From Eretmocerus hayati (Eukaryota > Arthropoda > Insecta > Hymenoptera > Aphelinidae), in contig CM056741.1 in NCBI GenBank assembly GCA_029851415.1, positions 144,262,522 to 144,326,521 on the forward strand: a stretch of 64,000 nt of DNA, given 5' to 3'. A model generated the notes under the pieces. The model was given only the letters and a program-made list of their open reading frames with translations. It had not been told where the DNA came from and did not search any database. The translations under genes were made by a program, and so were the position numbers. This document shows positions 1 through 64,000 of this stretch, piece after piece (the stretch's first letter is position 1; every line of letters starts with the position of its first letter).

Positions 1-183
1 CATTGTCCGTATAGGCCCATGTTAAAAAGACACATTTTACTAACATTGATAATCTCCACAGCTGTATCTCGGGATAGGAGGCCCATTGGACTTATTGTTA
101 GCCCTTGGAGATACCTTCATATTCCAACAAAACAAAATGATTACCAAAGTTTCATCGAGATCCGTGTTCCGCAGACCCGATGC
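1..183. repeat. Partial copy of a palindromic (foldback/MITE-like) repeat, family A
   Basis: This stretch matches the loop and one arm of the repeats at 11141-11450 and 56213-56519. Shared words include CTGTATCTCGGGATAGGAGG and GGCCCATTGGACT, then a motif like GAGATACCTTCATTTC. Its orientation is inverted relative to the 11 kb copy, and the other arm is cut off by the window edge. The short ORFs over it are repeat sequence, not genes. Confidence 0.8.
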
Positions 184-2055
184 TTTCCTTGTAAATGCAA
201 ATCATAAACGATTTTCAATCTTGTGCAGATGCAAGCTCGGTGTACGCAACACCCTGAAAAACCGATCTTTGAGACACACTGGCAGAAAGTATAAGCAGAA
301 ACATGTTTACTCACACGATTGATTGACGAGTCCGTGACCTTGATCGTGCATATCTCCGTTATGACAGTGTTTTAGCTTTGACAGTGTATGACTCCTCACT
401 TGATTTACATCAGCTTTCTCTTCAATGAATAATTTATTACGTCCATCATCCATCGCGTACTCGATTGATTCATTTTTCAGCATTTCAGCACGTTCACAAG
501 AAATATTATATTTTGATAAGTGAGAATAATTACATCACCCGTCATTTTCATGTCTGACTAATGCGTGAATTTCGATTGATATGGCGACATGATGAGCTCA
601 CTGTTATTCAATTCTCACGATGATAGAAATACTCTTGAGTGGCATACGAAATCATAATTATCAGTTAAAGTTGGCCCTCGCGCTTTCGGGCATTACCCAA
701 AGATTTAATTTCCTGTCCTTTTTCGTGACTTTCATAGATCATGAATTGAGAGTGCACAGCTATTTTGATCACATGAAAGCTATATCGGTTTCTGATCTAT
801 TCTGAAACCAGACAATAATTGGTACTTTGATCAAATATATTCCTTACAAAATTTGAATTATTGGTTTAGTTATGGTGGTGATCAACCTCCACACTTTACA
901 CATCACGTTCTTAGATAGAAAAATAGCGTCGAAATGAAATGTGCAGCGATATTGTTTGATTTATCAAGATGTAAAAGATGAAAAATTGTGAAAAGTGATG
1001 ACATCAATTTTTTGTTCGTTGATGGGTGTATACGTGGTGTATTGACCTGCCAGCTTGATAATTCTCGACTATTGCACTCAATCCGGGGCATCGCAACAAA
1101 AGTTACATGCCAAGTGCCGGAGTAGGGCGTTGTAATTGTCGTCTTCGAGTACAAAGTGGTAAGGTCGAAATACTTTGTACTTTCTGCACGTTATCGTTTT
1201 CCGCCAGTCGAGCTTTACAGCAATGCTGACACGAACATCACAGTATCAATTCCGTTCGAGGTTATGATTATCTCGGAGACTTTTTTTTCCATCAGAATAA
1301 CGCTCCATTTGTAATCAAAGTTCTATCTCAACTAATGATCTCACTTGAGTAAAACACACGATTCAGCATTTTGCAATACAATTTTGATCCACCTCAGTTT
1401 TCAATTTCCTTTAAAAATTACCCGAGATATCAACAGTATACAGAATCTCATGAATTTGAATTTTGGAAAAGCACATGCAGCAGTCTATCACGGATCTACC
1501 CTCATATCTTGTCAGCATAATAGATAGACAAACAATTGATGTGTGGTACTACTTCAAAAATTTTAATGTAAATCCACTCTTGGAACGACGCATGGATCTT
1601 CTCGTCCATGTAAATTAGCTGCTTGTACCTATTGCCCTGGAGATGACTATGTAGAAATGGTCAAAATGTCGGAAACATATTGCCTCAATAAGGGTAGCTC
1701 GACAAGATCAAAACGAGGAGTTCAGATCAATATTTAACATTCTATGTTGCATCGTTTGCTAGCTTTTCTTTAGTGAAAAATAAGTTCCTCTGAAGAGATC
1801 ATCAAAATTCTCATCTGTGAATGAAAATGTGTCAAGAATAAAACTCCTCTTGTGGTTGAAACGATGCGTTATCAAAACTTTGTCTATCAAAAACGTGAGT
1901 GGGTCGAGAAACGTATGCTCTGTTTTATTTGGCTGCCTATACACAAAAATACTTCATTTCGTATGTAGAGCTTCAAACTTTGCCCATCGTTACACTTTGC
2001 GTGTTCACGCTTCCACTTGTCCTTTGTTGTTTTAGGATCGCAAAATTTAAGCGAT
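184..2055. other. AT-rich DNA without recognisable gene
   Basis: No ORF above about 85 codons here looks like a protein, and I see no RNA gene, clear promoter or long repeat. It is probably intergenic or intronic. Confidence 0.5.
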
Positions 2056-2059
2056 AGAT

Positions 2060-2925
2060 TCATGCGGCCAGCTGGTGCAAAGGCTCGTTCTACATAAGAT
2101 GCGCTCAGCGCGTGAGCGTACGCGCTTACGCTTGTGCTCAAAGCATCTAATGCAGGGAATTTTATGAAGCAGCCTTACCAGTCGTTTTCCACTCAGAATT
2201 TCCAGAAGTGAAGAGTTGGCTGATGATTGGTGGGCCCCGAGTGACATTATCGATCCAACAAATCAAGTTTCTCTGTGTTATTCCATGAAAAAATGGAGAA
2301 AAACATTAGCGTTGGCCGGGTGAGCCTTGTCGGAAAAAAATATAGGTTGAGCAACATTGTTGCGATTCAGTATCCGGATTGGTGACCACTCATCTTGCTT
2401 TTGCTTAGTTTCTGATCCCAAACAGAGTTGCAGTCTTTGCAAACTAAGACGGTTGGTCCCCAATCCGGATACTGAATCGTGGGACCGTTGCTCAACATAT
2501 ATTTTCCTCCCGAAAAGGCTCGCGGTATCACCACTGCTGGTTTATGCTATTTGTTCACGAAAAAACATGAAGAAAATTTCTTTTCTGACTCAAAGGTGTC
2601 ACCCGGAGATCGCCATCATCCAATGCCATGGGTCCCGTATTTAACCGATAATGAAAGAGCGGGTAATTCTTAGGTTGGCCAACGCTGATGTTTTGCTCTG
2701 ACTGGTTGTGGAAAAACATGAAGAAACTTGATTTTTGGCTCGATAATATCACTAGGAGCCCACCAATCATCAGCCAACTCTTCACTTCTGGAAATTCTGA
2801 GTGGAAAGTGACTTGTGAGGCTGCTTGATGGAATTCCCTGCATTGAGTGCTTTGAGCGCGAGCGTATGCGAGTACGCTCACTCGCTGAGCGCATCCTATG
2901 TAGAACGAGCCTATGAGAAGTTGCA
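2060..2925. repeat. Foldback element with ~230 bp inverted arms
   Basis: The left arm (about 2060-2290) and right arm (about 2690-2925) are imperfect reverse complements. Shared landmarks are TCCAGAAGTGAAGAGTTGGC in the left arm against GCCAACTCTTCACTTCTGGA in the right, and a GCGCTCAGCG-type block near each outer end. A second inverted pair is nested inside (2344-2392 and 2450-2500, around AATCCGGATACTGAATCG). No transposase is encoded, so this is a non-autonomous element. The 123-codon minus-strand ORF over the right arm follows the arm and is not a gene. Confidence 0.8.
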
Positions 2926-2929
2926 AAAC

Positions 2930-5060
2930 AGCTCGTGTTCAGAGTTTTATGAGTTTGCAATAAACCATTTTAGAATGAGTCGGCAGTTTCATGCGAGTTA
3001 AAATTGGAGATTTTCACGCTTGGCGTACGAATAACTTTGTTTTTCTGAATTTCGGACCCACAAATTCAAAATTTTTTACTCAAATCGACACAAAATTTCT
3101 AAAAAAATTTGACCCATACGAAAAAGAGTATTTCCCTGAGTTTCAAACGCTTAAGATCGATGATTGGAAAAGTGACTTACCTCAGATTATTATTCATGGC
3201 ACTGATCTATCAGAAATACCGATACAAACGGAATGCCAAGAGTAAAGTGCGAGAGCTTGCAACGAGTAAGAAGAAAAGAACTTATGGTCAAGTTTTGATG
3301 TTTCTTGTGTGTTTTACCAAGCTTAGCGGGATCGGCTTGGGCTGCTCAGCTTTGTCGATTGACGCCTCGCGTTCCAGTTTGGTATAGACTTGCACAGCAT
3401 CTATGGGCGTTTTCCTCCTTCATATTTTTCGACTCACACTTTACTCTTTCTTCTTTCCCATCTACGTCTGAGCCACAGATTCTAACATCTTTCTTGTTAA
3501 CTTCGACTTGGTCTATCAATAACTCTTCATGGCCGTCTTTTTCTCGAGCGATGAAGTGATTGTTTCATTAGCCTCACAGAATCCAAGTCTTGGTACGAAG
3601 TTATTCATTAAAATGAATATCGAATCATTCCTCTTTCTGCCATACGAGATGTGAGTATTGATTCCAAATCTACATTTTTATGAATTTTCACACGGCGTTA
3701 AGGGTTAGGAATAAAATTCGAAGAAAAAGAGCTTACTCCAATTTTCTTGTCATGTATCACTCAGATTCTTTCCAGCTTCCAAAATTCATTGTAAGAGGTA
3801 ATTGATATATCATGTTCTGATTCAGAATGGTAACAACATTGCAATGCCAGCTCGAATTTCAGAGCCAGCATGTTGCAGGTGTCATGGTCAAAATAACAAT
3901 GAATCATTGCACTTTTAGGAATAGCTATAAAATCATATAATTGAATGCGTTATTAGTACTGGCCATTATTCAAATTAATTTTTGAGAACAAAAGAGAAAG
4001 TAGGTGTATTTCGTCGATTTTTTGAAGTACTCTTTTTTTGCACGCTACACAAACAATTTGATCAACAGTACTCACCTGTTGGATAACAAACAGAATCGAT
4101 TAGTAAGATCCGGTAGATCAAAACATCATATGACATTGAGAAATTGTTAACACAAGTGGAGTCCAACTGAGATTTACTGTAATAGTTTGAGATCATTCAA
4201 TTCGATTTGCTTGATGAAATGGAAGTGATCAGAGCTGATAACGGGCGTTTTGATTCTTATTCAAGTGTTAAATGGGCTATATGATTAATATCTCATTGAA
4301 TATTTTCAACGTTCGTTGTCGTACCAGAGATTGAATAGTCAACAGTAATATGCATTATGAGATTTAAGAAAATTTTCATCAATCATTCTTTCTCAATAAT
4401 AATGACTGAAGTTGAGTATTTCATGAGTTGGAATCATGCTCGGTTGTACCATTGTACTACAAAACAGTTTTTCGCAGGAATACAGTGTGAATCACTCTCG
4501 ATCCTAATACAATCGGTCATTTTAGTGTATCCGTTCTACATTTCAATTTAAACGCCACAAAAACTTGGAACGAGCAATTGTACTTTGATTTCCAGTTTCA
4601 TTTCATTTCCTATCCGTCAGTTTACAGAAGAACTTGGGATAACGATACTCCATCAGAGAGGCAGAGTTGGAAGTGCAAATATTTACGCTTCCCAGAAGTA
4701 AATTCGTACCCGAAAATTGATATTTTCTGAAATGATTGCGCATTTAGATCAGCATTCGCAATTGGTTGAATACCCAATAACCAATCTGTTTATATTGGAC
4801 CAGTTTCCTTAATTTGCACGAGGCCGATGATCGATTCAACGCTTCATTCCAAAATTAATACGATCTAATAATAGAATCAACTGGCACATGGTTCCATTAA
4901 TTCAATCATCATTCAATTTGGATCGATTTCCACGAAGCGCAAAATGACATAAATTTATCATATCATCACGATTTTGTATTAGGGCTTCACACGAGTTGAT
5001 GAATTCAAACAAAAGCTCGCTAAGAGTAAGTTGAATCCGTTCGATTGGAGTAATAACAAA
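2930..5060. other. AT-rich non-coding stretch
   Basis: The longest open stretches (2991-3245 and 3109-3387, + strand) have low-complexity, AT-driven composition and no motif that I recognise. I see no RNA gene or clear element. Confidence 0.4.
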
Positions 5061-5752
5061 GAGTTTAACACGTGCCCAAGCTTTTTCCTCAAACGCCCAC
5101 GCCACAGCAGATAGTGAGTACCTCGGCGATACTCTGTTATACAGAGCCACGGGGTCATTGACCCTGGTGACTAGGGCCTCTTTGTCCGTACACGAGATGC
5201 CTGTCAAGAGGTATATCTCGCTGTATAGAGTGCAATTACTCTTGCATCGATCGAGCTTTCGGATCTCGCCCATCGCCGCACACGCAAAAGCTCAAAATCT
5301 AGAATTCATCAGTCCTTGCACGAGAACTCGCTATGCTCGCGGTTCACCAACCCAGTGGCCGACTGCGTTCTATACCGAGAAACCGGTAAGAGTCGATTCA
5401 GAATAGATCCTCTCGCGGCGCTTGGTAAATTTTGCGTGTCTATAAATATATCCGACGCTATAATCTCGCTCGAAACGTGCACCGCTGACCGGTCGGAGCT
5501 TTTTCGCGGGTTCTTGGCCTCTCGGTGGAAGATTGCGCGAGGCTACGTAGAATCGAGTCTCGTGGCTTTGTTTACGTGTCCGGATCGTCATGGTGCCGGT
5601 GGGTGGCTTGTGGCGTGGCTTCCACTGCATGCGCTGCATCGTCAACTACTTGGTCTAGGATAGATGTAGTGGCAAACGCTACTATAGCAAGCTCTAATAC
5701 CTCCTCGTGATTCTGATGTCGACTCCTCGTGCTGCTGCAAGCACACGCGCTT
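5060..5752 (+). promoter_or_regulatory. GC/CpG-rich island with initiator-like and donor-like motifs; possible upstream promoter
   Basis: GC and CpG content rise sharply here. A TCAGT arthropod initiator-like motif lies at about 5309, followed by a good 5' splice donor (CCG then GTAAGA near 5384-5391). Together these could form an untranslated first exon joined to the tetraspanin coding exon 2.3 kb downstream. This is inference; no coding evidence was found and the island may be unrelated. Confidence 0.25.
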
Positions 5753-7244
5753 AGGGGCCGTTCAAATATTACGTGATACGAATGAGGGGGAGGGGAAGGG
5801 TTCAACATTGTATCACTTTTTATCACGATAGGAGAGGGAGGCTTTTTCTCATTTATCACGTGATATGCGATTCTCAGCCTTGTATTCCTAGGACAAACTT
5901 GATTCAAAATTTTCAAAAAGAGTCAAGTTTAATGAACAATTGTGTTGCGCGATGCATGGATAAAGAGTCAATACACGCCGGGACGCACCATAAGGGTAGC
6001 ACTTGGAGCATGTGAATTTGTCTTCGTGTTGATGAGAGCTATAAGACTTCAATAGAGCTTGGACAAGTTTTGCGATGAGGGTGTTCTTTATGTCCCAAAC
6101 CTCGATATTCCCCGATACGTTCGTGGATTTCCATTCTTTGAACCAAAAAAATGGGAGAAAACTTTCGCCGCACTCGGTGCGATGAATCCCCAGCTGCGTC
6201 ACGTACGCCATTTTTAACATTGAAACCCCTATACTGAAAAAATTTCCCTCCCAACCCTCCGTGTCTCTCGGATCACTGTGATTTTTCATAGCTCCTCTTG
6301 GACCATGGGAAATATTCAGCTACACTATTTCGATGTAGAATTTTATTGATTTTGAGTTCTAAAGGAATCCCAGTATGATATTAGTGATTTTTCCAAAAAA
6401 TCACCAATATCATGCCGGAGTCACTTCAATCAAAACTGAAAGTTCCATCGTGTTCCTCGTTAAATTCTACGTCGAAATAGTGCACCTGGATATTTTTCTT
6501 GGCCCGAGAGGAGCTATGAAAAATCCCAGCGATCTCAGAGACACGGGGGTTGGGAGGGAAAATTTTTTAATATAAGGTTTTTTAATGTTAAAAATGGTGT
6601 ACGTGCGGCAGTGCAGGGTACGGCAAAAGTTTTTCCCCATTTTTTTATATCAAAGATCGGAAATCCACAATTGTATCGTGGAAAACCAAAAATCGGGAAA
6701 TGAGGAACACCCTCATGTGGATGCCGGAGAGTCCGTTTCCAACTTATGATCCAAACAAACGCGCTTTCTCATCTTATCGATGTGAAACTCTGTTAGCAGC
6801 GGAGTGCTCAGTGATAAAATAGTGTCCTCGTATCGAGAATTATAGAAGCTGTTGTCAAGTTACGTTACGGCAGTATATTCTATCTACCAAAGAAACAGTC
6901 CAAAAGAAATTGAACGAAGTATGGTAGAAGCTCAAGGACGTGTCATTTGTTCGAAACGGGAGGATCTGAGGTGTTGAGACTGTTACAATAATACTATAAA
7001 CATTAGTTGTTGTCTTATTTGATCGATGATCTTGCAACTCTCACTATTGACTACAAAATAAACGAAAAAAAATTTCATTCATTTCATGGTATATTTGATA
7101 GATCGGGGAATATCTGGAAGAAAATTATCTCGTGATAAGAGGGGGGGGGGGCTATCCATCGAATATCACGTTTATCACGAGGAAGGAGGGGGGGGGTCCA
7201 AAAAGCGGCAAAACCTGTATCACGTAATATTTGAATGGTCCCTT
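5753..7244. repeat. Composite element bounded by ~25 bp terminal inverted repeats
   Basis: The left end reads GGGGCCGTTCAAATATTACG and continues TGATA. The right end is its near-perfect reverse complement (7218-7244, TATCACGTAATATTTGAATG then GTCCCTT). Each end is followed internally by G-tract/TATCACG blocks (5785-5865; 7130-7200). The middle is occupied by a second foldback element. No transposase ORF is present. Confidence 0.75.
6060..6720. repeat. Long imperfect palindrome centred near 6395
   Basis: Left arm 6085-6385 and right arm 6400-6715 are diverged reverse complements. Paired landmarks are TTTTTCATAGCTCCTCTTGG against GAGGAGCTATGAAAAATCCC, and TATTTCGATGTAGAATTT against AAATTCTACGTCGAAATA. 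The centre carries GTGATTTTTCC/AAAAAATCAC. It sits nested inside the TIR-bounded element and resembles the other foldback elements in the window. Confidence 0.8.
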
Positions 7245-7249
7245 ATATG

Positions 7250-7713
7250 TATAGGTGTACATGCATGGGTATATTACCTCTCTCACGTGCGCCTGCTGCA
7301 CCCGCGCGCGTCTCCCTCGAGAGTATGTGCGCCTCCTCTCCGCCCGCCACCCGCCGCCGCCTCGCACTTTAATACTTACCAAGCGCATCCGCGAGCCGAG
7401 TTTTTCTCGTTGCTTGCATCAGTGCAGTGCGACGCTTCTCAGCAGCAGGACTATAATCGGCGCGCACTCGTCCTTTTCCGTAATCTTAGTCGGGCATTTT
7501 TATTTAGTCGCTGATAAGAGCTCGTTATCGTGGCGCTCCTCATCGTATCAGGTGTGTCTTCGTGCGTGGGCTTTAGTGTCAGCCGACCTATGTACAGAGA
7601 ATATCGCGAGTAGAGCCGTCTAATTAGCAGCTCTCCTCGTCGTGTTGCACCCATCAGGCAAAATTCATATATGAAAAGCTCGCGCGGCAAAATTCGAACG
7701 AGACGAAGACGAG
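7250..7713 (+). promoter_or_regulatory. Probable promoter and 5' UTR of the tetraspanin gene
   Basis: A GC-rich island immediately precedes the tetraspanin start codon. It contains an arthropod initiator-type motif (TCAGT within GCATCAGTGCAGTGCG, 7417-7432). No TATA box is seen at the expected distance, so a dispersed or initiator/DPE-type promoter is plausible. The assigned start site is an inference from motif and position. Confidence 0.4.
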
Positions 7714-7773
7714 ATGGGCTGCCCAAGCCTCTGCATCAAGTGGATACTATTCGTCGTCAACTTCATCTTCGCC
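7714..7773 (+). CDS. Tetraspanin exon 1
   Basis: Twenty codons encode the N-terminus and the start of TM1 (MGCPSLCIKWILFVVNFIFA). The donor is GTGAGT. The ATG sits in a GC-rich 5' region, and the Gly-Cys plus second Cys pattern near the membrane is typical of palmoylated tetraspanin N-termini. Confidence 0.92.
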
Positions 7774-10700
7774 GTGAGTTCATTTGATACACTTCAAATT
7801 CAACGATCCGTATACTTTTTGAGTTGTCGCACTCAAGCGAAATACAAAGTCACGTGGCCAACGTCCGCAATACAAAACGTGCAAAGTTAATTCTTTGACC
7901 GTATTTGCAAACGAGCGTCGCCGACCGCCTGTTGAAACTCGCGCGCTCGTAAAAATTGATCCTCTACTGCTGCAGTACGTACACGACCGACGTTCCATCG
8001 CTATCGCAATAACCAATTATCACTCGAACTTCCAGAGAAAGTTGACAATTTTGAAATCGTTGTGTATAACCCTCCTCGAATCGATCGTACCCTACTTCCA
8101 AATCGGTGACGATGCTCCTCCAGATAAGCCCAACGCGCTCATCTTGATAAATAACGACCCACTACACTGTAAAAAATTTGTGGGAAAAACTGCAACCAGT
8201 GGTTGCAGTTTTTCCCTCAATCACTGGTTTATCCCAAAAATCAACCAGCTGGTTTATAATCAACCAGCTGGTTGATTTTTGGCACAAACCAGTGGTTGAC
8301 TACCTATCCAACCACTGGTTGACTTTTTTCCCACAACGAATTTATAAGGATGAATGCGGCACCCACGATATTGGTCGATGGTGGTCTCCGGTTGACACTT
8401 TTGATTCGGAAAAACAAGTTTCGTCATTTTTTTTCACAAACAAAGAGGGATAAACATTAGCCCCGGTCGCGTATGGACGACAAAGCGGGTTGCCTGTCCT
8501 GCAGGAGTCGAATACACGTCGTAAGACTGGAGGGATGGATAGATGGACGGATGGGGTGGGAGGGTAGATGGGATGGATGGATGGATGGATGGAACGGAAT
8601 AGAACGGACCGGAATGGGGCGAAATGGAACGAAATGAGGTGAAATGGAACGGAGTCTCATTGGATGGAGGGGAACGGAACTGGCCGGATGGGGCAAAATG
8701 GAACGGGCGGGGCAAGATGGAACGGACTCAAATTGGATGGAGGGGAACGGAACTGGCTGGATGGGGCAAAATGGAACGGTCGGGGCAAAATGGAACGGAG
8801 TTGAATTGGGTGGAATCGACCGGAACGAAATGGATTCCATATCATTCCGTTCCATTCCGGTCCGGTCCGGTCCATTCCGTTCCATTCCGTTCAATTCCAC
8901 TCCGTTCCATTCCGGTCCGTTCCGTTCCATTTCGGTCCGGTCCATTCCGTTCCATTCCATCCATCGATCCATCCATCCCATCTACCCTCCCACCCCATCC
9001 GTCCATCTATCCATCCCTCCAGCCTTACGACGTGTATTCGACTCCTGCATGACAGGCAACCCGCTTTGTCGTCCATACGCGACCGGGGCTAATGTTTATC
9101 CCTCTTTGTTTGTGAAAAAAAATGACGAAACTTGTTTTTCCGAATCAAAAGTGTCAACCGGAGACCACCATCGACCAATATCGTGGGCGCCGCATTCATC
9201 CTTATATATTCGCTGTGGGGACAAAGTCAACCAGTGGTTGAATTCCAACCAGCTGGTTGATTTTGACAGCAAACCACTGGTTGACGATTTTGGTGGAAAG
9301 TCAACCAATTTTTTACAGTGTACATAAGTAGTGGTCTCTCTAGCGCTTGTTGAGGAAATGAGTCGTTGATAAAAAAACGAAATGTACTCGCCATGTGAAA
9401 ATCGCCGTCCTCGGAGAAAATGAGTTTCACCAACGTTTGCTCCGGAAACTACACGGTGGCGATTGGAAATTTCGTTCCTCGTTCGTGTGGGTAAAATGAT
9501 ACACCTGACACACAGAGAGTCGTACAACACAAAGCTAGCACTTACGTGTCATCGAAAAGAGAAAGAGGAGAAAATTTGAGTGAGAGCTGTGATATCTCGA
9601 TAATACCCGGCCTTCGTTTTGGGCCAAATGATACGTAGATACGCGAGCTATATACACGTCTCTTTGCAATTGATAATTATCTGCTCAAGGATCTCTACAT
9701 CGCTTTCGTTGCGTCAATTTCGAGCCAAATTGGGATAGGTCAAGCGACCTGTCTGCCGATGTCTCTCCTTCGTGCGTGAGTCATTACTGTACTCTTTTAC
9801 GAGCTCGGCGATGGCGGTCCTCCGTTCGAGCTTGCACATCTCGTGAATATCAATGGCAAATATTTCTTTCGAGTATCCTCGGCTCTCAAGCTTGTCATAT
9901 CTGATGCACTCGATGCGTCCCGCGTCTCTCGATATATTTACAATATTTGTTCGCGAGTCGTAATTTACCGCAGACGCGCAGATACGAGAAATACGCGAGT
10001 ACGAGAGAAGCTCCTATGCTTGAATTGGCGAACGCGAAGCGCTTATTTGCGCGAGTGCGGACGTAATTATTAGTCATCGCTGCGGCGCAGCGTACAATGA
10101 AAAAAAACTCGTTGGAACGAGATTCACGCGAATTACCGGCGCGATTCTCATATACACGCAGCTCACAATGTCGGAATTGCTCTCGTATACTCCCACTCTT
10201 TGCTCCGGTTGCGTTTCTGCATGTATATTGCATAGAGTGCAATGGTACAACGCAGCAGCAGCAGCAGCATTAGCCAGTAGCAGCAAGATTGAGTTCAATT
10301 TGCATTATTTGAAAAAAGACTATCTACCACTGTTGAACTCGTTATCCAATATCTCGCAAAATTATCGCGCGCAACGTACGTGGAATACAAACGCGGCGTT
10401 CAACGATTCGCGTTTATATTTTATATTATACTTGCCTATTATGACTCCTATCTCTAGTATAAGTGCATACCTATCAAATGCAGCGGTCGCGAGCAAGGTT
10501 GCGATGGCAGTGAAAAATATATATAACAATTGCAGTTGTTTTCTATGATTGCGAATCCCGATAAGGAAGTACAACTGTTTTCCTGACAAAGATTCACGTG
10601 TTTCAAGATGATATTTCCGATGATATGCATACTTGAATTCTTCACACCAGGCTTGCAAAACAACAAATACTCTACTACCATGAGTTTTTATCCTTCTCAA

Positions 10701-13700
10701 TTTCATTCACTTGATCGTCCTGCATGAAGAAATTCTTATCCCTGAAACAGAATGGAATATCTTCGATCAGAACGTTTTCTGGTCCAATGACATTCGAATT
10801 TTCAAATGTTCCCCAGCATCCGCGAGTGAGTATACCTCTCATCATTGATTTGAAAACTCCGCGATGAGTTGTTTCTGCAGACTGTCACAAGTACCGGCCC
10901 AGGCGGTATCTTGAAGAAGGTTTACTTGATCGCTTCGATAAACCATCAGCAGATAATTTGAATCTAATGATTCGCTACTCCTAAAGTCGCTCCTGGGGTG
11001 CTGACCCTTTTTGTGTCTCTAAGATACTTCACAAAACTGGACACACGAATAGAAGTTTCCAATGACTGTTGAACTATATCGAACTATGACAAGTTACAGA
11101 ATCATTGAAATCGCAGGTTTCGTTCTGATAAAGGGAGGTTCAACCTTGCCGGCTCTGGATTGGTCCCAAACTCTGGGAAACATCTTGTTTTGGTGAAAAA
11201 TGAAGGTATCTCGAAGGGTTAAGTCCAATGGGCCTCCTGTCCCGAGATACAGCTGTGGAGATTATCAATGTTAGTATATCCATAAATGTGTCTTTTTAAC
11301 ATGGGCCTATACGGGCAATGCTAATCTCCACATCTGTATCTCGGGATATGCGGCCCATTGGACGAAACCCTCCTGGGTACCTTCATTTCTCACCGATATA
11401 AGATGATTTCCAGAGTTTCGCCGACATCTGTGTTCCACAGGGTGACAAGGAGAGGTCCACAAGATTGAACCTCTCCTAGTCAGTCCCTCCGTCGACCTAA
11501 TCACTACAACTTTGAAGGGAACTTGGATAGACGTCACCGTGAAATTGGTCTTCAAAACGTATGGAAACTGGATACATTTGTTTTTGTCGGCTGGGAACGG
11601 GGAAATCTTCATAGACATCCACGAGAGTCGATAACCAACTAAGACCTCTCGGTTACAAGGATCCGGTGCCGCACTAATTCTGCAAGAAATTCCTGGGCCC
11701 ACTGTACCCCAAAGAGCGCCGATCCGAAGGTTGCAGTTCGAGTATAAGGCTGAAAAAAATAGAGAATAATAGAGTGCGGAAAAAAGAGATGCAAGAGAGC
11801 TTACACAAAAATGGTAGTCCTGGTGCAGTCCAATACGCCTCTTAGGACTCACACGCACATAGGCAGAGGGGATCGTGGGGGTTGGGGACGGGGGCAGGCG
11901 AGTTGACAAGTTCTTGGGATACTGAGATCCTCTTATCGGAAGATTGGAGCTGGGAAATGTGCCTGTCAACCGGGATCAGCGAAAGATCTTCCTTGCGGTT
12001 AACTGAACCGGGAGAGTTGTCATACTCTCAGTGTCGGTGGATGAACGATTTGACTAGTATTTCAAGCGTGAAAATGTTTTATGTGAATGTGAATGTGAAC
12101 TACTCAACTTCATGTGAATGTCATGTGAGACACAATTTCGAGGGATTGAAACGCAATGATATGCTTACGTTGGTCCAAGTCGTTGAGTTTTTATAATGAA
12201 ATGATATTAATCACTCATGTTGACGTAGCAACTTTGATAAAGTTCACTTGACCATTTCCATGAGCCAACTGGAAATTCAAAAATTCAAATCTCATGATCC
12301 GATACTCTCAAATCCTCGGTTTACAAATGTAATGACATGTTACTTGGTAACTGGAATGAAGTGTATCGACCCAGTCTCAGGTGCCTTATGATTCAATGGG
12401 ATAATGACGAGATAATCAGGCTCCTCCAGAGTTAACGGACACTAGCATCTGAAGCTTAGAAATAGTGGGTCTGAATGTGAGAGTGAATAACTCAACTCCC
12501 ACTTAATTAGAGGGATCGAGTGAACTTTCTCGAGTTTACAAATTTGTCACAGTAATGTGAGCGATTTGAATCATTCCGAGACATCTTATTATCTCACTCA
12601 AAGATGTTTTTATCTCAGCGTGCATTGTTATTCGATCACGGTGCCATCGGGAACCCATTTGGATGTAAGCTTGATGCAACTGACTATTAGGCTCAAAATC
12701 GGAGATGTCTTGATACGATTATTCCCGTGCTAAAGCCGATCCATCTACAACAGGAAAGGATACTTATACTTTGATTTTACTCAAGCTCGTCAGAATAGTC
12801 TGCTTTGGAGCTTCGCGGCCTCGACTGCTCACCTGGCGAATCTGGAAGATCGAGGAGGGCGAAAGACTGACCCGGCCCCCGTGTTATATCTCACAAAGAA
12901 CGAGTGAGAGAGAGCCGTCTCGCCTCATTTCCACGCTCGATCCACCGCAGCTATACAACTCTGCCCCTGCTTCCTCCGTGTATCTGTACAAACTGCGATG
13001 CGGCCTCTGCCCGAGACGGATTTCACTCGTCGTTGTGTTTTACTATATAAGTAGCTCGCGAAATTACTGCTCTGCCGCAAGTGCAACACACAGAGACGAG
13101 AGACGAGATACCATAACAACGAGAAGACGCATTGCCTCGCTCGATCGTGGGATCTTTGCCAGCGTAAAGAGTCGACGCTATGTGATGGCGATGATGATGA
13201 TGAGGATGATGATAATGATAGCGAGTAGGAGGATCATCATTTTCAATGCAAGCCGGTTGAACAACCGCGAGAGTTCCGAAGGACGTCTCTAGGTCGGGAT
13301 GCGATTTTTCTGCGGCGTGAAAAAAAATTTGGTCAGACGAGCTCTCATATTAAAGGATAGAATCTGAGAAAACACGGCTTCTTTGTGAAGCCCTTCTTTG
13401 TGCGTGCATGAGAGATTCCCTCGCGTATATGTGTGTGTGTGTTTTTGAGAGGCCCGCGAGGCGCTTCGCTGCTCAGCCTTTTTCATCAAATCCAAGGATA
13501 TTAATTCCGCCCCGGACTTTTTTTAAATCTCGAGCATGTCGAAGAGATTTGCCCCAAGCTACTTAAGCAGACGTATGCTTTTCCTAGAGGAAGCTGAAGA
13601 GCTTCTGGCAGAAATATTTTCGCTCATTAGAGAGAGAATATCAGCTCGGTCGATAGTGAGGGATTCCTCTCGAGTCCTCGACTAATATGCTACGAGAGCC

Positions 13701-16700
13701 AGACTCTTTAAATTTGTATAAGCACCGTGTGGGTATAAGGACGGCCAATCTCGTGATAAGTGAAACTCTGCAATTAGGCTGTACAGAGGCAATGGACTCA
13801 CATTTTCCTCGATATTCGAGATACTTGATTTAAATCAAGTTGAATTTACTCTAGTTTACAGCGTGACGATGAAATTATCACTCTGTTTGCACTGGGATTC
13901 ACACGACGGTGATGAATCTTGTGAATCTCCGCAAAGAATTTAATGCAATAGTGAGATCATAACTTATGCAGTATCATATCTTCTCATGAGCAGCGCTGAC
14001 GATGAAAACGACGCCTTATTTTGCAATATCTCGGTCCGTTCTGACGGCGTTCAATCACAGCTGTACTCAACTTTCGGCAGTATATACCATCCCCCAGAGA
14101 GATGTAATTTGTTTTTCTCCTCTCTGGATAGATTATTTTTTTTTGCAAGATCTTGGCCTTGGTCAGCAGTCTTTTTGACACCGATATGTTCCGTCTTTCG
14201 TCATGTGGGTCACAAGTCGGAATACAAATTTTTCTACAGTGATATGCTTATTTCAAGTCAATACTTTTAATGATCGATGTCGTTTCGAGAAATGCATTAC
14301 TCGAATCATTACATTGAATATGTTATTATACGACCATGCCGAAGATTTTATAATACGAAATTTCTGGGATATGTTTCTTGCCTGTCACGAGAAATTCGAC
14401 GATTTCAGTGCACGTAGATTTACTCCGTATGTTCCGCGACAATTTGTCAGAGAGTAATTACTCACAATACTATTTTCTCAGACCCATGGGGTAGAATTAG
14501 AAAAGGGTTGTAGAGTGCAGATGTTATCAGACAATCTTGGCTAGCATACTGTAGGAAATAATCATGTCCATTATCCTGTAATGCTAGTCAGAACTACTTT
14601 CTCCCTGCTAAACTTGCCTCGAAAAGAGAGTCACATTTTTCGCAGTCATTTTTCTAAACTCTTTATTTCTCATCACATCAGAATAATACTGTTAACAAGA
14701 TCCCACAAATGAATAGATGTTATCCACTTTACCAAAGAAACGTGTCGAATTGCTTCTTTTGATTAGATAATCTTATTTATGCAAAAAATGCCTGCTCTTC
14801 GTAACATCATTGTATCAGCTGTTTCGAGATTTCGAAATTGAGCAATCAAAAACTTTCCTTCGATTACTTTAATCAAGCGATGCTGTAAGTTTTTCACCTT
14901 ACCACTCCAAAAATCTTCAAGCCATTTCTCCCACTCTCATCTTGAATCAATTTCGTGATCTTCTTCAGCATTTCGTGATTTTCTTCCAGATCCCTTTTAT
15001 CATTCTACAATGTGACTTGAATTCTTTGTTGCGTCTGGCCCAGCTGTTCCGTAGAGCTACCTTCTCAATAGCTAGATTCTTTTGGTTTGAAAATGAACTT
15101 GTACCAATTCTGACCCACAAAATTCTTCCACTGATATCATATCTAGTGAGAGTCATTGAAAGAAGAAAGATTCACGATTCCACTAAAATGACTCGATATC
15201 GATATCTCACGATTCTGTAATAGCTCGAATGTCTCTCATCAAACAAGCCTTGGAAGTAAATCAGTGAAAAGAATGCAATAAGTCTCGCTGCATGACATTG
15301 AAATTTAGGTTTAGTATAAATCGCGTCGAAATTTTATCAAATTTTTTTCCTAATTTCCCTTTACAAGTGTTATTTGAGAAGAAATGAACATAAATCGTCC
15401 CTTACATACTATAGTTGGAGCTTTTTGTCCCTCCTCCAAAATCAATTAGTCTTGGTTGCCCCATGAGATTTTCAAGTATTTCTAAAAGTTTATTCTGTAT
15501 ATCGGTACAATCGTATATTCCATAGACATAGTTATTGTAAAAAGTTCGAAGGATAACTTCTGAAGATTGAATACAGTAACTAGAGCAAATTGAAATTTTT
15601 ATTCAGTGATGATGAATCGATATCTTCTTGGAATGTATTGGAAAATGTAAACACTAACGGACATCTTGACTCCATTTTATTTTTACGATATCGGAGTAAT
15701 TTGAGATGGCTGGAATGAACATTCAGGGTTTTTATTCCCATCTTCGAAGCGTAAAACTGGAGGTGAAGCTTATTCCCCGCTAAAGAGCTTATGTGTGTCT
15801 GCTCGGGAGGAATTCCAAGCTACGAAAGCTGCTTTTCGCAAAGGTACTTTTGCCTCCACGGGCGTCGGAGTAATTGATCAGACATCAGTGCCTTATGGAA
15901 TCGACGAAGAGTGATGCAAAACATCTGAATTCTGTCCCGAGTCATCAGCTAGGAGGTACTTTCATTGGCAAAACAGTCAGAGCACCTCAAAGGTGAACAT
16001 CGAAAGGAATACATACTCATTGAGTTACATAAAAACCATACACTTTCCTTCAGCATTGAGGGGTAAAATACTCAAAAGACGCTTTAAAAAATGGCAATCG
16101 CTTGTCTCGTGCGTCGAATTTGAAAGTGCGCAACAGAATTGTATCTGAAACACCACGAATCTAGCAACTTGTACATATCGCGGGAGCAATAAGAAGACGA
16201 TGAGTCGCGTTCGTCGTTGGGGTTATCATCGAAAGCGCTCGATCCCTCTCTGGGTGGTTGATACAACAACACACAACAAACGCAATGGGTCAAAGCTCGC
16301 CCCGCTGCAGCTCGAGCTTTACGTAGAAAAGCCAAGCTCGCAAGCTCCGATCGTATGAAACTCGGTATCGCTTTGCTCCGACGACTGAGCTTTTGCGACG
16401 ATCGGTATGGCGAGTGAGTAAAGTATATATATTGTGCGATTGATCCGCGGCTCTATCGGTATTTCGCCGGGATAAGAGTCGCAGTACACCACCGTGTCGA
16501 GTGCAAAGACTCGTGTTTATCCTCTGCAACTACGCGTCACATGCCCACCGTAATCCACGAGTATCGCGTTGGTTTTTGCAAATACTGAGAATTCTCGTGA
16601 CTCTTGACCAACACTCGAATATCTTCCGATATCGCAGCGGCTTTTCAAAAATTCAGCTAGATGAATTATTCAGGACACTGTGCAAATCTTTGAATCGATC

Positions 16701-19700
16701 TTGATGGCTGCGGATTGAGAGTCGGTTAGCAGTGCAGTGCTCGATATGTCATTGGCATGAGCTGATATAAAGGGTATCACGAGCCACGAGTGCGAGGGAG
16801 ACAGAAGATCTCGGAACGAGTGTATGACCCGAGCACGAGATCTTCGGGGTCAATTTGCTCTAGTGGCTTGCGATGCTCGGCGACCGGTTCCCGGCCTTGT
16901 TCTTGCTTATATTATGACCTCTACTCCTCAAATATTCATTACCTTCCGCCGAATCGTTCCAACCGTTCACATCAATTTTCTAATACTTTGCGACCGATTA
17001 ACCGGCTTATTTTCCCTCTTCGCGAAACCTACTACGATTTACGTACTCAACGTTTTTATCTCTGTGTATCAAGTCACTTTATCGCGTGACTTCGCCTGTT
17101 GCGCGCATTACTCTGCGTTTCCCGCCGGCAGTCGTTCATAACTTTTTTCGTCTTCTAAGAATACGTCTCTGCTTCCTTTCTATAACGCGCTCATAATTGC
17201 CTTCTCGCAGTGTTTGCCCGGCCAAGCTCCTATTACCGTTCTCCACTTTCAAAAAGACCCATCACCGTTTGATTGAATACCAAATTCTTTCGCCGCATTC
17301 GAATAAACTTGATTTCAGTTGGAATTTTCAGTTCCCTGGTGGAAAGGTTGAGATGAAAAATACTCGAATTTCAGAATTGGTAAATTCTACGCGCCTTTTC
17401 CTACTTGAGATAATCGAATTATATCAAGATGATACATAATTCCTGATGTTGGATGATTTCCTGTCGAAACCTGGGTTATTAGAGAGTTTTTCAATTTTGA
17501 AAATTTTCTAGTCAAAATTTATCATCGTCGTCCTGCACGTTTCCAGACTATTACAATCATGGCGAACGAATTGAAATAGTTTGAGCTGCAAATCAATCGC
17601 AGATCAATGCTCAAAATTTTTTCTTTGAGTCTCCATGAAAAATAAAATCAATTTTGACTGTGGCAAGCTTCGCAGTGTTTTTCATCATTCTTACAATATC
17701 TCGAACGTTTTTTCGTAACACCGATATCGAGAAAGAGCAATCGAGGGGAGAACCGTTCGAAGGTTATGAAATTTTACACCTTTTTTGCTTTTAAACTGAT
17801 AATACTTCACTCTGTCCGTCAAGTCATGCAAAATGATTCGTCATCGCGTCAATTAGTCACAAGTCGCAAAAGCTGTATACAAATGAAAAATTTAAGTATC
17901 TATAGTAGAAGATACAGTGAAAAGATATTTTGATGTGGGAAGTTGGTGCGCGCATTTTTCATGGTCTGCTGACCCAAATAACACCAATACAGCACAAAAA
18001 CGTCTTTCGATACAATTTTTTTTTTAATTTTTACAAAATTGCCGATAGCAGCACACAATTCTGACGTGTATATAAACGGCCTCACTCTCTGAAAAGCAAG
18101 CATAGTTGACAGAGCACGCTCTTGGTCGACGTGTGCGCGTCAATTACTGAAGAGGTTGATGCGAGCGATCCGTTGATGAGAGGCAACTCGCAATAGGGGG
18201 TATGGGTCGCACCGTTACGCACGTATAGAGGCGCCAGAGCAGAGTCTGAAAGTTGCGATGGCAATTGATCGACATTAGCCTAAGAGAACAATGCATCGTG
18301 CGTTCATAGAGGTGTATTTACTGTGGAAGGAGAGGCGTCGTGCTCTTTGCAGATGAAAAATTCACAGCGCGTCTGCAGAATACCCATATGCATATCCTAA
18401 TAAGTTACATTGTCGTTGGCAAAGGCATAAATTTGCAAGACAGGTTAGTGAGCGGTGTGTGTTTCATTGACCTCGGAGCAAAAAATGCCTCACAAAAATG
18501 GCAAAACGTTTGCCTGAATGATCGACCAGTGACATAACTGGAAGTATAGGCGCAATAAGGCAGTCATGCGATCGAAAAATGTAACGACGACGACAACGAC
18601 TCTCCGACAACTTTCTCCGTGTACTTTTATACGACGAGATAGAGTACGAGAAAAGAAATATGTATGCCAACTACCTGTCTTTTGCCCTCACTTGCCCAGG
18701 ATAAAAGTTTTTACGATGGTCTCGCAAAAAAGGTGTGTATTGCACTCCGTATATGGAGCATTCCATGGAATACAGGAAAATGATAGTATTCTTCCGACAA
18801 AAATGAAAAGAATACTCGAAATTTTCCATCGCAACAGTTCTTTTGGTGGCTAGAGATGTTGTTTTAAAACATTTTTGTTATCCCTCATTTCCTATTCATT
18901 GAGTCGTATTGACTCACAAACTCACAGAAATCAGCCAAAATAGTTGGTCGATATTTTGAGACCAATATATTTTTTGAGGAATTCTGTGTTGAAATCTATG
19001 CCTTGCAGTGCTTGAAAGTCAAGATTATAAGATCATCATATATCGATCAATACTTTATAAAATGTCCGAGGTGAGGGGATTTTACCATGAATTCTTTTAT
19101 GCAAGCTCATTTTCTCAAAAATCGCGGAACAAGGTATTTTGTGTCACGAATGTTTCAATATCTTGTCAAAATTTTTTGCCAATCGCGAGCATTTTAATTT
19201 TTCTAGAAATCGAAATGGAATGTTCCATAGCTTTTTAACGTCGAGTCTAATAATCCTCGAAGCATTTTCAAACTTCTTTTATACACCTTGGAAATGCATT
19301 AGATCTTTTCAACGAGTAACTTCCCATATGTCGTGCATTGCTCATACGACGTGTCCATACAGACACACCCACGAGTTGCGTGTTGAGGCTGTGAAGAGGT
19401 GCTATAAGTCGCTGAATGTTGACGCACGCAAGGTATTTTGTCTTCGCAATGCTGCGAGGAGAGCTTCATTTTCCGTTTCAGCCACGTGCACATAACGTAT
19501 TCAGCTCGAGCTGCCAAGCCATCATAGTCCGACCCCTCATATATACCGACTCGACTTGTCAACTCGCTTGTCACTTACGAAACTAACTCATCTTCCTCCT
19601 CGCTCGTCTTCAAACTTTTGCATCTCACCTACTCCGCTATAGATATACTTACTTGGAGAATTCAGTCACAGAACGACATGTGTTGCGTTTATCTACATCA

Positions 19701-22700
19701 ACCCGGGTCAAGAAGCAGCTTTTTGAGCTCTTTGAACTATCTCTCGTCAAAAATCGAGTACTATATGCTGAGAAGACGAATTTCGCACAGGTGCAACAAC
19801 ATCGAGCCCTAATACGGTCTCCCTCTGTTCGCTTCGAAGTGCATCTTTATATGAGAGAGGTGCTCGGAAAGGTGGGACTTGTAGCTTGTAACTAATTTCA
19901 TAAGAAGATTTACAGCTAGTACTTTTGCGCAGAATAACATAGTACCCAACTAGTTGAGAATTCCGAAAGTCTCGTCCGAAAGTGTAAAATTTTGACCGTA
20001 CTTGAATTCAGTTAGTTTGTAATAAGACAATCACATTACGGGGAATATTCATGAAATAATTTGAGCATATCTCTTGTCGATCAATGAATTTAAATCGCAT
20101 CAAAGTGGCATTAATCTTTCGCGAGATTTTTCGCGACTTTGAGTAATTCGTGCATTAGTTATTGCACTCGTCCACCCGCGATAACCGTAATTGCTCGTTC
20201 AATACTCGATTTTTCATTTTCCATATCAGATTCCAGCATTTGTACGCGTCTAATCTCATAACAATGTAAACAATGCCAAGGGCGTCCGCGGTGGTGTGGA
20301 TTGTTCATAGAGATATTTGTTACGAAACATTTGCCGCGGGTGCATCCTTCCATTGCTTTTAGCGCACGCGGAATCAAAGCCTCGCTCACAATGAGAAGCG
20401 GCCGGCGAGCAATTTACTCAGTTATCTCTGTAATTGAGGCACTCTGTGCCGAGCTATACATATGTACAGCATTTTTTCATACTCAAAAAGATTAAATCGT
20501 CGAAAATACATAAAGCACGTATTCACACACTAGCTCTTGTTTTTTTTTCCCTATCCATTCTTTTTTTTTTGCTTCTTCCGATTTATTAGCTTTACAATTC
20601 TTATTACAATCTCAACCCATTTACACGCGATAAAAGTCTATAGCGTACAGAAGAGCGTCGTCATACCACTCGCTCATTGTGTGTTCATGATACTCGACTC
20701 GAAGACACACCTTGTGTGTACACCTCCTACACATCAGAGCGCGTTCGGTATGTAAATACATCCGTAGCGCAAATAAGCGCGTGTTATGTGTAGCGTCTAA
20801 GAACGTTCTATATGGATGTATCCACAGGTGATGCATATGCATGCATACGCACTGCACACGTGCCACATGTGCAGCTCTTTAAATTCTAGCCAAAACTCGG
20901 AACATGGACGGAACTCGTCGAGCTCTGCTTTGGATCAGCTGATATCCTCCACGTAACACAAATCGAATCAAATCAGAGATTCTCTGATTCGAATCGGGTT
21001 TGAGCCCTTCGATCTCTGCTTAAATTCGATGACGTGCACATGTGTACGTGTACAGTGCATATGCGCAGCGTGCACTGCGTATAATGCATGCATATATGCA
21101 TCGTTTGTGGACGCACCTCAATGGTACCCCCATGCACGGAGAGTCAAGGAAAGTAAATTACTCTCTCACCTGCAACGATGTGCGACAAATCGAGCGAAGG
21201 AAATAAAGGCAACTGCAGTTTTCACCATTCCAAATGCGATGTGGTGCGATATCACACTTTTATACGAGTCACTAGGAAAAAGCGTGTCAGATATTTCTTC
21301 GATATTTCGCTGGTGTAGTACACTAACGAAAAATAAGTGGCACTTATAGGCCCAAGTATACTCCGCAGTCATGGTTTATGCCCAATACGGGCCCAAGCTG
21401 TGGGATAAAGTTGCGCGATCGAAATAATCGGCGCGCAGAGTGAGCACAAATATAAAACTGCATGCATGTGTATAGGTACGCGCACTTGCCCCGGATGATG
21501 TCATCGCGTGAGTTTTGCAGTTTTCCGAGGCTTGCCGTTGTGGGTTTATGTGCGGATACACGTCAATATGCTCCTGTTTTATCGGTTTCTATACACGATT
21601 TTGTCAACACATGGCCCGGGTCATACGCAAGGTTTATGTCCGGGGATTGTTATCATAAGCTGCACAGCAAAAAATCATCCTTTATTGCCTGAAAAAAAAA
21701 TTAGCACTAAAAAAAAATTTGACATAAAGGGGCCTCGAGGGGGCCTACGAATTTGAGTGCAAAGTAGACTTTGAACAAAATTATTTGATCTGAAGCAGCT
21801 TGCACCATGAATCCTGATGTTCCGGTGCGTGCGCTGATACCTACAATTTGCTGACGGATGATCTATCAATAATTTTGCTCGTAATTTCCTTGTACCTTGT
21901 ACATCTTACATCAGAAGAACATTATTGTATCTGGGACCAATTGAAAGCTCATTGTCTTAGGCGATTTTGGAACAAATATACCGTCTAGAAGTGAACAATA
22001 AGCATCCACTTTCTGATTGATTGACACAAACGATAGAAATATATAATTTCGCATTGGCAACTTGTTACTTTATTTTCAGAATACTGTTACTGATATGCCA
22101 TCAATAATTAGGTCAGTGGCTATAAATGAAATTATTGATTTTGCAAAGTTCTCTGTCCGAATATGCCTTGCCGTGAACCGTATTCATCGGTTGATGTCTT
22201 GAATCGTACGCTCTTTCTATGATACCTAATTGAACAAAACAATGATATTATTTCAATGAATCGAAAAAGTAAATGATGAGAATTCATAAACTTATCGAAA
22301 TATTTTTGTTGTGATTTCAGCTCGGAGGCTTGGGCATCTTGATACTTGGAGTCGGTATCAAGTCAGCAGCATCTGGTGATTATGCATTTGATCCTGAACT
22401 CGCGAATCTAAATTTGCCATCCACAACGTTGATCGTTATTGGAGCAATCATTTTCATCATCACCTTCTTTGGATGCTGCGGAGCTATTCGCGAGAGTCAT
22501 TGCATGACCGTCACTGTGAGTATTAATGAGTCTATGGAGACTTTTTAAGAATGTTGTTAATTCGTTTAAATGTAGGACAATATTGAAAATGACCCGAAAG
22601 CTCAACCTCACGAAATTCATAAACGAAGTATAATTCCGACGTCCGCTAGATGGTTGGCAGAAGTTCAAATATTTTTGTCTTTGGTTAGGAAGTTATTATC

Positions 22701-25700
22701 TCCAATGTCCAGGAGCAACGATAACGATGGATTGGCTCTAATGCTGTCTATAGACTCTGCTCCACATTGGAGGGAGTTTAGATCAACAACGTTTCGGACA
22801 TCTAAATATGTCCTTCGTCAGGTTCAAAAAATTTTCGTACATAAATTTGGGATTCGCTGTAAAATAGTGGTTTATTGACTAGGACTCATCCCCTGGTAGA
22901 AATTTACTTCGATGTAACACATTAATAGACATAAAATGGCTATTTTTGGCCAATTTTGGGTGAAAATGGCCATTTTATGGCTAATAATGTGTTACATAAG
23001 GATGAATTTCTACCAGGGTCAGTGCTGATTAGTTCGGCCTCTTGTTGCTTATAGTTCGTTGCGAATAAGTGTATCCGTGGCCCCCCACTTGAACCAGACC
23101 TGCTTTGGAATTTTTCCAACGAGATTTGGGATCAACGAGGAGTATTATCATCGAGGAGACCACAAGAAGCCGAACTAATCAGCACTGACAAGTCCTAGTC
23201 AATAAGCCACTATTTTACGGAGAATTCCAAATTTATGGACAAAAATTTCTTGAACCTGACGAAGGACATATTTAGATGTCTGAAACGTTGTTAATCTAAA
23301 CTCCCCCCAATCCTGAGCAGAGTTCACATATAGCATTAGAGCCAATCCATCGTTATTCTTGTCTTTGTCAAGAAGCTCTTGATTCGGCATCTCTTGCTAA
23401 TAAAACGAGATTATTAGAATTTTGAACACTATGTGCAAATTCTTACATAGTTATCATGATTTTTCTACGAATATCTTTATTTATTTTCATAGTCAAATAT
23501 GTACATTGCTGTTCACCGCCGCGTGCCCATGTAACTTGAAAACACATTTCACATGAAAATTTTGATGACTCGAAGTTTGAAACGAGTTGTCGAATCATTG
23601 TTATGGTCTAATTTGTATTCCACAATCCGCCGTTTAGGCCAAATCATAAGAGGATCGGAGAAAAATGTCAATAACTTTATAGCAGACACCTCCTAATCCA
23701 TAATATAGGCACATTTCCATGCTCATTCTTCTTCGATTCTCTTGCGATTTTGGGCTGAACGACGAGTGCACGAGTTCAAGTTAGATGATAACAAGTACAC
23801 TCGTCGATAAGCCTCAATCGCACGAGAATCGGATGAAAATGGGAATAATTTACAGCATGCATGGTGACCGCCTTATTCGGTGCTCCACTTATAAAAATCT
23901 TTTCGACTTTATTTCAGTATGGCGTATTATTGCTGACACTTCTGGTCATTCAAGTTGCCATTGCTGCATTCCTCTACTACAACTTTGATGAAAATTCAAT
24001 CAAAACTAAAATCAACGAACAATTGGAGAAGAATGTCCATGCTTATTACAGCACTAATGATGTCACCGCCAAAACTGTCGTGGACAACACGCAAGTATTC
24101 GTAAGTATTATAAATTTATTCAGATCCATTCCATCCCTAAATTCTTCCAAGAACATTCAGACGATGAAAAAAAAATTTTATTGCTCCCTACGGAGAAAAC
24201 AACATTTTTGAGCCGTTCTCACGCAGCGAGAAAAGGCATTTCCTCCGTTTGCAGCAATAATGATAATATTGTGTCCTCAGTCTTATGCAAAGTAAATCTC
24301 ACTCTGCTATGGATATAATTACAAAATTTTGATGAGCGTATGATCAAGGCTCACATCAGATGACATATGTATCCAGAGTCGAGTTTCACCAAGACTTTGA
24401 AGTTGATGATTGCTAGCGTTGCAGGCTTTACTTGCCCAAAAGGAAGCGCAAGAAAGATGGTTTGATGAATTATATTCAATTTAATTCAATATATAACGAT
24501 ACGGAATTAAATATCAATAGAAGCTGGTCAGAATGAAATTTCATATAAAACGAGAAGATATTGTTATAGCCGACGTCTCTCCATTCAGCTGGAATCCTAG
24601 ATTCGAAATTTCAGTTCCCGAATATTTCAGTTCGAGATAATGAAAGAAAAAAAAATTTCAGTTCGAGTGCTGCGGATACGAAAGCAAGAAAGATTACCAG
24701 CAAGGAATGCCATGGAGTTGTTGCAAAGGAAATCAAGAAAACCAGACTTGTCAAGAGAAGGACGTGACATGGGATGGATGCCGTGATGTAGTTTTCCCGA
24801 AGTTGAAACAGTACTCAGAGAGATTGAGAACCTTCGCCCTCTCTGCCGCCGCTGTTGAGGTACATACGTATTAATATGCCTAATATGATTATCTTATTAT
24901 TTATTGGCCTCTTGCGCAGAAACAGCGTGTTTTTGCTGGGCGAGGATGGACGAGAGAACTAGCGGACTTTCTGTACCTCGGGCGTTTCCCAATTTGGAAA
25001 CATAACATACACTCTTCACAATTTCATCATCGCTACTCAAGCATACATACATTGTGCTATACACCATACTTTACACTTCATTCTTGGAGTCAATGTAAAT
25101 CCGGTAGTGGAAATTCTAATTGGCTGATGTTGTAGATACATAAAAGCTCAAAAGTGTGCGTAGATTTCATACCATGAGCTCTCAGTCCATCCCATGTTAT
25201 TATTCCGCCATGGTCCATCCCGTATCCCGTTGATATCTAAAAAAATTTGATTTGAATGAATTGCTCGTAGTTTTTCCAATCGTATTTTCAACAAAAAGAA
25301 ACAAATATTTGTCTCGTGCTTCCGTATCAACTAATATCCGTCGGAGAGACCTTTTCCTGGGGTGCCTTGACTTTCTCGGGTCTACGCGTTTAGGCCTTCA
25401 GACCGTACATCAAAATACAACATAGTTTATGGGGATTATTGTGACTTTGTATGCAGAAAGGTCAAGTCGTTCCCAAATTTGATTTTGAAAATCAAAAAAT
25501 GAACTTCTCACGAATTTCTCGGATTTATTCGATTTCTGCGTTGAAAAATTTTCGCGTCCAACTCGAGTATCACAACCGGAATTCAGTGACAAAATGGGAT
25601 TGGTCCGAATTCAAGTGTTTCAAGAGCATTAATCTCAAAATACTGTTGTTTACCCCCATTATTTGCGTGTCTTTTAGTTGGTGAGTTGCTAGACCATTTT

Positions 25701-26356
25701 CTTTATACTGTAAAAACGATTATTCGTTGCAATTATATGCCAAATGAAGTCAGCAAATTTTGTACGGCTTGAAAATATTAGCTGCGTTTCAACTTTTTGA
25801 AAATATCCGCAAAACAAGCCCGGAAATTACGAAGGCTCCGTAAAGATTTTCAGATTTGGAACATTGTTTTATTAAAATTATAGTTCAGTTAAAGTTGTCG
25901 CGCTTTGATAATAATTATTGTTTCAACAATGAAAAATTGTCCAGTCATTCTCAATACCATGACGCTGATCTTTTACTCTCGAGTTTTTGAGAATAAGGTA
26001 GATGAGTTTGAGTAACTCTGATGAAGTTAGTAAGAAATACAACTTGGTCGTCTAAGTGAGGTCCTTCTTCCTAGATGTTATTCTCATAACAGACACTAAT
26101 TCGTAACTAGAGAATTGATGGAATAGATCCCAGTCGAGTTGTAACTGGAGATCTTTGCCTCTATCTGTGTGGAATTTCTGGCGCTATGGATATAAAACAC
26201 TTTTTCAAGTTACAACTTGATTATTTCCGGATCGTCTATGCAGTTATTGATTTCCTAATTAATGAATGTTCTCTTTTACAGCTGATTGGTATCGTCTTCT
26301 CTTTCTGTCTTGCCAATTCGATACTCAACGTTGAACGCCGAGGCTACAAAGTGTAA
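7714..26356 (+). CDS. Tetraspanin (five coding exons, 236 aa)
   Basis: Exons are 7714-7773, 22321-22515, 23918-24100, 24662-24859 and 26282-26356. All junctions are phase 0 with GT donors and AG acceptors. The conceptual protein has the full tetraspanin plan: a short cytosolic N-terminus (MGCPSLCIKW), TM1 about 10-32, small loop, TM2 about 57-78 ending in the typical GCCG, TM3 about 86-107, a large extracellular loop about 110-203, TM4 about 204-227 and a short tail ending ERRGYKV. The loop has the CCG hallmark (C149-C150), a PWSCC motif (C166, C167), C176 and C186, and one N-glycosylation sequon (N173). Tetraspanins organise plasma-membrane and endosomal microdomains with partner proteins. 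Length is normal for the family. It is perhaps CD63/Tsp29F-like, but I do not assign an orthologue. Intron 1 is unusually large and repeat-filled. Confidence 0.93.
8165..9320. repeat. 1.16 kb palindromic element with TA-flanked CACTGTAAAAAATT termini and a simple-repeat core
   Basis: The ends are CACTGTAAAAAATT and its reverse complement, each flanked by TA, suggesting a TA target duplication (Tc1/mariner-like). Each arm starts with several AACCAGTGGTTG/AACCAGCTGGTT words. Next comes about 200 bp of unique arm sequence (GACGACAAAGCGGG / CCCGCTTTGTCGTC, and GTCTCCGGTTGACAC / GTGTCAACCGGAGAC), then ATGG-rich and GGAACGGAAT-type simple repeats (about 8540-8965). These run purine-rich on one half and pyrimidine-rich on the other. 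Long ORFs over this core are simple-repeat artefacts. Confidence 0.88.
9323..11140. other. Tetraspanin intron 1 segment with a GC-rich patch
   Basis: No coding exon is recognisable. A moderately GC/CpG-rich patch spans about 9600-10300 and contains a short CAG microsatellite (about 10251-10269). Overlapping ORFs up to 126 codons on both strands show no protein features. Confidence 0.4.
11141..11452. repeat. Palindromic repeat, family A, complete copy inside tetraspanin intron 1
   Basis: It begins CAACCTTGCC and ends in a diverged reverse complement near 11450. The arms carry CCAATGGGCCTCCTGTCCCG / CGGGATATGCGGCCCATTGG around a loop with TTTTTAACATGGGCCTATAC. The same sequence is found at 1-183 and 56213-56519. 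No coding capacity. Confidence 0.85.
11453..20810. other. Tetraspanin intron 1, no recognised coding exon
   Basis: About 9.4 kb of mainly AT-rich intron. It includes GC-rich islands at about 12780-13300, 16090-17200 and 19490-19900, a GAT microsatellite at about 13186-13220 and a short GT run near 13432. A minus-strand ORF of 220 codons (11307-11969) partly overlies the family A repeat and has no domain I recognise. No tRNA or other RNA gene was seen. Confidence 0.4.
13044..13051 (+). promoter_or_regulatory. TATA-box-like element in a GC-rich island
   Basis: TATATAAG lies in the GC-rich island at 12780-13300, followed by CpG-rich DNA. It could mark an alternative tetraspanin promoter or an unannotated non-coding transcript. 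Motif evidence only. Confidence 0.2.
20815..21115. repeat. Palindromic repeat with alternating purine-pyrimidine (TGCA/CATG) arms
   Basis: The left arm (GATGCATATGCATGCATACG, then ACACGTGCCACATGTGC) pairs with the right arm (GCACATGTGTACGTGT, then TGCATGCATATATGCATC). The centre contains a smaller perfect hairpin, CAGAGATTCTCTG. It is non-coding and is probably another foldback element. Confidence 0.7.
21116..22320. other. Tetraspanin intron 1, 3' end
   Basis: AT-rich sequence leading to the exon 2 acceptor (TTGTGATTTCAG). No gene or clear element was seen. Confidence 0.5.
22321..22515 (+). CDS. Tetraspanin exon 2
   Basis: Sixty-five codons encode the rest of TM1, the small extracellular loop and TM2 ending FFGCCGAIRESHCMTVT, a classic tetraspanin TM2/inner-loop signature. 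Acceptor TTTCAG, donor GTGAGT, phase 0 on both sides. Confidence 0.95.
22700..23390. repeat. Foldback element in tetraspanin intron 2
   Basis: Arms 22709-22893 and 23190-23370 are reverse complements with divergence: AACGTTTCGGACATCTAAAT against TTAGATGTCTGAAACGTTGT, and TGACTAGGACT against AGTCCTAGTCA. Two further hairpins are nested between them. One is TTCTACCAGG with GGCCATTTTA/TAAAATGGC, about 22895-23020. The other is GTGCTGATTAGTTCGGC against GCCGAACTAATCAGCAC, 23021-23188. No transposase is encoded. Confidence 0.85.
23918..24100 (+). CDS. Tetraspanin exon 3
   Basis: Sixty-one codons encode TM3 (YGVLLLTLLVIQVAIAAFLY) and the first helices of the large extracellular loop. Acceptor ATTTCAG, donor GTAAGT, phase 0. 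Confidence 0.95.
24145..24265. repeat. Small palindromic repeat, family B (intron 3)
   Basis: Outer ATTTTATTGCT...CGGAG and CTCCGTTTGCAGCAAT pair with each other. The centre is TTTTTGAGCCGTTCTCACGC. A related copy lies at 43118-43205 in the NCKAP5 intron. Confidence 0.7.
24662..24859 (+). CDS. Tetraspanin exon 4
   Basis: Sixty-six codons encode the cysteine-rich part of the large loop (FECCGYE; PWSCCKG; C176; GC186) and the start of TM4 (FALSAAAVE). Acceptor AATTTCAG, donor GTACAT. Confidence 0.95.
24860..26281. other. Tetraspanin intron 4
   Basis: AT-rich intron of 1.4 kb with no recognisable exon or element. It ends in the acceptor CTCTTTTACAG. Confidence 0.6.
26282..26356 (+). CDS. Tetraspanin exon 5 and stop
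   Basis: Twenty-four codons plus TAA encode the rest of TM4 (LIGIVFSFCLANSIL) and the tail NVERRGYKV. The tail is short, as in CD63-type tetraspanins, but lacks an obvious GYxx-hydrophobic signal at the usual spacing. Confidence 0.94.
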   Translation: MIGIVFSFCLANSILNVERRGYKV

Positions 26357-27530
26357 GAAGAGAAACGAGGAGTATACCATCGTCGCCCACTGATGGAGTT
26401 TCATTCTTCATCGTCAACAATCGTCAATCACGAGATGACCAGAAAGTATGGCAGAAGTGTGGAAAGTGAAACATGAAAGAGGATAATTTAAGATTTTAGC
26501 TTGCACTCTTTTTGCCGAAGAGAGCATGGGCATACATAACTTCAAAGTGTAAAGATTGAGTCTAAGTTCGTGTTATTTCTATAAATGTCACAAAAATTTA
26601 TCCTAATCAAGAATTCATCAACGCAATTAGTAAATGAGATAGTTGATGTTTACTTTAATTGTGTTGTAATTCTTGTACAATTATAAAGTTGAATAATGAA
26701 ACGTCTGACCATTCAGTATGAATACTTAGCTAGATGCAAAGGATTGAATACTTATGCAATCAAGTTGTTTTTATGGAGATTCACTGAGTTTTTTACTGTG
26801 TAAAAATGTTCCATCAAATTCTTAAGGTTTTCATATGAAACGTGTTACAGAATTTTCCAGAACAGCATTTTTTCATAATGATTACAGAACTTGTATAGAT
26901 TCCTGCGCGCGCTGAAATATCAAAATTGATTTTCTTCCGGGTTCAGATATGTATTCCTTTTTTATCACTAAAAATTAAATGTAAGTTATTTACGTTATTT
27001 ATTCAAATCCCGACTTTAACGGTGTATCCTTTCTATGAGCAAATCCTTTTGCTAACAAAGATTATACATTCATATTATAACAATTAATCAAACACGTTGG
27101 ATTCTAATATTGTCAGATACATGCACACTGGGCTCACTTCAATCAAGCAAAGTATTTTATAGTGTAAAGTGTGTTGATAAGATTATGAAACTTATTGCCT
27201 ACTTCATCCATAAAGAGTTTGGATGCTTCATTGCAATTCTTTTTTGTGAAATTTTGTACGTAAATGCGACAACTTGTGCTTGTATCAACAACCTGTTGAT
27301 GACACCTTCCAAGTTCAAAGTGAATAAAATGCATCTTTGATCATCAATATTTGATTCTAGTCTGCACTGTCATACATTTCGCAACCTGTACAACTTGCAT
27401 TGAATATTCAAAGTGTGCGCTATTGAGCGATTGGTTTTTCGATCAATCTGCCAGCGAGAGTGCATAAAATAATCGGTCTGAAGCGAGACACCTCATCCTT
27501 GAAGTGTTCGATCTTTTAGTTGATGCCGAG
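26357..27530 (+). other. Tetraspanin 3' UTR and intergenic DNA
   Basis: AT-rich sequence. An ATTAAA polyadenylation-type hexamer lies at 26974-26979; no AATAAA was found closer to the stop. The real 3' end is uncertain and no coding sequence was recognised. Confidence 0.35.
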
Positions 27531-27730
27531 TTGATGCGACATAACATGCATTTAGATGTTCAAAATCGCATGCAGAGTTTGTCCATCACATTGACATCTT
27601 TCATCTTGGATGCCCGGAAAAAAGTACATCTTTGAGGTGCTGATGAATGACGCTTCCCTATGAAAGCTCATCGTGACTTCAGAGCAACTTACTTTCATTT
27701 TCTGTACAGTAACCTGTTTGTTGATTATGG

Positions 27731-28000
27731 ACGACAATGGGTCGAGTGAATGAAAACACACTCTTGAGATGGAAGTTTTTATGGCCAAGCCTCCATTATG
27801 CTGACAACAAAAATCACATAGCACAACTCATTATAATCGAAAGTTGAAATGTATTCCACATCTCGTCGGTCAACGCATCACGAACTAGCGTTTGAAACTG
27901 GCGACCTTCGAATGAACATACGAATAGCTCAACGTTACTATGTATGTACAAAGTTCCACCCAAAGAGTGTTTTCATTCACTCGACCCTTAGTCCTCCAAT
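27731..28000. repeat. Inverted repeat with ~45 bp arms
   Basis: GGGTCGAGTGAATGAAAACA in the left arm (starting near 27739) pairs with TGTTTTCATTCACTCGACCC in the right arm (ending near 27988), with diverged extension to both sides. A smaller hairpin (AATACATT...CATGCGAATTCATG...AATGTATT) follows at about 28058-28105. No coding potential. Confidence 0.7.
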
Positions 28001-28439
28001 ATCAAGACAGGAGTTACAGCGATATCTCTGTTTGAACGGAATGAAACACATCGACGAAAATACATTCATAATCCATGCGAATTCATGGATTCTAAATGTA
28101 TTTTCTTATGATAGGTATTCTAAACACTCGACGCGTTTCGCGGTACTTCTTCAGGCTCATTATCACCTAATTTTGGAATGAGTCTTGAGAATGTAGAAGC
28201 TAGAAATACTAGGACTTATCAACGTTGGGTACGGTATTTTGCGATCTCCTCTGAGATGCAATCTAGTCTAGTTCTTGATGTTTATATGAGTCTGCAGGGG
28301 CTTTTTTAAAAATCAGCTGCATGACCAACAGGTTGATCGGGTCCTAAATGTACAGATTCACTTACAAGGTTTTGATCTCTTGGTACGATATTCAAGTTAG
28401 GGGACGAGAAATTATCAACCTTTGTCTATTTTCCATCTT

Positions 28440-29780
28440 CATTATATTGTCAGCGTGTATGTGAGCACGGTGCCGTTTAAGCGCTCGAAAGTATTGTAAG
28501 AATGACGAAAAAAGAAACGCTATCTCTTGCCTCTCATGATTCCATCCAAGAATCCGTTCCATCCGACATCGGATCTACTTCGTCACTGGGATGCGGGACG
28601 AAATATGAAAACTCCATTTGATTACATGTATTTTGGTTAGCATTGATAATGACTTGACGGGAAAAAATTACCCAGTGGATGATTCAACGTTCCTGGGCGG
28701 CTCACGGGGCAAGAAACATCCAATTCGATGGGTTAGCTGGTCAAACCCACTTTTTGATATCCAGGATCATTTTTAAGATGCGAACAAAATAGCGCAAGAC
28801 CGGTTAGCAGAACGCAATCTAACAGCAACGCTTGCTAATCATGATTGTATTGGACAACAGGATATGGATGTCAAAATAATGCACATATTCGCGATTTTTC
28901 AACGTATATTTTATAATATACAGGATCCAAATGAGGGGCCCGTTCTACGCCTACGTTCAGGTTTTCATTTGAATTGCCAAAAGTGTATTGTAGTTTCTCA
29001 GAAACCATCAAAATTTTGCAAAACAAAAGTCCGAGTAATAGGCCTGAAGTATCCAGGCGCAGTCTCACATTATTGCACCTTCGGGATCATATATTCAGCA
29101 AGCTAATACACTTTGTGGAGGTGTTTTGCCACGTTGCAAGAAGGTACCACTTGATCCATAGATTGGGCAACTTGGGGCTGGATATCGAAACATTTTGGTT
29201 ACAAAGATCCGCATGGATCAGTGCGTTATTTTGACCTCCATGTCCTGTTGTCCAATACAATCATAAGCCCAAGCGTTGCTGTCAGATTCCATTTGCCTCT
29301 GGTTCTTGCGCCATTTCTATTGTGCCCCAAAACGATGTGCGAGATGAAGTAACCAATTTTCCCATTTTCCTATCAAAACGCATGTTTTTCCCCTCTGACC
29401 CGCGCGAACACATTGGATTAGCCACTGTGCTACCTTCGCCCGTCAAGTGATTATCAATGCTGACCAATACACTTGTTATCGAACGGGGATCTTCATAATG
29501 TCGGTGTCAGACATCCCTTCAAGGGCGAAATGTCAGTTTCGAGTATGTCAGGTATCCGTAATCCAAAAACTCTTCCCTATAAGATATTTAATAGAGAGAA
29601 TACACAAAATAAAACCATGCTCCTCCATACGTTTTTCATCTCCAGAGGTTGGAAACGCGGGGGATCAATTTTTAACTTCTGAACTTTTGGGTCCAAAATG
29701 TGTGAGTTTCCTCGATAATACCCATATATCGGTGCGGATTTCATCGATCGGCTTTGGGTCGCTTCTGAGTTTTTGGATGT
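28440..29780. repeat. Long inverted repeat (about 0.6 kb arms)
   Basis: The sequence from about 28600 to 28883 is mirrored by 29220-29500. Paired landmarks are GATTGTATTGGACAACAGGA against TCCTGTTGTCCAATACAATC, ACAGCAACGCTTG against CAAGCGTTGCTGT, and AGCATTGATAATGACTTGAC against GTCAAGTGATTATCAATGCT. The arms are diverged and the outer limits are approximate. No intact ORF is carried; it is a large foldback element or two head-to-head element copies. Confidence 0.75.
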
Positions 29781-30740
29781 GAGATCTCAGAATACCTACC
29801 ACCAAGCCATCCCTCGTTGCTCAGGGACGCCGCTTCCAAATTCCTCTAGGTCTGCATTTTTTTGAAAGCTCAAAGTGAAAGCTGGGAAAAGTTTATCGAC
29901 TCAAAATGGGGCGGAGGTCCAATTATTGAAGCAGAAGTGTGAGAGAAAGAGGGGTTTCTTTTATTGCGAAAGTTGACATTCTATACTCATTGGCTCTGAT
30001 GAATTCATTCACCCATTGGTTGATTTTCTCATTTTCTACCGAATTAGATTGCTTGCGTTAGGGTTTTTTTTTGCGTCCTCGATGACTCATTCGAATGCAT
30101 GCAAGGTATGGAAAATGTCGCCCGCATCGAGCCAGTCTCCCAGGTGTTTGAGTCCGGGACCATTCAGAGGAAAAGTGGCACCCCTTCGTTCCAATAAGAT
30201 GAACTCCATTTTAAATATCCTTTGAATTAGCAGCGAATTGTACTAGTAGCTAATTGTGGCTTTTGTCAAAAAAAGAAAGAAAATGAAGTCTGGCTCATGG
30301 TATCATAGTTTATTGACGTGTTCAAATAAAATTTGGGCTTATTCAAAATTGAATGATTTTTACTAAAATTGGAATGAAACATTTATTATAAATGTTACCT
30401 GAACTGAATACTCACTGAAATTTGGGAAATTCGAAAAGGAAAGTGACTCACATTAACATGTAAAATTTTTTTAACTGTCGTCATAATGAAGTCATCGAGC
30501 TTTTGCGCATATGAGAGTGCTTAGCTGTTGGAACAATGACAATTGATCTCTGGTTGATTATTCTCCATCATCAAATAGAGCTCTTCATAATTGATGAACT
30601 GTGTAATCAAATTTTTTTTCCTTGAGCTCAAGGAAAATAAATTTGAGCAAGAGGTTGATAGCAATCTCTTGTCCTCTACTCGAAGGCGGGAAATCAAATA
30701 TCGAACTCGTTCCAACTACGCACATACATACTCCTGATCA
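29781..30740. other. Intergenic AT-rich DNA upstream of the serine protease
   Basis: No gene or long repeat is recognised. Small ORFs here have no protein features. Confidence 0.5.
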
Positions 30741-30741
30741 A

Positions 30742-30747
30742 TATAAG
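30742..30747 (+). promoter_or_regulatory. TATA-like box of the serine protease gene
   Basis: TATAAG lies 62 bp before the start codon. That would put transcription start near 30772 and give a 5' UTR of about 30 nt, a common layout for secreted insect proteases. Confidence 0.5.
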
Positions 30748-30803
30748 AGTTTGGCTTCCAAACTAAAGTGAAGTGTAATCCAGTCAACCTATTAAAATAT
30801 ACG

Positions 30804-30849
30804 ATGCTCGAAGCGTTCATATCCTTCGTTGCACTTGGTGCAATCCTTT
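30804..30849 (+). CDS. Serine protease exon 1 (signal peptide)
   Basis: ATG plus 15 hydrophobic codons (MLEAFISFVALGAIL) and the first base of a Cys codon. Donor GTGAGT. The ATG is the first after the TATA-like box. Confidence 0.85.
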
Positions 30850-32214
30850 GTGAGTATCAACTTTTGACATTTGATTGTTTGTATATACTTTTGTCAAAAA
30901 AAAAAAATCAGCGACAAATGGGATGATGACTAGCTCTTCATTGGTCTTTTATTCATTTTAATGAAACTGATACCTTACATCTTGAAAATAGAATACGCCA
31001 CGCCACATTTAAAGTGAAGTTTGAAATGCTGATTTTTTATGTTTTTCCCCCCTTCAAGCGAAAGCTTTCTAATCAGTTTTTTGCGCTAAAAGTAATCTTT
31101 AAAAAAATTTCTGGAAAATAGTGATTGATTTTCCTTGGCATAGGATTCATAAAAAATAGACTTGCACATTCTTACGTCTGAGTGTGGGTAGTTCTTGTAC
31201 TCAGGTATTCCTCGACCGACTGCTAAAACTATCCAAGTACTATCAGATACTAGATCGGATACCTACGTTTAAAAAGTAGACAACAAGGCTGAACAGTCGC
31301 TTGATAGAAATTTTTCGCCAAGACGATCGCAATTAACCGAATTCTGACCGTGGATTGTTGCAGGTCATATTGCAGTTGCCGAATCAACTCTCCAAGATAA
31401 TTCACAACCAAGGCATCGTCGCTCTGTTGGTGGCTCGATAACTCCAAATAAAGCATATCCTTTCGTTGTCTCGATTAGCGTCCCAAGGGTTGTTCACTTG
31501 TGCGGTGGGACCATCATAACTCCAAGTGTTATCTTGACGGCTGGTCACTGTATCTATCGATACTCGAACCTACAGTTCTCGGTTTTGGTTCGAAGTAATG
31601 ATCTGAAAACTGGTGGCTCTATTTATAAAGTCTCACAAAAACTCTTACACGAGAAATACCGAAAAGTCAGAACTTCTTACAATGACATAGGTCTTCTGAA
31701 GCTCGAGGAACCCATAAAAAATATTGACGAAAGTAACGAAATTGTTACTTTGGCACGGAAAGACGAGGTGGTTCCTGTCCATAGCAACGCAACTGTCATC
31801 GGTTGGGGTGCGTTATATAACGATATGGATCAGTGGAAATTGGATCGAGATCCCAATGAAACTGTTGAGCAGAGAGCCACGTCGATGAAAGAATTATTGG
31901 GTGGTTACACGAGAAAACTCAGAAGCGTAAATATTCGTGTTGTACCAATAGAAAATTGCAAAGCTGATTTGAGTATATGGTACAAGAACATCAAATTAAG
32001 TACTGAAATCTGCACTCAAGCTTCGAAAAAAGGCACCTGTCGAGGAGATTCAGGAACGCCTCTCGTTTTGAATGAACGACAGATAGGGATAGTATCAGGG
32101 AGCAAAAACTGTGGCGGAAAACCAACGATTTACACGAACGTGGCAGCATATCGTTGGTGGATAGACCAAAAAGTAGAGCTTTTAACTCATTCAAAAGAGA
32201 GAACACGCTCATAA
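30804..32214 (+). CDS. Secreted chymotrypsin-like serine protease, S1A family (two exons, 298 aa)
   Basis: Exons 30804-30849 and 31364-32214 join in frame (a split Cys codon). The protein starts with a hydrophobic signal peptide (about 1-16) and a short pro-region ending RHRR35. Next comes SVGG where most S1 proteases have IVGG. The S1 domain carries the triad H77 (TAGHC), D123 (NDIGLL) and S245 (CRGDSGTP). The residue at the trypsin-189 position is Gly, so tryptic specificity is not expected; chymotrypsin- or elastase-like is more likely. Oddities are Ser instead of Ile at the new N-terminus, Thr in place of the second Gly of GDSGGP, and a roughly 25-residue insertion after GWG. It may be a digestive, venom or regulatory protease. 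The family is certain; the substrate is unknown. Confidence 0.92.
31364..32214 (+). CDS. Serine protease exon 2 (pro-peptide and catalytic domain)
   Basis: Acceptor GATTGTTGCAG. It encodes residues 16-298, including the whole catalytic domain without further introns, ending in TAA. Confidence 0.93.
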
Positions 32215-32305
32215 AAATATTGGTGTCAACCAGTTTGCCGGATATATCACGAGGTTAATTTATCTGTTTTTCCATTTTTGTTGCCGTGAGTTGATTGTGG
32301 AATCA

Positions 32306-32311
32306 AATAAA
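32306..32311 (+). other. Polyadenylation signal of the serine protease
   Basis: AATAAA lies 92 nt after the stop codon, the usual distance for a short insect 3' UTR. Confidence 0.65.
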
Positions 32312-34202
32312 CCATCTCGTATTCCAACAACATAATATTTGTACGTGGATAGATCTTTACTAGATGTATGACTGAAAAATTTAAGGAGGTAGATACATTT
32401 TTCGATGTTATACGCGACAAGAATGCTTAGAAACATCATTTGATCTACACATGTAAGCTCGTTGAGCTTTCACAATGATGAGATCATTTCAAAAGCTTGA
32501 ATTCAACTTATTTAAGGTCAAGGTAGTATAAGGTAGATTCCCATTATGGTGAATAGTTGGAGCACAAGTGCGGATATGAAAGTATCTAAAAGGTCTTTTC
32601 TCGACGAAGTAAACGTAAGATTAAAGAATCTATTGAACAGATAACTACAACGAATTCAATTACATACTTCTGTACATACATAGATGCAGAACGAGATTTC
32701 ATTGTCACGTATTTTCACGGCTACGCTCCTGCAAACGTGTCGGCATCATTCGTGGGTTAATCTCAGGAAAATCAATGCATGAGCCATCAAATATATCACC
32801 ATTATTTATTAAGTCTGAGACAAAGTTCAACTTACATTGGTTGATCTATTATACATGATATTTACAAGTTCTTTCACCCCACTCGAAATATGAAATATCT
32901 TTCATTCGTAACTGCGCTTAAATCCACGAAGATAAATCTCTCAACCAACAAAAAAATTGCTCTTTTGAGCGTTCACTTTGCAGAAAAAAAAAAATTATTC
33001 AATGTTCCACATATACAAAGTGTCTAAAAAATAACCATTGTACATTGATTCTGTTTTACACAGGGTTGGAAATAATCAAATTCACAACTTTATCTCGAAA
33101 ATTGTCGAAAAATCTCTCATCAATAAGAATCATGGAAGATTATTATTTTCTCACGTTACGTCAAGAGTCACGTCGCATTAGGAGCTTTGGTTCTACGACA
33201 AAGTGGTCTCATTATATTTTCTCAATAATGAAATGAAATATTTATAAATCTAGATTTTTACCTAGAATATGATGAGAATTCACAATTACGCTGTGTGAAT
33301 TTTTTCATAAGTCGCGTTGTGTGCTTTTGATATTCTCGGCGTCCTATACTTTATTTCAAGAAGCACTCGATTCATTTTGGACTTGTCAGTTTTGTCTAAC
33401 ATTTCAGGTAAGTCTTATGCATTCATGTATTCTACCTATCAATTACGAACACTTATTAAACTATCTCCTACGAAACATTTTCCCAACGCTATGTCTACTC
33501 CAACCGATTCTCGGCATAATTTACGCGATTATTATTTCTCCAATAATTAAAAATTTATCTTACAAAATCTGAAAAAATATACAATCCCTTATCGACATTT
33601 TTCTTGAACAGTCGCGAGTATAAAAAGTGAAAGGATAGACGATGAGTGGGGAAGAGTTGGAGAAACGCAAGCTTTTATGGAAGTGAGGTGACCTCGGAGG
33701 TGACGGTGAATTCTGGAACACGCGCAAGAGTTCACTCGACAATTATAATTTACCAATATTCAGTCCAAGTTTTCCGGGAACGCTCGCTCACGCTTATTGC
33801 AAACTCAAGTCTTCATTTTGACTCGATATACAATATATTTTCACGTGCCATTTATGGATTTCTTACATGAAAAATTAATACTCTGAGGACGCGAGAGAGT
33901 ACCACACCTGCCTTAAGATGAAATGTTGGAAAACTAGTAATTTCAGTTTCGACTCTTCCATTCGGTCAAATTGAACGGGCGTACATTTTAAATAAATGCA
34001 TTCGTCATTCTACCGATCGAATAACACGATCACTTAAATTACCCATACAAAATTGAACCGCTCACTCTTTCATGACTTAAAAAAGTTCAAAAAAGTTAAC
34101 GAATAACGACAAATCACGATGCCACGTACAAAATCACGAGCCCAATCACTATCCGGTCTGATCACAAGAGAGTTTCGCTGTACATATAGGTGCGCAAGCT
34201 CA
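32312..34202. other. Intergenic region between convergent genes, including the NCKAP5 3' UTR
   Basis: The right part should be the 3' UTR of the minus-strand NCKAP5 gene. A minus-strand AATAAA (TTTATT at 33350-33355 on +) could end it. No other gene is seen. Confidence 0.4.
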
Positions 34203-34459
34203 TCAGAGAGGTGAGAGCTTCATACGGTCGGGGTGGTTGGGCGAGTCAAGTACACTCGCATTGCTGGATGACCCATTGCTGAGAAGCGACGACCTCGGCG
34301 AGGATGACGAAGATATGCCCATCTCGTCGAGAAAGTCAAACGAAGCGACGGCCTCTCGCTCCTTGTCGCCGTAGCGCACGAAGAACTCGCCACCCCGGCC
34401 AATTATGGAGGGCCGGGCCGAAGCCCAATTTGAAGGTAGTCGTAGCACCCGGTGAACAG
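34203..34459 (-). CDS. Nckap5: NCKAP5 terminal coding exon
   Basis: Acceptor GCTTCAG. It encodes the C-terminus from AVHRVLRLPSNW to DSPNHPDRMKLSPL and a TGA stop. It includes FFVRYGDKEREAVASFDFLD and a Ser-rich stretch, and its phase joins the previous exon. Confidence 0.85.
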
Positions 34460-37400
34460 CTGAAGCTACATACATACAAACCAAGCGCTTTGCGTCAGCC
34501 AGGTTTTTCAATTCTCATCCTAGCTTTCGCATTTCATGCTTATCTGATATTGTGCTTCTCTCTACCTTTCATCGACTGTACACAAAGAAGTTGGCAAGAT
34601 TATTATCGACTGACTGATCTATACATTTGAACAACAGAGGTTCGTTTCTTTGGAAATCATTAGCTTCTTCGGCTGGCTCGACTCCTTGCCAACTTCTAGG
34701 TGCAACCCACTTATGCAAGTAGTCCTTCTCAGCTCTTTCACACGCACAAACTTATTCTTCTCTCTTTCCCCATGTTTCTCGCTATAATTTTTCATTCATC
34801 TTATCCAATTGTTCCTCCGTGGATGCATCTGTCACTCAGGTCTCTTTGTCTCACTCTCTGTTTCGGCCTGTCTGTTTTTGTAACATTAGAAAAAAAGGAA
34901 GAAAATCAGTCCATAGATTATGGCTCATCGAAACACGTTACACGACACATCAGATTCGAGAGATACAAAATTTCGTCGGATTTGAAAGTCCCAATTTCTA
35001 GATTTCGTAGGTGAAGCCATTGAGGTGATGAAGCCAATGCTGAGTTCAAAATCCCCTTAGATAAGTATTACATTTCATTCATAATTGTTTGATCCCTCAA
35101 AGCTTCATTACATTCGAAATCAAGTATTGTTGCAAAAATTCCATACTTAGAATGACAAAAAGTTAATATCATCTTAGTTTAAACTTAAAATATTCGTTAC
35201 TTTGGCTCGTAATATCGAAAATTTGTGAATTTTTTCAGAATGCGGAACTGAGTTGGACTTCCAAATCGTCTCGGATCTACGTAGAGAAAGAGAGAAGAGT
35301 CAAGGTAAGGAAGAGAGAAATAGTAGAGGCAGTGTACTTCAACCCATGCAGTTTGTACAGTAACCGTCGAATTATCCTGTATCTACTCACTGTCAGTTTA
35401 CTAGGGTTAATAAACCGATCTCATAATTTTAATTCAAAGTAGTCTTGCAGCATGGTGCCGATGGTGATGATGGTGAGGGTGGTGATGAATTACATGATTG
35501 AGATGATTGTGATGATGGAGATGGTGGAGATGGTGGTGATGGTCGTGATGGTCGAAATGGTGGCGATGCTTATATCAGGCAGAATAAAGTAAAGTAAGTC
35601 AGTTTTTTGTTATGCAAGAGCTACTCTACGATAGATCAATGCATGCGAAAATTAAAAATCCAAAAGGCTAAGGGTTAGACAAATGGTTTCGATCGAGATG
35701 CCAATATAACATGGTACTGTAGTATCGAACTGTTCCGAGGAAAGGGAAATACTTCAATGAAAACATAATTTTCAATGCAAAGAATCTGAACAATGAATCT
35801 GAATAGCGTTGAGATCGATGATTATGGAATCGCTTCAAGGAATCATCAAATGTGTACCTTTCTTCTGACGTCTGAACCGATGTAACCTATGTAGATGTCG
35901 ATAGTCCGGAGGCTCATCTCCTGAATCGCTTCCAGCCGAACCACTACTTGACGTCGCTGATGAGCTTTCACTGCTTGCCAGCATCACATCCAACAAATTC
36001 GCTCTCGCCTGTGAATTCATTATTATTTTCAATGATGCAGAATCTAATTACTTATTACTTGATCCAAAAAAAGATGATAGCTTCTTTGAGGTTTCAAGAA
36101 TATAACGTATAGAATACCTTGGGATCGGTGAAATCGATGTCCCTCTCGATGTGCACCCAGCCAGTGGGACAGCAGCAAGCGATATCGAGCTTTTCCAAAG
36201 CCACTTGAGACTCTGATCTCGAGGGGTTGTTATCGTCACCACTCTTTATCATTCTGTTAAGCTCATCTATCACATCTTTGGAAGTTGCACGCTCGTGGAA
36301 GCTGAGAGAGCAGTCCCTGCCCTCTATCAAAACGGAAGCTCTCGCGGGGCTGACCTGTATTTAAAAATGTATGCCAAACTTTCAATTAAATAACTCCAAC
36401 ATTAATTTCTACTTCATTAAGAACTAAACTTCATCTTGTGCATATAATTTGAAGAACAGTGATGAAATCGGCTCTACCTATCATTAGTTCTTGAGAGATA
36501 TGATTCACGTACGAGTTTTTTAAGGACTATTTCCGAGACTACTTCTCAAACATTTCATAAACATGTGGTTGAGCTAACTCAGTGCGCGTCTTGAGACTAT
36601 GTTAGAGTAGATTGGGTTTACTAAGGTGAAAGTAACGTACAACTGTGCTCGGAGTGGACGAAGTTGCAGCCTCTTCATCTTCTTCAGGAACAGCGCCGAG
36701 TTCCGAGGGCGCGACCGTCGTGTAAGAGATGCCACCGTTGCAGGCAATGGCGCTCACGATTCTCTCCTCAGGTGCGAGCGGTGGTACCGGTATCTCATCC
36801 AAAAGCTCCTCGGCCGACTTTTCCGATGGGCCGTTTCTCGACTCGTCCGATACCTCATCCGAGTCTCCGTAGAATGCCCCTGAAGCTTGTCGATTGCTGC
36901 TCGATTCTATTGGTAAACAGTAGAAGTATCGTTATTTTTTTCAAGTTCAGGTTATTTAATTATGATAATGGTAATTGAAGTATTTATCTGATGTTTTTTG
37001 CAGAAAATGAAAAAGACTGACACCAATCAATTTGCCAAACAACACGAATCTAAGTTTCTTTATCAAGTGTCTTTTCAATTCTGATGATTTATAAAATTCT
37101 TCTCGAAAATTCTGCGTCAATGGATAAACCGAGGGAACGAATCCTCATAAATCCTAGAAGACAGAAGCTTGACTGCAAGCAAAGAGATAGAACACACCGT
37201 CGTTGGAAGAAGGTGGCCTGGTATCCGCATGAATTTGATCGTTGTCCAGCTGCGTCAATGTCGACGGATTGGTGGCAGCCGGGGGCAGGTACTTGTGCTG
37301 CTCGGCGATAAAGCTGAGCACGCTGTGTAATTGCTGTTCACGGTCGGAAGCATTCGCTGGTAAACTCTTGCAGCCACCCCGTGAGGAGTTACTCGCAAGA

Positions 37401-40400
37401 CTCCTGCTACTTTCAAACTTGACCAGGCGATAGAAATCGCGAGTGAAGTCGGTACCGATTGACGGCGAGTCCGGCTCGTCGCCACTGCTGCAACAGCCCG
37501 AAAGCGCACCCGATGAACGCTTGCTGCCTCCGCCGTTGCAAATCTCCTCGTCACCGCTGCTGCTCCAGGAGGCGCCGGGGCTCGACGCGTACGGCCATGG
37601 TCCACCGGAGCGATTGTTGTCCATCAGGAGGGCCACCTAATAAATAGAAGTGTTGATTGATCACGTTTTAGACAGATAACTATGCGAATTTTGGCCGCAA
37701 TATTTATGTCATGCCCTCCGATGATCTGAGATTCATTTGTTTACGTACGTAAAAGTAGCATCAACATTTTTTAGGTTTGTGAGTAATTGTGCCTTTGTCA
37801 ATCGTGACGCGTTTTCGGAGTTTTTAGTTTTGAAAAGACTTGATTTTAGAGATTTGAAAATTTTCAATCAAAGTCGGTATGAGCAAAATCTTACAACTCC
37901 AACGGCCCAACAACTGTACATTTTTGACAAATCCTCCTTTGAGAAATGGCGTGGATCAAAAATTGTTTAAGATACAGAGACGAGAATCCTGTGTTTTTAA
38001 GAGAAGCTGGTCACTCACGAGTTCGCCACCGGTGCGATCGGACAGGTAGCTTGCGCCATTCCATAGGCATTCGTTCGCGTCCTCTTCGAGCTCGAGATGG
38101 TTGTGTTCCTTGATGGGAGGTAGTAGAGCTGGTGTCGAAACTGACGTTTCCTTGATCTGAATCCCGTTGCAGTTGATTTCATTGGCTGCTAGGTCTTCGG
38201 ATGAAAGAGAAAAGCTCCAATCCTCCAGCTCGGCACGGTCGTACTCAAGCTCAAGCAAATCACGGTGTTGCTGTTGCGCACTCCTAGAGTCGTCCAACCT
38301 GATGATAATTGATAATTACTGTCAGAACTCTTGAAGCTCAACTCATGGATTTTTACTGTTTTCAGACTATTTTGATAGTGTCTCGAAGATTGCGGAGTGA
38401 AATTGTGAAGATACGTGAGGTTGGCTTTTAAAAAAATGTACCAGCCGTAAAACAATTTGAAAATGAATGTGAAACGTATGTAACGATTTCATGACCTGAT
38501 CCAGATCATTATCGGATGATGATAAAATCCTTTTTTTGGACAAATGTAGATAGATTAGAAGATCATCGCAAGATGTGAAGAGGCAAGCGGACACGGGAAC
38601 TGTCCTATATTTAAAACGTGAAAAAAATCAAAGCATGAAATTATTATTGGCAGTATAGGTAAACTAGTATGTGCGTGAATTCACGAATGAATTTTGCCCT
38701 CCTTTGACAGAATTTTCACGAGCATCCTAGGGATTTGATTCAACAAGTTGAAAAGTTTGAACCGACACTCGCAAATTTAAAACTAAAGATAGAAAAACTG
38801 AACTATATCATTAGATTTGAAATGCACTAAGCGAAATTGAGCACGCAATAGCTGCAAAAAGATTTTTGAATCGGTAGCCTGTGATATGAGATGAAAGATG
38901 AAGATGAACCTCAGCCATTGCTGGACGTATTCGGCATCCCAGCCATCCTCGTCTACGAGTAGAAGCGAGGAAGCGGGACTGGTGACGTACGGGTTGATGC
39001 TGGTTGCGGCTGCCGCGGTGAGCTTGAGACAGAGGTGACTGTCGCTGAAGCTGCGCATCACGTGTTGATAAGGGGTGAGTATTTCCTTAGCCGGTGGGTA
39101 GCTGTGACGAGGATTACTGCTGAGCCCGAGGGTCAGGTTGAGCGGAAGAAAGAGGACGTCGGGGTCGGTTGCGTCGAGCGAGACGAGTCGTGCGTCGGGA
39201 GAGAGATCGGCCTCGGTTTCATCGGTGGCTTCTTTCACCTCCTCGAGACCTCGGGGTGGTTCACCCTGGCGCGCACCCTCGCCCTGCACGTCACTAGACA
39301 TCGTTGAGTAGCCTTCATCTCGATTGCCAGATTCTGGGCTTTCGCTACCCTCCTCCTCTGACGGCTTTTGACCTGCAATTTGCGAACACCGTAGATGATA
39401 ACGAGGGTAAAACCAAAATCAAGTGCTCGAAAATATTTTTTTCTCTTTAAGCAATTCTGCTTTGTAGAGATAATTTCATAGTTTTTCATAATTGTGATTC
39501 GAGTAATTGGCGCCGAGTACTTGGATTAGACTCACATTGAAGTGCTTGAGACCAATGATCTTGTATTGAAATATTATTCACATTCTTATACGAGTGACAA
39601 TATTGATCAATTTTCTTTCATCTTACTTGAAAATCGAAGAACGAAATTTGAGTTAAATTTTCGGAAGTGAATGCATAGATCAAAGTCAATGATCGGTTTA
39701 TATCGGTAGTTCCGCGAAAACTTCGATATATCCTTCGATATATCCAAATATATTTAGGGGTCGGAAATGTGCCAACCCCATCAATTCGTATTTCCGAAGG
39801 TTCTAAGATCTATTTCTTAACTCTTTGAAACATATGGAATGCGAATTAGCTCGTGCACGAGTATCGATATTTTTACATATTGTTAACATAAGGATAACAC
39901 TAAGAACGCGGTGGCGTCACACATCTGCAGACTTGACATTTTGTAGCAACACACGGACCTGACATTTTGACCCCTTTTTCAATGATAATTTTTTTCGGTA
40001 GCCCCGGATCGAAAAACTAATGATTGCGCCAGAATGAACACAACACAATACATCAAAAATGATGTTTGAGATTTTTCCCTCGATACGCGTTCAAAGGGTT
40101 CGTGCAAGCAGGCACACGTTATTTCAAAATTTCCGCGAAACTACCGATATATCTTTGATATGTGCCACTTTTCTCATATTGAGTCCAAACAAAGAAATTG
40201 AAAAACATCCCTGATTTGGCAGTTCAAGGTCTCTTCAATTCCTTCATCTGATGATTTTTTTCTCCATATTAACACTATTTTATCCTAACGTACAATGTCT
40301 CGAAAAAACTTTCTTCACGGAGGAAGAAATTGACCGTTCCACAAGTTTGAGACAGCCTAGAAACGAAAAATAAAAAGTGGCCGTCTTGGGTATTATTTCA

Positions 40401-43400
40401 AGCCAGGGAAATTTTCAAAATCATGACTTCTCAGTAAAAATGGCGGATTTAGTACACATTATACTCCACAATCGAGAACTTTTTGTACTATTTTGGTTCT
40501 TTATAATAGCACCTGTCTAAAAGTGTTAACGACGCTTTATTATAACACGCATGGTCAACATGAAGTTATTACACATACCTAGAGGCCTGGCTCTGCGGCA
40601 CTTTGTGGTGGCCATGACGGGGATCTGTAAGTTGAGCGATCTTGGCCTGGCGAGTGGTATCCACGAGGAATCGGCAAGCCCAAGTGCAGCGACGAGAGCA
40701 GCAGGTCCAGCCTCGAGAATGCTTTGCACGAGCTCACCCGGAGCGCTGGAATTGGTAGGACTGGCAGCGGCAGCGGCCTGGGCCAGCAGACCCGATAAAG
40801 TTCTGTTCTGTGACTCCAGTTCCCGAATGCGTCTTTGCAGTGCGCCGATTTCCTCTCTCAAACCCTGAAAATCGTAATCTTTCTCTCAGTACCATTTAGA
40901 TATAAAACACATCCTCGAAGTCTACTGAAACTTGAACACTAAACCAAGCGACTTATTGATCAATCAGTACAGCGCTAAAGCGTGACATTTAGCAAACTAA
41001 ATGCTGTAACGGGTGTGGTTGGAAGTTTGGAGTGTTTCGTACAAGTTGCAAGCTCCGATATTTTGCTCAAGTCTGAGCAAATGTTTTGTATCAAGCAAGT
41101 TCTGTCACCAAATACCCGAAAATATATACTGTGATCCAAATGAGTGAACAAACGTGAAAAATTTTACACGAATCCATTAGAACGTTCAACAAGATGATAT
41201 CTGATTAAACTGCAGATTTCTGAACAGGCAAAACTTGCTACTATTGACCATCCCAATTGAATAAGCAGGGACCAGTGAGAGAGGAGGAAGAAATTATAAT
41301 TTCGGGAAGGGTGATGAAAAAGCTTGAGATGATGAACCTTTTGCGAAAGAAGCGCTCGGACCACCTGGTTGGCGACGTCGTCGAGGCAGCGCTCGTACTG
41401 CCTGCGCTGAGCGTCCGCGTCCCGGGCGAGGGCCGCGTGTTCGCTCTCGAGGCTGGCCAGCCTCGCGAGCAGCGTAGCGTGTGACTCGCCGCCGCAGCCG
41501 GCAGCCTCCAGGCCCCGAAGCTGGCCCCGCATCGACTCGTTCTCCAGCTGCAGAGCCGAGATCTGTCCCTGACACTGGTGCAAACGACCCTGAAATCATA
41601 CAAAGATAAACATTATCGGTCAGTTTGAATTTCTGAGCAGCTTCCAAAATTCAGGTAGATAAAAACCATGAAGTGGGACATCAGATTCGGAACGAGAGAC
41701 TTCCGAACACGATCCTTTTTTGTTCACCGGACAAATATGGCCAACGGCGTTATATTCAGTTCTAGATGAGGTCAAATCGGGAAAGTCGAACTTGAGATTT
41801 TGATGGGGCATGAACTTACGTCCTCTTTATCAAAAAAGACCAGAGAAGATCTCCAGCGTTGTATAATTGAAACTGAGTGGATTGCAGAATAGCCATCCTA
41901 TTAAATACAAAAAAGAGATGATGCATGCATATGTGAATACTCTTGCTGACGAGATGAGATCATGGGCTAATCGATCAAGTTCCACGTACAACGGAACGAG
42001 GGTGGCATGCTGCATCGGAGACTGATGCGCCCTTGGCAGTATATTGGGGTACGGATTGACGTCCACTCGTGAAATCTTTTCGTATGAAAATCCACGGAAG
42101 AAAACAAGCAGAGGTCCTGGTATGTGGGCCATGGATTCAGCTGAAACTCTGGGGATCGTCTCCTCTTGGCACCGAAAGTTGATATCCAGAGCCACAGAGT
42201 CGAATGCTCAAGCATTTCAGAGCTGCCTTATATGACATTAGTATTGACAGTGTACTTATGGGCAATTATCATGTCAAAGGTCTTAAGCACAACAATGCTT
42301 GAGCATTCAACTTGGTAACTTATTTGGATATCATCTTTTGGTACCAAAAGAATGAAGACGATTCCCAGAAATTCAGGCAAATCCATGACTCGAGGACCAT
42401 GGCGCCTCTTTTTTTGAGCTTGCGGCTCACAACTGTTCTTCAAGACTTCGCTGGACTCTCATCTTATCATGTGTCATATACAGTCTTCTCAGTCCATATT
42501 TTGGGAATTTTAGGGTCAATAGGGGACTTTGGAGCGGAAAATAAGGGACAAAAAAGGGACAAGATAAAATTTGTTTGGGGGGAAAATATGATTTTTCGGG
42601 ACTGAGTTTTATCAGACACCAATGAACATTTGTATACTCAGCTCATAATAGGAGGTGAAAAGCGCTGAGACATGTAACTACAAATCATTCTCTTTTATAT
42701 CACCAGAATTTGGGTCGGGGGTCAGAGATTTTTTTCCAACTCTTAGTAGAATTAGATACATATTCTGGAAAAATGTGAGGTGCTCATGAGTTCCAAAGCC
42801 CCGAAAGTAGTCCGTGCTACTTTTGTTTCTGAATTTTGCAAGACAATCGATATCTTCATTTTCTGATCAATTACTCATTCATACAGGACCCGATAAAAAA
42901 GATATTTCCATACTTTGACTCAGGAAGAGCTGTTCTACGAAATATATATTCAAGTTCAGCAAACGTCGATATAAATTGAAAACTTTTTTCGAGGAAAACT
43001 GGAATTTCCGGGCATTTTTAAGCTCTACTTGATTTCACATTGGACATTTTCAATTTTCATCAGACAACAAGTTTTCCAATTGACTCACCATTTTTCGCAT
43101 CATATTGATGTCCACTTTATGATTTTATTGCTTCCAACGGAGAAAATGCCATTTTTGAGCCGCTGCGCGAGAACGGCTCAAAAAGGCATTTCCACCTTTC
43201 CCAGCTATAGAATACCATATGTTTCTCGTTTGTGAAAATTGACGCTTTTCCACAACAAGATACAAAATATCAAGCATAACATACTATCTCATCATATCTG
43301 ACAACGCGGTTTGTATCTGATCTCGGTGTTTGTCAAATCTTCTCTCTGCTTCCTCAATCGCAGTCGGAAGAATAAATGGAACTATATCCATAGGGATGAA

Positions 43401-46400
43401 GCGATAATATTTGTGTCATCTTATTAGAAAAAAGAACAGGCGCAAAATAAATCTGTCCACTCTCTCAAATTTCACACTGACGCCTTCAACTCAAAGACTT
43501 CAATAACCTACAAATGCAATCTGATTCAAGATCACGCCTTATCCACATACTCCTTGATCAAGAAAGTGCGAAGGCCTAACTCAGCCGGCCTGTTGGATTC
43601 TGACTTTTAAATTTCCACTTCTCGGGCGAGCTCAAAAATAAGGGAAATAGAGGACAAACTTGGATTTTAGGGTAAAATAAGGGACGAGCTTGAAAAAAAG
43701 GGAAATAGGGGAATAAGGGACATGGCTGAGAAGACTGCATACACAAGGTAATCTTTAATGAATATTGCAAATGTTTTGAATTATTTAGCTAGCTATTGAA
43801 CTCCACCAATACCCTCCCTCGTGTTTGTAACTACAGATTTTACCTACAAATGTCATATTTAGGTAACAATAATGTACAAGTTCTGCAAACCTACCTTCGA
43901 TTCTAATTGAGATATTCCTTCAATAAAAGACGAGCTCGAAGACGAGTTATGGGTGGTTAACATTCCGTTCAACTCTAATTCACGAGAAATCTATTCATCA
44001 GCGGCCTCAGCCATACATTAATTAACCTCCTGCTCGAAAAAATAATACGAGATCTCCATAGATGCTGTGTGCCAGAGGATTAAATCCACCCGAGAAAAGA
44101 ATCAAGAGAAAAGTAATGAGCTTTCAATTCTCGCTAGACTCCTATTACTTCATTCATATTGAAGACGAGTTTCAAGATGGTTTCTCTTGACTGGAAAAGC
44201 TTATTTCTATCAACAATTAAATATTCCTATCAACAAATTTGATGGGGATATTTAGTGTGTAAGATTTTGTGTACTTTATATGTAATCATTTGCTAAATCT
44301 TGTGCTAAATAATCTCAGCAGAGATTGAATACAGCGTTTTATAATGGAAAAGAACATATTTATCCTGCATAGTTCATAAATGTCATTAGAATACTCAATT
44401 GTCGACAAAAGCTGTTCTCTCGTCCGACTCTATAGAGCTAATCTACGGTAGAACAATTAAAATCAATCATCATGAGATACGCCGTGAGAGATTAGGGATG
44501 GCAAAATCTTGGCCCTAAACAAATCGCCGTGAGCTTCTTTGTAAGTATGATAGCGTCAAGGCAGCTCTCCAAAATTTCGATTCTCCCCTTTCTGACGCTT
44601 TTCAAACTTTCCCGCGAGAATGTGTCCTACTTTCCTACCTAGTGTGAATGCAGCTATAAAAGTTGTCTGCTATGCTTGCGGCTAGGGTCACTAAAAGGGG
44701 GTCTCGACACGGTTCTCCCACCTAGGGACCCTATTTGCGGGTGGCCAGCCCCCCCCCCCCTCCTACAATGTGTTGACAGGTTCCGACAAGTTCCGACAAG
44801 CCCGTGTAATTTCCTAATTTACTGTAATTTTTCAACGTTTGTTTTTTTATCCATTATATAGTAGGTAGACATGGGAGCAATCAGCAATGCTAATTGATGC
44901 TACCTAGGTGGGTCAGTAGTTTTTGGTGTTGCTAAACGTGGCCGGCGTGGATCCGTGGATGTCGTGGCATGAGTGAGCTCGTGAGTGAGCAAGTAGTCGC
45001 ATCTTTTGTTTTTGGTAAGTAAAAGAGTGCGTGCCAAGTGAGAGAAAACTCAAAAAATCGACTTCTTCGCAACACTGCAGATGATTCATCCATGGCGTAA
45101 AAATAATATCCATGGATCTCGTGGATTTTTCACTCAGGCATGCGACGTTTTATCTCAAGTGAAGAGTGGTGGTAAAAGTACACAGTTTTTCGACTTCCTT
45201 CTTGTACAAGAACTCAATATTTGCATTCTTGATGCTAGAGTGTATTTGATGATTTACCATTTGCTGTATATGTGTAACTCTTGACAAAATAAAATCCCAA
45301 CAATTCAGATGCTGATGGAGAAATGGTATCCTCACTTCTTTTGAAGAAATCATAAGTGTCTTCTTAGTTTAAATCAGTACAGGGATGGACAATTTTAAAT
45401 ATATTGAAAAATGAGCATTCTTGATGATTGAAGTAGCTCACATTTGCTTCTTTTTTATTACTGAAAACACATTTCATTTTCTTCATTGTAGGTCAAGATT
45501 TGTGATTTATTTACTGAGGCAAGCCAAACGGTTTTCTTGAGAGAGATAGAATTGAAATTGTATTCTGATGTACCGTGTTTTGCCTATTATAAGCCACTCT
45601 CCAAATATAAGCTACCCTCCGAATATAAGCCGTACTGAGCCAAATGATGGAAATATTAGCCACCCTCCAAATTTAAGCCACCCCCAAATGTAAGCCAAGC
45701 CACCTGCAAAGATAAGCCACCCCCAAATATGAGTCAGTCTCCAAATATGCAGTAATGTGTGAAAACCATTCTTTAATAACATTTCATCATACTTGATTGA
45801 TATTTTTTTTGTGAATTTGAATATACTTGGTTTTTATACTTGATTCAAATGAATCTTTGACGATAAAATATTCGTCTGGGAATATAACCCACCCTCCAAA
45901 TATAAGCCACCCTCTAAATATAAGCCATGCTTCAGAGCCAAAAAAAATTATAAGCCATGGTTTATAATAGGCAAAACACGATATTAATGTATACTACTAA
46001 TGTAAATACTTTGAATCCTTTGGAAATGGCTTGATCTGACCAGGAAGTGAATGTAATTCCAAGCTAAGTTGGATAATAAACAGTATCATAATTTAGTTCT
46101 CATGAATCTCTAGGTTCAATCTTTGGGGCAATCACATATTGTTATGGATATCAGTAAGGAGGAACCTGAAAATGTTTCAAATGCTCCATCACCACGGTTA
46201 CATACATACGAAGAAGATTGGTTGAAGAAAGTCCAGGAAGATGTGGAAAAAGGAACAGATATAAATCACAAAGATAGTGACGGCAATACTTTACTTCATA
46301 GGGCATCTTCACAAGGTCTCGCCTCTGTTGTCAAGTTTCTTTTGAAACAATCCAAAATTGATACTAGCATAGAGAATAATAAGGGTGAGAAGGCTCTCAA

Positions 46401-49400
46401 ATTGGTGTATAATGCTCTAAAGAAGAAAGGGAAAAACAATAAGAGTAATTATGAAGAGATCAAGAGGGATTTAGAAGATCATAGTGGTCCCTTGCCAGAA
46501 AAAGAGCGTGCAGTTAGAAAAAGAAGAGCTGACAGGTACGAAGATGTTGTGTTCTGCTTATTAGAACGCGCGGGCCGTGAAAAGTTGGGCAACTATTGGT
46601 ACATAGTTGGTCGGGAGATTACGTCAAGAGAGACAAAGAATCAGAAATTTGATGATGATGTCTTTCTTTATGAAATTGATGGAAAGAAATGGATCATTCC
46701 TGTTCAAGTCAAACATAGTGGTGAAGCTAAACCACATAAAATCTGTTCCTCAGATCTATTGAGCTTATCAGGTGATTTTAGTTTTATCAAATATTTTTTT
46801 TCTTATTTGGATTTAAAATATGATATCATGAAACCCACTCTCGAAAACTCCCTTGGACCAAATCAGAATGAAGATATTGATAGCAGAAAGAACTTCAAAG
46901 GTGCTGAGATCCAGTTCATGGTATTATTTACGAGTGCCAGTATAAACATTGAAGAGTTAGAAAAATCAGGATTCGAGGTGATTAACTCACCTCGAGGCAT
47001 CCTCAACATTTTCGATTTATCAGTAGGGCTCAAAGAAGAGTTCAATTATAAAAAAATAAGAAAGATCAGTAAGAAATTAGAGGATAAGCTGTTGAAGGAA
47101 CTATCCGAATTCGAACAAGAAAACGGGCTCGATAGTTATCTTTTGACTGAAACTCAACGATATGATGAAATAGCGAATTTTTTGGATCGTTTCGTCATCA
47201 TAGTCAATCAACCTCAGGTTGAAGAATTAGAGTGGCGTCTGAGTAATTTAAATGAAAGAGATTTGTTCAAAGATACGGCTTTCCAGGGAATATTTGCCGA
47301 AGCGACATTCCAAGGGTATATGGATACTCTGACCAGAGGTCTCCCAAAAAAAGGAGGGCGCCCTTCTGGGTGGGTTAGTAGACAAGATGCTGAAGATAAG
47401 TTCTCGCAATACCAACAGCAAATTCAGATGTCGCTTATAGTAACGTGTATGACAGTAATGTACGATAAGAAAATCCGTACCCACGGCTTCTTTCGCACTT
47501 TTCACATTTCGAATAAGCTTGAACAATTCCTGAAAGATGATATGAACCGGTTTATGTTTATCAAAACTCCAGAAACTTTGTTGAGCAGTATAAAGCTATC
47601 GCAGCAGCTCGAAGAAAGAAATCAGTACAAACTTCGAAAATGTGGTCGCATTTGCGTCAACCTTAGAGAATTAGAGGCGAATGATCGATGTTGCGAGGCC
47701 ATACTTCAGGGATTTAAATGCTCCACCTCAACTTTGTTGACCGTAGAGTGCAATGCTGAGCAAAAACATGATCCAAGAATCATTTCCACATTATTGAAAA
47801 CTGTAGATGACGGTGGTGATAAAAAGATTATTTTCATTATTGAAAATAATGACTTTGAACGTTTGATCAATAACTCGTCAGTGGATAAAGTGATCTCAAG
47901 GCGATACTCTATTGATGAAGATTTGATTGAGGCAAAGAACTTCAATCCAAAGAATGATATTATGAAGAAAACTTTTTCTTTGGGAGGAGAGAAAACTACG
48001 TTGACAAAACTGACCAATATTGATAACTGGCGCACATTATCATCCTCAGCAACTCATCAGCAGTTGATGAATCCAAAAATTTTGGGCGATCTCCTCACGA
48101 ATAAGGACGTTCAAGTGGGCACCAAGCCACTAGGGATCAGCAACTTGGAAGGAGCATATTTTGACTTATTTAGGGAGATAAATGTTGAAACGCTGCGAAC
48201 GAACCTTGTTGCCGGCTCGTCGGATGTAATTTTCGTCTTGAGTGGTATATTTTCTGGCAACGAGTTCTTGAGTAATATAGGACTCGAATTGGGAAATGTT
48301 GATAATGACTTGAATATTCTAGATTATCCTTGCTCTATACCGTCTAATGAACTAGTCGTCTTGAGAGTCGATGATCAATTTGTGGAAAAAAACTTCAAGC
48401 AATTATGTCATGATAATCCTAATAAGAGGGTATACTGGACTAGGTGGGATGAGCCGAGGTTTATATTACAACAAGTTTATGATCCTGATTTCTATCTTAA
48501 ACGTAGTTTTCATACAGAATTGATGGAAGTTCCCAAACCAGCAGGGGCCAAACCAGCATGGACCAAACCAGATTGGTTGGCAACTGACGACTTCTTCATT
48601 TGTGAGAACAATCTTGCCGGTAAATACGGTGAAGAACTTGGAATTTTGGATTATATTGAACTAGATATGCAAAATGGCAAGAAACTCATGGTCAAATGTG
48701 ACGATCACATGAGAACTTTGCGGTTTGCAGAATTGGGATCAACTGTTTACACTGTTTCCCTTAGCGAAAGACAATTTGAACAAGTTGATAAAAACATGCC
48801 GAGTGCAACAGACCTTTCAACCGGAAGTACCGTGAGTAAAATGAATGGACAGTATTCATCGGAGTATAGTTTGCTTGAGGCCATCTCAAATGAAAGAGTA
48901 GTGATTCTTGCTGACGACCCGGGCATGGGGAAATCAACTACCGCTATCAAATTATACCATTTAAGCTATGGTCCCCATAACCCGTTAAGATTAGTTGACT
49001 CACACTGGGTGATACATATTCATTTAAAAGATCATGTGGAATCGATAAAACGAATTGACCCTGAGTTGTTGGACGTTACTCAATTTCTGTCCGAGATCAC
49101 CAAAAATTTAGAAACTGAATTCGCACAGAGTTTGCTCAATATTGCGATGTACCAAAACTCAACAATTTTCAGTAAGCCTCTTTTGATGATCTTTGATGGT
49201 TTTGATGAACTCCACGATGAATCAGATCGGGAGAAGATTTGTTCGCTTTTTGAAAATCTAAAGAACGAGACTCACGTAAAATTCTGGATTACGACTCGTT
49301 CTAACATGAAAGCAACGCTCGAAACAACTTTAGGGGTACGCTCTGTACAGTTTGATCCCTTAGATGAAAAAGGATTGGTAGCATTTATAAGAAAATATCT

Positions 49401-52400
49401 GTTAGTTCGTTCTAGTTTAATTTTTAGTCAGCACGAGTTGAGAGTTTTCGATAACACCGAGAACAACAATTCGAAAATCAAACAGTATTGTAAAAGATTC
49501 CTAGACAAAATGCAGACAGTATTCCGGAAAGATATATCTAGATTTATAGGTACCCCTCTTCAGATGTACTTGCTTCTAGAGGGACTAAGATCCCAAGAGC
49601 ACCCAGAAACTTTGGAAACAACACTAAGTTGTGTAATAGAATCATTCAAAATTTGGGTTAATAGTGGGACCGAGCCAGATTTCGATTTTGTTGGTGATAG
49701 CCCAACGGAAGTCTATGAGAATTTCATCAACAGCAAGTACGAAAATTACTTCAAAAAAGATAGGATTCTATCAGATTCCGAGAAAGTTGCAAAAAAATTT
49801 CTATTTAACAAATTTTGTAAGACTTTGGCAGGCAAATTGGTAAAATCTTCAACATCAGATATTCTGCGGCACCACGAGGCAATGGTTCTTGCTCCCGGAT
49901 TAATTAAATCCGACGGTAACATTTTTGAGTTCATTCATCCAACGTTCGGCGAGTACTTTGCCTCGGAGATTTGTTCGAGTTGGATTGAAAAAGATTCTCA
50001 GTTGCCAAATTCTGCGAAACGAGAGTTCCTTTTGAGAGAGATTTTAATTCAAGAAACCTTTTCCGTAATTTCTTTTTTTCTAGATGCTAAATTGCATGAT
50101 AAAGTTACCGCGCTCAAAGAAAATACAGTGCAACACTTCGGTGACCTTTTGAAAAAGTTATGGCCCATGGAATCCGATGAAATTGACGATACGCCATTGC
50201 ACGTTGCAGTAGAAACGGGTCACATACATATAATGAATTTTCTCTTTACTTGTCTTCATAAAACCGATGCAAAAACCGTTGAAAATTTTCTATTAGCTCG
50301 TAGTCAACAACAACGAACCATCATGGAGTTGGCGATCAACCGGAAGAGTCTCGAAGTAATGAGACTGATATTTAGTTTTGCTAAAAGGATTTCAAATGAT
50401 TTGTACTACAAACTCCTCACTTTTGAAAACCCTACTTGGGGTGTTATTTTGCACGCAGCAGTGAGGGTAGGAAGGATTGATATTGTTGATGAGATATTGA
50501 CTCGAGCCAGTAAGGTTCCCAACGAAAACTCAATTGAAATTCTCGAAAAATTACTGTCAGGTGTGGATAGAGAGGGTTACACCGCCCTAAATCATGCTAT
50601 AATATGCCGTTACCATGAGATAGTGAAACGATTGTTATTCTACGCTAAGAACATCGAAAATAATCAGAACATTTTGAGATCGTTAATCTTACCTAATGGC
50701 AGAGGTTCTTTTCCTCTTTATTTTGCAGCTAAATTAGGGCTTGTAGAATTGGTGAAAGATTTGTTAGGCCTCGCTCGATTAGGTTCGACTGATTTTTTAG
50801 AGGCAGCTCTTTTTGCCACCGACAACGGGTGCACAGCATTGCACGGAGCAGCTGAATGGGCTCAATTGGAATCGATGAATTTGCTATTGGAAGAAGCTAA
50901 AAAGTTGTCATCAGATAACACTGATAGTGATTCTAGTAAGCTTTACAAGTTTATTTTTCATTCTAACACCCACGGGCATAATGCTATTTATCTGATGTGC
51001 AGAAATGGTTACGAAGACACCGTTGAGCAAGCCTTTCAATCTGTTAGACAGTATTCAAATATTTGGAATACGATACTACATACTCTGGATCAAATTCCAC
51101 TTAGAGTCAAGCTTGATGTTGAAATAAGGAAAGTGGAAAGATTTTTGATGTATGGAAAGATTAATTTAATAGAAAATATTCTCAAAGAACGGAGAGATTC
51201 GAAGGATAGGCTGAGACTAATTCTTGATACTCTCAAGAATGAAATCCCAAAATATCATGCGACAACGCAAGCTCGTCTATGGGGCGCATGCGATCTGGCG
51301 GGAATGCTATCATCTTATGAAGAAGACATTGATAAATGACTAAGATACCAACGAAATTTCCGTGAGGAGTTACGAGAGAAGAGCAACAAGGCTTTTTACC
51401 TAAAAAATTTCATATTGAATCTGGAATCTCACATCAGCGATGAGGTCAAAGATCAAAATTGAAAGAATGAGTTACTTGAATGTGGTCGAGTAGGATAGCG
51501 CGTGAAACCAATCGACTTTCCAATAGTTTCACGGAGCAAAGAAATGAAGGCGAATCAATCGTGAGATAATATTTGTTAACGTTGTTTATAAGTCAAGCTA
51601 ATTTTTGGTGACATCATATTCTTTTGTGTGAGTAGAACAGTACTCGCGTTTTCCAACGCACAAAGGATGCTCAACAGTAATTTTTCTGAGTGGTTTCTAA
51701 CATGAATGCTCATGAATTGTACCTCGATCTTAAATATGAACTATACCATTCCAATCATGCGGCTCATGGCCATAACTTGGGAACAGTATCATGAGAATTC
51801 AAAATGATACACGTTTGAAGCAAACGATGACGTATCTCTATCATAATGATTTGTGTAATTGGCTGTTTCGACGACATGGAGTTTGAAGATCGAAAATGAT
51901 CCATAAAGCAAAAAGTTTATTGGTCAAGTTTTTTTCTGGATTCGTGGAATCCGTGACATCATTCTTTGGATCTTGTCGAACAAATGAAAAGTTGATTGAC
52001 CAAACTAAAATCGTGTGCAGATTATCTTTCTGACCAAAACATTTCATGTACAATGTTCATTCGTACTTTTCCAAAAACCAGCTTATAATTGGACCTCATT
52101 TGTACTGTAATGCAACTAGAAAATTTTGAGGAGGCTCATCATAGTATGTCACGAGACCCTGATAATGAAGGAGCATTGTCACTCACAACCTATAACATTT
52201 TTGAAAGTATTTATAGAATTATTGTAATGTTCATTGATTTTATACGAGTCAAGTTGAGCTCGTGACTGATCCTGCTAGTAAGATATTAATTCTAGTTCAA
52301 GTTTTACTTTCAAAAAAAATTCAATCACACTTTCAATTCCATTCTTTCTCGACAATGTTATGCCATGTCAGACAATATTCAGGTTGAGTGAGGTGGTCTA

Positions 52401-54111
52401 CAAAAGTCAGATCATTACATTTTGAATTGTTGTATGGTGAACTGCCAGTATATTGATCAAAAATAGTGGTTGTTTACGGCACAGGGATCGTTTCCTTTCG
52501 AAGATAACGAGGGCAAAATATCCTTCGTCCCTCAGAACAGCCTGACGAGCGAGGCGCATAGTGTATTTTTTAGCCCAAGGGCGATTATATGCCAATTTCC
52601 CGCTCAAATCCGGAACTTATAGTAAATGTCAGTTTAGTCACACTATATTACTAAAAAAAGACATCTAAGAGACGAATCAAACTGCTCTCTCTTGATGCCA
52701 TTACCACGGCATTCGAAGTCATTACCTTTACACATTGATTTGTTAGATGTAATATCTTGACTGCGGTATAAATATGTATTTTACCTATATTAGCAATATG
52801 CTCATAAATTGAGAAAGCAAGTTATTGTATAAAACACATTTTTTTTATCACGAATAAATAACTATAAGTAAGATTCATACAAGCCTTGTCATTTTTTCCG
52901 TCTTCAGTACCCTCAACAACACACTCATTTCAGTTTTTGAGGATGCCCGAGTCGTACCTGACCCCGATCGTGATGATTATATCGAAGTATAGAGGGTTAG
53001 CTAGGTGCTCTACAAAAGTAAAAGAACTGCGACTTTTCCAAATTATCTGATGCGCTCTTTTGCAAATAGTGTCATGATTGTAAAACCAAGTAAAGTCAAT
53101 CAAGGTGCTGTACGGATCTCGGCATCAGAAGGATGTCTGTCAATTTTGGTTCTTGGTCTGGGAAAAAGGATTTTTGCGCAAGATCTAAAAGTGAATCATC
53201 AGAATGCGAATCACAATCTACTTCGTCAGCGCTGAGAGAGATTAAATGAGGAACGGCAACTGGTACGTGATACTATAAAAACAGATTTTGGTGCTTGGGT
53301 ATTTTAAGCTCACCGGATCGTGAAGCTTCAACTCATTTTGTCACATAATGAAAGGTATGAAAGTCGCAACAACGGGTGTTTTTCGATGTTCATTGTTTTC
53401 TCCGAGGTTTTCTCTGCACGCAAAACAACAAAAAAAAATTTCAAAAGTTGAGCTTCATGAAGAAAGTTGTATTGTTCAAGTAGGGGTGGTTTCACCTTCC
53501 AAGGCTCTCTACCTCTGCCTCGACCTCTGCGCCCCGCACGAATTAGCGTCAAGGGTTCGCAACGTCTTCGAAGCTTTCACACAGCGCTCTAGCGCGTAAA
53601 ACCTCGCATAGAACAGCGCCAGTAATCAATTTTTTTTAAATTTCAGTCCCTGAACACCAAATTCCCAACTTTTATCAAAGATTTCAATTGCAGACATGAC
53701 ACCGATCCAAACATTATCGTTGACCCTATTAGTATTAAGCTCGTGTTCTGCGATACTGCTGTTCACCGGACCCTATCTCGTTGGCAACAATGTTCGAAAC
53801 GAAACAAGACTTCTAAGGGAACGCCCATGAACTACGTAAGGGTTTTAGGGGGAGATGTGAAGCTTGTATGCTCCGTGTAAGAGTCAGCAATTTTCCATTT
53901 GAAAACCTTACAAGGCGGAAGGAGGGGTCTGTAATCATGAAATTTTCCTCGGGTAATTTACGGGCATCCCTTATTGAGACTTTGTGATTAAAATGTAGGA
54001 TAATCGAGGCAAGTGTTTACCTCGTAGGAGAGCGTGAGTGCGTTTTTTTCCTGCTTCAGCTGCTCGACGCGTTGCTTGTGATGCTGAAGTCCTTTAACAT
54101 TCTCCTCCATT
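34203..54111 (-). CDS. Nckap5: Nck-associated protein 5 (NCKAP5/NCKAP5L) family, ten 3' exons, 5' end not found
   Basis: Exons in transcript order: 54111-54021, 41589-41338, 40865-40579, 39372-38910, 38298-38019, 37636-37198, 36906-36641, 36354-36118, 36008-35858 and 34459-34203. Family hallmarks are an N-terminal coiled coil with QYERCLDDVANQVVRALLSQ, the following LREEIGALQRRIRELESQNR, a DEGYSTMSSDVQ segment, and a C-terminal TGWVHIERDIDFTDPKARAN block. These match vertebrate NCKAP5/NCKAP5L, as I recall them, in the same order. The middle is Ser/Glu-rich and probably disordered. Family members associate with microtubules and EB proteins. All junctions close in frame except the second (41338 to 40865). 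The first exon's leading base completes a codon, so coding exons exist further upstream. The 12.4 kb intron hosts another gene on the other strand. Confidence 0.88.
34460..35857 (-). other. NCKAP5 last intron with GATGGT-rich tract
   Basis: Non-coding. It contains a degenerate GAT/GGT tract (about 35455-35570; TGATGGTGATGGTGG-like units) that could be hypervariable. Confidence 0.6.
35858..36008 (-). CDS. Nckap5: NCKAP5 penultimate exon
   Basis: It encodes ARANLLDVMLASSE, a Ser/Gly/Asp-rich stretch and RFRRQKK. Acceptor ATTCACAG, donor GTACAC, phase 1 at its 3' end. Confidence 0.85.
36118..36354 (-). CDS. Nckap5: NCKAP5 exon with TGWVHIERDIDFTDPK block
   Basis: Seventy-nine codons, phase 0 on both sides. 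It contains FHERATSKDVIDELNRMI and the conserved CCCPTGWVHIERDIDFTDPK, the best C-terminal family marker. Acceptor AAATACAG, donor GTATTC. Confidence 0.88.
36641..36906 (-). CDS. Nckap5: NCKAP5 exon (acidic linker)
   Basis: It encodes SGAFYGDSDEVSDESR, then an acidic, proline-containing linker (VPPLAPEERIVSAIACNGG) and EEDEEAATSSTPSTV. Its phase (2 nt entry, 0 exit) fits both neighbours. Probably disordered. Confidence 0.83.
37198..37636 (-). CDS. Nckap5: NCKAP5 exon with TRDFYRLVKFES motif
   Basis: It encodes a Ser/Gly-rich part, then DFTRDFYRLVKFESSRSLAS and REQQLHSVLSFIAEQHKYLP. This is a likely helical stretch in an otherwise disordered region. Acceptor TTATTAG, donor GTGTGT. GC-rich compared with the surrounding introns. 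Confidence 0.87.
38019..38298 (-). CDS. Nckap5: NCKAP5 exon (acidic, helix-prone)
   Basis: It encodes LDDSRSAQQQHRDLLELEYD, ELEDWSFSLSSEDLAANEIN and ECLWNGASYLSDRTGGEL. Acceptor ATCATCAG, donor GTGAGT. Phases 2 (entry) and 0 (exit) fit. Confidence 0.86.
38910..39372 (-). CDS. Nckap5: NCKAP5 exon with DEGYSTMSSDVQ signature
   Basis: It encodes GNRDEGYSTMSSDVQGEG, then HVMRSFSDSHLCLKL and DEDGWDAEYVQQWLR. The DEGYSTMSSDVQ string is characteristic of the family. Acceptor AATTGCAG, donor GTTCAT. Confidence 0.9.
39373..40578 (-). other. NCKAP5 intron
   Basis: AT-rich intron of 1.2 kb. Nothing recognisable beyond a short TCCGCGAAAACT/TTCCGCGAAACTACCGATATA direct echo near 39710 and 40131. Confidence 0.5.
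40579..40865 (-). CDS. Nckap5: NCKAP5 exon (coiled coil, second half)
   Basis: It encodes LREEIGALQRRIRELESQNR, then TLSGLLAQ and an Ala-rich stretch, ending PVMATTKCRRARPL. Acceptor ATTTTCAG, donor GTATGT. The entry phase needs two bases from the previous exon, which that exon does not supply. The 5' boundary is therefore uncertain even though the coding frame is not. Confidence 0.82.
41338..41589 (-). CDS. Nckap5: NCKAP5 exon (coiled coil, ERCLDDVANQVV)
   Basis: Eighty-four codons encode GRLHQCQGQISALQLENESM through QYERCLDDVANQVVRALLSQ and K. This is the strongest family match in the gene. Acceptor GATTTCAG; donor AAG then GTTCAT is weak. High GC and CpG. Confidence 0.9.
42070..42445. repeat. 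Foldback element in the NCKAP5 intron
   Basis: The left arm (42070-42225) and right arm (42285-42445) are diverged reverse complements. Paired landmarks are GTCGAATGCTCAAGCATT against AATGCTTGAGCATTCAAC, GGGCCATGGATTCAGCTGAA against TTCAGGCAAATCCATGACTC, and TGGCACCGAAAGTTGATATC against GATATCATCTTTTGGTACCA. Non-autonomous. Confidence 0.8.
42475..43745. repeat. Possible TIR-bounded element
   Basis: The ends ATACAGTCTTCTCAGTCCAT (left) and CATGGCTGAGAAGACTGCAT (right) are inverted. Both are followed internally by TTTTAGGGT and AATAAGGGAC words. No ORF of interest lies inside. Boundaries are approximate. Confidence 0.5.
43118..43205. repeat. Small palindromic repeat, family B
   Basis: GAAAATGCCATTTTTGAGCC and GGCTCAAAAAGGCATTTCC form a hairpin around GCTGCGCGAGAAC. 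Related to 24145-24265, 19 kb away in another gene. Confidence 0.75.
45573..45981. mobile_element. 409 bp MITE with TA target duplication, just upstream of the NACHT gene
   Basis: The termini CCGTGTTTTGCCTATTATAA and TTATAATAGGCAAAACACGA are inverted with one mismatch and flanked by TA on both sides, as for Tc1/mariner/pogo-type elements. The interior consists of many diverged CCAAATATAAGCCACCCTCC units (45598-45740 and 45890-45960). No transposase. The right end is 162 bp from the first ATG of the NACHT/ankyrin ORF. Confidence 0.85.
46114..51339 (+). CDS. NACHT-ATPase/ankyrin-repeat protein with PD-(D/E)XK-like N-terminal segment (1,731 aa, intronless ORF)
   Basis: The first ATG is 46144; stop TGA is 51337-51339. 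The frame stays open back to a TAG at 46111-46113 that also reads as a 3' splice site, so an upstream exon may add residues. From the ATG: ankyrin-like repeat (about 39-88); a segment with E133, FDDDVF (169-174) and QVKH (188-191) arranged like PD-(D/E)XK nucleases; an unassigned alpha/beta region (about 260-880); and a NACHT module. The NACHT module has Walker A PGMGKST (926-932), Walker B FDGFDE (1017-1022), sensor ITTRS (1049-1053) and FIHPTFGEYFA (1263-1273). C-terminal ankyrin repeats (about 1348-1640) follow. No signal peptide or membrane segment is seen, so it is probably cytosolic. The layout fits a STAND/NLR-like sensor; the nuclease and immune roles are inferred. It lies inside a NCKAP5 intron on the opposite strand and is AT-rich in codon use. 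Confidence 0.92.
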   Translation, partial: VQSLGQSHIVMDISKEEPENVSNAPSPRLHTYEEDWLKKVQEDVEKGTDINHKDSDGNTLLHRASSQGLASVVKFLLKQSKIDTSIENNKGEKALKLVYNALKKKGKNNKSNYEEIKRDLEDHSGPLPEKERAVRKRRADRYEDVVFCLLERAGREKLGNYWYIVGREITSRETKNQKFDDDVFLYEIDGKKWIIPVQVKHSGEAKPHKICSSDLLSLSGDFSFIKYFFSYLDLKYDIMKPTLENSLGPNQNEDIDSRKNFKGAEIQFMVLFTSASINIEELEKSGFEVINSPRGILNIFDLSVGLKEEFNYKKIRKISKKLEDKLLKELSEFEQENGLDSYLLTETQRYDEIANFLDRFVIIVNQPQVEELEWRLSNLNERDLFKDTAFQGIFAEATFQGYMDTLTRGLPKKGGRPSGWVSRQDAEDKFSQYQQQIQMSLIVTCMTVMYDKKIRTHGFFRTFHISNKLEQFLKDDMNRFMFIKTPETLLSSIKLSQQLEERNQYKLRKCGRICVNLRELEANDRCCEAILQGFKCSTSTLLTVECNAEQKHDPRIISTLLKTVDDGGDKKIIFIIENNDFERLINNSSVDKVISRRYSIDEDLIEAKNFNPKNDIMKKTFSLGGEKTTLTKLTNIDNWRTLSSSATHQQLMNPKILGDLLTNKDVQVGTKPLGISNLEGAYFDLFREINVETLRTNLVAGSSDVIFVLSGIFSGNEFLSNIGLELGNVDNDLNILDYPCSIPSNELVVLRVDDQFVEKNFKQLCHDNPNKRVYWTRWDEPRFILQQVYDPDFYLKRSFHTELMEVPKPAGAKPAWTKPDWLATDDFFICENNLAGKYGEELGILDYIELDMQNGKKLMVKCDDHMRTLRFAELGSTVYTVSLSERQFEQVDKNMPSATDLSTGSTVSKMNGQYSSEYSLLEAISNERVVILADDPGMGKSTTAIKLYHLSYGPHNPLRLVDSHWVIHIHLKDHVESIKRIDPELLDVTQFLSEITKNLETEFAQSLLNIAMYQNSTIFSKPLLMIFDGFDELHDESDREKICSLFENLKNETHVKFWITTRSNMKATLETTLGVRSVQFDPLDEKGLVAFIRKYLLVRSSLIFSQHELRVFDNTENNNSKIKQYCKRFLDKMQTVFRKDISRFIGTPLQMYLLLEGLRSQEHPETLETTLSCVIESFKIWVNSGTEPDFDFVGDSPTEVYENFINSKYENYFKKDRILSDSEKVAKKFLFNKFCKTLAGKLVKSSTSDILRHHEAMVLAPGLIKSDGNIFEFIHPTFGEYFASEICSSWIEKDSQLPNSAKREFLLREILIQETFSVISFFLDAKLHDKVTALKENTVQHFGDLLKKLWPMESDEIDDTPLHVAVETGHIHIMNFLFTCLHKTDAKTVENFLLARSQQQRTIMELAINRKSLEVMRLIFSFAKRISNDLYYKLLTFENPTWGVILHAAVRVGRIDIVDEILTRASKVPNENSIEILEKLLSGVDREGYTALNHAIICRYHEIVKRLLFYAKNIENNQNILRSLILPNGRGSFPLYFAAKLGLVELVKDLLGLARLGSTDFLEAALFATDNGCTALHGAAEWAQLESMNLLLEEAKKLSSDNTDSDSSKLYKFIFHSNTHGHNAIYLMCRNGYEDTVEQAFQSVRQYSNIWNTILHTLDQIPLRVKLDVEIRKVERFLMYGKINLIENILKERRDSKDRLRLILDTLKNEIPKYHATTQARLWGACDLAGMLSSYEEDIDK
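51340..54020. other. 3' flank of the NACHT gene and rest of the NCKAP5 intron
   Basis: AT-rich. An AATAAA at 52853-52858 (+ strand) is the clearest polyadenylation-type signal I noticed after the stop, implying a long 3' UTR or a missed nearer variant. No further gene was recognised. Confidence 0.4.
54021..54111 (-). CDS. Nckap5: NCKAP5 upstream-most exon found
   Basis: Acceptor TTGTTTCAG, then one base and MEENVKGLQHHKQRVEQLKQ, continuing EKNALTLSYE. Donor GTAAAC. The exit phase fits the exon at 41589. The ATG is probably internal, because related proteins continue upstream of this methionine and the exon begins mid-codon. Confidence 0.82.
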
Positions 54112-56212
54112 CTGAAACAAAAGATGAATAATGTATATCAGCTTCTAGTCGAGATCAACGAATTAGGCCAATCACTGCTGGATACACTCTTAAAAAATGT
54201 GCATTTTTCATTCATTTACTGAACAATTTCAAATTGTTACTGCACCTGTCAACAACAGGAGTGCTCCCCTGGCTCGAAAAGTCAACGAAACAAAAGATCG
54301 ACGTGCGTTATTTTGCCTTCTGCGGGGGATTTTTCTACGGATTAAAAAAAAAATGTGATCGAGATCGGTGCAAAATTGAGTGAGTTATTTCTCAGTGAGT
54401 ACTTATCACCGATCTTAGTGAATTTTTTTTTTAAAACCATAGAAAAATTCCCCGCGATCTTGATTGTTTGGTTGATTTTAAATTTACAATGAACCAATTC
54501 GACCGCAAGATGGCATTGAAAACAGCTGAGAAACACTCTTATAAAGCAAAGATGAAGGACAAATTTATCTTGAATTCGATGGAAAAATCTCCGAAAGATT
54601 TCAGATGTGTTGAAAAACCTCAATCATGTCTTTCGACTCTACCAAAATCAAAATAGCTTTTGAGGCACAGCTAACGTGTAAGCTTGATTCCAAGCTTCAT
54701 CGTCTCCCTTTTCTTGTGTGTTAATTCATTTTGATCCAAGCCAAGAAAACAAACGATGTGAGGTCTACAACCTGTGGTACTGCCGATGAAGCTAGTATCA
54801 CTATCGACTCTTGCACCATTTTGTTCTAATCTTGAGAATGATGGCCACGAATGAATCAATGATGGGTTAGAGATCTTGTCAAAAATATCTTAGCATTTAG
54901 AGGCGTGTATACGAAGGATGCACAGTCGGACTTTCTGCACGTATGTAATGAAGATATTCACGCGAAAATGATGCCGATATCTCGCTCGTATAGAGGGAAT
55001 ATATACGCGCGTTTGGAATTGCTTTCGCTACTGCGATATATTGCGCGAGATGCGAATATTCATTTTTTTGAGGCTCCGAATTCTCCATCAGTTTCTCCGC
55101 AAATACAAAATCAATTAAATGTTGCTCGTTCATAGTAGACGTGGAACAGTTCTACATTGAAGTAATACAATAATGAGAATACCCCATTGAAAACAAAAGG
55201 CAAGTAAACTTCGAGTCTATAACCTAGATGTATAAGGGTAGGGCGATAGACTTTATAATGATTTCCAATCCAGGTTTTTTCGTCGCGTTCAGATGACAAT
55301 GACGAGCAGAAATGTTTTTATGGGTTAACTTCATGGAATTTTTTGAACTTGATCTCAAGGAACAATAATGGAGATTTTCAAGCGTTACAAGCCAGTTTTT
55401 TCGATACAGTTCTGAGTGGACTTTTTCGAACTCAAGAATTTAGTATTTACAAAAGTTCATTAAGCTTCTATTCAACCCGATGATATGTATTAATAATCCA
55501 TAGAGTATATCAAAAAGTACAATAAAATGAGCAAATCTCGAACAACTCTGAAGCGGTGTCCATGGACATTTCACAAGTAGAGATTTGGCGGAGCGTAACG
55601 AAAGACGTTAAGAAACGCAATCGAAGCGGCTAGTCCAAGAGCGCTCAGTAATATCATCTAGTCGTAACCGTGCTCGGTAAAATTTCTTTGTCCGACAAGT
55701 GAAACGTCGAGATAGCCGTTGTTCCGTATCATTGGATCCGTAACGATAAAGCGTTGCTCGCCTGTAGTAGCCAGAAACTTCACTCTCGGACAAACGTTCG
55801 GAATTCCAATTCCATGGAGATTGAAATTCAGTCAGCAGCTTCCGCTCGACTACTGCTGAGATCCGCCTCCCATTACCCGTCTTCTTTCGAGTACCCAGAT
55901 TCGCACAGTAGCTCGATTTACCTCTACCAAACTCGCCAGAGAGAAACCCCTTTCGATCGCGAGCTCTGATTGCCCTCAGTTTGGCTCAGACCGAAACAAT
56001 TATCCCAGCTAGACATGGGCTTCCTCGACAATGGAGATGCAACCTTCATCAACAGAGTATGGTAAGATTATTCTCTTGTGAAATCGGCAAGGAATAATTT
56101 CTAGAATGATGAATCAGGATGTATGCCGCAATAGTTTGTTGAATGGTTTTATACCTTTTCCATAAAATTTAGATTCATGAAAAAATATGCAATGCAACTG
56201 AAGAGTGGAGCA
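54112..56212. other. Probable NCKAP5 intron, no recognised exon
   Basis: AT-rich. A small hairpin element lies at 54325-54460 (GGGGGATTTTTCTACGG against CCATAGAAAAATTCCCCG). No coiled-coil coding exon could be identified. Confidence 0.4.
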
Positions 56213-56519
56213 CCAACCTTGCGGGTCCTAAATCTTGACGAAACTTTGGGAATCTTCTTGTTTTGGTGAGAAATGAAAGTACCAAAGAGGGTTTCGTCCA
56301 ACGGGCCTCCTATCCCGAGATACAGCTATAGAGATTAGCATTGTCAGTATATCTATATATATGTCATTTTAACATGGGCTTATATGGACAATTCTAATTT
56401 CCATAGCTGTATCTTGGAATAGGAGGCCCATTGGACTAAACCCTTGGAGATACCTTCATTTCTCACCAAAAGAAGACGATCTCCAGAGTTTCATCAAGAT
56501 CCGTCTTCCGCAAGGTTGG
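56213..56519. repeat. Palindromic repeat, family A, complete 307 bp copy
   Basis: The ends CCAACCTTGCGG and CCGCAAGGTTGG are perfectly inverted. The arms carry GGGCCTCCTATCCCGAGATA and TATCTTGGAATAGGAGGCCC around an AT-rich loop. Same family as 1-183 and 11141-11452. Confidence 0.88.
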
Positions 56520-59500
56520 ACCTCTCAGCAGACCTCTGTGAGTCTCAGCAGACTAGGGCCCAACAGTATTCATCTTTTTCGCAAGTTCTGTCTTTTGTCT
56601 TCACTTCGAATGCGTTCCAGCTGGGAGGTATGACGAATAATGCCTTAAACTGTCAGTATTCTTCACTCAGGACAGAACAGAGGTCGAGTTAGACAAATTT
56701 TGCATCCGTGTATGAATTATTCGTGATCGAAATGAAAATAAAATTCCTATTTTCAGATCAGCTGAATTATTCTGTTGGATAGGATTTGATTTTGTTATAG
56801 TTTCTCGTTCAAAGCATGAACTATGCCAACAGAAGTCAGTGCGAACCAAACCGTCGCTGTGCACTCGAACCGACAATTGCACGCAAGCACGAGCGAGAAA
56901 AACCATCTTGCGCTACGATGAGAAAGAGGATCTCGACATAAGTGATCGTGGTTTCGTCGCCTCGAGTTTTGCCGCTCGAGCTTTCGAATTTCCTGACTCG
57001 GAACAGCTTTTCTCGGGGCACGCACATAGCCCACCACGCGCGAGAGCTGATCTGATTAGGAAGGGATGCCGTCGTGGACCCTCTGGGTTGATGCCTCTCA
57101 CTCTCACTCTCGCGCGCCCGCGCCTCGATTTAAACTTTTCGCCCGGAGGGGTTTGCGGCACCATACATCCATCGCGGTGTATGAGGGTTTGTCTCTCGTA
57201 TATAGCGACCCTGGCAACGCCCTCGAATTCTGCACGGATATACGCCCCGCGTGCGCTCCGAGCTCGGCAATTAACATTGTTGCCAACTGTTGATGTCGGT
57301 ATAGAGGTAGGAAATAAGAGGGATCCCAGCTGTGGAGGATCGTCGCAAAAATTGCACCGCCACTATACAGAGATCTGTACAGAGAAAGAGACACCCCCAA
57401 ATGTATGTGAGCGAGGCTAGGGGGGTCGACTCGGCATTTATATCCATCGCGAGTCGCGGAGGGATGACGAGAGGGAGCCTCGACGCCGACTATCTGGCTT
57501 TTATGGCCGAGGGGATCGCAACGCAAGCTCCGCGGGCCCCATGACTGCTGCTGAGGAACGACTTCGTGCTCACTTTTTAACACAGTTTCGCAGGCAGCTT
57601 GCGAGAAAGAGAGATTTCTTGGCTGTGATGCCACGAACGACAAGTTTGCGTTGAGTTTGCACGTGATGCCGTGCCGCGAAACTGTTTCGACCAAAATTCT
57701 ACCACTTTGTCGTCTCGCCTTTTTGATATTGAAACTTCCAGCGTGAATTATTATTCCCTCCTCCCGTCTAACCCTCCCAGCACTTGCTATTTGTCACGCA
57801 ACCGTGCATTTCTATTCCACAAATGAAACGAAAGAGAGAGAGAGGTCAGAATTTTGCGTTCAACCGGTTTGATCAACGCTCTTTTCGTGGACTTTTCTCA
57901 TTTTAATCCTGACGAACAGAGAGCTTTTATCCATTGCGTCAAATCTGTTGAGCAATATTTTTCTATCTAGCCGTATCGCGAGCTTGCATCGCTTCTCGTG
58001 GTAGACTGGCGTGCGGCTCAACCATATCTTGAAGCCTTGCGAAATACTTTCCCGTTGTTTACGACTTCTTCACTTACTGCGATTCTCAGTTCATTCCTGA
58101 CAGACGGAAAGAGGAGTGGGAAAAGGGAAGAAAGAGACTATTAGAAAATGGAGACGCAGCATGGATTAACAATGGAGCAAGTGAAGAGGTAAGAATGAAC
58201 AAAAGGGCGCGGAAAAAACTCGGGATCGAAAAAAACAGCGAGCTTGCGAATAAACGGTTTGCTAACGTACTCCTATCCGCGCGCACGTATAAGGGTGCAT
58301 TCATCCGAGTGCGTGTCTGAGATGTTGTTGATTCTTACATCCATGAAAAAATCGAGCTTTCTCTCCTTCAATTCACAGGGTAGAATGGCAAAAATGTTTA
58401 CTTTTTGCATATCATCCAGAACTACAGGAAAATCCTAAAATTTTCAGAATTGCATGGGCTTATCGATAAAAGCCTGAATGGAATTCGCCTCAAACCCAAG
58501 ATTCCGAAACAGGAATTTTCTGTGAGAGACGAAAGGCTGATGAGGGTAATAAAATTCAAGAACCGGCATCTCGGGACGATCCAAGGAATGACATCGCCAC
58601 TACTGTCTTGCGCGCGGCCCATTCGGAAGCTCTCGCAAGCTCCCGATCGGCTGTGAACGCGGCCGTATGGAAATGGCACGTCGAGAGCTGGTGGTGGTGG
58701 TGGTGGCGATGCCATATTTCTCGAGCTCCCTGGCTTTTTTCCGATGGGAAGCAAGGACTATAGGCTCCCCTTTGTTGCCGGAAGAGGAGAATACGTGCCT
58801 GGTAGGCCTCTCGGACGGATATATTCTCGACGGAACGCTTACTTTCGGTGACGCGTCGCGCGAAAGCAACCCTGATATGAAGCTCAACGGGTGTATACCT
58901 ATTCCAACGGGGAGACGCGCAGACGGGCGAATTCTTCATTAAGGCCTTTGTTCCTTGTGGGGACGACCCGATGGATACTACTCTCGTTTTGGAAGAGACA
59001 AAAAAATATGCCTCTGAGAAGGTATACATAGCCTGCTCTCTGATCCTCTGACATTTTTCACAGCTCCTCGAGCCATCCCTAAAATTGAGACTGCGCCCTC
59101 GTTTTCTTTGCTTTGACATGTTTTTATACGACGGTACAACATCCGATGAGTTCGAATTCGAACCTGGGGTTTGCAATGAGATGTCTTTGTGGGCATGGGA
59201 TGTACACAGTGGTGGAGTGAGGTTAGTATCGGTTGTCTTGCGAGCATTAATTATCATCCAGATTAATTAGAGCACTCCAGTTGTTGAGCGTGTTTTATCC
59301 GCCGATGAAACTCCATCAAACTCTAGGGGACTGGCACGCTCGGTTCAACGTAAATATGGGCAACGAGCGCAAAGAAAAACATGAGCTTCACTTGGCCGGA
59401 AGAGGGTTGCGGTTTGAGGGAGGGTCAATATCTCGAAGGGAAGCGAAGCGGGTGAGCTTTCGAGGACGAGAGAGACTCTGACTGGGAAGATCCCTCGTAT

Positions 59501-62500
59501 ATTCACGCGGGAATTCATTCCATTATGTATTCAAAATGTTTGAGGCTTTGTATACAAATTTTAATACATGATTATTCAAAAAATCGCTTTAGCGTCAAAT
59601 TCAATCTTGTTTGAGTATACAGAGGGAAAGGGTACGAAATGACGTGGATCATTCATTGATGCAATATTCCGTGATATTTGTATGGGCAAAGTACTATTCA
59701 TTTCGTTTTTCCACGAAAGTTGATAAATAAATACGATATTATATTTGTGCAAAGTCTCCAAATCGTTGTAACTGAGTTCAAAGGGAACACGGTTTACGTA
59801 GAAACTAGCTCAAACGAGTTTTGAACTAAAATGAGAGTACTCTGCAACATAATTTTCGTATCGTTGATTCAAAATACCAGAATGTGTGTGAGACCAACTT
59901 TGATCATCTTTTGCATTGAAAATCAACGACGATCCTGGAATGGTGGATGAATATTGATTCAGTTGAAATTCCTCGTGAAAATGAATTGAGAACAGTAACT
60001 TGATAAGCTCGATTTTGTTGCTGATTTCATCGATTGGTTTCAAAGTGTAGACTTTCCCTTCAACGCATTCAAGTATAATTGAAAGATAAGTACTAGAAGT
60101 CGATCCAAAAGACTGAGATTTTGCACACAACCTTCAAAAATAATGCAACGAAGGTGATTCTTCAACTGCTCACGAACATTTGACAAGGAAAAATGTTTCC
60201 AGAAAATTTACCTCAATTCAAACATACAGAGTCTTTGTATACATCCGAGCTTGGATCTAATAATGGTCAGGATCTGAAATTGATGGACCTCAGTACAATA
60301 AAAAAAGAAACTCGGTCGTGACAAAGATGAATTGAGTTGGAAGAAAGTCCGAACGAGCACTGCCCTGAAAGCTCGAATCAAAAGAAGCTGTCGAAAACAG
60401 GAGTATAGGAGGGGGTGGGCCAGAGTATCATACGGCGAGAGGGTTGCGCGACGATGGAATTGGGTCAGTGATCCGCGTTGGTGGGCGCAGCGCTCGTTAG
60501 AAAACGAGAATGACGAAGTGCAGACTGTGCAACGCGCGCCGGTACGTCTAGATGAAGGTGCAGCTGAGAAAGCAATACCATAGAGCTTGGTCGAAAAGAG
60601 ACGAGTATAGAGAGTCAAGAGGGGCTCCGGAAACGCTCGCTCGAGAGGCCAAAGGCTGCCGGGAGATGAGAAAGCACAATAGTACGAGAAAGACGGTAGA
60701 AGATGGAGCTCGACAAGAGCAGCTCCTCCACGACTCTTTTCTTTTCCGCCTCGTTCCGAATTCTGCTCACACAAGCTGGTGCATATAACCGGCACGTGTG
60801 TAGTGCACAATATATACACGTCGCTGCTGGAGATCGGGGCCGTTCTCCGAGTGCAGCCGAGCGTCGATGAGAGCTTGCAAGCTCGTCGATACCAGCTATA
60901 TGTGGATCGATATATCATACACCGATACTCTTTGCCGATGCTGAAATTGACGTGAACCGGAAGCGAAAAGCTCCCATGGCCTCAGTCGAGATATATACAC
61001 AATGTAGAAAAGCGAGTATTGTTTGGAGGGCCTGGGGAAAATTCGCCACGCCACGTGTGATGTGGTTATACCCGATGAAGGCTGCCGAGATTAATGGTAT
61101 AGGAGTTTGCTGCTTTTGCTCTCCTCTGTGGCCTGATGAAGATTAATTTATCGCCTAACGAGATCGTTGGCGTGTGAAACGTTTCCACATTATGGGTGGA
61201 CGTCGGCCTGGATATGAGCGCGATGAAAAATGCCACTCGTGGTGGTGTGGTAGTGGGAGAAGCCGTGAATTTTGGGTAAGAGGGGGTGATACGAGCCGAA
61301 TTAATTGAAAACTAATGGACCTTGCAGGTGGTGGTGAAGGAGAATGGAAGTAAAACTTTCCACGAGTTACAGCCGAGTCAATAGATACTTGCTTGAGCGA
61401 GCCAAGTTCGGCGTGGTGGTGAATAGGAAAGGCGATTAATCGACGATCTCGAAGCTTCATTGAGAATGAGACGATTACCCCGAGCGCTACAAGATAGAAT
61501 TCATTGACTCTCGGAGAATTTAAATCGTCAATTCTGCGCTCTTCGTCAATCAACCCGTCCGCGCGATTGCGAATAAAGAAATTGGTCGTCGCTTTGCTGC
61601 ACAGGGAAGTAATTATCATAGTTCTGTGTGCACTTCGTCGAAGAAACCATTGAAAGTGGAAAGCGCGGGAAGATTCAGCATTGGCCGTTTAAGAAGTCAT
61701 TAGAGTCCATTTTTCCCGCAACTCTGAAGTCGATCTCAAGACCGTAGAAAAGTCGAGCAGCTCCTCTATCATTGTGCCGATATCCCGTTGGCGACAACGA
61801 TAGACTGCGTGAGGACGGTCGATCGATTCCGTTCAACGACTGCAATATAAAACTGTAACTCTGCTATCATAGAGAATCGGACTGTAGAAAAACGAGTTTG
61901 ATCAACGTATCTCCCGTGATCATGTTGGAGTCATCTATACGATGGCCATGATCATTATCCGCTTTTAGGGGATGAGAGTGGCGACCCTCTCACTTTTCAT
62001 CCCCATTTGCGCTCACTGAATATATAGCAAGTTCAACTAGGAGCAGTTGGAATAGTCGCGTTTTGGAATACGGATTGCCACGTTTTGGTAGCACGTGGCA
62101 TGCACCGCAGCGACGAAGCTCTGATTTACAGCTCACGGGTCCGGGCGCAAACTCGATTATAATGATTCAGGGCCATATTGCGCGCGTCGAGTTATGGCCC
62201 GCCACCATACCGCGTCTTTCATTAGAGAGGCGATATAACGCGTTGGCGCCACGTTGCACCCCCAAGCTCTGAATGTATGTTGTGTGACGAGTAAGCTGGA
62301 AATATATCCTATGTTTGTTGCTGCTTTGTCGTTTGTCTCTCAGCGCGCGAAACGCCATGAGCAAATGTGTGAAACGGGTGAACATTGGGTGATGGCACGC
62401 GATTCCGCAATGAGCTTTCGTATCGTGAGCTTGATGGGGAATCATGATTCCTGTATGCGACGATGAAATCTAGAATATTTACTAACATGCCGCCAATGAA

Positions 62501-64000
62501 TGTTTTGAATTAAATTTGGGCGGGATTTCAGAATCTGGAGCGCTGCTCGAGTCGGATCACGACGTTGACATATAACTATGGCGAACCTCATGTAATAAGA
62601 CAATGTAGTTACGGAATAATTTCGTTCTTTACTTGCAATATCATAATGCTAATCCTACCTTGCACCATATCATTCATGGTTACAAGCTCAAAGGGAGGTG
62701 GGGAGGTGCACCTAGTTTTTGGGAGGAAAAACTTGAGCCAATCATATAATATACTTCACCTTCAATATCACAGTACTTTACTCTATAAAAAATTGATGAA
62801 TCAGATGTGGCATACACACGGATCGTAGCTGAGAATTTGAAACTCACCCGAAACATAAAAATGATCAGTATGACTCTAGGAGGAAATTTATAAAGATTCT
62901 CAATATATCATGACTGATGATTCAAAAAGGTTAAGATAACAGAGATGATCTGATTTCTCAATAAATTTTCTCCAAGCGTGCACTTAATTAATTATACCTG
63001 CATCTTCACACGTAATCGTTTAGAATGACCGAAATTGATTTTCTCAGAGCCTGAAGAAGAAAATGTATTACCCGTTATTCGAAATGCGTCAACGGTCAAA
63101 ATATGTATGCACAATTTCATGGACTTCTGGTACCGGGGTAAAATCAAGTCATTAACCGTAATTAACACGTTTGCTGCGACAGCGAAAATCGTGTTTGGTC
63201 CTGTGTGCGATGGGTCCCACCGGTAGGGCCCATTGAATGAGATTGTAATCACCACCGCTGAGTTATCGCAGTGAAGGTGTTAACCGCTCGTAATTTATTC
63301 TCGGTTCCGGAAGAGACATTTTTAGCTTGATATTTTCAAACGCAAGTACATGATGTGATTTGAAAACATTCCAGATAATGAAAGTGACTAGGAACATTCG
63401 ACGCACATCATTCTCATAGCGGTTCTTTCACACCGATTGCTATTTAGCTTGATAAAGTTTTTTCAGTCTTCTTTTACGTCGTCGTCAGAAACTATCTTCA
63501 ATTATTGCCAAATTGCAACTGTTTTGTATAATGATGGATACAAACGATTTGAGCAACAGCCTCGGCAATACAATGGAATGGTGACTTTCGACTATTTTTC
63601 ATCGGTTTTGCTTCATACAGGTATGTTGTTTTTGTGAAATGATTCATCGCGGTTCTATAATATTCCTTGGCAGAAGATGATAACAGATGATTCCGGGGAT
63701 ATCAAACTGAATGAAACATTATAATAGGGAAAATCTCATTTCTGACGACCTTCGCCGAAATGGTTATATTTAGAATAGCTTCAATCGGTGTCACAGGGTG
63801 CGCAGATCCCCCAAAGACCATGCGAGTGACCTTCATAGCCTAGCAGGTGCATCTTGACGATCGGGGTGGCCAACCACTGTAAGCTGATTTTTCCAACGGG
63901 GACAGCCCACGAGCGATCAAGGATAAATCATTGTTCGAGAATTACCAATATGCAAGGGTATAGTTTGGCCGCGCCCATAGCCCCAGCATCGCATGGCGTA
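56520..64000. other. GC-island-rich region without recognised coding exons
   Basis: GC/CpG-rich blocks at about 56830-57720, 58600-59480, 60330-61150, 61740-62470 alternate with AT-rich DNA. Long ORFs on both strands here (up to about 236 codons) overlap each other and lack domains, as expected from GC-rich non-coding DNA. Promoter-like words occur (TATATA at about 60813 and 62022). The region may contain the NCKAP5 promoter and 5' UTR exons or another gene's regulatory DNA; nothing can be assigned. Confidence 0.35.

What the first reader, a model, noticed from the sequence alone, without database searches (positions are those of the whole stretch)
46114..51339. Intronless NLR-like gene: ankyrin, candidate nuclease, NACHT ATPase, ankyrin
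A single 1,731-codon frame carries clear Walker A (PGMGKST), Walker B (FDGFDE), ITTRS and FIHPTFGEYFA signatures between two ankyrin regions. Insects lack canonical vertebrate-type NLRs, so a STAND ATPase with repeat sensor and possible effector is a strong candidate for an undescribed arthropod innate-defence or self/non-self system. The motifs are seen directly; the defence role is inference.
Basis: partly seen in the sequence, partly recalled or inferred. Interest (0 to 1): 0.9.

Follow-up and report, generated by a model that had tools for sequence, protein, structure and literature searches.

The report
Wasp NLR with bacterial-type nuclease
A parasitoid wasp chromosome carries an intact, intron-free gene for an NLR-type ATPase flanked by ankyrin repeats, related to genes of bacteria that live inside animal cells; its predicted DNA-cutting domain suggests it would act like the bacterial alarms that destroy DNA when an invader is sensed.

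The parts
46144..51339 (+). single-exon ORF, 1,731 codons plus stop (open frame from 46114; residue numbers below are those of P0001, whose residue 11 is this Met)
   Evidence: longest simulated open frame 251 codons in 50 simulated windows
46243..46404 (+). N-terminal ankyrin repeats (about residues 44-97)
   Evidence: Pfam best stretches Ank 56-88, Ank_5 49-97, Ank_4 44-77
46519..47103 (+). Cap4-like PD-(D/E)XK nuclease domain (about residues 136-330; approximate ends)
46648..46716 (+). catalytic signature FDDD...QVKH (residues 179-201; D181, Q198, K200, H201)
   Evidence: these four invariant in 14 of 14 and 15 of 15 rows of two overlapping alignments
47449..47946 (+). predicted degenerate P-loop domain without Walker A (about residues 446-611)
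   Evidence: model residues 322-487 align to Sec18, DnaBC and p97 chains at 3.0-3.5 A; no Walker A in the six family members printed
48895..49401 (+). NACHT nucleotide-binding domain (residues 928-1096)
48919..48939 (+). Walker A PGMGKST (936-942)
   Evidence: read directly
49192..49209 (+). Walker B FDGFDE (1027-1032)
   Evidence: read directly
49288..49302 (+). sensor-1-like ITTRS (1059-1063)
   Evidence: read directly; T1060 and R1062 invariant in six aligned proteins
49930..49962 (+). FIHPTFGEYFA motif of the helical region after the NACHT ATPase (1273-1283)
   Evidence: read directly; F1273, H1275, T1277, E1280, Y1281, F1282, A1283 invariant in six aligned proteins
50131..51033 (+). C-terminal ankyrin array (about residues 1340-1640, approximate), the presumed sensor
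   Evidence: Pfam Ank_2 best stretch 1467-1551, 4 stretches in the protein; 25% identical to P0002, the lowest of eight regions compared

Best explanation
An intact wasp chromosomal gene encodes a NACHT ATPase carrying a predicted Cap4-like nuclease in front and ankyrin repeats on both sides, and it was likely acquired long ago from an intracellular Rickettsiales-type bacterium and likely kept because it is useful. Inferred mechanism: at rest the NACHT ATPase is closed and the nuclease inactive; a ligand (probably a protein of a virus or intracellular bacterium) binds the fast-evolving C-terminal ankyrin array; the NACHT domain exchanges nucleotide and oligomerises; this brings the N-terminal nuclease domains together so that they cut DNA, either the invader's or the cell's own as a suicide response. 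This is the logic of bacterial Avs sensors (recalled, from no call). Shown here: the ORF, the domains, the conserved signature, the predicted-fold resemblance, the relatives, the conflicting trees of the two halves and the base composition. Not shown: expression, nuclease or ATPase activity, ligand, defence role, direction of each transfer.
Confidence: 0.45

Rival explanations
1. It is a domesticated symbiont effector that now serves wasp physiology, reproduction or a selfish toxin-antidote trait rather than immunity; the nuclease acts on chromatin under developmental or antagonistic control, as CifB-type nucleases do.
For: Among 12 members of the L008 family Pfam gives PF02902 (Ulp1) to 2, PF22179 (RickCE) to 1 and PF22102 (ElaD/SseL) to 1 (which does not say which members), and Rickettsiales L042 joins NACHT, ankyrins and Latrotoxin_C (33.3 bits): parts typical of host-directed proteins. 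CifB proteins also pair an AAA-ATPase-like domain with PD-(D/E)XK nucleases, often with ankyrins (PMC12445526, section 13 read).
Against: P0001 has no protease or Latrotoxin_C hit. An antidote partner was not identified, but only 10 nearby ORFs of 150 aa or more were tested (one trypsin hit, nine without a hit at E up to 0.01).
Confidence: 0.22
2. The family is an old animal family that symbionts captured; the wasp gene is then vertically inherited.
For: Artemia and Tribolium relatives lie in long animal contigs. The nuclease-plus-linker tree joins P0001 and P0002 with the three Artemia rows and no named bacterium (100/100). PMC5062602 found the prophage WO NACHT embedded in a more diverse arthropod set, and likened it to a TPR gene for which it leaned to arthropod-to-phage transfer while calling the reverse plausible.
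Against: In the NACHT tree P0001 groups with G361 (100/99), the three Artemia rows with G435 (87/95) and L008/L009 in a clade with bacterial rows and Trichoplax (100/100); 8 animal rows held together are rejected (p-AU 1.9e-7). The Rickettsiales core finds a single wasp locus.
Confidence: 0.2
3. The nuclease fold is catalytically silent and the protein is a NACHT-ankyrin scaffold.
For: P0001 has no hit to the Cap4 model; no activity data; the wasp relative L007 keeps NACHT and ankyrins but lacks the signature, so a nuclease-free form exists.
Against: D181, Q198, K200 and H201 are retained in all 14 and 15 aligned rows, and the nuclease has the lowest dN/dS of the three regions that could be measured in L008/L009 (0.09 against 0.21 and 0.23).
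Confidence: 0.1
4. It is an unexpressed or recently arrived relic, or assembly contamination.
For: No expression evidence; two searches of the protein database did not list this exact protein, although a much shorter gene model would fall outside the length limit.
Against: It lies at 144.3 Mb of a 205-Mb chromosome with a trypsin exon about 14 kb upstream. Fourfold GC is close to related wasp genes and above the six bacterial sequences. Neutral drift of 0.1 substitutions per site would bring about 27 stops; there are none.
Confidence: 0.08

Closest known systems
Rickettsiales-order nuclease-NACHT-ankyrin frame (L040, genome G361) and the Cacopsylla melanoneura record P0004
   Same: Same order of nuclease, middle region, NACHT and ankyrins; NACHT region 36% identical to P0001 over 391 residues for each
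   Different: No ankyrins before the nuclease (signature at residues 62 and 67); divergent nuclease and linker (31% and 20% for P0004); lower fourfold GC in L040 (0.221)
Artemia franciscana LOC136028392, LOC136028431 and QYM36_002656 (P0003, P0019, P0020)
   Same: N-terminal ankyrin region 41-44%, nuclease 50-52% and linker 39-45% identical
   Different: NACHT ATPase part only 27-28% identical and on another NACHT branch
Prophage WO NACHT-ankyrin-latrotoxin protein and its arthropod homologues (PMC5062602)
   Same: NACHT followed by ankyrins; shared between Wolbachia and arthropods
   Different: The passages and sections I read name no nuclease; P0001 has no Latrotoxin_C hit
Bacterial Avs3 and Avs4
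   Same: Predicted N-terminal nuclease, STAND ATPase and C-terminal repeats; listed in the structure comparison (8dgc, 8dgf)
   Different: Ankyrin instead of TPR sensor (TPR recalled); an additional pseudo-NTPase; no PADLOC model named Avs; host is an animal
Cap4 / DUF4297 nucleases (Cap4 of CBASS, HerA-DUF)
   Same: Predicted fold and D..QxK signature
   Different: Not reported by PF14130; no SAVED domain hit
Vertebrate NLRs (NLRP3, NLRP9, NLRC4)
   Same: NACHT fold
   Different: No LRR or death-fold hit

Membership tests
NACHT (PF05729) | score above the curated cut-off | tested here: met
   30.7 bits against 26.7
NACHT (PF05729) | Walker A, D-G-x-D-E Walker B and sensor arginine | tested here: met
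   PGMGKST, FDGFDE, ITTRS
Cap4 nuclease (PF14130) | score above the curated cut-off | tested here: not met
   no hit for P0001 at E up to 10; relative L009 15.3 bits against 26.2
Cap4 nuclease (PF14130) | PD-(D/E)XK fold of Cap4 | tested here: met
Cap4 nuclease (PF14130) | D...QxK active-site residues | tested here: met
   activity itself not tested
Avs antiviral STAND | match to a curated defence model | tested here: not met
   PADLOC 2023: no family for the window core; 14 members gave only PDC-M72A, Ankyrin, MzaA and one mads_8 hit; whole P0001 gave PDC-M72A over the N-terminal ankyrins
Avs antiviral STAND | C-terminal TPR sensor that binds an invader protein (recalled) | tested here: not met
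   ankyrins, no TPR family among the 11 Pfam hits at E up to 10; ligand not testable
Avs antiviral STAND | overall structure | tested here: inconclusive
Vertebrate-type NLR | LRR sensor and death-fold effector | tested here: not met
   no such Pfam hit at E up to 10
Prophage WO NACHT-ankyrin-latrotoxin | Latrotoxin_C terminus | tested here: not met
   absent in P0001; present in Rickettsiales L042, 33.3 bits against 25

The most novel reading that the evidence does not exclude
Insects do have DNA-destroying NLR-type alarms: this wasp has adopted, at least twice, symbiont STAND nucleases built like bacterial Avs, and the family evolves by swapping nuclease halves and NACHT-sensor halves between intracellular bacteria and animals.
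Probability: 0.35. Interest if true: 0.9.

Novelty: new variant of a known kind. Interest (0 to 1): 0.72.

Why it matters
It would give arthropods an NLR-type receptor with a built-in DNA-cutting effector, and would show that animals can recruit such receptors from their own intracellular bacteria. It links three fields that rarely meet: bacterial Avs defence, symbiont reproductive effectors such as CifB, and animal NLRs. It makes the question of whether insects use STAND sensors directly testable in a wasp used for biocontrol of whiteflies.

Tried and rejected
Latrotoxin C-terminus in P0002: a resemblance I recalled, not supported by Pfam or PDB searches, so dropped. Mobile-element cargo: no repeat pair of 30 bases or more framing the ORF was found between 40 and 57 kb; only short ATAAGCCACCCTCC-type repeats upstream and one inverted repeat at 56.2-56.5 kb. 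Phage or viral origin: no tblastn match in 50,697 phage records and no confirmed relative in two IMG/VR scans. Plasmids: P0001 matched one record, in its ankyrins; L040 matched 32 records, and the 10 listed all lie in its ankyrins; no near match of L040 or L043 DNA. A first bacterial scan with the P0001 family confirmed none of 187 stretches; the second, with the L008 family, found 4 loci, one of them (L016, Parabacteroides) a 56-residue match after the ATPase that I did not use. Of the 227 of 262 Rickettsiales-order genomes with a match, most listed matches are ankyrin-only, so I made no family count from that tally; I used G361 and G435, looked at a fragment in G386, and left NACHT-region matches in G414, G344 and G328 unfollowed. 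Of the 53 proteins I used 5 (P0002, P0019, P0020, P0021, P0062) and set aside the other 48, whose listed names and domains are ankyrin-type; P0003 and P0004 were not listed again there. Trees: the nuclease-only tree has long branches and weak forks. Rows left out: P0012 and P0016 from the trees (and L007 from its nuclease tree); L007, P0012, P0016, P0017, P0018; Tribolium, L007, L041, P0007, P0008, P0011, P0012, P0014-P0018 from both trees, and P0021 from its NACHT tree. The split between the P0001 and L008 branches is 100/99 and 100/100, but 74/92, where one P0021 module changes side. The groups of the two clade tests were chosen after seeing nuclease identities and trees. Codon-usage distances from P0001 to three short wasp exons (0.97-1.46) are no smaller than to six bacterial sequences (0.72-1.18), probably small-sample noise; to L007-L009 they are 0.54-0.55. 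NACHT dS of L008/L009 could not be computed. The P0001 NACHT alone had no PDB sequence match. My first Cap4 comparison held a wrong L020 fragment and gave E 5e-4, probability 31%; one search replaces it.
Full report
What is there. The frame 46114-51339 (+) is open for 1,741 codons, with the first ATG at 46144 and 1,731 codons to the stop. Fifty simulated windows gave at most 251 open codons. Pfam finds ankyrin repeats at both ends and a NACHT domain above its cut-off.

Whose genome. A homologue search with wasp locus L008 returned an E. hayati protein on a contig of 192,470,813 bases, exactly the length of our C2. The published assembly is 692.1 Mb on four chromosomes (PMC10482854, abstract read); G000 has 692,130,109 bases. 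The window lies on C1 at 144.3 Mb. A trypsin exon lies at 31498-32211. A later genome paper (PMC13116730) holds neither 'NACHT' nor 'ankyrin' in its main text (term search).

Relatives. Protein searches found Artemia franciscana, a Cacopsylla melanoneura record, Tribolium madens, Trichoplax, Candidatus Amoebophilus asiaticus, a Rickettsiales endosymbiont of Trichoplax and unnamed records. A scan of bacterial genomes added two Rickettsiales MAGs and a Midichloriaceae MAG. In 262 Rickettsiales-order genomes, G361 holds an open frame of 1,828 codons matching the P0001 family from nuclease to NACHT (886.6 bits; the TAA that one search counts lies just before this frame), and G435 holds two NACHT-ankyrin loci. 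One G435 frame carries Latrotoxin_C; the open pieces of G435 and the second G361 locus show a convincing nuclease signature only in L043's first piece. The psyllid record is 56% identical over 1,792 residues to the G361 frame and is probably a symbiont gene caught in the insect's data. In the L008 family 12 members include Ulp1, RickCE and ElaD/SseL-type protease hits (2, 1 and 1 members); by my reading of the sequences this part stands before the nuclease.

History. NACHT trees place P0001 and P0002 beside the psyllid record and G361 (100/99). The nuclease-plus-linker tree places P0001 and P0002 with Artemia (100/100), away from G361. Identities agree: against Artemia, nuclease 50-52% and NACHT 27-28%; against P0004, nuclease 31% and NACHT 39%. 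Holding wasp P0001 and Artemia together in the NACHT tree is rejected, and so is holding 8 animal rows together. The simplest reading is exchange of effector and sensor halves, with transfers between intracellular bacteria and animals. Direction is inferred from branching and from the bacterial members; PMC5062602 weighed both directions for a TPR gene whose pattern it likens to that of its NACHT gene (passages and section 11).

Residence and constraint. Fourfold-site GC of P0001 is 0.369; wasp L007-L009 are 0.324-0.361; three short wasp exons are 0.270, 0.364 and 0.386; six bacterial sequences are 0.143-0.271. About 5.1% of single substitutions would create a stop, about 27 per 0.1 substitutions per site, and none is present. 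L008 and L009, tandem single-frame relatives on C2, have dN 0.30 and dS 1.62, with nuclease dN/dS 0.09; L009 has the length and, compared by eye, the sequence of the annotated protein P0006. They belong to the other, symbiont-rich branch, so the wasp holds two lineages of nuclease-NACHT genes.

Mechanism. The arrangement of repeat sensor, STAND switch and nuclease effector is that of bacterial Avs proteins (recalled). I therefore infer ligand binding by the C-terminal ankyrins, the most diverged of eight regions against P0002 (25%), NACHT-driven assembly, and DNA cleavage by paired nuclease domains. Nothing here tests activity, expression or ligand. A host-reproduction or selfish role is the main rival, since some bacterial kin look like host-directed proteins and CifB pairs similar domains (PMC12445526, section 13).

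What is known. NACHT-ankyrin genes shared by arthropods and prophage WO are known since 2016 (PMC5062602; passages and sections 11 and 24 read). The nuclease, the bacterial nuclease-NACHT kin, the mosaic and the two wasp lineages did not appear in what I saw of my literature searches (listings; passages of PMC8195603, PMC3712931 and PMC6879607). These cover open-licence papers only; a 2018 paper on reproductive parasitism that I looked up is not held. I file it as a new variant of a known kind.

Noticed in passing
L001:1465-2139 (G000:C3:127495616-127496125): Another wasp NACHT exon, the highest-scoring NACHT (75.1 bits), closest in the PDB to NLRP9 and NLRP3.
   Followed up: partly
L007:2411-9232 (C4): Single-frame 2,274-codon NACHT-ankyrin gene that lacks the nuclease signature; 56 of 198 NACHT-region and 314 of 972 ankyrin-region positions identical to Artemia P0003.
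   Followed up: partly
L008:2464-7632 and L009:4236-9395 (C2, about 6.5 kb between them): Tandem intron-free nuclease-NACHT genes without ankyrin hits, in a clade with symbiont genes; their long C-termini have no clear Pfam family.
   Followed up: yes
P0004 (Cacopsylla melanoneura record): 56% identical over 1,792 residues to a Rickettsiales-order frame (L040); probably a symbiont gene filed under the psyllid.
   Followed up: partly
L042 (genome G435, Rickettsiales order): 3,224-codon open frame with NACHT, many ankyrins and Latrotoxin_C, like the published prophage WO protein.
   Followed up: partly
P0021: Unnamed 3,573-aa protein with two NACHT modules, one nuclease signature and many ankyrins.
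   Followed up: no
window 45588-45949: Short degenerate repeats of an ATAAGCCACCCTCCAAA-type unit just upstream of the ORF.
   Followed up: no
window 56232-56500: Inverted repeat with 120-nt arms, 83% complementary, 29-nt gap.
   Followed up: no
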